From Verrucomicrobiota bacterium (GTDB taxonomy: Bacteria > Verrucomicrobiota > Verrucomicrobiia > JAWXBN01), in the NCBI GenBank assembly GCA_034440155.1, contig JAWXBN010000128.1, forward strand, positions 1 through 43,075: a DNA stretch of 43,075 bases. Reading direction: 5' to 3'. Shown here piece by piece: positions 1 through 43,075 of this stretch (positions are counted from its first letter, which is position 1; the number at the start of each line of letters is the position of its first letter). Both the position numbers and the translations under genes were made by a program. The notes under the pieces are model-generated. The model was not told the DNA's origin and made no database searches. It saw only the letters and a program-made list of their open reading frames with translations.

Positions 1-70
1 ATTAATTACAGTTATTTATCAAGTTTGATGTCGCTAAATTATATAATCATTGACAATAATCTGAATTACC

Positions 71-1126
71 TTGAAATCTATATTTGTGCTGAAAATAGGT
101 AAAATAGAACTAATTACCTATGAATTAAAAAAACGCATTTATACCGGCGAATTAAAATCCGGTGATAAGATACCGACTCAAAATGAGTTGGCCACCCTTT
201 ATAAGGTCAGTCGAGACACCCTGAATAAAGCAATAAAGGAACTCGTTTCCGACGGTTGGATCAAAACCTCAAAAAAAGGGGGGAGTCTTGTTCCTGATTC
301 TTTACCCTTTGAAAAAAACTACGCCCTTGTCTCTATGAGGGACTCATGGGAACAATCATCTTTCACCCGATCACTCATCCTTGCCGCGAGTGAGATCGAA
401 GACGATCTCCAGAGTCGATTAACTCCCTTTCACCTAAGTAAGATCGGGATGTCAGATAATAATCTTTTACTTTTGGATGAAGTTACTCAAAAAATGAAAT
501 TTGCTGGATATATATTTTGTGACCATCCCCATTTGTTCCATAATTCCGTATTTGTGAAAAATAAAATTCACCCAAAAGCGTGTTTCACCTCATGTGATTT
601 GGACGGTTTTTTCGACATCCTGGTCTGGTTTGACTTTAAGGCACTCTATGAATTAATCGCGGAAAAGATGATCATCAAGAATATCCGCCGCCCCTTCTTC
701 CTGTGCGTCCCAGAAAACAATTCGTCGTCATCAATCATGGACGTCCTCAAACAAAAAAATATCCCCCACTCACCCAGCCACTCTTTTTCTCTTCCTTGCG
801 GGGATGAACAAAACACAAAGAACGTTATTCGAATCATCACCCAAATGCACGAGAGTGTGCGTCCGGACGCTGTGATTATCCTCGATGACAATCTCCTGAA
901 GCCGGTCTGTGATGAATTACAATCCATGAAAGAGCGTGGCCACGAGGCTCCATTGATTATCAGCCATTTTAATTACCCGTCCAACTATAAAACATCTTAT
1001 CCCGTAATCAAAATCGGGTTTGATCTCCGGAATATTTTCACCACATGCATTCCCCTCCTCGAGAAAAAAAGGCTCGGCGAGGACATTCCGAAAAAACTAC
1101 TGATCAAACCAAAGTCTTTTTCTTAA
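71..1126 (+). CDS. GntR-type DNA-binding regulator with LacI-like sensor domain
   Basis: This is a 351-residue transcriptional regulator. Residues about 8-75 form a GntR winged helix (motif KIPTQNELATLYKVSRDTL, then the recognition-helix and wing region ending near SKKGGSLV). Residues about 85-350 have the length and alternating pattern of a periplasmic-binding-protein-like effector domain, as in AraR-type sugar repressors (family knowledge). The chosen start is TTG at 71. A GTG at 86 (giving MLKIGKIELI) is an equally good alternative, because neither has a convincing ribosome binding site. It converges on, and overlaps by 23 nt, the giant PEP-CTERM gene. Because it lies near the arabinose operon and the secreted glycanase-like gene, control of one or both is a reasonable inference, but the effector is unknown. 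Confidence 0.8.
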   Translation: MKSIFVLKIGKIELITYELKKRIYTGELKSGDKIPTQNELATLYKVSRDTLNKAIKELVSDGWIKTSKKGGSLVPDSLPFEKNYALVSMRDSWEQSSFTRSLILAASEIEDDLQSRLTPFHLSKIGMSDNNLLLLDEVTQKMKFAGYIFCDHPHLFHNSVFVKNKIHPKACFTSCDLDGFFDILVWFDFKALYELIAEKMIIKNIRRPFFLCVPENNSSSSIMDVLKQKNIPHSPSHSFSLPCGDEQNTKNVIRIITQMHESVRPDAVIILDDNLLKPVCDELQSMKERGHEAPLIISHFNYPSNYKTSYPVIKIGFDLRNIFTTCIPLLEKKRLGEDIPKKLLIKPKSFS

Positions 1127-4100
1127 GCCCGGCCTTTGATCGGATGTATAATACGGTAATCAATGTGCTGAGCCCCCACGCAATTTGCGCCCATACTGAC
1201 GGCTCGGGCACAGACTCCAAAGTCCCCAGCCAAGCACCGCGTCCGGAAGAGCCCACATAAATTTTGCCGTATTCATCCCAGTCGCCATAAAGCACATTGG
1301 GAGAAAACCCTAGAGGAAAGACAGTGTCGGTCATCGATAACCATGTCAGTCCCATATCATCCGATCGCCACATGCGATCCATATCAGAAAACCCTGTTAT
1401 TTTTCCAAATAGATACATGGAATAATTACTATTTCCTGGTTTAGCTGCACCAAAACTGAATAAAATCGAACTTGTGACCGTGCTGATGGTATCTCGATTC
1501 ACCCCAAAGTCATAATATCGATAGAGAGGATCCCCCGAACTGTAGGCCCAAAACTCGCCTTGCATACCCAGTTGTGTCACTAAGCCGAAACTGTCGGCAC
1601 TACTAATGTACCGTGGATGGTCTTGAATATAGGAGAAGCTCACCCCACCATTTGTGGACCGGTATATTTGTGCAGGCGCAATACCCTCTCGCGGCCTTAT
1701 CGCATAGAAGAAATCCTCATCCACCCCATCCGCCACGAGCGGTTTACTTGTATCAAACTTTCCATTACTGATTATTATGGGAGTCCCAAAGGTATTCGTC
1801 ACAGTGGAATAGGACCATGACGCACCGCCATCTACTGTAAATGAAAACTTTCCAGTGCTGTCTATTGCGACAACACGATTTGAGTCCGTAGCAGATATTG
1901 CGATTTTTCGTGCAACCGCGTATTGCCCTGCGTGATTAGTCCAAGATGACGAAATATCTGACCAATTAAGACCTCCATTTGTAGATTTAAGCACCACCCC
2001 TCTTTCATTACTCCCTGTGCCAATATATCCATGGGCTCCGCGATACAAAACATCACTATTTCCTTTGAAAAAATCGACCTGATAGGAGTTTTGAATCAAG
2101 GATGCCCCTCCCAGCTGCGTGGCGGGCGCAAGAGTGGGGTCCACGATCCTGACACCATCCATGTCAGCAGCGGTTAAAATCAATGCTTTACCTGGAGCTT
2201 TGATTAAATCACTGACGACGATCTCCTCATGATTGTCGCGCAAAGCTTCGAACACGGGCCTGGTCATGGTGTTTCCATCATTGGCCTTGTTGATATCTGT
2301 ACTTCTATAAATACCTGCATATTCGGTAAACCAGACGGTATTAGGATTATTGGGATCTATCAGGATGTCAGAGGCCCCTGCTGTAAATCGTCTGGACGCC
2401 GTATCCCAACCCGGACGGCCAATCACATCGACGGGACCAAACTCGTCAAGACGTTCCCAGTTTGTACCACCATCAACCGTACGATAGATCCGTGAAGAAT
2501 TCCGATCTGGATCATATTTACTAATCACCATCGTATTAGGATTTGATTGATCCACGGAAATGCCTGAGATGTCCCCTGCTGTCGTGAAGTTTTCCATTCT
2601 GAATTGGCCTGTGGTCGCATTGGTGATTTTCAGGACATTATTTGCTGCCCCAATATCTACCCCATATTGTTGCCACACTCCCGTATTGGTATTCCACTTC
2701 CACAAACCGTCATTATCAGTCCCGACAATCAATGAATCACCAGCCTGGGCAAAAGACAGGGGTTTAAACGGCTGGAGCCCAGTACTGATTTCTTGCCAAC
2801 TGGATCCGCCATTCGTTGATTGAAAAATCCCGCCCTGATTACTGTTTGCCCCATAAAGTCCTGCATACATCGTCATGGACCCTGCCGCCGTCCCTGAGCT
2901 TTTATCAATATGAAATGCAGTAATCCCCGCATGATCGGCAAAAACAGATGTGTAGGCATTCGTCAATAATCCGCCCCCCATCTCTGCCCAAGTTAAAGTC
3001 GAACGGTCATATCTGAGTAATCCATCACGGTGAGTCGCATAAAAAAGATAATTAGAATTGTTTGGGTCAACCATGAGTCTTTCACCCGCCCATCGATACT
3101 GATCATTTCCCCCGACACCCCCATAAGTCTGTCCGTTTGTATAAACAAAAGTGAGATTGGGGGCCGTTGGGAAATTGATTCTTTCCAGTGTATTTCCGCG
3201 ATCCGGTGAGAAAAATAATGCATTATTTGTGCTGTAATGACTGACTCCGGCCGTAAAATAAAGAAAGTCTTTATTGTTCGGGTCAATCGCCATACCCTCT
3301 ATCCCATACAAGTCCTTATCTTTGTATGTAAACCTGTCAGTGATCGGTGTCCATGATGTGTCGGCGGCATTCCACCGATACAAACCACCAACGTCGGTTT
3401 TCATATAAACAATATTTGAATCATCAGGATGCACCTGTACGCCTGTCACATACCCGCCCCCGCCGATTTTAATATTGGACCATGTCACAGAATTCGAAGA
3501 TGTTGATGCGATGTTTGTATAGGGAAGTGTATCGCTAATGACCTGTGCATCGACCATGACGCCTGTTATGAGAGTAATCAATATTACATTTAGAAATGCA
3601 TTTTTCCGTATAACAATAGGATAAACTCTCAATAATATGGATCTCCGGCGACGACTCGGCAGTAAGGTATTCCATTTAGTTAATTTCAAATAAACCATTA
3701 ACCCTCCTACGAGGATGAGTAAAATCTCGGATGGTTCGGGAATAGACTGGATACCACTGAGAAAATTAAAACGGGCTCCCCCAAAGATCGAAGGATCAGT
3801 GCTAGCCCCCAGCCCGCCATTTAACAAGGTGGAAAAAGAGGAGGAATTTGTCAGGGCATTCACATAACCGCGGATTGTAGTCGCATTTGATATAGTTAAA
3901 GCCATATCCCCGCTTCCGGATAGGAGTCCGGTATTTGACGGGCTCCAGTAATTTTGGCTAAAGGACAGCCCATTAGTACCCCCGGCGACACTGACCAGTG
4001 TGCCCCCCGGGCCATCCAAGAAAAAAATATTATTTGTTCCTAATGAATTATCGTGGGTGTGCCCTCCTGCTAAATCAAAATGGATCAAGCCAGATACGGT

Positions 4101-5201
4101 ATTCATATCCGTATCCGTCGAGTAGAAAGTATTATTGATCAGACGGGAGTTATCAAAGCCCCCCCCTTGGAGGAAATCCCCATAATAAAACCCGCTTTTT
4201 CCACCGATGACAAAATTGTCGGTGATCAGGTTATTATTGAGTTGCAAAGAGCTTCCCCCATTCTCATCGGCCAGCGCGATTCCCGTCGCCGGTCCGAGCA
4301 CCCCGGGGGTCGGGGTCGATGCCGTCCAGTAGAAATTCGTATTTCCAGAATTAATGGTAAGATTCCTCTGCACCGTGCTATTGACCGCCCCGTCAAGATA
4401 GATATTTGCACTGAAATTATCACGCACAATATTCTCCTCGACCACGTTATTTGACCCACCGGCGATAATTCCTTCTCCCCAGTTATTATATACCGAGTTC
4501 TGCCGGATCGTGACATTATTCCCACCCGAACCGATTGCATTATTCCAGCCTGATGTGTCATGGTTACTATTCATCCTCACAGTGTCATGCACTTCATTTC
4601 CCTGAATCAGTATATTAGTGGGCACCGTAGCAAATGGCGCATTGCCCGGCCCACCATAGATCGCTATCCCCGTGCCAGTAATATTGTTAATCTTGTTATC
4701 CAAAATATTGATATTATTCCCGCCCCCGCCCTGACTGGAGATAGTGATACCTGAACCCTGCGAATTTTTTATTTCGAGGTTTTGAACCGTGTAGTTATTG
4801 GCAAATATTCCGATGCCTGAAGCAGCATTATTTACGGTTGTCCCCGTGTATCCGAGATCGAAAACAGCATTCTCACCCGTGTAAGAGGAGATGGTCACTG
4901 GGTTCCCCGCAGCCCCAGAGTTCGCAAGTGCCAAAAAAATACTATTTGTATAGGTGCCCGCACGGAAATAAACTTGGTCACCGGGATCAGGATTCCGGCT
5001 CCCGCCGTAGTTGAAAGCAAAAAACTGGTCAAGGTTAGCTTGGCTGGCTGTCAGGGGATTGCTGATCGTGCCCACTGACGCCTCGGGACCGGAAAATATA
5101 TCCACCCCGCCGGATTCGACAAAATACCAGTCACGGGCTGACACCTCCGTATAACCCATGAGCATTAAAAACAAACTGACTGTATATATATAATTTTTCA
5201 T
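1104..5201 (-). CDS. Giant secreted protein: PEP-CTERM beta-helix fused to PEP-CTERM GH74-like propeller
   Basis: This 1365-residue protein starts at ATG 5201, which is preceded by AAGGGG 10 nt upstream; an in-frame ATG at 5225 adds eight residues. A signal peptide (MKNYIYTVSLFLMLMGYTEV, cleaved after VSA) leads into right-handed beta-helix repeats to about residue 480. Next comes a complete PEP-CTERM signal: IPEPS near residue 487, a hydrophobic helix, then SRRRRS. After that the same frame continues into a second signal-peptide-like segment (hydrophobic FLNVILITLITGVMVDA) and a BNR/beta-propeller region of about 770 residues. The propeller strongly resembles GH74 xyloglucanases (GGGGYVTGVQVHP, TDVGGLYRW, repeated Asn/Asp-box-like turns). 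It ends in a second PEP-CTERM (VPEPS, helix, AGLKKK). An internal TTG at 3632 could start the second half (842 aa). No stop separates the halves, so this is a natural fusion, stop loss or sequencing error. Substrate not proven; a plant glycan is likely. Confidence 0.8.
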   Translation of the reverse strand: MKNYIYTVSLFLMLMGYTEVSARDWYFVESGGVDIFSGPEASVGTISNPLTASQANLDQFFAFNYGGSRNPDPGDQVYFRAGTYTNSIFLALANSGAAGNPVTISSYTGENAVFDLGYTGTTVNNAASGIGIFANNYTVQNLEIKNSQGSGITISSQGGGGNNINILDNKINNITGTGIAIYGGPGNAPFATVPTNILIQGNEVHDTVRMNSNHDTSGWNNAIGSGGNNVTIRQNSVYNNWGEGIIAGGSNNVVEENIVRDNFSANIYLDGAVNSTVQRNLTINSGNTNFYWTASTPTPGVLGPATGIALADENGGSSLQLNNNLITDNFVIGGKSGFYYGDFLQGGGFDNSRLINNTFYSTDTDMNTVSGLIHFDLAGGHTHDNSLGTNNIFFLDGPGGTLVSVAGGTNGLSFSQNYWSPSNTGLLSGSGDMALTISNATTIRGYVNALTNSSSFSTLLNGGLGASTDPSIFGGARFNFLSGIQSIPEPSEILLILVGGLMVYLKLTKWNTLLPSRRRRSILLRVYPIVIRKNAFLNVILITLITGVMVDAQVISDTLPYTNIASTSSNSVTWSNIKIGGGGYVTGVQVHPDDSNIVYMKTDVGGLYRWNAADTSWTPITDRFTYKDKDLYGIEGMAIDPNNKDFLYFTAGVSHYSTNNALFFSPDRGNTLERINFPTAPNLTFVYTNGQTYGGVGGNDQYRWAGERLMVDPNNSNYLFYATHRDGLLRYDRSTLTWAEMGGGLLTNAYTSVFADHAGITAFHIDKSSGTAAGSMTMYAGLYGANSNQGGIFQSTNGGSSWQEISTGLQPFKPLSFAQAGDSLIVGTDNDGLWKWNTNTGVWQQYGVDIGAANNVLKITNATTGQFRMENFTTAGDISGISVDQSNPNTMVISKYDPDRNSSRIYRTVDGGTNWERLDEFGPVDVIGRPGWDTASRRFTAGASDILIDPNNPNTVWFTEYAGIYRSTDINKANDGNTMTRPVFEALRDNHEEIVVSDLIKAPGKALILTAADMDGVRIVDPTLAPATQLGGASLIQNSYQVDFFKGNSDVLYRGAHGYIGTGSNERGVVLKSTNGGLNWSDISSSWTNHAGQYAVARKIAISATDSNRVVAIDSTGKFSFTVDGGASWSYSTVTNTFGTPIIISNGKFDTSKPLVADGVDEDFFYAIRPREGIAPAQIYRSTNGGVSFSYIQDHPRYISSADSFGLVTQLGMQGEFWAYSSGDPLYRYYDFGVNRDTISTVTSSILFSFGAAKPGNSNYSMYLFGKITGFSDMDRMWRSDDMGLTWLSMTDTVFPLGFSPNVLYGDWDEYGKIYVGSSGRGAWLGTLESVPEPSVWAQIAWGLSTLITVLYIRSKAGLKKKTLV

Positions 5202-5347
5202 CGCATTGATACCCCTTGCCCTCATGAATCCATGGGAGCAATTATCGTTTTATCAATGGATGCTTTGGTAGTTAGGAAAAGACCATCCAGACTCTTAATT
5301 CCCTTACTTACACCTAAGCCACGACCGATGTCCACCTCCTATCCCAA

Positions 5348-5373
5348 TAATGTCTTTACTTAAAAAGACATTA
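5348..5373. promoter_or_regulatory. Perfect inverted repeat, candidate operator for the arabinose/glycanase locus
   Basis: The arms TAATGTCTTT (5348-5357) and AAAGACATTA (5364-5373) are exact reverse complements around a 6-bp spacer. A T-run does not follow, so it does not look like a terminator. It lies between divergent starts, about 130 bp upstream of the likely araB promoter and about 150 bp upstream of the PEP-CTERM gene start. A dimeric repressor site is the natural reading, and the GntR-type regulator at 71-1126 is the obvious candidate binder (inference). Confidence 0.55.
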
Positions 5374-5503
5374 CCCCCCTTCCAGCAGGCATAGGCATGA
5401 CTTTAAAAACGAGATTCAGGAGCTTGTGACTGATTTCTGACGGAGAGAGCATATTGTCTATACACGATTCGCCTTTATTCTGAAAGAATCAGGTGGGTTT
5501 GAC

Positions 5504-5532
5504 TTGCCCTTGTCTCCAGTAAAACCTTTAAT
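5504..5532 (+). promoter_or_regulatory. Candidate sigma-70 promoter of araB
   Basis: A -35 TTGCCC (4/6) at 5504-5509, a 17-bp spacer and a -10 TTTAAT (5/6) at 5527-5532 would give a leader of about 70 nt before araB. Confidence 0.4.
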
Positions 5533-5610
5533 TTCCCTTTACATCATAAAAGCATTCAAGTGAGTGGGCGCTTTTTACCGCTAAAATAAAGCACATCAAA
5601 AAAGGTAAAT

Positions 5611-7293
5611 ATGGCATATACGATCGGCGTTGATTACGGAACAAACTCAGTCCGCGCACTCGTCGTGGATACTAATAACGGCAAAGAAGTCGGAACTTAC
5701 GTTTTTAATTACCCCCACGGCCACCAAGGTGTCATCATCGACCCCAAAGACCACAATCTCGCCCGGCAACATCCTGCGGATTACCTTGCTGGTCTCGAGA
5801 CGAGCGTGCGTGAGGCCCTAAAGCTCGCCGCACAAAATGATGCGCAATTTGCCCCGGAAAATGTAATCGGTATCGGCGTGGACACCACAGGATCGAGCCC
5901 GATTCCCGTCGATGCAAATTGCGTGCCCTTGGCCATCCACCCTCACCACAAGAATAATCCCAACGCCATGTGCTGGCTCTGGAAAGACCACACCAGCGTG
6001 GAGGAGGCCGGTAAAATCACCGATCTAGCCCTCGAGCAGCGCCCCCAATATGTCGCCAAATGCGGCAATACCTATTCGTCCGAATGGTTCTGGGCAAAAA
6101 TCTGGCACTGCCTCAATGTCGACCCAAAAGTTTTCCATGCGGCCTATAGCTGGGTGGAGCTCTCCGACTATATCCCGGCGGTATTGTCCGGGGTGAAAAA
6201 TCCCGCCAATATCAAACGCGGGATCTGCGCCGCCGGACACAAAGCCCTGTATTGTGATGAATGGAATGGGCTGCCTGACAAGGAATTCCTGAATATGCTC
6301 AGCCCCGAGCTGGGCAGATTGCGCGACCGCCTCTACGACAAGGCCTATGACCTGAATGAATCAGCGGGACTTCTCACGAAAGAATGGGCTGTCAAACTCG
6401 GGTTACCCGAAGGCATCGTCATCGCCATCGGCGCTTTTGATGTCCATCTGGGTTGTATCGGCGTGGGCATCAAGGAAGGTGTCGTCGTCAAAGCCATGGG
6501 GACATCCACCTGCGACTGTGGTGTCGTCAGTAATACCAAAAAAGTCGCCGATATCCCCGGTATCTGCGGGATCGTGAATGGCTCCATCCTCCCCGGATTC
6601 TACGGACTTGAGGCCGGCCAATCCGCCGTCGGCGATATTTTCAAATGGTTTGTCGAGGTCGTCTGTAAGGGCCAAGACTCCCTCCACGGCGAGCTCACAA
6701 AAGAAATGGCCGCGCTTAAACCCGGACAATCCGGCCTGCTCGCCCTTGATTGGAATAACGGAAACCGCACTGTCTTGGTCGACCAACGTCTCACCGGACT
6801 TTTAATCGGACAAACCCTGCACAGTTCCCAAGCCGAAATCTACCGCGCCCTCGTCGAGGCCACGGCCTTCGGCGCCCGCGCGATCCTTGAGCGCTTTAAG
6901 GAGTACGGGGTTCCGGTCACCGACGTGGTTTGTTGCGGCGGGATCGCCGAGAAAAACGCGGTGCTCATGCAGATTTATGCGGATGCCACCGGTTACGAAA
7001 TGAAAGTATCGCGTTCGCCCCAGACCTGCGCCCTCGGCAGCGCCGTGGCCGCTGCCGTCGCCGCGGGTTCTGCCAAAGGGGGTTACGCGGACTTCCCCGC
7101 GGCCATGGCAAAAATGACCGGACTCAAGGATGTTACTTATAAACCCATCGCAGAAAACGTGGATATCTATAATGAACTGTACTTCCTCTACATGAGACTC
7201 CATGACAATTTCGGCGGAGTCACCAAAGGGGATGACCTCTCCCTTTTTATGAAACAACTCATCAATATCAAACAACGCCAATCTAAAGATTAA
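5611..7293 (+). CDS. araB: L-ribulokinase
   Basis: This 560-residue FGGY-family kinase phosphorylates L-ribulose to L-ribulose 5-phosphate in the cytoplasm. The N-terminal ATPase fold begins with [12 protein letters not shown], the AraB-type phosphate loop. The second actin-like domain contains [14 protein letters not shown] and the ATP-binding [10 protein letters not shown] segment, with the conserved [20 protein letters not shown] near residue 445. The length matches AraB (about 560). The ATG at 5611 follows AAAAGGTAAAT. It is the first gene of a forward operon, with 44 nt to araA. Regulation probably acts through the upstream intergenic region. Confidence 0.96.
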
Positions 7294-7337
7294 ACCCCCG
7301 ACTCTTTAAACCCCTCACTCAAAAAAATATCATCGTT

Positions 7338-8855
7338 ATGTCAAAAACCACTACTCAACCCATCGAAATCTGGTTCGTCACAGGAAGCCAACACCTCTAC
7401 GGGCCTGAAACCCTCAAGCAAGTCGCGCTGAACTCCCAAAAAATCGTCGCCGCCCTGAACCAGTCTAACCGCATTCCGGAGCAAATTGTTTTTAAACCCG
7501 TCCTGAAAACCCCCGAGGAAATCCGTTCCCTCTGCCAGGATGCTAACCATAATGCAAATTGCGCGGGGCTCATCCTGTGGATGCACACATTCTCCCCCTC
7601 GAAAATGTGGATCTCGGGGCTCTCCACCCTGCGTAAACCTTTCCTGCACCTCCATACCCAGTTCAACCGCGACCTGCCTTGGGGCACGATCAATATGGAC
7701 TTCATGAATCTTAACCAATCCGCCCACGGTGACCGTGAAGCCGGATTCATCCACACACGCCTGCGCTTGAACCGCAAGGTCGTCGTCGGACATTGGAGCG
7801 ACACCGAAACCCAAGACCGGATCGCGGCCTGGATGCGTGTGACCCGGGCCTGGACCGATTCACAAGGGATGAAGATCGCCCGGTTCGGTGATAACATGCG
7901 CCAAGTCGCCGTGACAGAAGGTGACAAAGTCGCCGCTGAAGCAAAGTTCGGTTACTCCGTCAACGGGTACGGCATCGGCGACCTCGTTAAATATGTCAAT
8001 GCCGTCTCCGACACGCAAATTACCACGCTTTGCAAGGAATACGAGGCCACATACAATGTCGCCAAACCCTTAAAAAAAGGCCAAGCGCGCCACTCTTCCC
8101 TCCGTGACGGGGCCCGCATCGAGCTCGGACTACGCGCTTTTCTGGAAGAAGGCGGCTTTAAAGGATTCACCACGACTTTCGAGGATTTGCACGGGCTCAA
8201 ACAATTACCCGGTCTAGCTGTCCAACGCCTCATGGCCGACGGTTACGGCTTCGGCGCGGAAGGCGACTGGAAAACCTGCGCCCTCCTGCGCACGATGAAA
8301 GTCATGGCTGCCGACCTCAAGGGCGGGACGTCATTTATGGAGGATTACACTTACCATCTCGATCCGAAAGGTCACCTCGTCCTAGGCGCACACATGCTCG
8401 AGATTTGTGAATCCATCGCCTCCGGAAAACCTAGCCTCGAAATCCATCCCCTGGGCATCGGTGGCAAGGAAGATCCCGTCCGCCTCGTTTTCGACGTGCC
8501 CGCAGGACGCGCAATCAACGCATCACTCATCGATCTCGGCAACCGTTTCCGTTTAATCGTCAATGAAGTCAAAGTCATTAAACCCCCGAAAAAACTACCT
8601 AAACTCCCTGTCGCCCGTGCCGTGTGGCATTGCCTACCTGACTTTAAGATCGCATGTGCCGCCTGGATCTATGCCGGGGGTGCCCACCATACCGGATTTA
8701 GCTACTCGGTCACCACCGAGCACATGGAAGACTTTGCCAAGATCGCCGGGATCGAACTCGTCGTCATCGACGAGGACACTCGCCTGCGTGAATTCGAGGC
8801 GCAACTCCGTAATAACGAGGTCTATTACACCTTGTCATCGGGGTTCAAAGCCTGA
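7338..8855 (+). CDS. araA: L-arabinose isomerase
   Basis: This 505-residue enzyme interconverts L-arabinose and L-ribulose with a divalent metal. The N-terminus [14 protein letters not shown] is diagnostic. The metal/catalytic residues are visible: Glu in [10 protein letters not shown], Glu in [10 protein letters not shown], His in [10 protein letters not shown], and the C-terminal His in [10 protein letters not shown]. It is slightly longer than typical AraA (about 480-500). It lies 44 nt after araB and 58 nt before araD. A strong hairpin, without a U-tract, sits in the gap to araD. Confidence 0.97.
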
Positions 8856-8867
8856 TCATTAAAATAA

Positions 8868-8890
8868 GGCCCGTGCCCCATTAACGGGCC
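8868..8890 (+). promoter_or_regulatory. Intra-operon hairpin between araA and araD
   Basis: GGCCCGT (8868-8874) and ACGGGCC (8884-8890) form a perfect 7-bp GC-rich stem with a 9-nt loop. No U-run follows, so it is more likely an mRNA-stability or processing hairpin, or a weak attenuator, than a terminator. Confidence 0.5.
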
Positions 8891-8913
8891 CCTCAAAAAG
8901 AAAGAAAAATACC

Positions 8914-9615
8914 ATGAGCGCATACGATTCACTCAAAGAAGCCTGTTTCGAGAGCAATTTGCTCTTACCGGAATTTAAACTCATCGACCTGACTTTCGGT
9001 AATGTCAGTGTCGCTGATACGGACAAAGGGGTTTTCGCCATTAAACCCAGCGGTGTTGATTACCGTCAGATGATGCCGACAGACATGGTCGTCCTGGATT
9101 TTGAAGGTAAAACTGTCGAAGGCAAATTGCGCCCGTCCTCCGATACTCCTACACACCTGCGCCTTTACCAGGCTTTTAAGGGAATCGGTGCGGTCGTCCA
9201 TACCCATTCGCGCAACGCCACCGCCTTTGCCCAAGCAGGGAAACCCATCCCCTGTTTTGGCACCACCCACGCGGATTATTTTTATGGTGAGATCCCCGTC
9301 ACCCGGGCACTGACCGCCGACGAGATCGCCCGCGGGTATGAGCTCGAAACCGGCAATGTCATTGTCGAACGTTTCAAAGATATCGACCACGGGGACATGT
9401 CCGCTGTCCTCGTCCGGCACCATGCCCCATTTGTCTGGGGACCCCACGGTAAAAAAGCTGTAGAAAATGCCTTCGCCCTGGAAATCTGCGCCGAGATGGC
9501 CATAAAAGCCCTCCAGCTCTCCCCTGACATTAAGAATATCCCCCCGGACCTCCTGAGTAAACATTTTAAACGTAAACACGGCCCCAGTGCTTACTACGGC
9601 CAAGGAGATCGTTAG
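8914..9615 (+). CDS. araD: L-ribulose-5-phosphate 4-epimerase
   Basis: This 233-residue class II aldolase/epimerase converts L-ribulose 5-phosphate to D-xylulose 5-phosphate, feeding the pentose phosphate pathway. Visible features: the phosphate-binding GNVSVADTDKGVFAIKPSGV, the Zn ligands in VVHTHSRNATAF, the FGTTHADYFYGEIPVTR segment, and the third metal His in RHHAPFVWG. The length equals E. coli AraD (231). It is the third gene of the operon, with a 14-nt gap to the MDR gene. Confidence 0.97.
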   Translation: MSAYDSLKEACFESNLLLPEFKLIDLTFGNVSVADTDKGVFAIKPSGVDYRQMMPTDMVVLDFEGKTVEGKLRPSSDTPTHLRLYQAFKGIGAVVHTHSRNATAFAQAGKPIPCFGTTHADYFYGEIPVTRALTADEIARGYELETGNVIVERFKDIDHGDMSAVLVRHHAPFVWGPHGKKAVENAFALEICAEMAIKALQLSPDIKNIPPDLLSKHFKRKHGPSAYYGQGDR

Positions 9616-9629
9616 GAAAATATATATTT

Positions 9630-10634
9630 ATGTCACACCCATCCAGCACCAATGCACTAGGATTCGACCAATTCGGCGATCCCTCAGCAGTCATTACCCT
9701 CAGAGATATCCCCGTGCCCGTCGCTGGCCCGGATGAGATCACGATTGAAATGATCCTTTGTCCGATTAATCCCAGTGATATTAATTATATCGAAGGGAAA
9801 TACGGGCTCAAACCTGTCCTCCCAGCGATCGCGGGGCTCGAAGGAGTCGGGCGCATCTGTGTGGCCGGAGAGAATGCCCGGAAACATTATCAACCCGGAC
9901 AATTTGTCCGCCTCCATGCCGGGGTCGGTGGCTGGCGCCGTTTTTTAACCGTGCGCCCCGACCAGATCGAGATTTTCCCCGGGGGACTCTCGCCCGAGCA
10001 AGCCGCAGTCTTTTCAGTGAATCCCCTGACGGCATGGTGTCTTTTGACTTTTTTCCGTAAGCTCGACCCCGGCCAATGGGTCATCCAAAATGCCGCCACT
10101 TCCGCCGTCGGCAAATATGTCATTCAAATCGCCAAACACCTCGGCTTACACACGGTCAACCTCGTTCGTAATCTCGAAGTGGCCGATTCACTCAAAGCCC
10201 TCGGGGCAGATGTCGTCGTCGAGGATCAGGATGGCTCCGACGAGCAAATTACCGCACTCACCGGCAAAGCCACGATTAAACTCGGTCTGAATGCCGTCGG
10301 GGGTGACAGCGCCCTGCGTGTCTGCAGTGCCCTCGGGAATTCCGCAGCGATGGTCACATACGGGGCCATGTCGAAACAATCCCTGAAAGTGCCTAATGGT
10401 TTCCTGATTTTTAAAAATCTTGAACTCCGCGGTTTCTGGCTGACCCAATGGAAGAAACTCACCCCGCGCGACCAGCAAACCGCTGTAGAAGAAAAAATCG
10501 CAGGCCTCTTCAAATCAGGTGTCCTCGATACATTTATCGAATCCATTTACCCACCGGAAGAATATAAGAAAGCCCTCTCACAGGCCCAAACCTCCGGACG
10601 CAAAGGGAAAATCCTTTTCCGTTTCTCCGAGTAA
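9630..10634 (+). CDS. Zn-independent MDR oxidoreductase, 2-enoyl thioester reductase-like
   Basis: This 334-residue medium-chain dehydrogenase/reductase resembles mitochondrial-type enoyl-ACP/CoA reductases (MECR/Etr). The substrate-side motif CPINPSDINYIEGKYG precedes the GLEGVG turn. The nucleotide-binding segment VIQNAATSAVGKYVIQIAK is followed by NLVRN, which favours NADPH. No catalytic or structural zinc cysteine cluster is visible. It may reduce enoyl thioesters or quinone-like substrates. Its position after araD and 7 nt before the deacetylase suggests cotranscription, but no role in arabinose use can be read from the sequence. Confidence 0.75.
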   Translation: MSHPSSTNALGFDQFGDPSAVITLRDIPVPVAGPDEITIEMILCPINPSDINYIEGKYGLKPVLPAIAGLEGVGRICVAGENARKHYQPGQFVRLHAGVGGWRRFLTVRPDQIEIFPGGLSPEQAAVFSVNPLTAWCLLTFFRKLDPGQWVIQNAATSAVGKYVIQIAKHLGLHTVNLVRNLEVADSLKALGADVVVEDQDGSDEQITALTGKATIKLGLNAVGGDSALRVCSALGNSAAMVTYGAMSKQSLKVPNGFLIFKNLELRGFWLTQWKKLTPRDQQTAVEEKIAGLFKSGVLDTFIESIYPPEEYKKALSQAQTSGRKGKILFRFSE

Positions 10635-10641
10635 GCCCCAA

Positions 10642-11499
10642 ATGATCACCCTCATCCATGATCCCGCCTGTGCTTCCTATCAGAAAATAGGGCATCCCGA
10701 GGCCCCTTTCCGGGTCCGTGAATCCGCCGCCCATCTCCTGAAAACACATCCCGACTGGGACTGGGTAAAACCACAGGCTGCCGGGGACCGGAGCATTTTG
10801 CGCGCACACAGCCCGCAATTCCTCATGGATATCGACCACCCGCTAGATGACTTCGACGGCGACACACCCGCTTACCCAGAAATCACCGGCATCGCACGTA
10901 ATGCCGTCGGGGCCGCCCTCGACGCGACACATCGCGCCCTTAAAGGCCAGAAAACATTTTCACTCATGCGCCCTCCCGGCCACCACGCCACCCGGACCCA
11001 GGCTATGGGTTTTTGTTATTTGAACTCCATCGCTATCGCCGCACTCGAAGCCGTCGAGATGGGCGTAGGACGCGTGGCGATCTATGACTTCGACGCTCAC
11101 CACGGCAATGGCACCGAGGACATCGTCCTCAACCACCCCAATATCCGGTTCTGCTCCGTCCACCAGTATCCCGGATTCCCCGGCACAGGAACCACCTCCC
11201 GCGCAAATTGCTCCAATTGGCCTGTGCATCCGATGACTCCGAGGAAAGAACACCTCCACCAGCTCCGGCTCGCTTGGGAAAAGGTACTGGATTTTAACCC
11301 CGGCCTGATCCTGATCTCTGCCGGTTTCGACGCCTACTCGGGCGACCCGATCACCGAGATGACCCTCGAAATGGAAGACTTTGCCAAGCTCGGGATGTGG
11401 GCCAAAAACGCCGCCTGCCCTACCGCGGCTATACTGGAAGGCGGTTACAGCCGCGACCTCCCTCTCATCATGGACGCCTTCCTGAGTGAATGGAGCTGA
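10642..11499 (+). CDS. Histone deacetylase/acetylpolyamine amidohydrolase family protein
   Basis: This 285-residue zinc hydrolase is probably a deacetylase of acetyl-lysine or an acetylated small amine. All hallmarks are present: RPPGHHATRTQAMGFCYLNS (His-His dyad and oxyanion region), the metal ligands in YDFDAHHGNGTEDI, SVHQYPGFPGTG, SAGFDAYSGDP (third Zn ligand) and ILEGGYS (Tyr loop). The start at ATG 10642 lies 7 nt after the MDR stop. A longer in-frame ORF from 10519 overlaps the MDR gene and is unlikely. It is the last gene of the ara transcription unit. Confidence 0.88.
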   Translation: MITLIHDPACASYQKIGHPEAPFRVRESAAHLLKTHPDWDWVKPQAAGDRSILRAHSPQFLMDIDHPLDDFDGDTPAYPEITGIARNAVGAALDATHRALKGQKTFSLMRPPGHHATRTQAMGFCYLNSIAIAALEAVEMGVGRVAIYDFDAHHGNGTEDIVLNHPNIRFCSVHQYPGFPGTGTTSRANCSNWPVHPMTPRKEHLHQLRLAWEKVLDFNPGLILISAGFDAYSGDPITEMTLEMEDFAKLGMWAKNAACPTAAILEGGYSRDLPLIMDAFLSEWS

Positions 11500-11659
11500 C
11501 CCAAGCAGCGTGCGAAGTGCTACGTGCGGGGTTCTATGTTCTAAGTTCTGCTCAATACACAGTTTTAGAATTTACCGCAGCAAATTGCGTCCGGGATCGA
11601 CGGGGCTTGTCCAAGACTACCCAGACTTTACGACAATCCAAATAGGCAAAAAAGCCGCG

Positions 11660-11688
11660 TTGACGGTAAATCGTTATGATGTCATACT
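11660..11688 (+). promoter_or_regulatory. Candidate promoter of the TIGR02574/RelE module, predicting a leaderless mRNA
   Basis: A -35 TTGACG (11660-11665), 17-bp spacer and -10 CATACT (11683-11688) would place the transcription start at or beside the ATG at 11695. No ribosome binding site precedes that ATG, which is consistent with leaderless translation. Confidence 0.4.
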
Positions 11689-11694
11689 ACAGGC

Positions 11695-11925
11695 ATGAAA
11701 ACGAGCATTGAAGAACTCACCCGTGAAGCTCTCCAGCTTCCCCCTCGCCAGAGAGTCGCACTTGCTGGTTTTCTGCTGGAAATCGATCAGTCGAGCGGTG
11801 ATCTGGGAGTCGATGATGCCTGGGAGCACGAGATCGAAGCTCGAATCAAGGCTATCGATAACGGCTCTGTGACGGGAATTCCCTACAACGATGTCATGAG
11901 CGAAGCCGACAAGCGTCTTAATTGA
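11695..11925 (+). CDS. Addiction module antitoxin, TIGR02574-like
   Basis: This 76-residue acidic protein has the N-terminal MKTSIEELTREALQLPPRQR pattern and the C-terminal signature of the TIGR02574 'addiction module component' family, ending near YNDVMSEADKRLN. It is directly coupled to a RelE/ParE-like toxin (TGATG junction at 11923-11927), so it is expected to bind and neutralise that toxin. The 196-nt upstream region carries a CAAATTGC motif and a possible promoter. Identity as antitoxin is by family and gene order. Confidence 0.85.
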   Translation: MKTSIEELTREALQLPPRQRVALAGFLLEIDQSSGDLGVDDAWEHEIEARIKAIDNGSVTGIPYNDVMSEADKRLN

Positions 11926-12224
11926 TGGATATCAACTTTGTCCCGCTGGCAAGGGATGAGTTTCTCGACGCGATTTCCTATTACGAAGATGCTCATACCG
12001 GACTGGGTTACCGCTTCAAAGATGAAGTCACCCGTTATGTCCTGTGGCTGTCCGAACATCATAAATTATACAGGATGCGCTCCGGGGGCTATCGTCGCAT
12101 TAATCTCCGCATTTTCCCCTACTATATTCCCTACGTATTACGAAATGATACTCTATGGGTCTTAGCGATTGCACATAGTTCGCGAAAACCAAACTACTGG
12201 ATCACCGGAGATTCAAAGTCGTAG
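11925..12224 (+). CDS. RelE/ParE-superfamily toxin
   Basis: This 99-residue toxin starts at ATG 11925, which overlaps the antitoxin stop by 1 nt; TTG 11922 is an alternative start. The N-terminal helix-rich part (LARDEFLDAISYYEDAHTGL) and the beta-strand part (RRINLRIFPYYIPYVLRN, then LWVLAIAHSSRKPNYW) match the ParE/RelE fold with the conserved 'IAHxxRxPxYW' ending. Targets in this superfamily are either translating mRNA (RelE) or gyrase (ParE). This group (partner TIGR02574) is not assigned by sequence alone. Confidence 0.87.
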   Translation: MDINFVPLARDEFLDAISYYEDAHTGLGYRFKDEVTRYVLWLSEHHKLYRMRSGGYRRINLRIFPYYIPYVLRNDTLWVLAIAHSSRKPNYWITGDSKS

Positions 12225-12229
12225 AGTTC

Positions 12230-12304
12230 AGCCTGCGTTTCGAGATGCGACAACCACCGTCTTAAAGACGGCGGATTGGTTTCTCTCCTGGCTGAAAGCA
12301 GGCT
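12230..12304. repeat. Nested inverted-repeat element, IS200/IS605-end-like
   Basis: An outer stem (AGCCTGC at 12230-12236, GCAGGCT at 12298-12304) encloses a near-perfect hairpin, CCGTCTT-A-AAGACGG (12257-12271), flanked by ACCA/TGGT-type pairs. The compact cloverleaf shape recalls the terminal hairpins of IS200/IS605 elements or their non-autonomous relics. No transposase or TnpB is nearby, so this is a tentative reading. Confidence 0.4.
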
Positions 12305-12437
12305 ATAAGATCGAAGCACCGAGTTTCTGAAATATGTGTTACCGCGAGAAAGGCGGTGTTATAAGACCAAAAACGAGCCATTAATTAAAACAATTTGCGC
12401 CGTATTGTTGGACATTTCCTTGAATATCGAACTCTAC

Positions 12438-12464
12438 GGCAAGCAGGGCCGCTTGCCCTACACA
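12438..12464. repeat. REP-like hairpin, copy 1
   Basis: GGCAAGC (12438-12444) pairs perfectly with GCTTGCC (12451-12457) and is followed by CTACACA. The block GCAGGGCCGCTTGCCC recurs, with small changes, at 38942, 42676-42712 and 42973, always between genes. Confidence 0.65.
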
Positions 12465-12587
12465 ATCAGCCTACAGGATTCCTCCGTCAACTTCACACAG
12501 AGCACTGTTTTTCTTTGGCGGTTCACTTTTCCCGCTTGAGCAATTTGTATTTTTGACTGAGACCTCAAAATGTGTCGCATTGAGCAC

Positions 12588-12818
12588 ATGAAGACAATCA
12601 CCATCCGGGAGCTCCACATGAAAACGGGGGAGTATGTCCGCCAGGCTTTGGAGGAACCCCTCATAATTACCCAACGCGGTCAAGCCATCGCCGTCCTCAA
12701 ACCCCTTCAATCCTTTGAATTGATTGGCGCAAAAATGCCCAAACGGAAGCTGAGCGATTTGCCCAAAGTCAAAATCGACTCAACGCCTCTGGTCTCTGAT
12801 GAACGGGACGCCCGATGA
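12588..12818 (+). CDS. Phd/YefM-type antitoxin
   Basis: This 76-residue protein begins MKTITIRELHMKTGEYVRQA, the classic Phd/YefM N-terminus, which dimerises and binds the operator. It continues with the conserved 'PLIITQRGQAIAVLKPL' beta-hairpin. The C-terminal tail (KVKIDSTPLVSDERDAR) is the expected toxin-neutralising segment. ATG 12588 is preferred over an upstream ATG at 12570 because it fits the family start. It overlaps the PIN toxin by 4 nt (ATGA), so the two are translationally coupled and probably autoregulated. Confidence 0.9.
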   Translation: MKTITIRELHMKTGEYVRQALEEPLIITQRGQAIAVLKPLQSFELIGAKMPKRKLSDLPKVKIDSTPLVSDERDAR

Positions 12819-13249
12819 TTTATTTCGATACGAGCTACATAATAAAGTGTTACTTGGCTGAGCCCGGCTCACCCGATGTCTTGGAGCTTGCTCAAAACAC
12901 GTCAGGTCTGGCATCCTGCATTTTAGGACGGATAGAATTCTTCTCCGGACTCCATCGCCATCTGCGGGAAAAAAGAATCACGACAGCCGAGCACAAAAAA
13001 GTCGTAAAACTTTTTGAATCAGACGAAAAAAACGGAGTTTGGACATGGTTCCCCATGACCAATACCCTTGCAAAAATGGCATGTAACCATTTTTCCCATC
13101 TTCCCAGTGATCAATTCCTCCGCTCTTTTGATGCTATCCATCTCACTTGTGCCAGCGAGCAAGGTTTCCCCGAGATTTACTCCAATGACAAACACCTACT
13201 CACCGCCGCTCCACTTTTTAATCTCGCGGGGAAAAATGTGATCCCTTGA
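12815..13249 (+). CDS. PIN-domain ribonuclease toxin (VapC-like)
   Basis: This 144-residue PIN-domain protein has the acidic metal-binding residues in place: Asp in MIYFDTSYIIK, Glu in GRIEFFSGL, Asp in SFDAIHLTCA, and the final Asp in YSNDKHLL. Family members are Mg-dependent RNases that cut tRNA or rRNA. It pairs with the Phd-type antitoxin immediately upstream (ATGA overlap). Nothing suggests inactivation, unlike the PIN gene at 19036. Confidence 0.9.
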   Translation: MIYFDTSYIIKCYLAEPGSPDVLELAQNTSGLASCILGRIEFFSGLHRHLREKRITTAEHKKVVKLFESDEKNGVWTWFPMTNTLAKMACNHFSHLPSDQFLRSFDAIHLTCASEQGFPEIYSNDKHLLTAAPLFNLAGKNVIP

Positions 13250-13648
13250 AAAGAATCTTTTCCCCCAATACCACGTGGCAAATTGCGCGGCGATTCCAGA
13301 AAAGCTTGAGGCGGCTTTTTCGACGGACGTGCAGAAGTACGTCCCTCCAGCAAATTGCGCCGGGATGACCGGACTTGTCTGTGAATGTCAGATTGGGACC
13401 GCCTCGCATTCGACTGGTATTCACCAGCACATTGAGTGATTTTATCGTCTTCTCAGTCGCATTTTTCCACACGATAGAAGATGATACTCTGACCATTTGA
13501 GCCGTGATCGATTGACGACGCGATCCAGAATGGATAGTCGCAAAAATACGGAAATAACCATGGAGTGAACGATCTCCCACACTTTACTCATGGCCTCCGG
13601 GGCTTGAGCAAATCGCTCCTCCGAAGTTCCTGCCCCTCATTGATATTG
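13250..13648. other. Gene-free stretch with motif copies and a hairpin
   Basis: It contains two GCAAATTGCGC motifs (13278-13288 and 13350-13360) and a hairpin with arms GGACGT (13325-13330) and ACGTCC (13339-13344). Roughly 35 bp from 13347 resemble the region starting at 11577. No credible gene is seen. Confidence 0.55.
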
Positions 13649-13816
13649 GCGGAATGAGGCATTGATCTTTTACTTGTGGGCAAAAGGGTCCTTGCGGCAT
13701 TCGGGACTCATATTGGCCAGAGCCCAGTTGATGCCCTGCTAGATATTGCGCCACTCTTCTCCACTCCCGATAGACTGTTATCTTTTGATCTCTTCCTTTT
13801 CCTTCAATGTATCCAT
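13649..13816 (-). pseudogene. Dead copy of the 59-aa small gene at 15069-15248
   Basis: This 168-bp segment aligns without gaps to 15081-15248 at roughly 90% identity by eye. Read on the minus strand from ATG 13816, the protein begins MDTLKEKEEIKR, then hits TAA. Two more in-frame stops follow (TAG where the intact gene has CAG, and TAA in place of a Glu codon), yet the frame itself is kept. The adjacent nucleotidyltransferase gene is not duplicated here. The remaining 230 bp up to the PhyH gene show nothing recognisable. Confidence 0.85.
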
Positions 13817-14046
13817 GGGATTCCACCTTCTTGTTTTACCTTTGTTACTTGTATCGCTGCATAGCCTGATCCACCTCTTGTCCGACGATGCGAACGTGAG
13901 GTCGTATCGCAGACAATGGATGCGGGAGGGCGGTGAGGCATAGGGGGCCTTAGGCTTCTTTGTGGACATAGGTCGAGGCATCTCTACTTAGTCTTTAGTG
14001 CATCTTTCAGTTTTTCCTTGCAGCGATTTAGACCTAGTGAATGGAA

Positions 14047-14982
14047 CTAACCAGAAATTTTCTTGTTTGGGGTCGGGTGGATTTGATCTCCGTACCAAGC
14101 CTGAACCCACGTGAGCCAATCTTCCTCCGTCGTCACAGGTTTGTTTTGACTGGTTATTATCCAATAATCTTCGCGAGACACCCATTCCCCTTTTTCATTC
14201 TTGGTATGGAAGATCAGATTCCCATCTTTGCCCAGATATTCACCCGGGACTGCAAATCGCAGGTCAACCGACCAACGAATCTTGTCCGATACATTGGGCA
14301 CTGACCGATGCATCATAAATGAATTAAACATCAAAACGTCTCCGGGCTCCATTACGAAGGTGATCACGTCCTCTTCAGAATTTTTCAATTCCTCAGTTTC
14401 TAAAAATCCACCTTCGTTCTTACCTTGAAAATGAGGAATAAAATCCCATTTATGTGATCCCCGAATCACTTGCATGGCCCCCATGTCTTCGGTCACTGAA
14501 ACCAAAGGCAACCAGCACGTGATGAGGTTACATTGTTGAGCGGCGGCACCGTAATACCCTAAATCCTGATGCCAAGGTACGGTCATCACTTTGTTATGAG
14601 GTAAGTTAGGCCGCGCGTTGTAAGCAGGTACACCACAAATCTCATCGCCCATCACATCTCGTAAGGCTTTGACCAAACTTGGGTCGTTATTTAACTGATA
14701 CAACCCTTTACGCGAAATCACCGCACGAAAACTGCGGCCAAACTCAATGGCTTTCATGTTGAGAATCGTTAATCGCTTTTCATACGGAAGATCTTTGCGG
14801 TCATCAGTGATCACTCCTTCAACCATGTACTTTTGAATGATCTCATCAACGATCTCTTCCATCATGTGATTCATGGCCGCAATGCAAGCCGGTTCAATGA
14901 GACCTTTTAAATGGATAAATCCATCTTTTTCCCATTGGTTCATTTGTTCAGCAGATAAGATGTGTAAGGGTTGCGTCATCAT
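14047..14982 (-). CDS. Phytanoyl-CoA dioxygenase (PhyH) family protein
   Basis: This 311-residue Fe(II)/2-oxoglutarate dioxygenase carries the metal motif HxD in TVPWHQDLGYYG, the distal His in FMMHRSVPNVS and the 2-oxoglutarate-binding Arg shortly after (KIRWSVDLRF). Family members hydroxylate CoA thioesters, small natural products or ectoine-type osmolytes, and the substrate here cannot be read. It lies between the live and dead copies of a small gene (direct repeats), and its stretch lacks the genome's common CAAATTGC motif. Both observations are compatible with insertion or transfer. Starts at the tandem Met codons 14982/14979. Confidence 0.85.
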   Translation of the reverse strand: MMTQPLHILSAEQMNQWEKDGFIHLKGLIEPACIAAMNHMMEEIVDEIIQKYMVEGVITDDRKDLPYEKRLTILNMKAIEFGRSFRAVISRKGLYQLNNDPSLVKALRDVMGDEICGVPAYNARPNLPHNKVMTVPWHQDLGYYGAAAQQCNLITCWLPLVSVTEDMGAMQVIRGSHKWDFIPHFQGKNEGGFLETEELKNSEEDVITFVMEPGDVLMFNSFMMHRSVPNVSDKIRWSVDLRFAVPGEYLGKDGNLIFHTKNEKGEWVSREDYWIITSQNKPVTTEEDWLTWVQAWYGDQIHPTPNKKISG

Positions 14983-15068
14983 AGGTTGACCTTTTGGTTA
15001 ATAGGGATTCTCTATGGTTTATCGTATAGTGGGTTAGTTATTTTGAAAGTAAGTGGCCTTAACGTTTG

Positions 15069-15248
15069 TCACTGTCCCTGACGGAATGAGGCATTGATCT
15101 TTTTCTCGTGGGCAAAAGGGTCCTTGCGGCATTCGGGACGCATATTGGCCAGAGCCCAGTTGATGGCCTGCTGGATATTGCGCCACTCTTCAAGGCTGCC
15201 GATAGACTGCTTCCTTTTTAGTTCTTCTTTTTCCTTCAATGTATCCAT
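15069..15248 (-). CDS. Small protein partner of nucleotidyltransferase, unknown function
   Basis: This is a 59-residue charged helical protein (starts MDTLKEKEELKRKQSIGSLE, middle EEWRNIQQAINWALANMRPE). An upstream in-frame ATG at 15260 adds four residues and overlaps the preceding gene. It follows a nucleotidyltransferase-like gene by 4 nt (or overlaps it by 8). I do not recognise a family. Two-gene modules of a minimal nucleotidyltransferase with a small helical partner are often toxin-antitoxin-like, which is only an inference here. A dead copy exists at 13649-13816. Confidence 0.7.
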   Translation of the reverse strand: MDTLKEKEELKRKQSIGSLEEWRNIQQAINWALANMRPECRKDPFAHEKKINASFRQGQ

Positions 15249-15252
15249 GAGA

Positions 15253-15741
15253 TTACTCATCCATTTTTAATGCCAGTTTTAATACCTTGATACGGTCGAG
15301 TTTCTGATCACGGGGGTCGAGTGCCATCTGGCATGCCAGCATATCCCCATCTGAGAGACTCCGGTAGGAAATTCCTGTATTAGTCCTTTTTTCAGAAGAA
15401 CGAATAAAACACTCTTCATAACAACCTTCTAGCCCCTTGACCTCGCGGAAAATATCTAAGCTCCCGGCATCAGTTGTCACACAAAACATCACTTGTCGAT
15501 CTAGCCACTCCGGAGATTCCGGGATTGGCCTGAATGTTTCGGCCGACTCACCCCATTTAGCTCCAAGCCCGGCTAAAACGTTATTCAAACGCTCCTTATT
15601 TTCGGCTGTGTTCCGAAACCAAATATCGACATCATAAGTCAGGATCGGCTCATGGTTGAGCAGGAAATTAACCCCTCCAATCAGGATATAGTCGACCTTC
15701 CCCTCAGTAAGGCTTTTGAATATGTGGTCAATATCCATCAT
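15253..15741 (-). CDS. Nucleotidyltransferase-fold protein
   Basis: This 162-residue protein has the minimal nucleotidyltransferase pattern YILIGGVNFLLNHEPILTYDVDIWF. This gives a GG turn followed by an alternating-acid DVD strand, and a later acidic strand in AGSLDIFREV. Related proteins include AbiEii-like and MNT-like domains that transfer NMP to RNA or protein partners. The classical G[GS] pair is GG, and the first acidic pair is intact, so it may be active. It is coupled to the small gene downstream. Starts at tandem Met codons 15741/15738. Confidence 0.75.
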   Translation of the reverse strand: MMDIDHIFKSLTEGKVDYILIGGVNFLLNHEPILTYDVDIWFRNTAENKERLNNVLAGLGAKWGESAETFRPIPESPEWLDRQVMFCVTTDAGSLDIFREVKGLEGCYEECFIRSSEKRTNTGISYRSLSDGDMLACQMALDPRDQKLDRIKVLKLALKMDE

Positions 15742-15847
15742 CAGACGACTTTAGCAAGATTCCTTCAAATCATCAACCAATGTTATATTTGTCCTGATTA
15801 CTGATAGGTTACTTGGAATGTGAAAAAAATCTTCGAAAATCCCTGTC

Positions 15848-16828
15848 TTACACCGGTGCAAGTGGCTCGGCGGCCACGGGGGTCGGGGCCTCGGGCAGGA
15901 GGTCGAGTTCGCGGAGGAGTTTCAGATCTTCGTCGGCATCGGGATTTGGTGTGGTGAGTAATTTGTCCCCGTAAAAAATCGAATTCGCTCCCGAATAAAA
16001 CGCCATGGCCTGGGCTTCCTTCGACAGGCTCGTGCGTCCCGCGGACAAGCGCACCTTTGCGTGTGGGAAAAAAATGCGGGTGGTCGCGATCAGCCGGATG
16101 AGTTCAAAGGAGTTGACCGGTTGTTGCTTTTCCAGCGGGGTACCCTCGACGGCGACTAGCGCATTGATCGGGATACTCTCAGGCTGGGGCTCAAAAGTGG
16201 TCAGCACCTGGAGCATTTGCAGGCGGTGATCCTCGGATTCACCGAGGCCGATAATACCCCCGCAACACACGGAAATACCGGCTTCTTGGACATGTTTAAT
16301 CGTATTGAGCCGATCTTGGAAAGTGTGGCTCGTGACGATCTTATCATAATATTCAGGGCTGGTATCGATATTGTGGTTATAGGCATCGAGTCCGGCGGCT
16401 TTTAACCGGCGGGCTCCACCCGCAGTCAGGGACCCCAGCGTCACACAGGCTTCGAGCCCCATTCCTGTCACCCCTTGCACCATCTCCAAAATCTCGTCAA
16501 AACGGGGATCATCCTCACGGATTCCCTTCCAGGCCGCACCCATACAAAAACGGGTGGACCCATTTTGTTTTGCGAGGGTGGCTTTTTCGAGGACTTCTTC
16601 GACCGGCAAGAGTCTCTCGGCTTTCAGGCCCGTGTTATTTTTGGCACTCTGGGCGCAATACCCGCAATCTTCGGAGCATCCCCCGGTTTTAATCGAAAGT
16701 AATGTGCAAAGCTGGACCTCGGTCGCATGCCAGTTTTCCTTATAAACTTTCCTCGCTTTTTCGATCAGCTCAAAAAGGGGCAGATGATAAACAGAACGGA
16801 TCTCGGGGAGGGTGACAGTACGTTTCAT
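15848..16828 (-). CDS. bioB: Biotin synthase
   Basis: This 326-residue radical-SAM enzyme inserts sulfur into dethiobiotin. The [4Fe-4S]-SAM motif CSEDCGYC lies at residues 51-58. The [2Fe-2S] cluster cysteines (in ACVTLGSL and SVCCGGIIGLGES) and the conserved cluster Arg region (KVRLSAGRTSL) are present. The C-terminal Pro/Ala-rich tail (EAPTPVAAEPLAPV) is an unusual but harmless-looking extension. It stands alone with no other bio gene nearby. A BirA operator begins 2 bp upstream of the start codon, so biotin repression is expected. Confidence 0.97.
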   Translation of the reverse strand: MKRTVTLPEIRSVYHLPLFELIEKARKVYKENWHATEVQLCTLLSIKTGGCSEDCGYCAQSAKNNTGLKAERLLPVEEVLEKATLAKQNGSTRFCMGAAWKGIREDDPRFDEILEMVQGVTGMGLEACVTLGSLTAGGARRLKAAGLDAYNHNIDTSPEYYDKIVTSHTFQDRLNTIKHVQEAGISVCCGGIIGLGESEDHRLQMLQVLTTFEPQPESIPINALVAVEGTPLEKQQPVNSFELIRLIATTRIFFPHAKVRLSAGRTSLSKEAQAMAFYSGANSIFYGDKLLTTPNPDADEDLKLLRELDLLPEAPTPVAAEPLAPV

Positions 16829-16829
16829 A

Positions 16830-16865
16830 GATTGTTAACATACTAACACGATCTGGTTAACAATC
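16830..16865 (-). promoter_or_regulatory. BirA (biotin repressor) operator over the bioB promoter
   Basis: The arms GATTGTTAAC (16830-16839) and GTTAACAATC (16856-16865) are perfect 10-bp inverted repeats with a 16-bp spacer. They match the known BirA box pattern TTGTWAACC-N14-16-GGTTWACAA. On the minus strand a -35 TTGACG overlaps the far arm and a -10 near TTAGTA lies in the spacer, giving a predicted leader of under about 10 nt. No separate birA gene is in the window. Confidence 0.85.
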
Positions 16866-17073
16866 GTCAAGGCAACTTATTATCCTTAGCCTATAAAAGA
16901 GAGAAAATAAATCTTTGAACGTTGTTTTACTCAAAATCAGATTACTTTTCACCTCACGGCTAGAATAATTATCTGGAAATGAGGATGAGGCCGAATTAAC
17001 CTGACGGGCATGGAAACTAGCTGCTTGCCTGTCGGGATTCATCAGGGAAAAACAATCGGACTGCTACCGTCTA

Positions 17074-17497
17074 TGGTAAACCGCCATGGCCTGATTGGTG
17101 GGGCGACAGGGACGGGTTCTGGCGGAGGAATTCAGCCGGATTGGGGTTCCTGTTTTCCTTGCTGATGTGAAAGGTGATTTATCCAGGTGAGCTACGGCCG
17201 GGGAACTCTCCCCAAAAATGGCCCAACGCCTCGAGTCTCTGAAGCTCGATGCTGCTGGACAGATCGGGGAAGCCAGTCCCACCATCTTCTGGGATGTGGA
17301 CGGGAATTAAAGGGCATCCGGTTCGTGTCACGATCTACGAAATGGGTCCTCTCTTACTGCCGCGGATACTCGACCTAAATGAAACACAATCGGGGCTACT
17401 GCAAATTATTTTCCGGGCGACTGATGACCAAGGTCTCCTGCTCCTCGACATCAAAGACCTGCGTGTGATGCTCCAATACGCTGCTGAGAATGCCTAA
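17074..17497 (+). pseudogene. Remnant of HerA-like (DUF853) ATPase gene
   Basis: Pieces in different frames read as the N-terminal third of a DUF853/HerA-family ATPase. In order: MVNRHGLIGGATGTG (Walker A with the Lys and following residues deleted near 17118), then EEFSRIGVPVFLADVKGDLS in another frame, then [11 protein letters not shown], then [16 protein letters not shown] followed by [18 protein letters not shown] and [20 protein letters not shown]. It stops at 17497. The usual protein is about 500 residues, so the rest is missing. The deletions and frameshifts make it non-functional. Confidence 0.85.
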
Positions 17498-18310
17498 ACT
17501 CAATAGGCAATTCCAGCAGCTCGACCAAGCGGCCGCTGCATTGACCCAATACCAGAATTACCTCGCCCAGATCGACGTCGGTAACCGTGAACCAGCAAAG
17601 AATGAACTCCGTAACTTTATGTATACAAATGCCCGCGCCCGGTTAGTTCCTCAAAGCTGGATTACCTCCAAAATGAAAGAGAATAAAAACGATACGACTG
17701 AAACGGATAAACTCCTCGCGTCCCTCACTGTCGCCAATCTTTCTGAAACAATCGATAAAATCCAGGTAATCGCCAATAATGACTCCAGCCAAACCCGGAA
17801 TGAATACTACGGGCTCCTCAATGATTCACGCCACTTACAAGCCATCGAAATGATTAATAAAACGCGCGGTCCTGTGGAAGCCTATAACCGCATGGGACAA
17901 CCCGGCGGCCAGCACCAATGGCGAAACGCCATCAGTACATTGGCCCTAAATATGCAAACGCAGTATGCCGCCAAAATCCTCAGCATAAAAATCGAAGTGA
18001 CCAATGACGGTTCCCCTGAGAGCACACTGAACAATTTGCTCGCGCAATTTGCCAAAGAGAAAAACTGGCCCGGTATGGCCAAGGTGCTCGAGCTCATCCG
18101 TAACGGACAATTCTACGGCACGACCAGCTCGGATGTGGTCAATGGGGAACTCTCCGCCGCAAGGAATTTCCTCGTCGCCGATCAAATGGAGAAAATGGGC
18201 CAAAAAGAAGAGGCCATCAAGTATTACATCGAAACCTTAAAATTTACTAGCGACCGTCTCCCCTCAAAGAGGCCGCCGACCGGCTCACCAAGCTGAAGTC
18301 CACACCCTGA
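17490..18310 (+). pseudogene. Truncated, frameshifted unknown gene (possible TPR-like protein)
   Basis: An open frame from ATG 17490 to 18296 encodes 268 residues of a polar, helical protein of unknown family (for example TSSDVVNGELSAARNFLVAD and KMGQKEEAIKYYIETLKFTS, reminiscent of a tetratricopeptide-like helix pair). The last residues (PSKRPPTGSPS) look shifted: one frame over, 18266-18310 reads KEAADRLTKLKSTP then stop, a more natural C-terminus. The 5' end abuts the HerA remnant and no signal peptide or native start is seen. I read this as the tail of a larger gene joined to the remnant by deletion. It could still be translated. Confidence 0.6.
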
Positions 18311-18583
18311 CCGTCCTGTTTTTCGATAAACCCATTTTTTTTAAAATCTACCAACTGAAGACTTGTCTCATCCCCTCTCGCACCACTTGAACAGGGTTCT
18401 CTGGACCTTTCCATGATCCTAAAAAAGGAAAATGAAAATTCCGAACTATTTGCAAGTGCTGCACTACAATGAATAAGCCACCGCTCCCTAATGAACCTTT
18501 TGAGTGGCAAGCTACTCTCCTGTAAGTGATTGAAGCCCCGCGGGAAGTTCTGATTTTGACTCGGTGTCCTGTAGGTTAAAAGA

Positions 18584-19039
18584 ATGCTGACAACAAGGAA
18601 AAATCGGTTGGATCCCTCAATGATCCCAGAGGAGCAAATTGCTGAACTGGCCAAATTATTCGCCAAACAAGGGCATGTTGCATTGATCGATTCGCAGGGG
18701 AATCAGATTCATCTGCCTGAAGCGCTCTTCGAGCATTTTGCTCGGATCGTGCGGCTGATGTCGGAAAAAAAAGCCATTGTGATGGTGCCGGAGGAAGAAG
18801 CTTTCACGACACAGGCTGCCGCAAATTATTTAGGCGTATCCCGACAACATCTAGTTGATCTCATTGAAAAGGCTGAGATTCCCCATCACCGAGTGGGCAC
18901 CCATCGCAGGGTCACTTTTGCCGATCTTCTCGCCTTCGAAAAACGGAGAGATCAGACCCGGCGCAAAACTCTGGACGAACTTGCCGAGGAGGTGGAAAAG
19001 GCCGGCCTCTACCATACCGACCACACAGGAGACCAGTGA
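18584..19039 (+). CDS. Excisionase-type HTH antitoxin of a PIN toxin
   Basis: This 151-residue protein has an N-terminal helical region and, at about residues 79-130, an excisionase/MerR-like helix-turn-helix (FTTQAAANYLGVSRQHLVDL, then HHRVGTHRRVTFADLLAFE). The acidic C-terminal tail probably binds the toxin. A second Met at 18620 (MIPEEQIAEL) may be the true start. It overlaps the downstream PIN gene by 4 nt (GTGA). That toxin is frameshifted, so this antitoxin is probably an orphan now. Confidence 0.8.
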   Translation: MLTTRKNRLDPSMIPEEQIAELAKLFAKQGHVALIDSQGNQIHLPEALFEHFARIVRLMSEKKAIVMVPEEEAFTTQAAANYLGVSRQHLVDLIEKAEIPHHRVGTHRRVTFADLLAFEKRRDQTRRKTLDELAEEVEKAGLYHTDHTGDQ

Positions 19040-19594
19040 GAGCTGACTACCGTGTCCTCATTGACTCTTGTGTATTCGTAAACTTCGGGGTTTGTGATCT
19101 TTTATTGTGGCTGGGAGAAAAGCCTCGAATGCTTCTACCCTGTTGGTCTGTAAACATTATGGATGAAGTCCGGCGCACCCATGTGGAAAAACTCAAATGG
19201 CCCAAATCACTGGCGGATACTTTTTTAGGAAAAAGTGCGAATCGCCTTTCCTGAAGGCGAAGTCAAAGGATATCAAACTTTACAGTCAGTACTCACAAAT
19301 GATCCCAAAGACAGGCATGTGCTCGCCGCCGCGATCAAGGGACAGTGCCCCCTGATCCTTACGTTTAATGTGAAATATTTTTCCAAGGAATCCACGTCCC
19401 CTTGGTTAATTGATGTCTGCCACCCCCAAGACTACCTTCTGATTTTATATGAAATGGACCCCAAACACATAATGGGATGTCTAGGGGGGATTGCTGGAAG
19501 GAAAAAGACTAAAATCGAGGACATTCTCCTTCATCGAGGAAAATCTTTACCTCTCTTCTCATCAAAAGTCCTCGATGATTTGGGTGCAGATTGA
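19036..19594 (+). pseudogene. PIN-domain toxin with a one-base frameshift
   Basis: The first frame, from GTG 19036, gives RADYRVLIDSCVFVNFGVCDL and ends with an abnormal LSFPE-less tail at 19254. The second frame, from 19235, continues the same domain (VRIAFPEGEVKGYQTL, then NDPKDRHVLAAAIKG and LILTFNVKYFSKE). The break falls in the run GGAAAAAGTGCG near 19229-19233, where one extra A explains the shift. Restored, it is a roughly 185-residue PIN toxin with acidic residues in LIDSC and DPKDRHVLAAA. Sequencing error or real mutation cannot be told apart here. Confidence 0.8.
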
Positions 19595-19646
19595 TGACAT
19601 CTTAAACTCTCGCATTGAACACGGTCACGAGAACTTCATTTTAAAT

Positions 19647-20165
19647 TCAAAGTGTCTTGAGGACTTCCAGCACATCCTGCGCCTGTTTTTTCGTGGAGGC
19701 TTTGCGGTCGAGCCAGATGATTTTGCCGTCTTGGATGAGGAAGGCTTGGCGGGCGGGGATCCCTAATAATGTGGGTACGCCAAAGGCATCGATGACCTTT
19801 CCTTCCTTGTCTGCTAGGAGGGTAAAGGGAAGCTTATATTTTTCTTGAAAACCCTTTTGAGCCTCCACTGTGTCCGCACTGACTCCGATGACGGCGACCC
19901 CTTTTTGACTTAGAATCTCAAATCCGTCCCTCAAACTACAAGCTTGAGCCGTGCAGCCTGGAGTGTCGGCTTTTGGATAAAAATAAACTAGGGTCAAGCC
20001 TTTTGCATATACCTCGCCGAGATCCACTGTATTACCATCCTGATCGAGTGAATCCAGAATAGGAGCTGGGTCCCCGACCTTGAGTTCCGTCCCGTGCAAA
20101 TGTCCCCCCAGAAAAAAGCTCAATAATCCCATTGCGATAAATCCTTTTTGAAATATTGTATTCAT
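19647..20165 (-). CDS. Exported PrxQ/BCP-type peroxiredoxin
   Basis: This 172-residue thiol peroxidase has an N-terminal signal peptide (IAMGLLSFFLGGHLHG) and is probably periplasmic. The active motif YPKADTPGCTAQACSLRD contains the peroxidatic Cys and a resolving Cys five residues later, which defines the PrxQ subgroup. The rest (VAVIGVSADTVEAQKGF, LLADKEGKVIDAFGV) is standard for the thioredoxin fold. The gene is divergent from the DUF2007 gene, with 73 bp between them. No dedicated reductase is adjacent. Confidence 0.92.
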   Translation of the reverse strand: MNTIFQKGFIAMGLLSFFLGGHLHGTELKVGDPAPILDSLDQDGNTVDLGEVYAKGLTLVYFYPKADTPGCTAQACSLRDGFEILSQKGVAVIGVSADTVEAQKGFQEKYKLPFTLLADKEGKVIDAFGVPTLLGIPARQAFLIQDGKIIWLDRKASTKKQAQDVLEVLKTL

Positions 20166-20238
20166 CAGTAAGAATAACTAGTGTCATTTTAACCTGATTT
20201 TCATTTTTTCGCCATCCAAAAGAAAGGTTCTTTCCTTT

Positions 20239-20628
20239 ATGAATGACATGGTGCTCCTCACTCAATTCAATTCGCTCGACGATGCATTCATGGCCCGGGC
20301 CATGCTTGATTCCGCAGGGATAGAGGCTTTTATTCCCGATGAATACACCCTGCAAAATAGCTGGGTCTGGATTACAGCTTACCAAGGGGTGCGCCTGATG
20401 GTCCCTGAGGATTGCCTCGACGAATCACGGGAAATTCTGAAAATCTCCAAAGAAAACGATTCCCCTTACCTCAGAGGTTTCACCTGTCCTACATGTGACA
20501 GTGATCATGTCATTAATGCCACACTCAAGAGGAAAGCCCTCGCCGCGATTATCGCCATCCTCAATATTCCCTTGCCATTCAGCCGCAAAAAATACGAATG
20601 TACTGCTTGCGGGCACAAATGGAAATGA
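20239..20628 (+). CDS. DUF2007 protein with C-terminal zinc ribbon
   Basis: This 129-residue cytoplasmic protein has an N-terminal DUF2007 ('putative signal transducing protein') fold (VLLTQFNSLDDAFMARAMLD, then GIEAFIPDE and GVRLMVPEDCLDESREIL). A zinc ribbon is formed by CPTCDSDH and CTACGHKWK. Function is unknown in general. The combination with a zinc ribbon is common in PVC bacteria, to my knowledge. Confidence 0.8.
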   Translation: MNDMVLLTQFNSLDDAFMARAMLDSAGIEAFIPDEYTLQNSWVWITAYQGVRLMVPEDCLDESREILKISKENDSPYLRGFTCPTCDSDHVINATLKRKALAAIIAILNIPLPFSRKKYECTACGHKWK

Positions 20629-20732
20629 TGACACGGGTAACAACTTTCCGAGAGGGTTTCACCAGCTCATCAGCGATATCGACATTTGTTTTCCTATGAG
20701 TACCCATACCACATGACACCCTCTGATTCAGT

Positions 20733-20761
20733 AAAAAAGCCGTCATCAAACGATGACGGCT
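20733..20761 (-). terminator. Rho-independent terminator of cysI
   Basis: A perfect 10-bp stem, AGCCGTCATC (20738-20747) with GATGACGGCT (20752-20761), has a 4-nt loop. On the minus strand it is followed by a six-T run (the A-run at 20733-20738). It sits 33 bp past the cysI stop. Confidence 0.9.
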
Positions 20762-20793
20762 CTATGGAAAACCAGATTAGTTAGAAGGCGCGA

Positions 20794-22545
20794 CTATTCG
20801 GCAGGGGTCCCTGTTGCTTTTAAGGAGGCCAAACGTGATTCACGCTCCTTCAGCTCGTAGTGGAATTGATCCGCGTGTGGAGCCGGGCCAGTGACTTTCG
20901 TACGACCCCAGAAGTCTGTGAAACTCTCACCGGCTTTACGGTTCGCCTTAAAATCTTCCAAATAAGTACGCACGGTAGCGGCAATGTCTTTACGTTCGAG
21001 GGATTTTTTCTCAAGGCCCGCCAAACGGTCACCGCGGGATGAACCGCCGACATAAAAGGCATATTTATTTGGAGCCCTACCGACAAATGCAAAGTCTGCA
21101 TTGTAAGGGCGGGCACAACCATTCGGGCAACCGGTCATCCGGACGAGGATGGGCTCTTTCTCGATGCCCAAATCCTTCAGGACCGCATCGATCTCGTCCA
21201 TGACACTACTAAAGACACGTTCACTCTCCGCGAGGGATAAGCCGCATGTCGGGAGGGCCACACAGGCATGGGCGACCTTGCGGGCTTCGGTAAAGCCTTC
21301 CACCGGAGGAACCCCGTTTTCCGAGAGGATCTTTTCGACTGCGGGTTTTTGCTCAGCGGTAATATCGTGGAAAATGATATTACAATTCGGTGTTAACATG
21401 ACTGGGCAACCAATCTCCTTGGCGATTTTAATGAAAGCCGCCTTGTAATCAATCCCGTCGCCATCCTTGATCCGGCCTTGGGCGACATGTACCCCGACAA
21501 AGAGATTCCCATCGCCTTGTTCATTCCATCCGAGTGCATCGGAAACCGTCGTGAATGTCATAGGTTTAAAAGGTGATGTCGGTGATTTCATACGTGCTTT
21601 GACGCCATCCCGGACAAAGTCGATTCCTTTGTGTAATACGAGATATTTAAAGCGGGATTGTTTACGGTCTTCACGATTACCGTGGTCACGCTGGAAAGTC
21701 ACAATAGCTTCGCAAGCTTCGAGGGCGTGTTCTTTAGCCACATAAAAGAGGGGTTGAGCGAGGCAAGGCTGGGTCGCGGTATTCCCGTGCGCCATCCCAA
21801 ATCCACCACCGACGACGATATGATAACCGAGCAATTTGCCAGCCTCGACATGGGCGATAAAACCGATATCCTGCGAGTAAATATCCACATCGTTACGGGG
21901 AGGAATCACGATGCCTATTTTGAATTTACGGGGGAGATAATGTTTCCCGTAGATGGGCTCCACTTCTTCCGGTGTTTTCCCCGACAAATCAACTTTTTGT
22001 CCATCGAGCCATATCTCGGCATAAGCCCCAGCGCGCGGGAGGAAATAAGCAGTGATCTCATTAGCAAATCTCAAACATTCGGCATGGGCATCGTCCTTGA
22101 TCGGGGAGGAAGGCCCCATCGTATTACGGACCACATCACCACAAGCTCCTAATGTCGTCACCCCAGATTCATGGATTCTTTGGACGCATTCCTTAAATCC
22201 GCCTTTGAGTATCCCGTGGAATTGAATGCCTTGGCGTGTCGTGATACGCATGGTCCGATTGCCCAAGTCATCGGCTAATTGATCGTGAACGACGTACTGG
22301 GCCGCTGTCATCGATCCACCCGGGGTTTTTGTCCGGAGCATGAAACTCCACGCCTTGTCTTTTCCCTCAGCTTTGAGCTTTGAGCGGAGATCGCGGTCAT
22401 CTTGTTGATAGGAGCCATGGAATTTGAGGAGCAGGTTTTCTTCCTCACTAAAATGGGTTTTTGAAGCGTCAGCCAGTGTTTCGGCCAATGTTCCGCGTAA
22501 ATAATTACTCTTATCCTTGAGTTCTTCTACCGGGTTATTCGACAT
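20794..22545 (-). CDS. cysI: Assimilatory sulfite reductase, siroheme-[4Fe-4S] subunit
   Basis: This 583-residue hemoprotein reduces sulfite to sulfide. Start ATG 22545 (MSNNPVEELK) has TTAGGAAAA upstream; an ORF extension to 22668 is not supported. The ferredoxin-like substrate-binding repeats contain RTKTPGGSMTAAQYV and RITTRQGIQFHG, and the cluster/siroheme cysteines lie in VALPTCGLSLAESE and TGCPNGCARPY. The length matches CysI (about 570). No cysJ, cysH or other sulfate genes are adjacent, so the electron donor is elsewhere, or ferredoxin. Its terminator is at 20733-20761. Confidence 0.95.
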   Translation of the reverse strand: MSNNPVEELKDKSNYLRGTLAETLADASKTHFSEEENLLLKFHGSYQQDDRDLRSKLKAEGKDKAWSFMLRTKTPGGSMTAAQYVVHDQLADDLGNRTMRITTRQGIQFHGILKGGFKECVQRIHESGVTTLGACGDVVRNTMGPSSPIKDDAHAECLRFANEITAYFLPRAGAYAEIWLDGQKVDLSGKTPEEVEPIYGKHYLPRKFKIGIVIPPRNDVDIYSQDIGFIAHVEAGKLLGYHIVVGGGFGMAHGNTATQPCLAQPLFYVAKEHALEACEAIVTFQRDHGNREDRKQSRFKYLVLHKGIDFVRDGVKARMKSPTSPFKPMTFTTVSDALGWNEQGDGNLFVGVHVAQGRIKDGDGIDYKAAFIKIAKEIGCPVMLTPNCNIIFHDITAEQKPAVEKILSENGVPPVEGFTEARKVAHACVALPTCGLSLAESERVFSSVMDEIDAVLKDLGIEKEPILVRMTGCPNGCARPYNADFAFVGRAPNKYAFYVGGSSRGDRLAGLEKKSLERKDIAATVRTYLEDFKANRKAGESFTDFWGRTKVTGPAPHADQFHYELKERESRLASLKATGTPAE

Positions 22546-22749
22546 AACGTATTTTCCTAATGATGATTGTTCCGCTACAAAGTGAACGACTTCCGAAAGA
22601 AAATCAATTGAGATCATCACATTAACATTAATATTCCCACTAAATAGATGGGATTCCTTTCCATACATTTGGACATATGATGATTTTTTACAAAAAAAGC
22701 CTAAAAATCTCTTGGCTTTTGAGAGTGTTAACTTAAATATTGTATTTCT

Positions 22750-23754
22750 ATGGCTGGGCCTATTGATTCAGAAAGTGAGAGCAGCATAACCATTTATCTT
22801 CGTGAAATCGGGAAAGTCCCCCTTTTAACCGTTCAGGACGAGATTGATCTGGCTGCAATCATCAAAAAAGGGGTGGAAGCAGAAGTAAAAATCAAGGAAT
22901 TCACTAAAAAGGTCAAGGGAATCCCTGCAAAAGTGACCGTTACCAAGACTAAAGCGGTCAAAAAAACTATTCCTGATAAGGATAAAGCCAAAAAAGCAGC
23001 TCTTCAAAAGCTTGCCGAAGAAGGCGCTCAAGCCCGTGAACGCATGATCAAGAGCAATTTGCGTTTGGTTGTTAAAATCGCCCATGATTATTCAAATTTC
23101 GGACTCCCCTTAATTGACCTCATTTCCGAAGGAAATATCGGTCTGATGAAGGCTGTGGAACGTTTCGACCCGAATAAAGGGGGAAAACTGAGCACTTATT
23201 CCTCTTGGTGGATCAAACAATCCATCAAACGCGCTCTGGCCAACCAAAGTAAAACAATCCGACTCCCTGTCCATTTGGTGGATAAGATCAGTAAGATGCG
23301 CCGGGTCGCGGCACGGATGAGTGAGGAATTTGGACGGGAACCCACCGATGAAGAGCTCGCCGATGAAATGAGTATGAGTGTGACAAAAATCGCACGGCTA
23401 CGCACAGCGGCAATCCGCCCGGCGTCATTAGATGCCCCGATCAGTAATGACGAAGACTCGGCGAATTTTGGTGACATTATCAAGGATGAATCCGCACTCA
23501 ATCCCTACGAGATGCTCCGCAGTAAAAAACTCAAAGATGACTTGGATGAATTATTAGCCATCCTAGACGCACGCGAACGCGAGATTATCAATTTCCGTTT
23601 CGGCTTGGACGGGGCGAATGAACGCACCTTAGAAGAAGTCGGGGTAAAATTCAAGATCACCCGTGAGCGTGTACGCCAAATCCAGAATATCGCCCTGAAT
23701 AAAATGCTTAAGGCCATGGGTAAAAAAGACCGCCAATTCATTTCAATTGATTAA
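22750..23754 (+). CDS. RpoD/SigA-type sigma factor
   Basis: This 334-residue sigma-70 has region 1.2 at the N-terminus (SITIYLREIGKVPLLTVQDE). Region 2 includes NLRLVVKIAHDYSNFGLPLIDL and STYSSWWIKQSIKRAL, and region 3 follows. Region 4 ends in TLEEVGVKFKITRERVRQIQ. There is no region 1.1. Between regions 1.2 and 2 sits a Lys-rich insert (about residues 50-80, KVTVTKTKAVKKTIPDKDKA) unlike the usual acidic non-conserved region. It is either the primary sigma of this organism or a close group 2 paralogue. Two other genes (apt, BASS transporter) follow closely. Confidence 0.92.
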   Translation: MAGPIDSESESSITIYLREIGKVPLLTVQDEIDLAAIIKKGVEAEVKIKEFTKKVKGIPAKVTVTKTKAVKKTIPDKDKAKKAALQKLAEEGAQARERMIKSNLRLVVKIAHDYSNFGLPLIDLISEGNIGLMKAVERFDPNKGGKLSTYSSWWIKQSIKRALANQSKTIRLPVHLVDKISKMRRVAARMSEEFGREPTDEELADEMSMSVTKIARLRTAAIRPASLDAPISNDEDSANFGDIIKDESALNPYEMLRSKKLKDDLDELLAILDAREREIINFRFGLDGANERTLEEVGVKFKITRERVRQIQNIALNKMLKAMGKKDRQFISID

Positions 23755-23783
23755 CCTACCACCCCGATAAGCCGGAAATTATT

Positions 23784-24317
23784 ATGCCAGACGAAATTAC
23801 GATCAAAACCATTTCAAATACCATACGTGACATTGTTGATTTCCCTAAACCAGGCATCCTCTTTAAAGATATCACTCCCGTCCTGCTGAACCCAGACACA
23901 TTCAAACTCGCTGTCGATGCCTTAGCTGAGCCCTGCCTAGCCGAACGCCCCGATATCATCCTCGGGATCGATGCCCGTGGATTTATTTTTGGTGCGGCTA
24001 TCGCCTACCATCTCGGCATCGGTTTTGTGCCCATTCGCAAAAAAGGCAAGCTCCCCTATAAAACCATTGAGCAATCTTACGAACTTGAATACGGCGAAAA
24101 TATTGTCGCGATCCATGAGGATGCCATCAAACCGGGAAACAAAGTTTTTATCGTCGATGACCTTCTCGCTACTGGCGGCACCGCCCATGCTGCGGCCATC
24201 CTTGTGGAGAAGCTCGGTGGGAAAATCACTTGTATCTCATTTTTAGTCGAGCTTGGATTCCTCGAAGGACGCAAAAAGCTGGGCGATTTGCCGATTCACT
24301 CCGTCGTGAAGTATTAA
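23784..24317 (+). CDS. apt: Adenine phosphoribosyltransferase
   Basis: This 177-residue enzyme salvages adenine to AMP using PRPP. Visible features: the N-terminal RDIVDFPKPGILFKDITPVL typical of Apt, the GIDARGFIFGAAIAYHLG substrate loop, and the PRPP motif VFIVDDLLATGGTA. The length is standard (170-180). It sits 29 nt after the sigma factor gene and overlaps the next gene by 1 nt (TAATG). Confidence 0.97.
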   Translation: MPDEITIKTISNTIRDIVDFPKPGILFKDITPVLLNPDTFKLAVDALAEPCLAERPDIILGIDARGFIFGAAIAYHLGIGFVPIRKKGKLPYKTIEQSYELEYGENIVAIHEDAIKPGNKVFIVDDLLATGGTAHAAAILVEKLGGKITCISFLVELGFLEGRKKLGDLPIHSVVKY

Positions 24318-25276
24318 TGGCTCGCATTTTAGCCATCTTAGCCAATCTCTTTCCCGTCTGGGTGCTCAGCGGAGCAGTACTCGCACTCATCCAGCCTTCA
24401 CTCTTTGATTGGTATAATGTCAAGTGGATCAATCCCACCTTGGCTATTATCATGTTAGGGATGGGGCTGACCCTTTCTTTTGATGACTTCCGAGGGATCC
24501 GTAAAATGCCAAAGGCCGTTACGATCGGCTTTTTCGCCCAGTACACGATCATGCCATTTATGGGATGGCTCTCTGCGAGCGTGTTTAATCTCCCCACCCC
24601 GATGAAAGTAGGCCTGATCCTTGTCGCCTGTTGTCCCGGCGGGACGGCATCAAATATCGTGTGTTACATCGCACGGAGCAATGTAGCACTCTCCGTCGTG
24701 ATGACCATGTGCAGCACACTCGCGGCCGCAATCATGACCCCGCTCCTGACAAAATGGCTGGCTGGTACCATGGTCTATGTAAATGGATGGAACCTCTTTT
24801 TTGACACGGTCCAAGTCGTCGTCCTTCCCGTCATCGGAGGACTACTCTTGAATCAATTTGCTCGGGAAAAAGTTAAATTCGCATTACCCGTGCTTCCCTT
24901 GGTGGCTGTCCTCGGCGTGGTCCTGATTGTCGCCAAAATCATCGGACTCAATGCAGAAGCTATCCGTCAATCCGGCCCCACACTTCTCTTGGCGGTATTC
25001 ACTCTCCACAGTACAGGATTCGCCGTGGGTTACATTTTCGCCCGCCTCATGAGGCTGGATGAGTTATCCTCCCGTACCGTTTCGGTCGAAGTCGGCATGC
25101 AGAATTCCGGACTCGGCGTGGTGCTGGCGAGGAATAACTTTTCCGATCCCCTAACTGCCGTACCTTGTGCCGTTTCCAGTGTCTTCCACTCGCTCATCGG
25201 CAGTGCCCTAGCCGGTTATTGGCGTCTCAAAAAGGATGCGGGACTAAATAAAAGTTCACCCCTTAAATCTATCTAA
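24317..25276 (+). CDS. Bile acid:sodium symporter (BASS) family transporter
   Basis: This 319-residue inner-membrane protein has about nine or ten transmembrane helices. The family motifs are present: IIMLGMGLTLSFDDFR near the N-terminus, VACCPGGTASNIVCYIARSN (crossing loop) and SVEVGMQNSGLGVVLA (second crossing helix with Glu and Gln-Asn). BASS proteins import anions such as pantothenate, ketopantoate or pyruvate with sodium, and the substrate here cannot be assigned. Starts at ATG 24317, coupled to apt by TAATG. Confidence 0.9.
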   Translation: MARILAILANLFPVWVLSGAVLALIQPSLFDWYNVKWINPTLAIIMLGMGLTLSFDDFRGIRKMPKAVTIGFFAQYTIMPFMGWLSASVFNLPTPMKVGLILVACCPGGTASNIVCYIARSNVALSVVMTMCSTLAAAIMTPLLTKWLAGTMVYVNGWNLFFDTVQVVVLPVIGGLLLNQFAREKVKFALPVLPLVAVLGVVLIVAKIIGLNAEAIRQSGPTLLLAVFTLHSTGFAVGYIFARLMRLDELSSRTVSVEVGMQNSGLGVVLARNNFSDPLTAVPCAVSSVFHSLIGSALAGYWRLKKDAGLNKSSPLKSI

Positions 25277-25481
25277 ATCTTCTCACTCTTTTTTTGAGCG
25301 GGAGCCAATAGCGGCGATCAATATCTGGGCAAATCATTTCCTCCTGCGCAAGTCCAAGAACCACCTTCTCTTCATCACCCGCCATCAGGGCGAAATCCGT
25401 ATTCCTCCTAAACTCTGCTGCACCGTGTAAAACACATGCCTGACCGCCCATTAGCAGGCATTTCACTTGAAAATCCTGCAT
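25269..25481 (-). pseudogene. Truncated nucleotidyltransferase-fold protein
   Basis: From ATG 25481, 70 residues read MQDFQVKCLLMGGQACVLHG and continue through AAEFRRNTDFALMAGDEEK before ending in KKRVRRFR. The opening matches nucleotidyltransferase-fold proteins of about 180-250 residues whose second acidic motif lies beyond this stop. DxD is replaced by TDFA, losing one catalytic acid. The gene is therefore truncated and probably dead. Its end overlaps the BASS transporter stop by 8 nt, suggesting deletion at that edge. Its start overlaps, in another frame, the small gene at 25408-25620. Confidence 0.65.
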
Positions 25482-25620
25482 CGTGGAAAGGACTTTGTGT
25501 ATCGGGTTCGGGATCAAGGCTACCTCCCGTTTGAATAAAAAATGACCAAAGCTTTTCAGTTTCCTTCCAACGGTCGATGGGAGCAAGCCGGTACCACTCA
25601 GCCTTTGGTAATGTCTTCAG
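25408..25620 (-). CDS. Small protein overlapping the nucleotidyltransferase remnant
   Basis: A 70-residue frame starts at CTG 25620 (or possibly lost its ATG) and contains KAEWYRLAPIDRWKETEKLW, then FFIQTGGSLDPEPDTQSPFH. This Trp-rich 'RLAPIDRW..E..KLW....GGSLDPEPDTQSPF' pattern looks like a small protein I have seen encoded just upstream of nucleotidyltransferase-fold genes, with overlapping reading frames. Function unknown. No standard ATG/GTG/TTG start exists in frame after the upstream stop, so the gene may be damaged along with its partner. Confidence 0.55.
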   Translation of the reverse strand: MKTLPKAEWYRLAPIDRWKETEKLWSFFIQTGGSLDPEPDTQSPFHDAGFSSEMPANGRSGMCFTRCSRV

Positions 25621-25738
25621 GGTTCAACATTGAACCAATAAGTAACACGATTAGAAGATCGTAGCAAGAAACGACTCTCGGCGAATATTGCTGAATAATA
25701 AGCTAGTTTTCTGAGGGCGGCAACCATATCATGCGGTT

Positions 25739-27208
25739 ATGCACCGCATTCGCGATCTCAGGGAATACATCGAAACCCTCCGTGAACTTGGAGACTTGTG
25801 CGACATCGACCATGAAGTCGACCCTTACCTAGAAATGGCCGCGTTTACCCGTCTTGGTTACGACCAGCCGATTCCAGCTCCAGCACCGCTTTTTACCAAT
25901 ATTAAAGGAGCCAAACCCGGAATGCGCGCCCTTGGAGCTCCAGGAGCCCTGAGTTCCCTTCCGAATAACCCGGCGGCACGTGTCGCGCTTTCCGTCGGCC
26001 TACCGATCAACGCCACTTGGTTACAAATCGTTGAGGCGTTAGTGGCGAGCCGGAGTAAACCAAAGATCCCTCCGAAGCTGGTCGAGAATGCCCCGTTTAA
26101 ACAGAACATCCTACGAGGAGAGGCGGCCACGCTCGATATTTTCCCGATTGGTACGCTTCATGAGGGGGACGGTGGGCCCTATGCGAATACCTGGGGGACG
26201 ATCGTCGTGCGTTCACCCGACGCCAAATGGACAAGCTGGTCGATCGCTCGCATTGAGAAACTCGATGGCAAACGTATGACTGGACTTTTCCAGAAGCCGC
26301 AGCATATCCGCATGATCTGGGACATGTGGGTGGCGATTGGCCGTGAAATGCCATTCGCCCTTTGCCAGGGCTGTGAACCGGGGTTACCATTCGTTTCCGC
26401 AATGCCTCTGGAAGATTGGATCAGCGAATCCGACTATTTGGGAGCTCATTTCGGCGAGCCGATCGAGGTGGTCCGGTGTGAGACGGTGGATCTGGAAGTC
26501 CCAGCAAGCGCGGAAGTCGTCATCGAAGGATATGTTTCGCTTGTCAACGACTCAATGGAGGGGCCCTTCGGCGAATATCAAGGCTATCAGGCCACCGAGA
26601 CGGGGATGCAACCCACCTACCATATCAAATCCATTTCCTACCGGGATGGCGCCATCTGGCCTTTCGTTCCCGAGGGCAAACCTGTGGACGAGTTTCACAC
26701 CTGCGCAGGGCTTGGTTTTTCTGTTGAGGGTCTAGGGCTTTTGCGCGAGGCGGGTCTGCCCGTCACCATGGCCTGGACGCCATTTGAGACTGCGGTGAGC
26801 TGGCTCATCGTGACGGTGTCGCCCGATTGGCGCCAGAAGTTACCAGGAATTTCTTCCATGGAGTTTTCCAAAAAAATAGCGTCGATCATTTGGGGGTCGT
26901 TGTTTGGACACTGCATGGAGATCCTTTACATCCTCGATGACGACATCGACCCGACGAACATGAAGGATCTTTTGTGGGCGATCCCCACGCGCTGTCACCC
27001 GACCGAGCGACAGTACGTCGAAGTGGGCCTGATATTACCGCTTCTCACCTGTTATTCGCACCAAGAACGTGAAGCAGCCCGTGGGCCGAAAATCGTGCAC
27101 GACGGCTTGTTGCCGGAGGAAGGTCAGGGGCGTTGCAAAATTTCAAGTTTCAAAGGGGACTACCCCGAAAGCGTCCGCGAGCGTGTGCTGAAACACTGGC
27201 GCTGGTAA
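25739..27208 (+). CDS. UbiD-family prenyl-FMN-dependent decarboxylase
   Basis: This 489-residue protein begins MHRIRDLREYIETLRELGDL as in UbiD enzymes. It carries the prenyl-FMN/metal-binding segment around GPYANTWGTIVVRSPDAKWT and the conserved MEGPFGEYQGY with the catalytic Glu. Family members reversibly decarboxylate aromatic or unsaturated acids (ubiquinone precursor, ferulate, gallate, pyrrole-2-carboxylate). No UbiX flavin prenyltransferase or other ubiquinone/menaquinone genes are adjacent, so the substrate is open. The stretch carries no CAAATTGC motif. A probable terminator follows. Confidence 0.9.
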   Translation: MHRIRDLREYIETLRELGDLCDIDHEVDPYLEMAAFTRLGYDQPIPAPAPLFTNIKGAKPGMRALGAPGALSSLPNNPAARVALSVGLPINATWLQIVEALVASRSKPKIPPKLVENAPFKQNILRGEAATLDIFPIGTLHEGDGGPYANTWGTIVVRSPDAKWTSWSIARIEKLDGKRMTGLFQKPQHIRMIWDMWVAIGREMPFALCQGCEPGLPFVSAMPLEDWISESDYLGAHFGEPIEVVRCETVDLEVPASAEVVIEGYVSLVNDSMEGPFGEYQGYQATETGMQPTYHIKSISYRDGAIWPFVPEGKPVDEFHTCAGLGFSVEGLGLLREAGLPVTMAWTPFETAVSWLIVTVSPDWRQKLPGISSMEFSKKIASIIWGSLFGHCMEILYILDDDIDPTNMKDLLWAIPTRCHPTERQYVEVGLILPLLTCYSHQEREAARGPKIVHDGLLPEEGQGRCKISSFKGDYPESVRERVLKHWRW

Positions 27209-27284
27209 GGCGTTCGGCTCATTGGCTTGGTCTGATATGATTCCCCCTCCCCTTCGGTGTCATTTACTTTTTTAGGCTACTCGT

Positions 27285-27316
27285 GAGCCAAGTCGTTTTT
27301 GACTCGGCTCTTTGAA
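27285..27316 (+). terminator. Probable terminator after the UbiD gene
   Basis: GAGCCAAGTC (27285-27294) pairs with GACTCGGCTC (27301-27310) apart from one A/C mismatch, with a GTTTTT loop and a short U-tract after it. Confidence 0.5.
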
Positions 27317-27392
27317 AGATTCGTTTTTTTTGAGGAGCATTCTTCGCAATGTCATTTTTTTTTAGCATACTGCCAGATAAACTCTGGCATCT

Positions 27393-29639
27393 TTAAGACA
27401 GGTTCACTTTTGGTACCTGTTGGATCTCAAACGGGGCATTAAAGAAGTCGGCCTGCCTGAATCCAAAAAGTTTGGCATAAATGATTTCCGGAATCTTTCC
27501 GCACCGGGTGTTATAATTTTCCACACTGTTATTATACCCTTCCCGCATCAAGGCGATTTCATTTTCCAGTGATGTCAGCGTCCGGGCTGTCTGGCTGAGG
27601 ACTTCGCTGGCTTTTAAATCAGGATAAGCCTCCCTGATAGCAATAAAACTCGTGGTGAAATGGTGCTCTGCCTGTGCAAATTGCGTAGCCTCCGCCGAGG
27701 AGAATTGTTTCTGGCTCCCGAGCAAATTGCGCATTTGGGCCAGGGACTCCTGGACGGGACTTTCGTGCTGGAAATAGGCCTCTGCAATTTGCGTCAGCAT
27801 CGGGACGAGGTCTGCCCGCTTTTTCAGGGACACATCTATATTCGCCCAAGCTTTACGCACCCTTTGCCTCAAATCGACGAGGTCATTAAAGACCAGCACC
27901 ACCATGACGAGGGCAAGATAAGCAACTGGCACTAATCCCGCCAGCAAGAGATTCGACGGGGCAAAGCTCCCCGCAAACCCAAAAAGCATGAGGGCAAAAA
28001 GAATCAGGGTATTAATACTGGTGTTATGCCAGAGGATGGCATCCTTCGCATAATACCGTTTGATTGTCTGTTCTGGTAAGTTCGCCAAGATAAAGGGTTC
28101 CTTCAAATCCGGTTTGGTAATATAAAGGGAGCTCCCTGTGAACGGGTCTACTTGGGCGGCCCCGAGGATATAAGCTTGGTCACCTTCTTGAACCCAATTT
28201 TCCGTGTATCGCATATCACCATCTTTCGAGACAAGCTGGTGATTCGTAAAAATCTTTGCACCCTGGGGGTCCACCCTGATCTGACCGGACTCATCACGGC
28301 AATAAAATATTTTTACTTCTTTGTCATCTTGTAGTGTCACCCACTTGGAGTTTTTACCTGAGCCTTTCTTTTCCTCGACCTTATAATGATAATAACAACA
28401 GGTCTGTCCGCTTAAAGGTCCCACTAATTTCTGGTCATCATCGGCAAATGAAACCACTCCCACAGTCTCGGCGAGTCCGTAGCTGATACCCGCAGGTTTC
28501 GCCGTCGTCACATTGTCGATGAATCGGCGGATACGTAACTGACCAAATCCAAACCACGCTGCTATCAAGGCCACAAGCAGAGCCCCCGCACAAATACTCC
28601 CCGCGAGTAAAAAACTAAAACGAGCTGTTTTCTGTTTCCAACGCAGCTCATTATCCAAGGGATAGTCAACACATGGGAACTGCTTTTCAAATCCTGACAA
28701 CCCCCACATCGGGAGGAAAAGATTTTCCGGAAAAGAGTATAAAGTCTCCCGTGTCCTTTTAGCGGACGCAATGAGCTCACTCCTGATTTCAACGCGCCTC
28801 GGAGACATGGTATTTCCCCACAAAGGCAAACCATCCTCCTTCTGTACCATGAGATCGGCCATTTCTTCCTGGTGCTTTAGTCGTTCCACCGCGGCAATAG
28901 CGTCGCGATGCATCATGGTGTAACCGAAATAAGCCAAAGAGCCGCCTAATATCACCGCCAGCATCACCAGATATACCATGGGCCGATATGCCCCGAGTAT
29001 CCCGCAAAAGACCACCGTCGCCAGCGACCAGCAAACCAATGCCCCCCAGACCATCATCACTCCTTTAAAGACAATCGACACACGCTCCGCCACCTCCGTG
29101 CCCGTGGTAATAATCGGCACATAAACCCCGGGTTCCTGGAATCCAACTTGCAATATCCCCCGCTCATTAGCTTGGGCAAACCCAAAGAGGGTAATGACCT
29201 CCCCTCCCTGCAAATATGTTTCCGTATGCCTGAATTTCCCGTCGATATTCACCTGGTTGCGGGTGAGATTCCATTTAATGCCATCCGTGGGATTAATCAC
29301 GATTTGGCCGGTTTCATCATTCAGGAGGAACGGGACAGACTCCGATTTCCTCTCACGGACTTTCCAGGAAGTGTCCCCATCGGAATCCTTGGTTTCTTCT
29401 TCTAGCGTGTAACTATAGTGGAGGCACGGGGCATGCGTGTAGGGTGTATGAACCTGGGCATTAAAGATTTTCGTCGTGCCGCGCAGGTGGACCTCTCCAG
29501 GAATAACCCCGATGACTTTACCCTCAGGCAACCGGGCCAACTCCCTGGTTTTACGGATGGCATCAAACCCGAACCTTTGAAGGAGGATTCCACCCCCGAT
29601 CAAGAGCAAAGCCATTAAAATGAGAAAAAAAACTTTCAT
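27393..29639 (-). CDS. Membrane protein: two GIDE-like domains fused to LemA
   Basis: This 748-residue membrane protein has three parts. Residues about 1-270 form one GIDE-like unit (N-terminal helix FLILMALLLIGGGILLQ, then APCLHYSYTLEEE and two helices near 195-250). Residues about 340-580 repeat the pattern (helix, AETVGVVSFADDDQKLVGPL, CCYYHYKVEEKKGSG, then two helices). Residues about 590-748 are a LemA domain (FNDLVDLRQRVRKAWANIDV, KKRADLVPMLTQIAEAYF, VENYNTRCGKIPEIIYAKLF). GIDE domains are known from the eukaryotic MUL1/MAPL protein and bacterial membrane proteins. LemA proteins are membrane-anchored helical bundles of unclear role. Fusion of a duplicated GIDE unit to LemA is unusual. 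No RING is present. It is 4 nt downstream of the RbsD/FucU gene. Confidence 0.8.
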   Translation of the reverse strand: MKVFFLILMALLLIGGGILLQRFGFDAIRKTRELARLPEGKVIGVIPGEVHLRGTTKIFNAQVHTPYTHAPCLHYSYTLEEETKDSDGDTSWKVRERKSESVPFLLNDETGQIVINPTDGIKWNLTRNQVNIDGKFRHTETYLQGGEVITLFGFAQANERGILQVGFQEPGVYVPIITTGTEVAERVSIVFKGVMMVWGALVCWSLATVVFCGILGAYRPMVYLVMLAVILGGSLAYFGYTMMHRDAIAAVERLKHQEEMADLMVQKEDGLPLWGNTMSPRRVEIRSELIASAKRTRETLYSFPENLFLPMWGLSGFEKQFPCVDYPLDNELRWKQKTARFSFLLAGSICAGALLVALIAAWFGFGQLRIRRFIDNVTTAKPAGISYGLAETVGVVSFADDDQKLVGPLSGQTCCYYHYKVEEKKGSGKNSKWVTLQDDKEVKIFYCRDESGQIRVDPQGAKIFTNHQLVSKDGDMRYTENWVQEGDQAYILGAAQVDPFTGSSLYITKPDLKEPFILANLPEQTIKRYYAKDAILWHNTSINTLILFALMLFGFAGSFAPSNLLLAGLVPVAYLALVMVVLVFNDLVDLRQRVRKAWANIDVSLKKRADLVPMLTQIAEAYFQHESPVQESLAQMRNLLGSQKQFSSAEATQFAQAEHHFTTSFIAIREAYPDLKASEVLSQTARTLTSLENEIALMREGYNNSVENYNTRCGKIPEIIYAKLFGFRQADFFNAPFEIQQVPKVNLS

Positions 29640-29643
29640 CGGA

Positions 29644-30033
29644 TCAGGCTGAAATCAAAATCATATTTGCATACGGGATAGTGTCTCCGGTCCGGATCAG
29701 ACCAATCGCCTGCGGCACCCGCTTTTTGAAATCAGGATGGAACTCATAATCCACATTAATCCCTGTCAAAGCCCGCGCAAATTGCTCCCGGGTCTCCTGA
29801 GAGTAATGGGAGATAAACTCCTCAGCCATGTAGGCCTGATCAAAAGTCGCTTGCCCGCGTAGAGCCTCTAAAGCCCGGAGGACCCTCGGGACACCATCGA
29901 CCAAGGTAATATCGACTGTTTCGATCCCGGCCAAAAAGGAAACTCGCCGGTCGGCAATGACCAAGGCATTTGTATGACGTATCCGTGATAGGGGAAAAAG
30001 GATATGTGGATTAAGAATTTCTGTTTTCAGCAT
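29644..30033 (-). CDS. RbsD/FucU-family protein (sugar mutarotase-like)
   Basis: This 129-residue protein shows the RbsD/FucU pattern. A His near residue 20 (RIRHTNALVIADRRVSF) lies in place of the usual HGD motif, followed by the strand VDITLVDGVPRVLRAL. The C-terminus FKKRVPQAIGLIRTGDTIPY is followed by ANMILI, with the RTGD/PYAN residues of the sugar site. Family members convert beta-pyranose to other anomers or forms of ribose or fucose. It is the first gene of a unit with the GIDE-LemA protein, a pairing whose logic is not obvious. Confidence 0.75.
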   Translation of the reverse strand: MLKTEILNPHILFPLSRIRHTNALVIADRRVSFLAGIETVDITLVDGVPRVLRALEALRGQATFDQAYMAEEFISHYSQETREQFARALTGINVDYEFHPDFKKRVPQAIGLIRTGDTIPYANMILISA

Positions 30034-30184
30034 GGTTAACCCCCTTATTGTTTTGATGGATTATAGACCGATCATCCTAGAAAATAGAAGTTCTTTCAAT
30101 AGGTCGATAAATTGATAAAATAATCGGTTGAAGAGATATTTCGACCGTGCAAATGTCGTGTCCACCCCCCCAAAAAAAACAACC

Positions 30185-30640
30185 ATGCTTAAAAACAAAC
30201 TCTATGATCAATTTTTTTTCCGTCTCGCAGCCCTGCTTTTTTTATCGATGATCGTATGCGCCTGTTCCGACGAAAAGAAAACCGCCACAATTCCTCCCCC
30301 GGATATGGATGCCAAAACACTCTATCAAACAGGGGCCGTAGCATATAAAATGAATTGTGCCGTCTGTCATTCCAGCGGCTCAGGCAGCCTACTGGCACCT
30401 GATTTGGATAAATCACCCGTGGTCTCTGCAAAGAATCCAGCGCAACTGGTCAATACGATCCTCAATGGCCAAAAAGGCAGCAGCACTATAAATGGTAAAA
30501 AATTCAGCAACGCCATGCCCCCACTTAATTATCTCAAAGACGAGGATATCGCCGCTATCAGCACTTACATCCGTGCAGAATTTGGAGGCATCGAGACCCC
30601 TCCGGTGCAACCAGCACAAGTCAGAGCCCTGAGAAATTAA
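30185..30640 (+). CDS. Lipoprotein-type mono-heme cytochrome c
   Basis: This 151-residue exported cytochrome starts at ATG 30185; an upstream TTG at 30128 is unlikely. The signal peptide ends in SMIVCAC, a lipobox-like sequence. The heme motif CAVCH lies at about residue 57 and the axial Met is in KKFSNAMPPLNYL. It is probably anchored in a membrane facing the periplasm, carrying electrons between respiratory complexes. It converges with the AraC gene; the stops are 1 nt apart. Confidence 0.9.
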   Translation: MLKNKLYDQFFFRLAALLFLSMIVCACSDEKKTATIPPPDMDAKTLYQTGAVAYKMNCAVCHSSGSGSLLAPDLDKSPVVSAKNPAQLVNTILNGQKGSSTINGKKFSNAMPPLNYLKDEDIAAISTYIRAEFGGIETPPVQPAQVRALRN

Positions 30641-30641
30641 A

Positions 30642-31475
30642 TCACTCGTCCTTCCGGTATTGCCGCGGGCTTTTTCCTGTCTCTGCTTTAATCCACCGAC
30701 AAAAACGGGCGGGATCCTTGAATCCGCAAAGTATCCCAATCTCCTTTATCTGCCGTTTTTCGTCCCTGATCATTCCTAGTGCCTTGCGCAAGCGGATCTG
30801 CTGTAAATAATGTTTAGGTGTGACTTTGTATTCCTTTGTAAAAAGGACGATAAAATGATTCATACTCAAGGAGTGGTAACGCGCAATTTGCGTGATACTC
30901 ATCGGATTTCCATAGTTTAACTCGAGGTAATCTGCTGCTGATGCCAGCACCCGCGAGTGCCTGTTTGTTTGCACTGCTTTTATTTTCTTTGTAGGGGACC
31001 CTTTACTCTGGGAGCGATCCATCAGGATCAAAAGCTCGATCAGTAATAACCGTATCCGGGCCGGGCCGTGCAAATTGCGCCCACCTTGCTCTTTCTGCAA
31101 GGCACGGAAAACCCTCAGTATTTCATCAAAATCACCTTCCATCGAAAGAACCCGTTGACAGAGTGATCCCGTGAGATAATCAGACCATTCCGGGGAACCC
31201 ACTGAGAAACCCACCCAGCCCAGCTGGTGAAGGCCTTGTTTACGGTTTGACTCCACATGCTCTTGACCGGGGGGGACTAGGAGCCCTTGCCCCTCCTTGA
31301 GGGTGATGAGTGAGGACTGACCATATTCACAATCACATTCACCTTTTATGATAAGTCCCAACTCGAAAAAATCATGGCTATGGACGTGATTGCGGAATAA
31401 TCCCCGGACCTCGCGGGGCATTTCCATGAGTAGTTTTAAGTCCAGAAAATCAGGATTAAATTGGTGGAATTCCAT
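30642..31475 (-). CDS. AraC-family transcriptional regulator
   Basis: This 277-residue regulator has an N-terminal cupin sugar-sensing domain (HVHSHDFFELGLIIKGECDC, then LLVPPGQEHVES). The C-terminal AraC double helix-turn-helix comprises LNYGNPMSITQIARYHSLSM and EIGILCGFKDPARFCRWIKA, then TGKSPRQYRK. It is divergent from the oxidoreductase fusion gene, with 131 bp between them, which makes that gene its likely target. Confidence 0.92.
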   Translation of the reverse strand: MEFHQFNPDFLDLKLLMEMPREVRGLFRNHVHSHDFFELGLIIKGECDCEYGQSSLITLKEGQGLLVPPGQEHVESNRKQGLHQLGWVGFSVGSPEWSDYLTGSLCQRVLSMEGDFDEILRVFRALQKEQGGRNLHGPARIRLLLIELLILMDRSQSKGSPTKKIKAVQTNRHSRVLASAADYLELNYGNPMSITQIARYHSLSMNHFIVLFTKEYKVTPKHYLQQIRLRKALGMIRDEKRQIKEIGILCGFKDPARFCRWIKAETGKSPRQYRKDE

Positions 31476-31606
31476 ATATTTTATATTCTAAGCTATTTTT
31501 CGTGCAAAAGATCAATTATTTCATGATTTTGTACAAGTCTTTTCCGCTGACTTTCACCCGTTGTCATGCATGATCACACTCGGACATCCACAGGAGAAAA
31601 ATAAAA

Positions 31607-33664
31607 ATGATGAGCAGAAAAATCCGTTGGGGAATACTGGGAACAGGAATGATCAGTGATGCACTTGTCCGGGCCATGCCTACAAGTCAAACCGGCATCC
31701 TCGCTGGAATCGCCAGCAGGAACCTATCCAAAGCCCAAGAATGGGTCGAAAAACACGAGCTCAAGGATCCAGTCAGGGCTTATGGCTCTTATGAGGAGCT
31801 ACTTTTAGATAAAAATATTGATGCCGTCTATATCGCCCTCCCAAATAGTGTGCACTGCCAATGGGTCGTGGCTGCTGCATCTGCGGGCAAACATATCCTC
31901 TGCGAAAAACCCCTCGCCAGTAATTATGCAGAACTTATGGTCATGCTGGAGGCCGTCCGTGCTAACGGAGTATTCTTTATGGAGGCATTTATGTGGCGTT
32001 GCCATCCCGGCACTGCCGCCTGGGTCAAGGACATCGAGAATGGAGCCATTGGACAACTCCGTCTCATCGAAGCCCAGTTCTCCTTTAACTGTGGGGAAGG
32101 CTCCTCTAGCAACCGGCTTTCCCGTGAATTATCCTATGGTGGTATCATGGACGTTGGTTGTTATTCCATCAGCGCGGCACGCTTAATCGCTGGGGCAGCT
32201 GCCGGCAAGGAATTTGCCGATCCGGTAGAGTTATCCGCTTTTGCCCATGTAGGGAAATCAGGTGTGGATGAATGGTCCACGGCCATTGCTAAATTCCCCG
32301 GGGACATCATTGCAAACCTTTCCTCCGGGCTCATGGTTACCCTACATAACTCCATCCGGATTTACGGATCTAAAGGCCATATGATTATTCCAAGCCCTTG
32401 GTTCAGCGATGGCAAATACTCCATCCAACTCGATGGACAAGAAATACAAAATTTCGAAGTCACAAGCGACAAAAACCTCTATACCCACGAAGTGGATATT
32501 CTTGGAAACTCAGTCCTCGAAGGCCGCACACAAGCCCAAGCCCCTGCAATGACATGGGCCGACAGTATCAGCCAGCAAAAAGCCCTTGATCAATGGCGTA
32601 AAGCCGCCGGAATCAAATTCCCCGTGGAAGAAGATGATACTCTCAAAAAATCGACCCTCTCGGGAAAACCATTACAATTTGCTTCATCAGATCATATTCC
32701 CATGGGTAAGATCGATGGATTAGACAAACCCTTGAGCCGCGTCATCATAGGGTCGATGTCCCTGCGTTTTGATGACATGGCCTACACCACGGCTATCCTC
32801 GATCACTATTTTGAAAAGGGTGGCAACGGGGCCGATACCGCATGGGTTTATGGTCCAAACTGCGAAAAAGCCCTTGGTCATTGGATCAATTTGCGCGGGG
32901 TGCGTGAGCAATTTGTCATTCTCGGTAAAGGAGCCACTCTGGCATGCACAAACCGGGCCTTCCACGATCCGGGATGTGATCCCGAGACACTGGTCAAACA
33001 ACTCCACGAATCCCTTGACCGTTTGGAAACCGATTATCTGGACATCTATTGCCTTCACAGGGATAACCCCTTGATCCCCGCCAGCGAATTCGTCGACTGT
33101 TTAAATGAACTCGTTCGTGCCGGTCGCATTAAGGTCTTTGGCGGGTCGAACTGGAGCACAGCTCGTATCGATGAAGCCAATGCTTATGCCAAGGCAAAAG
33201 GATTAAAAGGCTTCAGCACGATCAGTAATCACTTTTCCCTCGCCCAATGGAACGAACCGATGTGGGGAAGTTGTTTCAGCTCCTCGGACCAGTCATCTAT
33301 TGAATGGCTCAAAAAAACAGGGATTCCCCTTTTGGCGTGGTCGAGCCAGGCCTCGGGCTTTTTTACAGGGGCCTTTGACCGCGATACTCCGCCGGAGAGG
33401 GATGCCTGGACCCGGGAAGTCTCGCGTGTCTGGTTTAATGAAGGGAACTTCCAAAGGCTTGAAAGGGCACAGGACCTCGCGAAGAAAAGAAATGTCACGC
33501 CCACACAAATTGCTTTGGCATACGTCTTAAACCAGCCCTTTAATTGTTACGCCTTGATCGGGCCAAAAACAATCGAGGAAATCCGGACTTCATTGCTCGG
33601 CATTCATCTGGAGCTTACTCAAGAGGAACTCTCTTGGCTGAACCTCGAAACTAACCACCTTTAA
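31607..33664 (+). CDS. Gfo/Idh/MocA dehydrogenase fused to aldo/keto reductase
   Basis: This 685-residue fusion has an N-terminal half (1-335) that is a Gfo/Idh/MocA oxidoreductase: nucleotide motif WGILGTGMISDALVRAM, then KHILCEKPLASNYAE with the conserved EKP Lys. The C-terminal half (from about 365) is an aldo/keto reductase with ADTAWVYGPN (Asp and Tyr), VILGKGATL (Lys) and DIYCLHRDN (His), a complete catalytic tetrad. One chain could oxidise and reduce successive positions of a sugar or sugar acid. It starts at ATG 31607 (a second ATG is at 31610). It overlaps the convergent anti-sigma gene end by 14 nt. The divergent AraC regulator probably controls it. Confidence 0.9.
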   Translation: MMSRKIRWGILGTGMISDALVRAMPTSQTGILAGIASRNLSKAQEWVEKHELKDPVRAYGSYEELLLDKNIDAVYIALPNSVHCQWVVAAASAGKHILCEKPLASNYAELMVMLEAVRANGVFFMEAFMWRCHPGTAAWVKDIENGAIGQLRLIEAQFSFNCGEGSSSNRLSRELSYGGIMDVGCYSISAARLIAGAAAGKEFADPVELSAFAHVGKSGVDEWSTAIAKFPGDIIANLSSGLMVTLHNSIRIYGSKGHMIIPSPWFSDGKYSIQLDGQEIQNFEVTSDKNLYTHEVDILGNSVLEGRTQAQAPAMTWADSISQQKALDQWRKAAGIKFPVEEDDTLKKSTLSGKPLQFASSDHIPMGKIDGLDKPLSRVIIGSMSLRFDDMAYTTAILDHYFEKGGNGADTAWVYGPNCEKALGHWINLRGVREQFVILGKGATLACTNRAFHDPGCDPETLVKQLHESLDRLETDYLDIYCLHRDNPLIPASEFVDCLNELVRAGRIKVFGGSNWSTARIDEANAYAKAKGLKGFSTISNHFSLAQWNEPMWGSCFSSSDQSSIEWLKKTGIPLLAWSSQASGFFTGAFDRDTPPERDAWTREVSRVWFNEGNFQRLERAQDLAKKRNVTPTQIALAYVLNQPFNCYALIGPKTIEEIRTSLLGIHLELTQEELSWLNLETNHL

Positions 33665-33953
33665 GCAATTCTTTTATCCTCGCCTTGCTTTCAGGAGACA
33701 TTGTCCGGTGGGTTCGTTGGCCGAACTCGAGGGCATTTATCCTGGCTGCTTTGCGCATACCATTTAATTGTCTCTCATAACGTCGGCAGAAGTGACAGGC
33801 AATACCATGAATATGATATTTGATTTTCTCGAATAAAGTCAACCGCCGGTCAAATGATGCTGAAACAATTTGCGTATGCACATCACAAGACATGGCGACT
33901 TTGTCGAGCAACCAAAAAACAGGGGCTACCATTGTTCTGCTAAGATTAATCAC
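33651..33953 (-). CDS. Zinc-finger (zf-HC2) anti-sigma factor of the bufferin-like operon
   Basis: This protein of up to 100 residues lacks a membrane helix. MSCDVHTQIVSASFDRRLTL followed by HIHGIACHFCRRYERQL gives the His-x3-Cys-x2-Cys zinc motif of anti-sigma factors. Start GTG 33953 overlaps the sigma stop (GTGA), and ATG 33893 (MSCDVHT) gives a more typical family length. It is expected to hold the ECF sigma factor inactive until a signal, perhaps copper or thiol oxidation, releases zinc (inference). Last gene of the operon. Confidence 0.8.
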   Translation of the reverse strand: MINLSRTMVAPVFWLLDKVAMSCDVHTQIVSASFDRRLTLFEKIKYHIHGIACHFCRRYERQLNGMRKAARINALEFGQRTHRTMSPESKARIKELLKGG

Positions 33954-34573
33954 TGGTCATCACCTCCGGTGGCTTTTGCAGGAGAGACAAACCAGTTCAG
34001 CTCCAGACAACGCCTCAGTAAAAAGCGGCAGCGGTGCAGCAGTACCCAGAGATTACTCTCACTGACTCCTGTTACCGCACAGATCTCAGATGTATCCAAA
34101 CCGTCAATCTCACGCATGATATACACTTGAGAGGCTTTAACCGGGAGTTTACCGACACATTGCTGTATCACTACCCAAAATTCGCTATTTTCCAGGCACT
34201 GTGAAGGTGATGGTGCCCAATCAGCCGGGGAATGGTTTGGATCTAAATCCCAATGTTTATGCTTATCCATGAGTTCATGGCTACATTGCTCATAAGATTC
34301 ATCCACGGGAATACCCTTGAAACGTGCACCCTTCCTGTAGTGTTCCATGATTTTATTCCTCAAAATACCCGTCAACCAAGTCCTCTGAGTTGAGCGCCCC
34401 TCAAAGGCATCCTTTGACTTTAATGCTGTCAAAAATGTTTCTTGGACAAGATCTTCAGCATTATGTTCCGAGGAGACACGTGACAAGGCATAACGGAATA
34501 GATAATCCCCATGAAGATCCACCCATTGATTCTCATCATTCAAGGGTAGTGGTGTAAATTTAGTGATATCCAT
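33950..34573 (-). CDS. ECF sigma factor of the bufferin-like operon
   Basis: This 207-residue sigma factor has region 2 (YLFRYALSRVSSEHNAEDLV, QETFLTALKSKDAF, TWLTGILRNKIMEHYRK) and region 4 (LPVKASQVYIMREIDGLDTS, then ICAVTGVSESNLWVLLHRCR). A long linker rich in acidic and Pro residues separates them. The 'REIDGLDTSEIC...NLWVLLHR' form is typical of ECF factors paired with short zf-HC2 anti-sigmas. It lies 24 nt after the DoxX gene and overlaps its anti-sigma by 4 nt. It most likely drives its own operon, including the precursor peptide. Confidence 0.9.
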   Translation of the reverse strand: MDITKFTPLPLNDENQWVDLHGDYLFRYALSRVSSEHNAEDLVQETFLTALKSKDAFEGRSTQRTWLTGILRNKIMEHYRKGARFKGIPVDESYEQCSHELMDKHKHWDLDPNHSPADWAPSPSQCLENSEFWVVIQQCVGKLPVKASQVYIMREIDGLDTSEICAVTGVSESNLWVLLHRCRFLLRRCLELNWFVSPAKATGGDDQ

Positions 34574-34597
34574 GAGGCCAATCTTTATCTGTTATTA

Positions 34598-35104
34598 TTA
34601 AGTCTGTGAATATTTTTTACAGGTTTTTCCCCTGATTAATTTATCTAATGAAAGGAACCCCGGGCCGAAAAGAAAAAGAATGACCATGGCCAGAAGAAAT
34701 AAAAATGGGGCCGCAGACATAAAAGGTTCAGGATCTCTAAAAAGCATTCCAAGCTCCTCCCTGTGTGCCGTCAAATAAGCAACAATAAGTGTTCCCATGA
34801 GTGGGATGGAGATCAATCTGGTACCGAGTCCCAAAATAATCAATATCCCCCCGACAAGTTCCAAACACCCCACAAAAGGCGCCTGATATTCGGCAAGAGG
34901 AATCCCAAGCCCCCTAAAAAAGTCAGTGACCTGATCTAAATGCTGTAACTTTCCAAAACCCGTGCGGAAAAAACCATATCCCCAAATAAGCCTGACTGCC
35001 AATAGGAAAAATGATTGGAGCCATGGCATCGCTACCCCTGCTTTTTGGGTAAAATCACACGCGCATGATATGAGACAAACATGTTTTTGATCTTTAAGGT
35101 TCAT
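34598..35104 (-). CDS. DoxX-family membrane protein (Hvf/Buf operon)
   Basis: This 168-residue protein has four transmembrane helices, including LQSFFLLAVRLIWGYGFFRT, FVGCLELVGGILIILGLGTR and APFLFLLAMVILFLFGPG. The family motif GFGKLQHL is followed by an FFRGLGIP loop. Start ATG 35104 has GGGAGG 7 nt upstream and overlaps the DUF2063 stop by 1 nt (TAATG). DoxX proteins are regular members of DUF692/DUF2063 operons, and their role in bufferin production or copper stress is not settled. Confidence 0.85.
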   Translation of the reverse strand: MNLKDQKHVCLISCACDFTQKAGVAMPWLQSFFLLAVRLIWGYGFFRTGFGKLQHLDQVTDFFRGLGIPLAEYQAPFVGCLELVGGILIILGLGTRLISIPLMGTLIVAYLTAHREELGMLFRDPEPFMSAAPFLFLLAMVILFLFGPGFLSLDKLIRGKTCKKYSQT

Positions 35105-35997
35105 TATTTTACCCTCCCTTTTGATTGTTTTGTCCGGCATTCAAGCCAGAGCTCTTTTTTCCATGAAGCAAACCATTTTTTAAAATGAATCAGTAACAGT
35201 TCTCCCTCTGGTAAATCCCGAGGCAAGGCAGTAATAGCATCCCCTAACGTCACCCCTTTAGTAGCAAATTGCTGGAGGCAGCTATACTCCACAAATGACA
35301 TTTCCTTACACCGAACCTGATAAGAAGTCGTTCGATACACAGCAAAGTAACGTTCCTGATTCTCCTTTAATAATAATGACAAAGGCTTTCGCCCACCTTT
35401 CTTCGCCAGTGCAAAAATGCGATCTAGTGGGAAGGATGCCCTCACTAGGCGCACAGACGGGGTGAGATAGAATTTTGCACGAGCAATTTCCTCTTCAGTT
35501 TGAGGAAAGGGTTTGCCGTTGTGTTCTGCCGCATCAAAACTTTCGATCATCGCCCATTCAAGCTCAGCCATGTTACGAGCTGCCAGATGAGTAGGCACTG
35601 ATTGATCTCGGTGCCTGGCGATATACCCGGAAAAATACTTTCCTAATCCCTTTAATGTCCAACATCTTGATGGGATTTTCTTCAGGTATTCATCGACTAG
35701 TTGATGGTAATTTGCTTCACCCAAGATGATGGAAACCCCTTCAAAATCCTCCCTCAATGATTCAGTAATACGGAACCAATACTGTCTGCGATAAATTTCG
35801 AGTCTTTCGACTGCCGTGATCCGTTTACCATCCTTTACCTTCGCCACCGCCTGACGTCCCTGGAATGAAGCCGGCAAATCCGACCCGCGCAAATTGCGCA
35901 TGGAATCTACTCCTTCAAGCAAAGGAACCCTCAAAGCTCCCATCCAAAGCACTTGAGTCTTCTTTAATTTTGATTGTTTAAGCGAAAATTTGCCCAT
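35104..35997 (-). CDS. DUF2063 (HvfC/BufC-like) RiPP partner protein
   Basis: This 297-residue protein carries the DUF2063 N-terminal domain (RITAVERLEIYRRQYWFRIT, ESLREDFEGVSIILGEANYH, YLKKIPSRCWTLKGLGKYFS) and a winged or beta-rich C-terminal part that in relatives helps recruit the precursor peptide to the DUF692 enzyme (family knowledge from HvfC/BufC/MbnC). Start ATG 35997 follows GGAGGG by 8 nt and overlaps the DUF692 gene by 20 nt. An ORF extension to 36039 is less likely. Confidence 0.88.
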   Translation of the reverse strand: MGKFSLKQSKLKKTQVLWMGALRVPLLEGVDSMRNLRGSDLPASFQGRQAVAKVKDGKRITAVERLEIYRRQYWFRITESLREDFEGVSIILGEANYHQLVDEYLKKIPSRCWTLKGLGKYFSGYIARHRDQSVPTHLAARNMAELEWAMIESFDAAEHNGKPFPQTEEEIARAKFYLTPSVRLVRASFPLDRIFALAKKGGRKPLSLLLKENQERYFAVYRTTSYQVRCKEMSFVEYSCLQQFATKGVTLGDAITALPRDLPEGELLLIHFKKWFASWKKELWLECRTKQSKGRVK

Positions 35998-36832
35998 GAA
36001 ACGAACCCTCCAAATATTTTTCGGCTTTCCTCGCTTCATCCCAGACTTCCTCGAAGGTGGGGATTTTATCGTCCCACTCTAATAAAGTGGGGGTCGGACC
36101 GAAAAGCCCGATTGCTTTTTGATACAAGGCCCAGACATCGTCAATTACCGGTGCGTCATGGGTATCTAAAATAAATTTTTGGTAATGAGAATGTCCTGCG
36201 ATATGGATCTGGGCCACTCGTTCTGGAGGAATACCCGTGAGATAGTCGAATGGATTAAATCCGTGGTTAAACGACGAGACATAAATATTATTCACATCGA
36301 GTAATATCCCGCAGTCAGCCATCTCCACGACTTCCGTTAGGAACTCCCATTCCGTCATTGTCGACTCGTGAAATTCCGCATAACTACTGACATTTTCAAT
36401 AGCCACGGGTCTTTCAATATAATCCTGCGTTTGTCGGATTTTTGCGGCAGCAATCCGTACGGCTTCTTTCGTGTATGGAAGCGGTAATAAATCATGGCTA
36501 TATGTCCCGTCCACACTCCCCCAGCAAATATGGTCTGAGACCCAAGGCGCATGTGTCCTTTTCAAAAGTCTTTTTAGTCTCTTTAAATGATCCTTGTTAA
36601 GAGGACCTACTGAACCCGGGTAAAGGGAAACCCCATGCTGAATGACTTGATAATCAGACAGGATCTTGTCGAGGATCGCCAATGGACTCCCCCCATCGCC
36701 CATGTAAGTTTCTGAAATAATCTCAAACCATTCAACCGGCGGTTTTTCACTCAAAATATGATCATAATGCGGAACCCTTAATCCTACACCCACACCGAGT
36801 GTCGAAAATGCATTAAAGCGGTTTGATGACAT
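35978..36832 (-). CDS. DUF692 multinuclear non-heme iron oxidative enzyme (MNIO; HvfB/BufB-like)
   Basis: This 284-residue TIM-barrel enzyme shows the family's metal ligands: His66 (QHGVSLYPGS), His101 (SDHICW), Glu146 (IENVSS), Asp179 (LLDVNNIYVSS), His190 (NHGFNP), His210 and His214 (HIAGH), Asp223/His225 (DTHDAPV) and Glu252 (LEWDD). MNIOs oxidise cysteines of ribosomal peptides to thiooxazoles or oxazolone/thioamides (bufferins, methanobactins). All these residues are intact, so activity is expected. The substrate is almost certainly the Cys-repeat peptide encoded just upstream. Confidence 0.93.
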   Translation of the reverse strand: MSSNRFNAFSTLGVGVGLRVPHYDHILSEKPPVEWFEIISETYMGDGGSPLAILDKILSDYQVIQHGVSLYPGSVGPLNKDHLKRLKRLLKRTHAPWVSDHICWGSVDGTYSHDLLPLPYTKEAVRIAAAKIRQTQDYIERPVAIENVSSYAEFHESTMTEWEFLTEVVEMADCGILLDVNNIYVSSFNHGFNPFDYLTGIPPERVAQIHIAGHSHYQKFILDTHDAPVIDDVWALYQKAIGLFGPTPTLLEWDDKIPTFEEVWDEARKAEKYLEGSFHGQIFA

Positions 36833-36898
36833 GTGATGGTTTGAATTTAAAAAATTAGATAAGAGTGATGAATGAGAAGTTTAACCATGAAAGGTCTG

Positions 36899-36930
36899 AA
36901 AACCCCCTCCCCCATAAACCGAGGAAGGGG
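36899..36930 (-). terminator. Attenuator hairpin between precursor and MNIO genes
   Basis: On the minus strand CCCCTTCCTC (36930-36921) pairs over 10 bp, with two G-U pairs, with GGGGGAGGGG (36913-36904), followed by TTTT at 36902-36899. Partial termination here would make more precursor mRNA than enzyme mRNA, as in many RiPP operons. Confidence 0.65.
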
Positions 36931-36949
36931 TGGATTCTAAATCAAAAAA

Positions 36950-37204
36950 CTACTTTTTTGCACTACATCCATCTTTTGACTTACAACTGTCTTTGTCTTT
37001 ACTGCCATCTTTTGACTTACAACTGTCTTTGTCTTTACTGCCATCTTTTGATTTGCAACCGTCCTTGCCTTTACAGCTATCTTTGCTCTCGAGCTGTTTT
37101 GTCGTACCTGCAATATTATTATCCATAGCCATTACAGCTCCGGTGCTTGCGGTCATTAATCCTGCGATAGCAGCGGCGACGAGAAGGTTCTTATTCATTT
37201 TCAT
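36950..37204 (-). CDS. Bufferin-like RiPP precursor peptide with cysteine repeats
   Basis: This 84-residue precursor has a signal peptide at 1-26 (NKNLLVAAAIAGLMTASTG, cleaved after AVMA), a short spacer (MDNNIAGTTKQLE), then a Lys/Asp/Ser-rich core with five cysteines at residues 44, 50, 62, 74 and 80. The core is built from CKGKDG, CKSKDG and two SKDKDSCKSKDG units and ends CSAKK. Canonical HvfA/BufA2 peptides carry EGKCG motifs; here the cysteine follows DS or DG and precedes K. The start at ATG 37204 has AGGA 8 nt upstream; 37198 is a second in-frame Met. It is the first gene of the Buf-type operon, 117 nt from the MNIO gene. Confidence 0.85.
   Translation of the reverse strand: MKMNKNLLVAAAIAGLMTASTGAVMAMDNNIAGTTKQLESKDSCKGKDGCKSKDGSKDKDSCKSKDGSKDKDSCKSKDGCSAKK
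36969..37076. repeat. 36-bp tandem repeat inside the precursor gene
   Basis: Unit 1 (36969-37004) and unit 2 (37005-37040) are identical. Unit 3 (37041-37076) has diverged. Each encodes twelve residues (SKDKDSCKSKDG or variant) with one or two cysteines. Identical units suggest recent duplication. Confidence 0.9.
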
Positions 37205-37281
37205 AATGTGAGTCCTATTATTTGTTTGTTTAATTTTGATGACCAAGTGAACGTATGATTAAAAATTCACGGTTTCGTAAA

Positions 37282-37310
37282 TAAGTGTCCGGTCAGTGCA
37301 AATCCTTACA
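37282..37310 (-). promoter_or_regulatory. Candidate ECF-sigma promoter of the bufferin-like operon
   Basis: On the minus strand TGTAAGGATTT (37310-37300) and CCGGACACTTA (37292-37282) lie about 80-105 nt upstream of the precursor ATG. The first contains the AAC/AAGG-like -35 flavour of ECF promoters and the second a possible -10. This is a weak call; the consensus for this sigma is not known to me. Confidence 0.3.
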
Positions 37311-37414
37311 AAAAACTTTAGGAATTTTTTATTTATCGTGTAAGTGACTGTTTACCAATAAGAAGCGTAAATGTGATTCTTAAAAAAGAATGGGGCCTAT
37401 CCATAAAGAACCAC

Positions 37415-38830
37415 CTAAAAACGTAACCAACCCCGGGTTTTCATGAAATATAAGACCAGCGCAACAAGCATCGCTGCCCAAAAACAAACATTACCGAGCG
37501 TCACAGGAAAATTTATCCCCTCGACATTCATCCCTAAAAAACCGCCAAGGGCGGTCGGGATAATCGCAATGGCAGTGGCGACCGCCAGTAATCCCATGAA
37601 CCTATTCATCTGGAATGAAATGAGATTCATCCGGAGTTCTAACCCCGAGCTGGTACTATCGTAAAGCTGGTTAAATGCTTCCGCCGTGTAATCACAGGTG
37701 TCCGAAAAGAGATTGTACATCGACGCAAAATCGGGACTGTCGAAGGGGAGCTTGACCTTGCCATTTTCAAGCTTGTCAAAGATATGACGGAGCCGCCACA
37801 AATCCGATTTCATCCCCGCCAGAGATTGCTGGAGGTGATAAATCTTTAAATAAGTCGTGTCCCGTGGACGGTCGAGGGGCAGCATCTCCCAGCCGCGCAA
37901 TTCGCTCTCCAGCCTGGTCGCGATATCTTCATAACGTGCCAGCAAGAGCTTAAACATACCTAGCGTCAGGCGGGCGTGTAAAGGTTGACCCGAAATAAAG
38001 TCTTCAGCAGTCAAAAGTTGGCAAGCCGTATGGACAATTGAATGGTGGTCAGCGGAGACAATGAGAAGGCTTTGTGCCGTACAGACAAAAAGGAAAGGGA
38101 CCGGCTCAATATAAAAATTGAGGGCATCATGTTCCGCGAGGGTAGGTAAGGATCCGGAGAAGACAAATGTGCTGCCTAACCGGGAAATACGGGGGTAGCT
38201 GGTCTTCGCCAAAGCACTTTGAATAAATGAAGCCGGCATGGACGGGGTGGCCAAGCTTTCCGCTAGCAAACCTGAATCATCAAAATCGGCACAATAACTC
38301 CCCACGCGGACGGGGTCACTCATCCAAGCCACAAAATCATTTTTACTCAGGTCGACAAATGACACGGTCTTGTCTGAACCGACCTCTAACCGGTGAAATC
38401 CAATTTCCCCGGAACCACCATGCGCATCAAGAGACGTATCCGGAAGCAGAAGCTCGCGGGTACTGCGGTACCCAAAAAAAAGAATCGGTGTCAGTCTCAA
38501 GAAATGGAGCGCCGCACTATGGACAAGCATATCCGAGACACTGGGCAGGAGTGAAAGTAAACACAGGGAGATAATCCCGATATCTAATAAACGCCTGACC
38601 GTAAAGATATACTTCGCCTTCTGCTTCGAAAGACAAAAGGAAGCGAGGTACTCAATCGCAAAAACAAAAATCACACCATACTGAACGGTTTTGCAAACCT
38701 CCCTCCACTCTAAGTCCGTGGTAAAAAAAACATCCTGGATAGCCAGTGCCAAGGCGAATATCGCAAGAACCCCTTGATTCTCATCCCTCAACAGCCGCTT
38801 CACTTTTTCAGCCAACTTTCTGATATTCAT
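37415..38830 (-). CDS. CorA-family transporter with N-terminal voltage-sensor-like domain
   Basis: This 471-residue membrane protein ends with the CorA pore module: a long helical domain, then FLGLLAVATAIAIIPTALGG-like first pore helix (MGLLAVATAIAIIPTA), the GMN signature in GGFLGMNVEG, and a second helix (VCFWAAMLVALVLYF) near the C-terminus. The N-terminal 130 residues resemble the S1-S4 helices of ion channels (VFAIEYLASFCLSKQKAKYI, TVRRLLDIGIISLCLLSLLP, LHFLRLTPILFFGYRSTREL with an S4-like Arg pattern). Cation transport (Mg, Co or Zn) is expected. It lies 210 bp upstream of the precursor gene on the same strand, though the gap is large enough for separate transcription. Confidence 0.75.
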   Translation of the reverse strand: MNIRKLAEKVKRLLRDENQGVLAIFALALAIQDVFFTTDLEWREVCKTVQYGVIFVFAIEYLASFCLSKQKAKYIFTVRRLLDIGIISLCLLSLLPSVSDMLVHSAALHFLRLTPILFFGYRSTRELLLPDTSLDAHGGSGEIGFHRLEVGSDKTVSFVDLSKNDFVAWMSDPVRVGSYCADFDDSGLLAESLATPSMPASFIQSALAKTSYPRISRLGSTFVFSGSLPTLAEHDALNFYIEPVPFLFVCTAQSLLIVSADHHSIVHTACQLLTAEDFISGQPLHARLTLGMFKLLLARYEDIATRLESELRGWEMLPLDRPRDTTYLKIYHLQQSLAGMKSDLWRLRHIFDKLENGKVKLPFDSPDFASMYNLFSDTCDYTAEAFNQLYDSTSSGLELRMNLISFQMNRFMGLLAVATAIAIIPTALGGFLGMNVEGINFPVTLGNVCFWAAMLVALVLYFMKTRGWLRF

Positions 38831-38941
38831 ATATTGATTAAATCCGCCGGATTACAGATACCATCCATCAGTCCCATGGCGCACAATTTGCGCTCAAATA
38901 ACGATGAAATCAATCTCTCTTTTCAGCGAATACCCCGTAGT

Positions 38942-38965
38942 AAGCAGGGCCACTTGCCCGTCACA
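38942..38965. repeat. REP-like hairpin, copy 2
   Basis: AAGCAGGGCCACTTGCCCGT followed by CACAC matches the copies at 12438 and 42973 with few changes. A CAATTTGCGC motif (38884-38893) lies 48 bp before it. It is intergenic (38831-39089), and that gap holds no gene. Confidence 0.6.
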
Positions 38966-39089
38966 CGTTAAAGTAATCCGGCCCGACACATTCTGAAGTT
39001 CAGGATTCCTCCGCCCCACTTCGCACTCAGAACTGTATTTTTTTGGCTCCCCCACGCGTCTTGGCGGTTAATCTGTGTTTGAGGAAATT

Positions 39090-41075
39090 TTAGAGTTCGC
39101 CGCGGCGCATTTTGTTATAGGTGGCCAGTGCCAAGAGAGGCCAGCTGAGGCGGTAGAAATCGTATTTCAGGTAGAATACCCTAGGGAAACCTGTCCCGGT
39201 AATCGCATCCTCTTTCCATTCTCCGTTAGGTTCTTGTGTTTGGATGAGATATTCGATTCCTTTGCGGATACTATCACGGTCGAGGTCACCACAGGCACAG
39301 AGTCCCATGAGTGCCCAAGCCGTTTGTGAGGGTGTGCTCTGTCCTTGTCCACGGGTCGTCGGGTCTTCATAGGTATGACAGCTTTCTCCCCAGCCTCCGT
39401 CATCATTTTGGCAACTTTCCAGCCAGTCACGGGCGCGCAAGACCCAGTCCTGCCTCATATCAATGCCCAGATAAAACAGACCTCGCAATACCTGCCAAGT
39501 GCCGTAAATATAATTCACACCCCAACGTCCATACCAAGAACCATCTTCTTCCTGAGTGTCTTTGAGGTATTTGAGGGCTTTGCGAATATTCGGGTGATTC
39601 TGGTCCCAATGGAATAATCCGCACATTTCCAAGATGCGTGCCGTGATATCGCTACAGGACGGATCGAGAATCGCATTATGGTCCGCAAACGGGACGTCCT
39701 CGAGCCAGGACTTCATGACATCCTTGTCAAAAGCCGCCCACCCACCGTCTGCACATTGGAAACTCATGATAAAACGACTCCCCCGTTTGATCGCCGCGGC
39801 TTTATCGTTTTCACGGGTGAGGGTCTTGACCCGGTCGAGGGCCATGAGCACCATGGCCGTGTCGTCCACATCGGCATAATGTTCATTGCGGAATTCAAAG
39901 GCCCAACCGCTGGGTTCGGCGGAGGGATTCTTATGGACCCAATCACCTTTGATTTTAATTTCATTATCCAGTAACCACTCAGCTGCCCTGGACAGCTGGG
40001 GATGGTTCTCAGGTACTCCGGATTCACGTAGGGCAATCAGCGCGATAGCCGTGTCCCAGACCGGGGAAAGGCATGGTTGGATTCTGAAATCATTATTCTG
40101 CGTATCGTTAACGTAGAGCTTTTCAATCGCCTTGATCGAGCTGACCAACCAAGGATGATCCTCAGGATAACCCATTGCCTGCATGGCAAAAACTGAAAAA
40201 AGGGTACTCGGGAAAATCCCCCCTATCCCGTCGGCTTTCTCGATACGTTCACCCATCCATGCTTCACACTTTTTAATGGCCTTGCGACGGAGGAATTTGA
40301 TCGGGTGGTTATTATAAGCTATCAGGATTTTATTCACGAGCAGGAATCCATTACGCAGGCTAAAAAGCTTTTTACTCCGTTTGAGGGAAAGATCGCTATT
40401 TTCCGTGCCGACCGGGAAAAGCTCATGGAGCTGCATATTTGTCGGCAAAACGCGGGTGGGCTTTAGGTCATTAATAATCGCCAGAGGGATGACGATAGCC
40501 CGGCTCCAAGAGGAGATTTCGTAAATATTAAAGAAAAGCCAATCAGGCAGGAGAATGATTTCCGGGGGGATCGCCGGGATATGTTTCCATGGAAATTGCC
40601 CGATCAGGCCTAAGGCCAGCTTCGCATAGGTATTACATTTCGGGATGCCACCAAGACGTAAAATATTATTACGGGCATGTTTCATGAGGGGTTCTTCAGC
40701 TTTGTACCCCGCTAATTTCAGGGCGGTATAGGCCTTGATACTCGCATTGATTTCACTCGGTCCTCCTGGATAAATCGTCCATCCACCATCTTGTAACTGC
40801 CTGTCCAATAAATGCTTAACCAGCTTATCTTTCAGTACGGGATCGACCTTATCCTGCCAAACCATCCAGATCATGAGGTCACTGGCCAAAGTGGTATCCA
40901 CAAATAACTCCCCGCACCAGTATTTCTCCTCCAGCTGAAGCTTTAAAATATGATCCTGGGCGAGTTTCATGGCCGTATCGACTTTTTGCTCGATACTCGG
41001 AAGAGAGATAATATCAGGTTCCTTCAGTGTTGTCCGTACTTGGGAATGAGATTCAGTGTTGTACTTTAAAGCCAT
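39090..41075 (-). CDS. shc: Squalene-hopene cyclase
   Basis: This 661-residue terpene cyclase converts squalene to hopene/hopanol for membrane hopanoids. The catalytic DxDD appears in HYADVDDTAMVLMALDR. Several QW repeats are visible (RQLQDGGWTIYPGG, SFQCADGGWAAFD, DTQEEDGSWYGRWG, SCQNDDGGWGESC, QTQEPNGEWKED). It is a single gene here, without hpn neighbours. The start at ATG 41075 follows a CAAATTGC motif in the leader. The 168-bp gap to the aminotransferase is AT-rich and holds nothing else visible. Confidence 0.96.
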   Translation of the reverse strand: MALKYNTESHSQVRTTLKEPDIISLPSIEQKVDTAMKLAQDHILKLQLEEKYWCGELFVDTTLASDLMIWMVWQDKVDPVLKDKLVKHLLDRQLQDGGWTIYPGGPSEINASIKAYTALKLAGYKAEEPLMKHARNNILRLGGIPKCNTYAKLALGLIGQFPWKHIPAIPPEIILLPDWLFFNIYEISSWSRAIVIPLAIINDLKPTRVLPTNMQLHELFPVGTENSDLSLKRSKKLFSLRNGFLLVNKILIAYNNHPIKFLRRKAIKKCEAWMGERIEKADGIGGIFPSTLFSVFAMQAMGYPEDHPWLVSSIKAIEKLYVNDTQNNDFRIQPCLSPVWDTAIALIALRESGVPENHPQLSRAAEWLLDNEIKIKGDWVHKNPSAEPSGWAFEFRNEHYADVDDTAMVLMALDRVKTLTRENDKAAAIKRGSRFIMSFQCADGGWAAFDKDVMKSWLEDVPFADHNAILDPSCSDITARILEMCGLFHWDQNHPNIRKALKYLKDTQEEDGSWYGRWGVNYIYGTWQVLRGLFYLGIDMRQDWVLRARDWLESCQNDDGGWGESCHTYEDPTTRGQGQSTPSQTAWALMGLCACGDLDRDSIRKGIEYLIQTQEPNGEWKEDAITGTGFPRVFYLKYDFYRLSWPLLALATYNKMRRGEL

Positions 41076-41243
41076 TTTTTTATTAGAACAAATTGCTGCG
41101 AGTCTTTCAAGGTTTCTTAACCATCACTTTTCCCCTCAAAAAAACACTCCCCTATCAGCTCTTTTTAAATGTGAGTCTATCAAAACATAACATATTCTTA
41201 TTAAATACTTTATAAATTAATAAGACTATTCTTTCTCACGAAA

Positions 41244-42401
41244 TTAGCGCAAGGCTTTGACCGTAAGTAACCGCGCGCCCGCCTCACGGAGAACGGCTTC
41301 ATCCTTGGCGAAGTGGAACCGGATCAAATGATTTACCGGCTCCCGGAAAAAGCTCGACCCCGGCACACCGGTGAGGCCAATGGTTTTGACCATCCATTCC
41401 GCCGCCTCGGTATCCGAAGCGAAACCCAGGGGAGATATATCTACCAATACAAAATAAGCCCCCTCGGGCTTTGTATACTCAAGTCCAGTTTGTTCCACGG
41501 CCTCGACAAAGACATTTTTCTTCTGGGTGTATGCTTCTGTCAGTCCAGTATAATAAGAATCCGGTAATTCCAAACCCACCACTGCCGCCTCTTGTAAGGG
41601 TGCCGCCGCACCCACTGTCAGGAAATCATGGACTTTTTTGGCTTGGTCGATGACTTGTTTCGATGCCATGACATACCCCAGACGCCATCCGGTGATGGAA
41701 TACGTTTTAGAGAGCGAACTGCACGTGATTGTCCGGTCGAAAAATCCGGGAAGTGAAGCCATCATCGTGTGTCTGTGCGGGGCAAAGATAATGTGTTCAT
41801 AAACCTCATCCGTAATGATAAATGCATCATGCTTTTCAGCGAGGTCACCGATTTCAAACAATTCCTCCCTAGTAAACACTTTTCCACTCGGGTTCGAGGG
41901 ATTACAGACGACGATTGCTTTGGGTTTCTGGTCGAATGCCCGCGCAAGTTGCTCCGGGTCATAACGAAAATCAGGTGGATGCAGGGGCACATAAATCGGC
42001 TCGGCTCCTGAAAGGATCGTGTCGGCGACGTAATTCTCGTAGAATGGCGAAAAAATGATGACTTTATCACCGGGATTACAAGCCGTCATCATCGCCACCA
42101 TCATGGCTTCCGTGCTTCCACAGGTCACGACCAGATTCCCGTCAGGATCGACTGGCACACCGGAAAAATGATTAATCTTCCGCGCAAGGGCTTCCCGGAA
42201 TCGGGGTGCCCCCCAAGTCATCGCATATTGGTGGAATGGCCCCCGCGCCGCTTTTTCAAGGGCCCGGACCAAAACCTCCGGCGGATTCCCGTCAGGAAAT
42301 CCTTGTGCGAGATTAATCGCCCCGTATTCATTCGCCAATCGGGTCATCCCTCGGATGACGGACTCGGTAAAAACATTCAATCGTGATGCAGTCACTGGCA
42401 T
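41244..42401 (-). CDS. Class I/II PLP-dependent aminotransferase
   Basis: This 385-residue fold-type I aminotransferase begins MPVTASRLNVFTESVIRGMT (ATG 42401). A longer ORF to 42485 would overlap the tRNA and is rejected. INLAQGFPDGNPP at the N-terminus, NPSNPSGKVFTREEL (Asn of the PLP ring), ITDEVYEHIIF (Asp/Tyr) and the PLP-Lys in CSSLSKTYSITGWRLGYVMA are all present. The 'NLAQGFPDG' and 'YEHI' features recall the kynurenine/methionine aminotransferase group (YbdL/CCBL-like), but substrate specificity cannot be fixed from sequence. Confidence 0.9.
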   Translation of the reverse strand: MPVTASRLNVFTESVIRGMTRLANEYGAINLAQGFPDGNPPEVLVRALEKAARGPFHQYAMTWGAPRFREALARKINHFSGVPVDPDGNLVVTCGSTEAMMVAMMTACNPGDKVIIFSPFYENYVADTILSGAEPIYVPLHPPDFRYDPEQLARAFDQKPKAIVVCNPSNPSGKVFTREELFEIGDLAEKHDAFIITDEVYEHIIFAPHRHTMMASLPGFFDRTITCSSLSKTYSITGWRLGYVMASKQVIDQAKKVHDFLTVGAAAPLQEAAVVGLELPDSYYTGLTEAYTQKKNVFVEAVEQTGLEYTKPEGAYFVLVDISPLGFASDTEAAEWMVKTIGLTGVPGSSFFREPVNHLIRFHFAKDEAVLREAGARLLTVKALR

Positions 42402-42471
42402 AGGACGCCCATTCTTAGAGGATTGCCCCCGCTGATGCAATATTCCAGAAGGATTGCGATAGGGGGGAAAT

Positions 42472-42547
<76 letters not shown>

Positions 42548-42675
42548 TTCCTGTGAAGGATTTTTCCTTTTTAACCACTTTACGCCCTTTCGTCCAGCGC
42601 GGAATGCAAAGAACAAAACGAGCGAAATTAGCTCTCCGTGCCCGGTGGCGAGTCAGATGCGTGTGTTCCCCTAGA

Positions 42676-42718
42676 GGGCAAGTCGCTGGGAAAAGTCGCG
42701 GGCCGCTTGCCCGACACG
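42676..42718. repeat. REP-like hairpin, copy 3
   Basis: GGGCAAG (42676-42682) and CTTGCCC (42706-42712) pair around a 23-nt interior. The right arm context GGGCCGCTTGCCCGACAC matches the other copies. Confidence 0.6.
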
Positions 42719-42818
42719 GTGCGCAAGTTGCTCACGCGAAGCGCACAAAGGAAAAGGAATTTCTCGGCACAGGGAAGAGAAACCTGATCGTGATATTCCT
42801 GCTGGATCCCATGGCTAC

Positions 42819-42851
42819 GGTCCGAGCGAGAATCTCGACCCTCCCTATTTC
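42819..42851 (+). repeat. 33-bp direct repeat, left copy
   Basis: The block beginning GGTCCGAGCGAGAATCTC and ending CCCTCCCTATTTC recurs exactly at 43043-43075. It contains a hairpin in which GGTC-GAG can pair with CTC-GACC around CGAGAAT. Confidence 0.85.
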
Positions 42852-42972
42852 ATCATCGTGCGCTTCGTGGCTTCGTGGTGCAATTTGCTGCGGTGTGCCG
42901 AGAAACCTCTTTTGTGTAGGGCGACCGGCTCGGTTACCAAATGTCGGATGTCGCCGTGAAACTCTGACCCGT

Positions 42973-43000
42973 GGCAAGTGAGGGCCGCTTGCCCTACACA
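42973..43000. repeat. REP-like hairpin, copy 4
   Basis: GGCAAG (42973-42978) and CTTGCC (42988-42993) enclose TGAGGGCCG. The right part AGGGCCGCTTGCCCTACACA is the same 19-20 bp as in copy 1 at 12446-12464. Confidence 0.65.
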
Positions 43001-43042
43001 CTCTGCTGACTTAGTACTGAGAACATTCTCCTCCCCCATGCT

Positions 43043-43075
43043 GGTCCGAGCGAGAATCTCGACCCTCCCTATTTC
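43043..43075 (+). repeat. 33-bp direct repeat, right copy (may continue past the window)
   Basis: It is identical over 33 bp to 42819-42851 and runs to the last base, so the true repeat may be longer. Confidence 0.85.

Follow-up and report, generated by a model that had tools for sequence, protein, structure and literature searches.

A six-gene operon in the 43,075-nt stretch of Verrucomicrobiota DNA analyzed here (the window) probably encodes an autoregulated Cys-Lys bufferin/captophorin system, in which Cys residues of an exported repeat peptide would become copper-sequestering 5-thiooxazoles under the control of a stress-released sigma factor. It is a variant of the known bufferin/captophorin systems and not a new kind of system. 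The features of the operon are as follows.

37282-37309, minus strand: predicted ECF promoter, GTAAGGATT-N12-ACACTTA, located ~105 nt 5' of the precursor start
36950-37204, minus strand: precursor (bufA-like) of 84 amino acids; precursors of the same build adjoin the MNIO gene in relatives
37127-37204, minus strand: predicted Sec signal peptide, MKMNKNLLVAAAIAGLMTASTGAVMA, with the cleavage site predicted by eye and AAIAGL common with relatives
36965-37075, minus strand: core of hexads [C/S]KxKD[G/S] in the order C-C-S-C-S-C-C, defined by the register test and the tandem repeat
36902-36931, minus strand: RNA hairpin between the precursor and MNIO genes, 11-bp stem ACCCCTTCCTC/GGGGGAGGGGGT, tail TTTC
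35978-36832, minus strand: MNIO (DUF692) of the bufferin-maturase type (PF05114, NF050167; LEWDD)
35104-35997, minus strand: DUF2063 partner (PME-type 1, BufC-like; PF09836 and predicted fold)
34598-35104, minus strand: DoxX-family membrane protein (HvfX-like; PF07681, NF050144)
33950-34573, minus strand: ECF sigma factor, TIGR02943-like (Pfam sigma70 r2 and r4)
33651-33953, minus strand: soluble ZAS anti-sigma factor, C23-x25-H49-x3-C53-x2-C56

All six ORFs occupy positions 33651-37204 of the minus strand in the order precursor, MNIO, DUF2063, DoxX, ECF, and ZAS anti-sigma factor. The MNIO and DUF2063 genes overlap by 20 nt, DUF2063 and DoxX by 1 nt, and the ECF and anti-sigma genes by 4 nt, while DoxX and the ECF gene are 24 nt apart. 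This bears out the single overlapping unit proposed in the initial annotation, along with its assignment to the bufferin/Hvf-type RiPP operons, as the MNIO motifs are intact and an ECF/anti-sigma pair is embedded. The complete gene set recurs in two further genomes of the class. The rest of the genome contains no second MNIO gene. A PHROGs search gave no match, and sigma-70 promoter and stock terminator scans gave matches at shuffle level.

The five Cys of the precursor (residues 44, 50, 62, 74, and 80) all fall in one hexad register, with Ser56 and Ser68 at the other two of the seven Cys positions, and in four of the five cases Lys follows Cys directly, while the last Cys stands in CSAKK. Six hexads were observed in the core versus a mean of 0.10 and a maximum of 3 in 20,000 core shuffles, and the core DNA is a 36-nt tandem repeat (36969-37084, 3.2 copies, 91% matches). 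The precursor contains no EGKCG motif. The earlier description of a five-Cys, EGKCG-free precursor therefore stands, but not its reading as five separate motifs. EGKCG had also been taken as the modified motif of both HvfA and BufA2, which holds for HvfA and fontiphorin but not for BufA2, a member of its own 6/12-Cys family (PMC12452194). Since a large "Cys-Lys" precursor group that includes BufA2 has been described (PMC13097082), the DGCKSK and DSCKSK contexts fit that group and are not the non-canonical core they had seemed. Several Cys-Lys motifs, combined with an MNIO that carries Asp after its catalytic Asp, are the marks of a Cys-Lys captophorin, and by its sequence the precursor belongs to this class.

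The BufA2 model NF050166 (cutoff, 60 bits) did not match the precursor at an E value of 0.1. Precursors of relatives scored 46.1, 23.6, 19.0, and 16.8 bits against it, all below the cutoff, with the hexad relatives at 16.8 to 23.6. Matches of the precursor to Pfam CD20 (15 bits versus a cutoff of 27.9) and NCBIfam CctA (22.4 bits versus 180) were rejected as low-complexity noise. A search of the genome for a second precursor with the CKxKD DNA pattern gave just scattered single matches outside the operon, at control level. CKxKD-hexad precursors lie beside related MNIO genes elsewhere (for example, loci L093, L094, L098, L099, L174, L012, L013, and L018), while Ser hexads were found in no other genome among the relatives compared. 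Core types among these systems include the 6-Cys domain, CKGKDG hexads, Cys/Ser hexads, DDCPGK repeats, and two-Cys peptides.

Cys-repeat precursors are kept beside the enzyme in relatives, and therefore the objection that such an ORF might not be conserved there fails. Low complexity and the lack of a close homolog at the exact sequence could suggest a chance frame or a decaying gene, but the strict register relative to shuffles, the common signal-peptide motif, and the recurrence of the gene at this position in dozens of relatives make this very unlikely. It is also improbable that the precursor is exported unmodified as a Cys/Lys-rich metal-binding peptide while the MNIO acts on a target elsewhere. 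Some bufferin precursor genes do occur without an MNIO gene (PMC12452194), and the core is of low complexity and unlike the BufA2 model; however, the precursor gene lies directly 5' of the only MNIO gene in the genome, and the placement is the same in relatives, whose cores change fast while the signal peptide is conserved.

The MNIO scored 356.9 bits against Pfam PF05114 (cutoff, 25) and 350.7 bits against the NCBI model NF050167, MNIO_BufB (cutoff, 310), which places it among the bufferin maturases; against PRK05409 it scored 251.9 bits (cutoff, 360). Its structure model has a pLDDT of 83.5. Within the stretch aligned to 3bww, the motif residues are those of 3bww, in agreement with the earlier statement that the MNIO ligands are intact. 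In the LEWDD motif, Asp254 is catalytic and Asp255 is the predicted selectivity residue. Asp at this position is the residue reported for Cys-Lys MNIOs (PMC13097082), whereas the HvfB-type 3bww reads LERDF, with Phe at the equivalent of Asp255. With no EGKCG and Asp in place of Phe, the operon falls outside the HvfA/oxazolin class. Oxazolin/HvfABC and fontiphorin resemble the window in enzyme superfamily, partner type, and DoxX but have EGKCG pentads and Phe at the selectivity site, and FonBC failed to process the Cys-Lys substrate NACKG (PMC13097082). The relation between Asp and Lys is imperfect: C-K substrates are also paired with enzymes that have Ala at this position, and in family f4 seven enzymes with Asp (L109 and L181-L186) are paired with GSCxxC peptides lacking C-K. 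Within one family, Gly at the selectivity position is accompanied by Pro after every Cys (26/26).

The start of the DUF2063 partner is uncertain because its ORF is open from 36039. The protein scored 48 bits against PF09836 (cutoff, 27.2) and 18.3 bits against NGO1945_C, below the cutoff of 27. A phmmer search for a solved structure gave no match, but the fold of its AlphaFold2 model (pLDDT, 85.3) matched 3dee (E value of 1.7e-6, 222 columns) and TglHI. PF09836 and the 3dee match together indicate the RRE-type C-terminal domain of captophorin and bufferin partners. DoxX scored 68 bits against PF07681 (cutoff, 23.6) and 71.9 bits against NF050144, below 80.

Bufferin 2 (BufA2/Buf_6/12Cys) and the Cys-Lys captophorins (PMC12452194, PMC13097082) are like the window system in having a Sec signal peptide, regularly spaced C-K, an MNIO whose catalytic Asp is followed by a second Asp, a DUF2063 partner, and DoxX. 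Unlike bufferin 2, the window has a pure hexad repeat with two Ser hexads instead of a 6-Cys domain, no NF050166 match, and an ECF/ZAS pair; sigma genes have been reported for Buf1 clusters, not Buf2 clusters (PMC12452194). Bufferin 1 with a sigma factor and NrsF shares the bufA-bufB-bufC order and ECF control, but its precursor is a DUF2282 protein with four Cys and its anti-sigma factor is NrsF, not ZAS.

We propose that the conserved signal peptide is where the MNIO and the DUF2063/RRE protein bind the precursor and that each Cys in the CKxKD hexads would be oxidized by four electrons to a 5-thiooxazole, while the Ser hexads would stay unmodified and act as spacers. Sec would export the peptide to the periplasm, where it could sequester copper and possibly further thiophilic metals, and DoxX may assist from the inner membrane. 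The thiooxazole chemistry, the number of modified Cys, the copper role, and the inducing signal are what we infer here. 5-Thiooxazole is present in every characterized MNIO-PME1 product, and these products are generally Cu binders (PMC13097082). An alternative ring or oxidation, such as an oxazolone-thioamide dictated by the Cys-Lys-x-Lys-Asp context, deserves little credence. The BufA2 product structure was not solved, with just a mass loss per Cys and a UV spectrum that match bufferin 1 (PMC12452194), but the oxazolone-thioamide first assigned to oxazolin was revised to 5-thiooxazole (PMC13097082), and the MNIO reached 41.7 bits on the methanobactin model (cutoff, 325), far below its BufB score. 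For the question of how MNIOs choose and count cysteines, the core provides a substrate of great simplicity, built from one hexad with either Cys or Ser.

A Cys-rich precursor with a predicted Sec signal peptide immediately 5' of the MNIO gene is typical of captophorins and bufferins. The signal-peptide motif is much better conserved than the core among relatives, and in its strict form it occurs in 49 of 65 precursors of the class versus 0 of 69 other signal-like N termini. This conserved motif is apparently previously unreported. The gap between the precursor and MNIO genes folds as a whole at z = −2.6, and folding of the gap sequence detected a hairpin of −20.5 kcal/mol. A strong hairpin is found in this gap at 93% of 61 loci, compared to 30% in shuffles and 40% in other gaps. 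It is likely a partial terminator or an mRNA stabilizer, is apparently also unreported, and would allow precursor transcripts to exceed enzyme transcripts.

A tentative reading, somewhat short of an even chance, is that the signal peptide (AAxAGL) serves as the BufB-BufC leader and frees the core to vary, that the enzyme follows core changes via the residue beside its catalytic Asp, and that the hairpin sets the precursor-to-enzyme ratio. The leader and attenuator roles are inferred. The comparisons yield three general claims that can be tested, namely that the signal peptide acts as leader, that the residue following the catalytic Asp acts as selector, and that the gap hairpin is attenuator-like. 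If the tentative reading is true, the window holds a natural low-complexity substrate, with unmodifiable Ser built in, for an enzyme stepping along a repeat; if the hairpin holds, bufferin expression work should allow for it.

The ECF protein exceeded the cutoffs of both Pfam sigma70 r2 and r4 and fell slightly short of TIGR02943 (161.9 versus 162.2). The anti-sigma factor scored 44.3 against NF052368, slightly short of the cutoff of 50, with the C-x25-H-x3-C-x2-C spacing complete; its listed start is GTG, with an internal ATG at 33893 (MSCDVH...). PMC2893595 gives an identical spacing for NMB2145 and RsrA, and this spacing, with the adjoining ECF gene, identifies a neisserial-type soluble anti-sigma factor. 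The ECF proteins of relatives were collected by iterated HMM searches. The pair lies within the operon at L108 (same order) and L174 (A-DoxX-ECF-ZAS-MNIO-DUF2063), and the L174 and window ECF factors are of the same family. A pair that probably forms the operon's own sigma/anti-sigma switch, as had been suggested, is thus embedded, but such a switch is not new in kind, since the autoregulated operon NMB2140-2145 of Neisseria meningitidis has the same six-gene content, with a ZAS anti-sigma factor (PMC2893595). The neisserial sigma-E operon (NMB2140-2145/NGO1948-1943, gonophorin; PMC2893595, PMC13097082) resembles the window in its six genes in one operon, anti-sigma Cys/His spacing, and −35 element, but it has DoxX first, a Lys-Cys rather than Cys-Lys precursor, and a different −10 element; the identities of NMB2141-2143 were deduced in this analysis from NGO1945 = NgoC. 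ECF/ZAS-controlled bufferin operons are known from Neisseria, and the window adds a case with another class of precursor in another phylum.

In the resting state, the cytoplasmic zinc anti-sigma factor would hold the ECF sigma factor, and oxidative or thiol-reactive metal stress would alter the Cys/Zn center of the anti-sigma factor and release the sigma factor. It is possible, though on balance unlikely, that the product of the operon deals not with copper but with another stress, by binding zinc, gold, or mercury or in response to hypochlorite or disulfide stress. The closest regulatory analogs are tied to redox: in Haemophilus influenzae, the ECF factor RpoE2 governs hvf-type genes when hypochlorite is present (PMC7907618), and msrA/msrB belong to the meningococcal sigma-E regulon (PMC2893595). 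Some bufferin operons contain gig genes induced by gold or fusions with MerC (PMC12452194), and no obvious copper gene was seen adjoining the window operon. Copper remains favored, as characterized MNIO-PME1 products are generally copper binders (PMC13097082) and bufferin 1 gives copper protection (PMC12452194).

The freed ECF factor would initiate at the predicted GTAAGGATT promoter, and the whole operon would therefore be amplified. The −35 element agrees fully with the neisserial sigma-E consensus GTMAGBWTT (PMC2893595), while the −10 element, xxACTxA (CGACTAA in relatives), matches neisserial CGTCTAAH (spacer of 12 to 13) at 4 of 8 positions. Across the 2.76-Mb genome, GTAAGGWTT-N12-13-NNNCTNA was matched once, at this site 5' of the precursor gene, and the reversed-pattern control gave 0 matches. 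TGTAAGG also lies 5' of the precursors at L008, L012, L013, and L018, and a ZAS gene is present at all four.

The six-gene operon of the initial annotation is real and well described, and an ORF check across 33651-37204 found its coordinates and gene overlaps correct. The operon and its elements are as follows.

33651-37204, minus strand: six co-directional genes for the precursor, MNIO, DUF2063 protein, DoxX, ECF sigma factor, and zinc anti-sigma (ZAS) factor
36902-36931, minus strand: hairpin between the precursor and MNIO genes (11-bp stem, -20.5 kcal/mol)
Before the precursor gene: predicted ECF promoter, GTAAGGATT, 12 nt, ACACTTAT

Each part of the claimed novelty is largely known: the non-EGKCG cysteine context as the Cys-Lys precursor group, and the private sigma switch from Neisseria. 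New here are their combination, the register of Cys and Ser hexads, and the features that emerged from comparison. The modification, a copper role, and the inducing signal are predicted from the behavior of characterized relatives.

The window MNIO scored 350.7 bits on the curated bufferin-maturase model (cut-off, 310). In phmmer-aligned stretches, QHG, SDH, IEN, LDVNN, HIAGH, DTH, and LEWD match the motifs of 3bww, a solved HvfB-type MNIO, giving the same candidate metal ligands. The DUF2063 partner is divergent (46.6 bits versus a cut-off of 142 on the HvfC model). The partner nonetheless has PF09836, and among PDB structures its AlphaFold2 model (pLDDT 85.3) resembles 3dee and TglHI.

The residue after the catalytic Asp is Phe in Lys-Cys (EGKCG) enzymes and Asp in Cys-Lys enzymes (PMC13097082). 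3bww likewise has Phe (LERDF); the window MNIO has Asp (LEWDD). Among Verrucomicrobiia loci (class loci), C-K makes up on average 68% of Cys per locus with Asp enzymes, and C-P occurs in 26/26 with Gly enzymes, a correlation rather than a set of independent counts because the loci are related. As exceptions, Ala enzymes also meet C-K, and seven Asp enzymes of one MNIO family (f4) meet no C-K. In one family (numbered loci L111, L114, L116, L117, L177, and L180), long precursors of DDCPGK/DDCPDK repeats, with Pro after each Cys, accompany an enzyme with Gly at this position (LEWDG). In another (L109, L181-L186, and L118-L121), very short cores (GSCGQCSSKK or SCKGKQSCKGK, C-terminal CWC/CC) adjoin Asp-type enzymes.

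The window precursor (84 aa) carries a Sec-type signal peptide, and its low-complexity tail of 46 residues can be divided into [C/S]KxKD[G/S] hexads in the order C-C-S-C-S-C-C, with all five Cys congruent modulo six. Six hexads were observed, against a mean of 0.1 in composition shuffles. The core DNA is a 36-nt tandem repeat, and each Cys/Ser hexad pair therefore probably arose by duplication. Of the 23 precursors that have two or more Cys hexads, the window's alone has Ser hexads. Edaphobacter precursors (L002, L003, L005, L006, and L062) resemble Buf2 domains that have lost two of six Cys (KHSCKGKNDCKGQGGGKHPGKNDCKGKGGC).

MNIO matches at E <= 1e-40 were found in 73 of 384 sampled class genomes, including the window's own, which is the sole member of its order among the genomes compared. 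Identity within the class reaches about 70%, and relatives also occur in named Verrucomicrobiota, Acidobacteriota, and Planctomycetota. Precursors adjoin these related MNIOs; the Cys-repeat ORF, whose lack of conservation beside the enzyme the initial annotation had named as refuting its reading, is conserved there. Core types include the 6-Cys Buf2 domain (most precursors), pure CKGKDG hexads, hexads plus the 6-Cys domain, DDCPGK repeats, and short peptides of two to four Cys. The hexad type requires seven changes on the MNIO tree, at least five forced by starred branches, so it was gained or lost repeatedly, and the core types are therefore not separate enzyme families. The window branch is long and its placement uncertain.

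Nearly all these operons have a strong hairpin between the precursor and MNIO genes (the window and 87 related loci). Hairpins of <= -15 kcal/mol occur in 93% of 61 class loci (30% of dinucleotide shuffles) and in the same share, 93%, of 27 loci belonging to other groups (25% of shuffles). Among 81 same-strand gaps elsewhere the share is 40% (Mann-Whitney p of about 1e-16, which is too small because related loci are not independent). Stem sequences vary from family to family. Neither a hairpin nor a terminator is named in the main texts of two bufferin papers searched for them, and the gap hairpin is apparently unreported. Its plain reading is a partial terminator that would keep the precursor in excess; mRNA stabilization is the alternative.

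The window anti-sigma factor carries C-x25-H-x3-C-x2-C, spacing identical to that given for NMB2145 and RsrA (PMC2893595). NMB2140-2145 is an autoregulated operon of DoxX, three then-unknown genes, rpoE, and a ZAS gene (PMC2893595). NgoC, a DUF2063 protein (PMC13097082), is NGO1945 of the corresponding gonococcal operon, so the neisserial sigma-E operon has the same gene set as the window operon. In Neisseria the promoter consensus reads GTMAGBWTT, 12-13 nt, CGTCTAAH (PMC2893595). The combined -35/-10 pattern had one match in the 2.76-Mb genome, upstream of the precursor, with the weight on the -35 because the -10 part was relaxed after the site was seen. L008, L012, L013, and L018, all of which have a ZAS gene, likewise carry TGTAAGG upstream of the precursor. 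L108 has all six genes in the window order; L174 has all six, but with DoxX-ECF-ZAS between precursor and MNIO.

Of 71 class loci, 20 have an ECF gene of some kind nearby. GGAATAA, another ECF-like -35, stands upstream of the precursor in 29 of 68 class loci, where chance would give about 0.018 per locus, which points to a different sigma factor over many bufferin operons of the class. It is followed by a TCT/TCC-AY-like -10, mostly 80 to 150 nt before the precursor (e.g., L100, L112, L115, and L150). With these two counts, the statement that Buf2 clusters are without sigma genes (PMC12452194) does not seem to hold in the class group studied.

The motif [AG][ASVL][ALIVFM][AST]G[LIM] occurs within the first 32 residues of 49/65 class precursors, picked without use of the motif, versus 0/69 signal-like N-termini of other proteins on the precursors' contigs. 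This conservation is consistent with preliminary data that in Buf1 the recognition sequence includes the signal peptide (PMC12452194).

Downstream, a plus-strand gene (31607-33664) for a Gfo/Idh/MocA oxidoreductase fused to an aldo/keto reductase converges at its 3' end with the anti-sigma gene, overlapping by 14 nt. Immediately upstream of the operon lies a CorA-like transporter with an ion-channel-like N-terminal membrane part (37415-38830, minus strand). Also on the minus strand are a single protein with GIDE (E3-ligase-like) and LemA domains (27393-29639) and a squalene-hopene cyclase (39090-41075).
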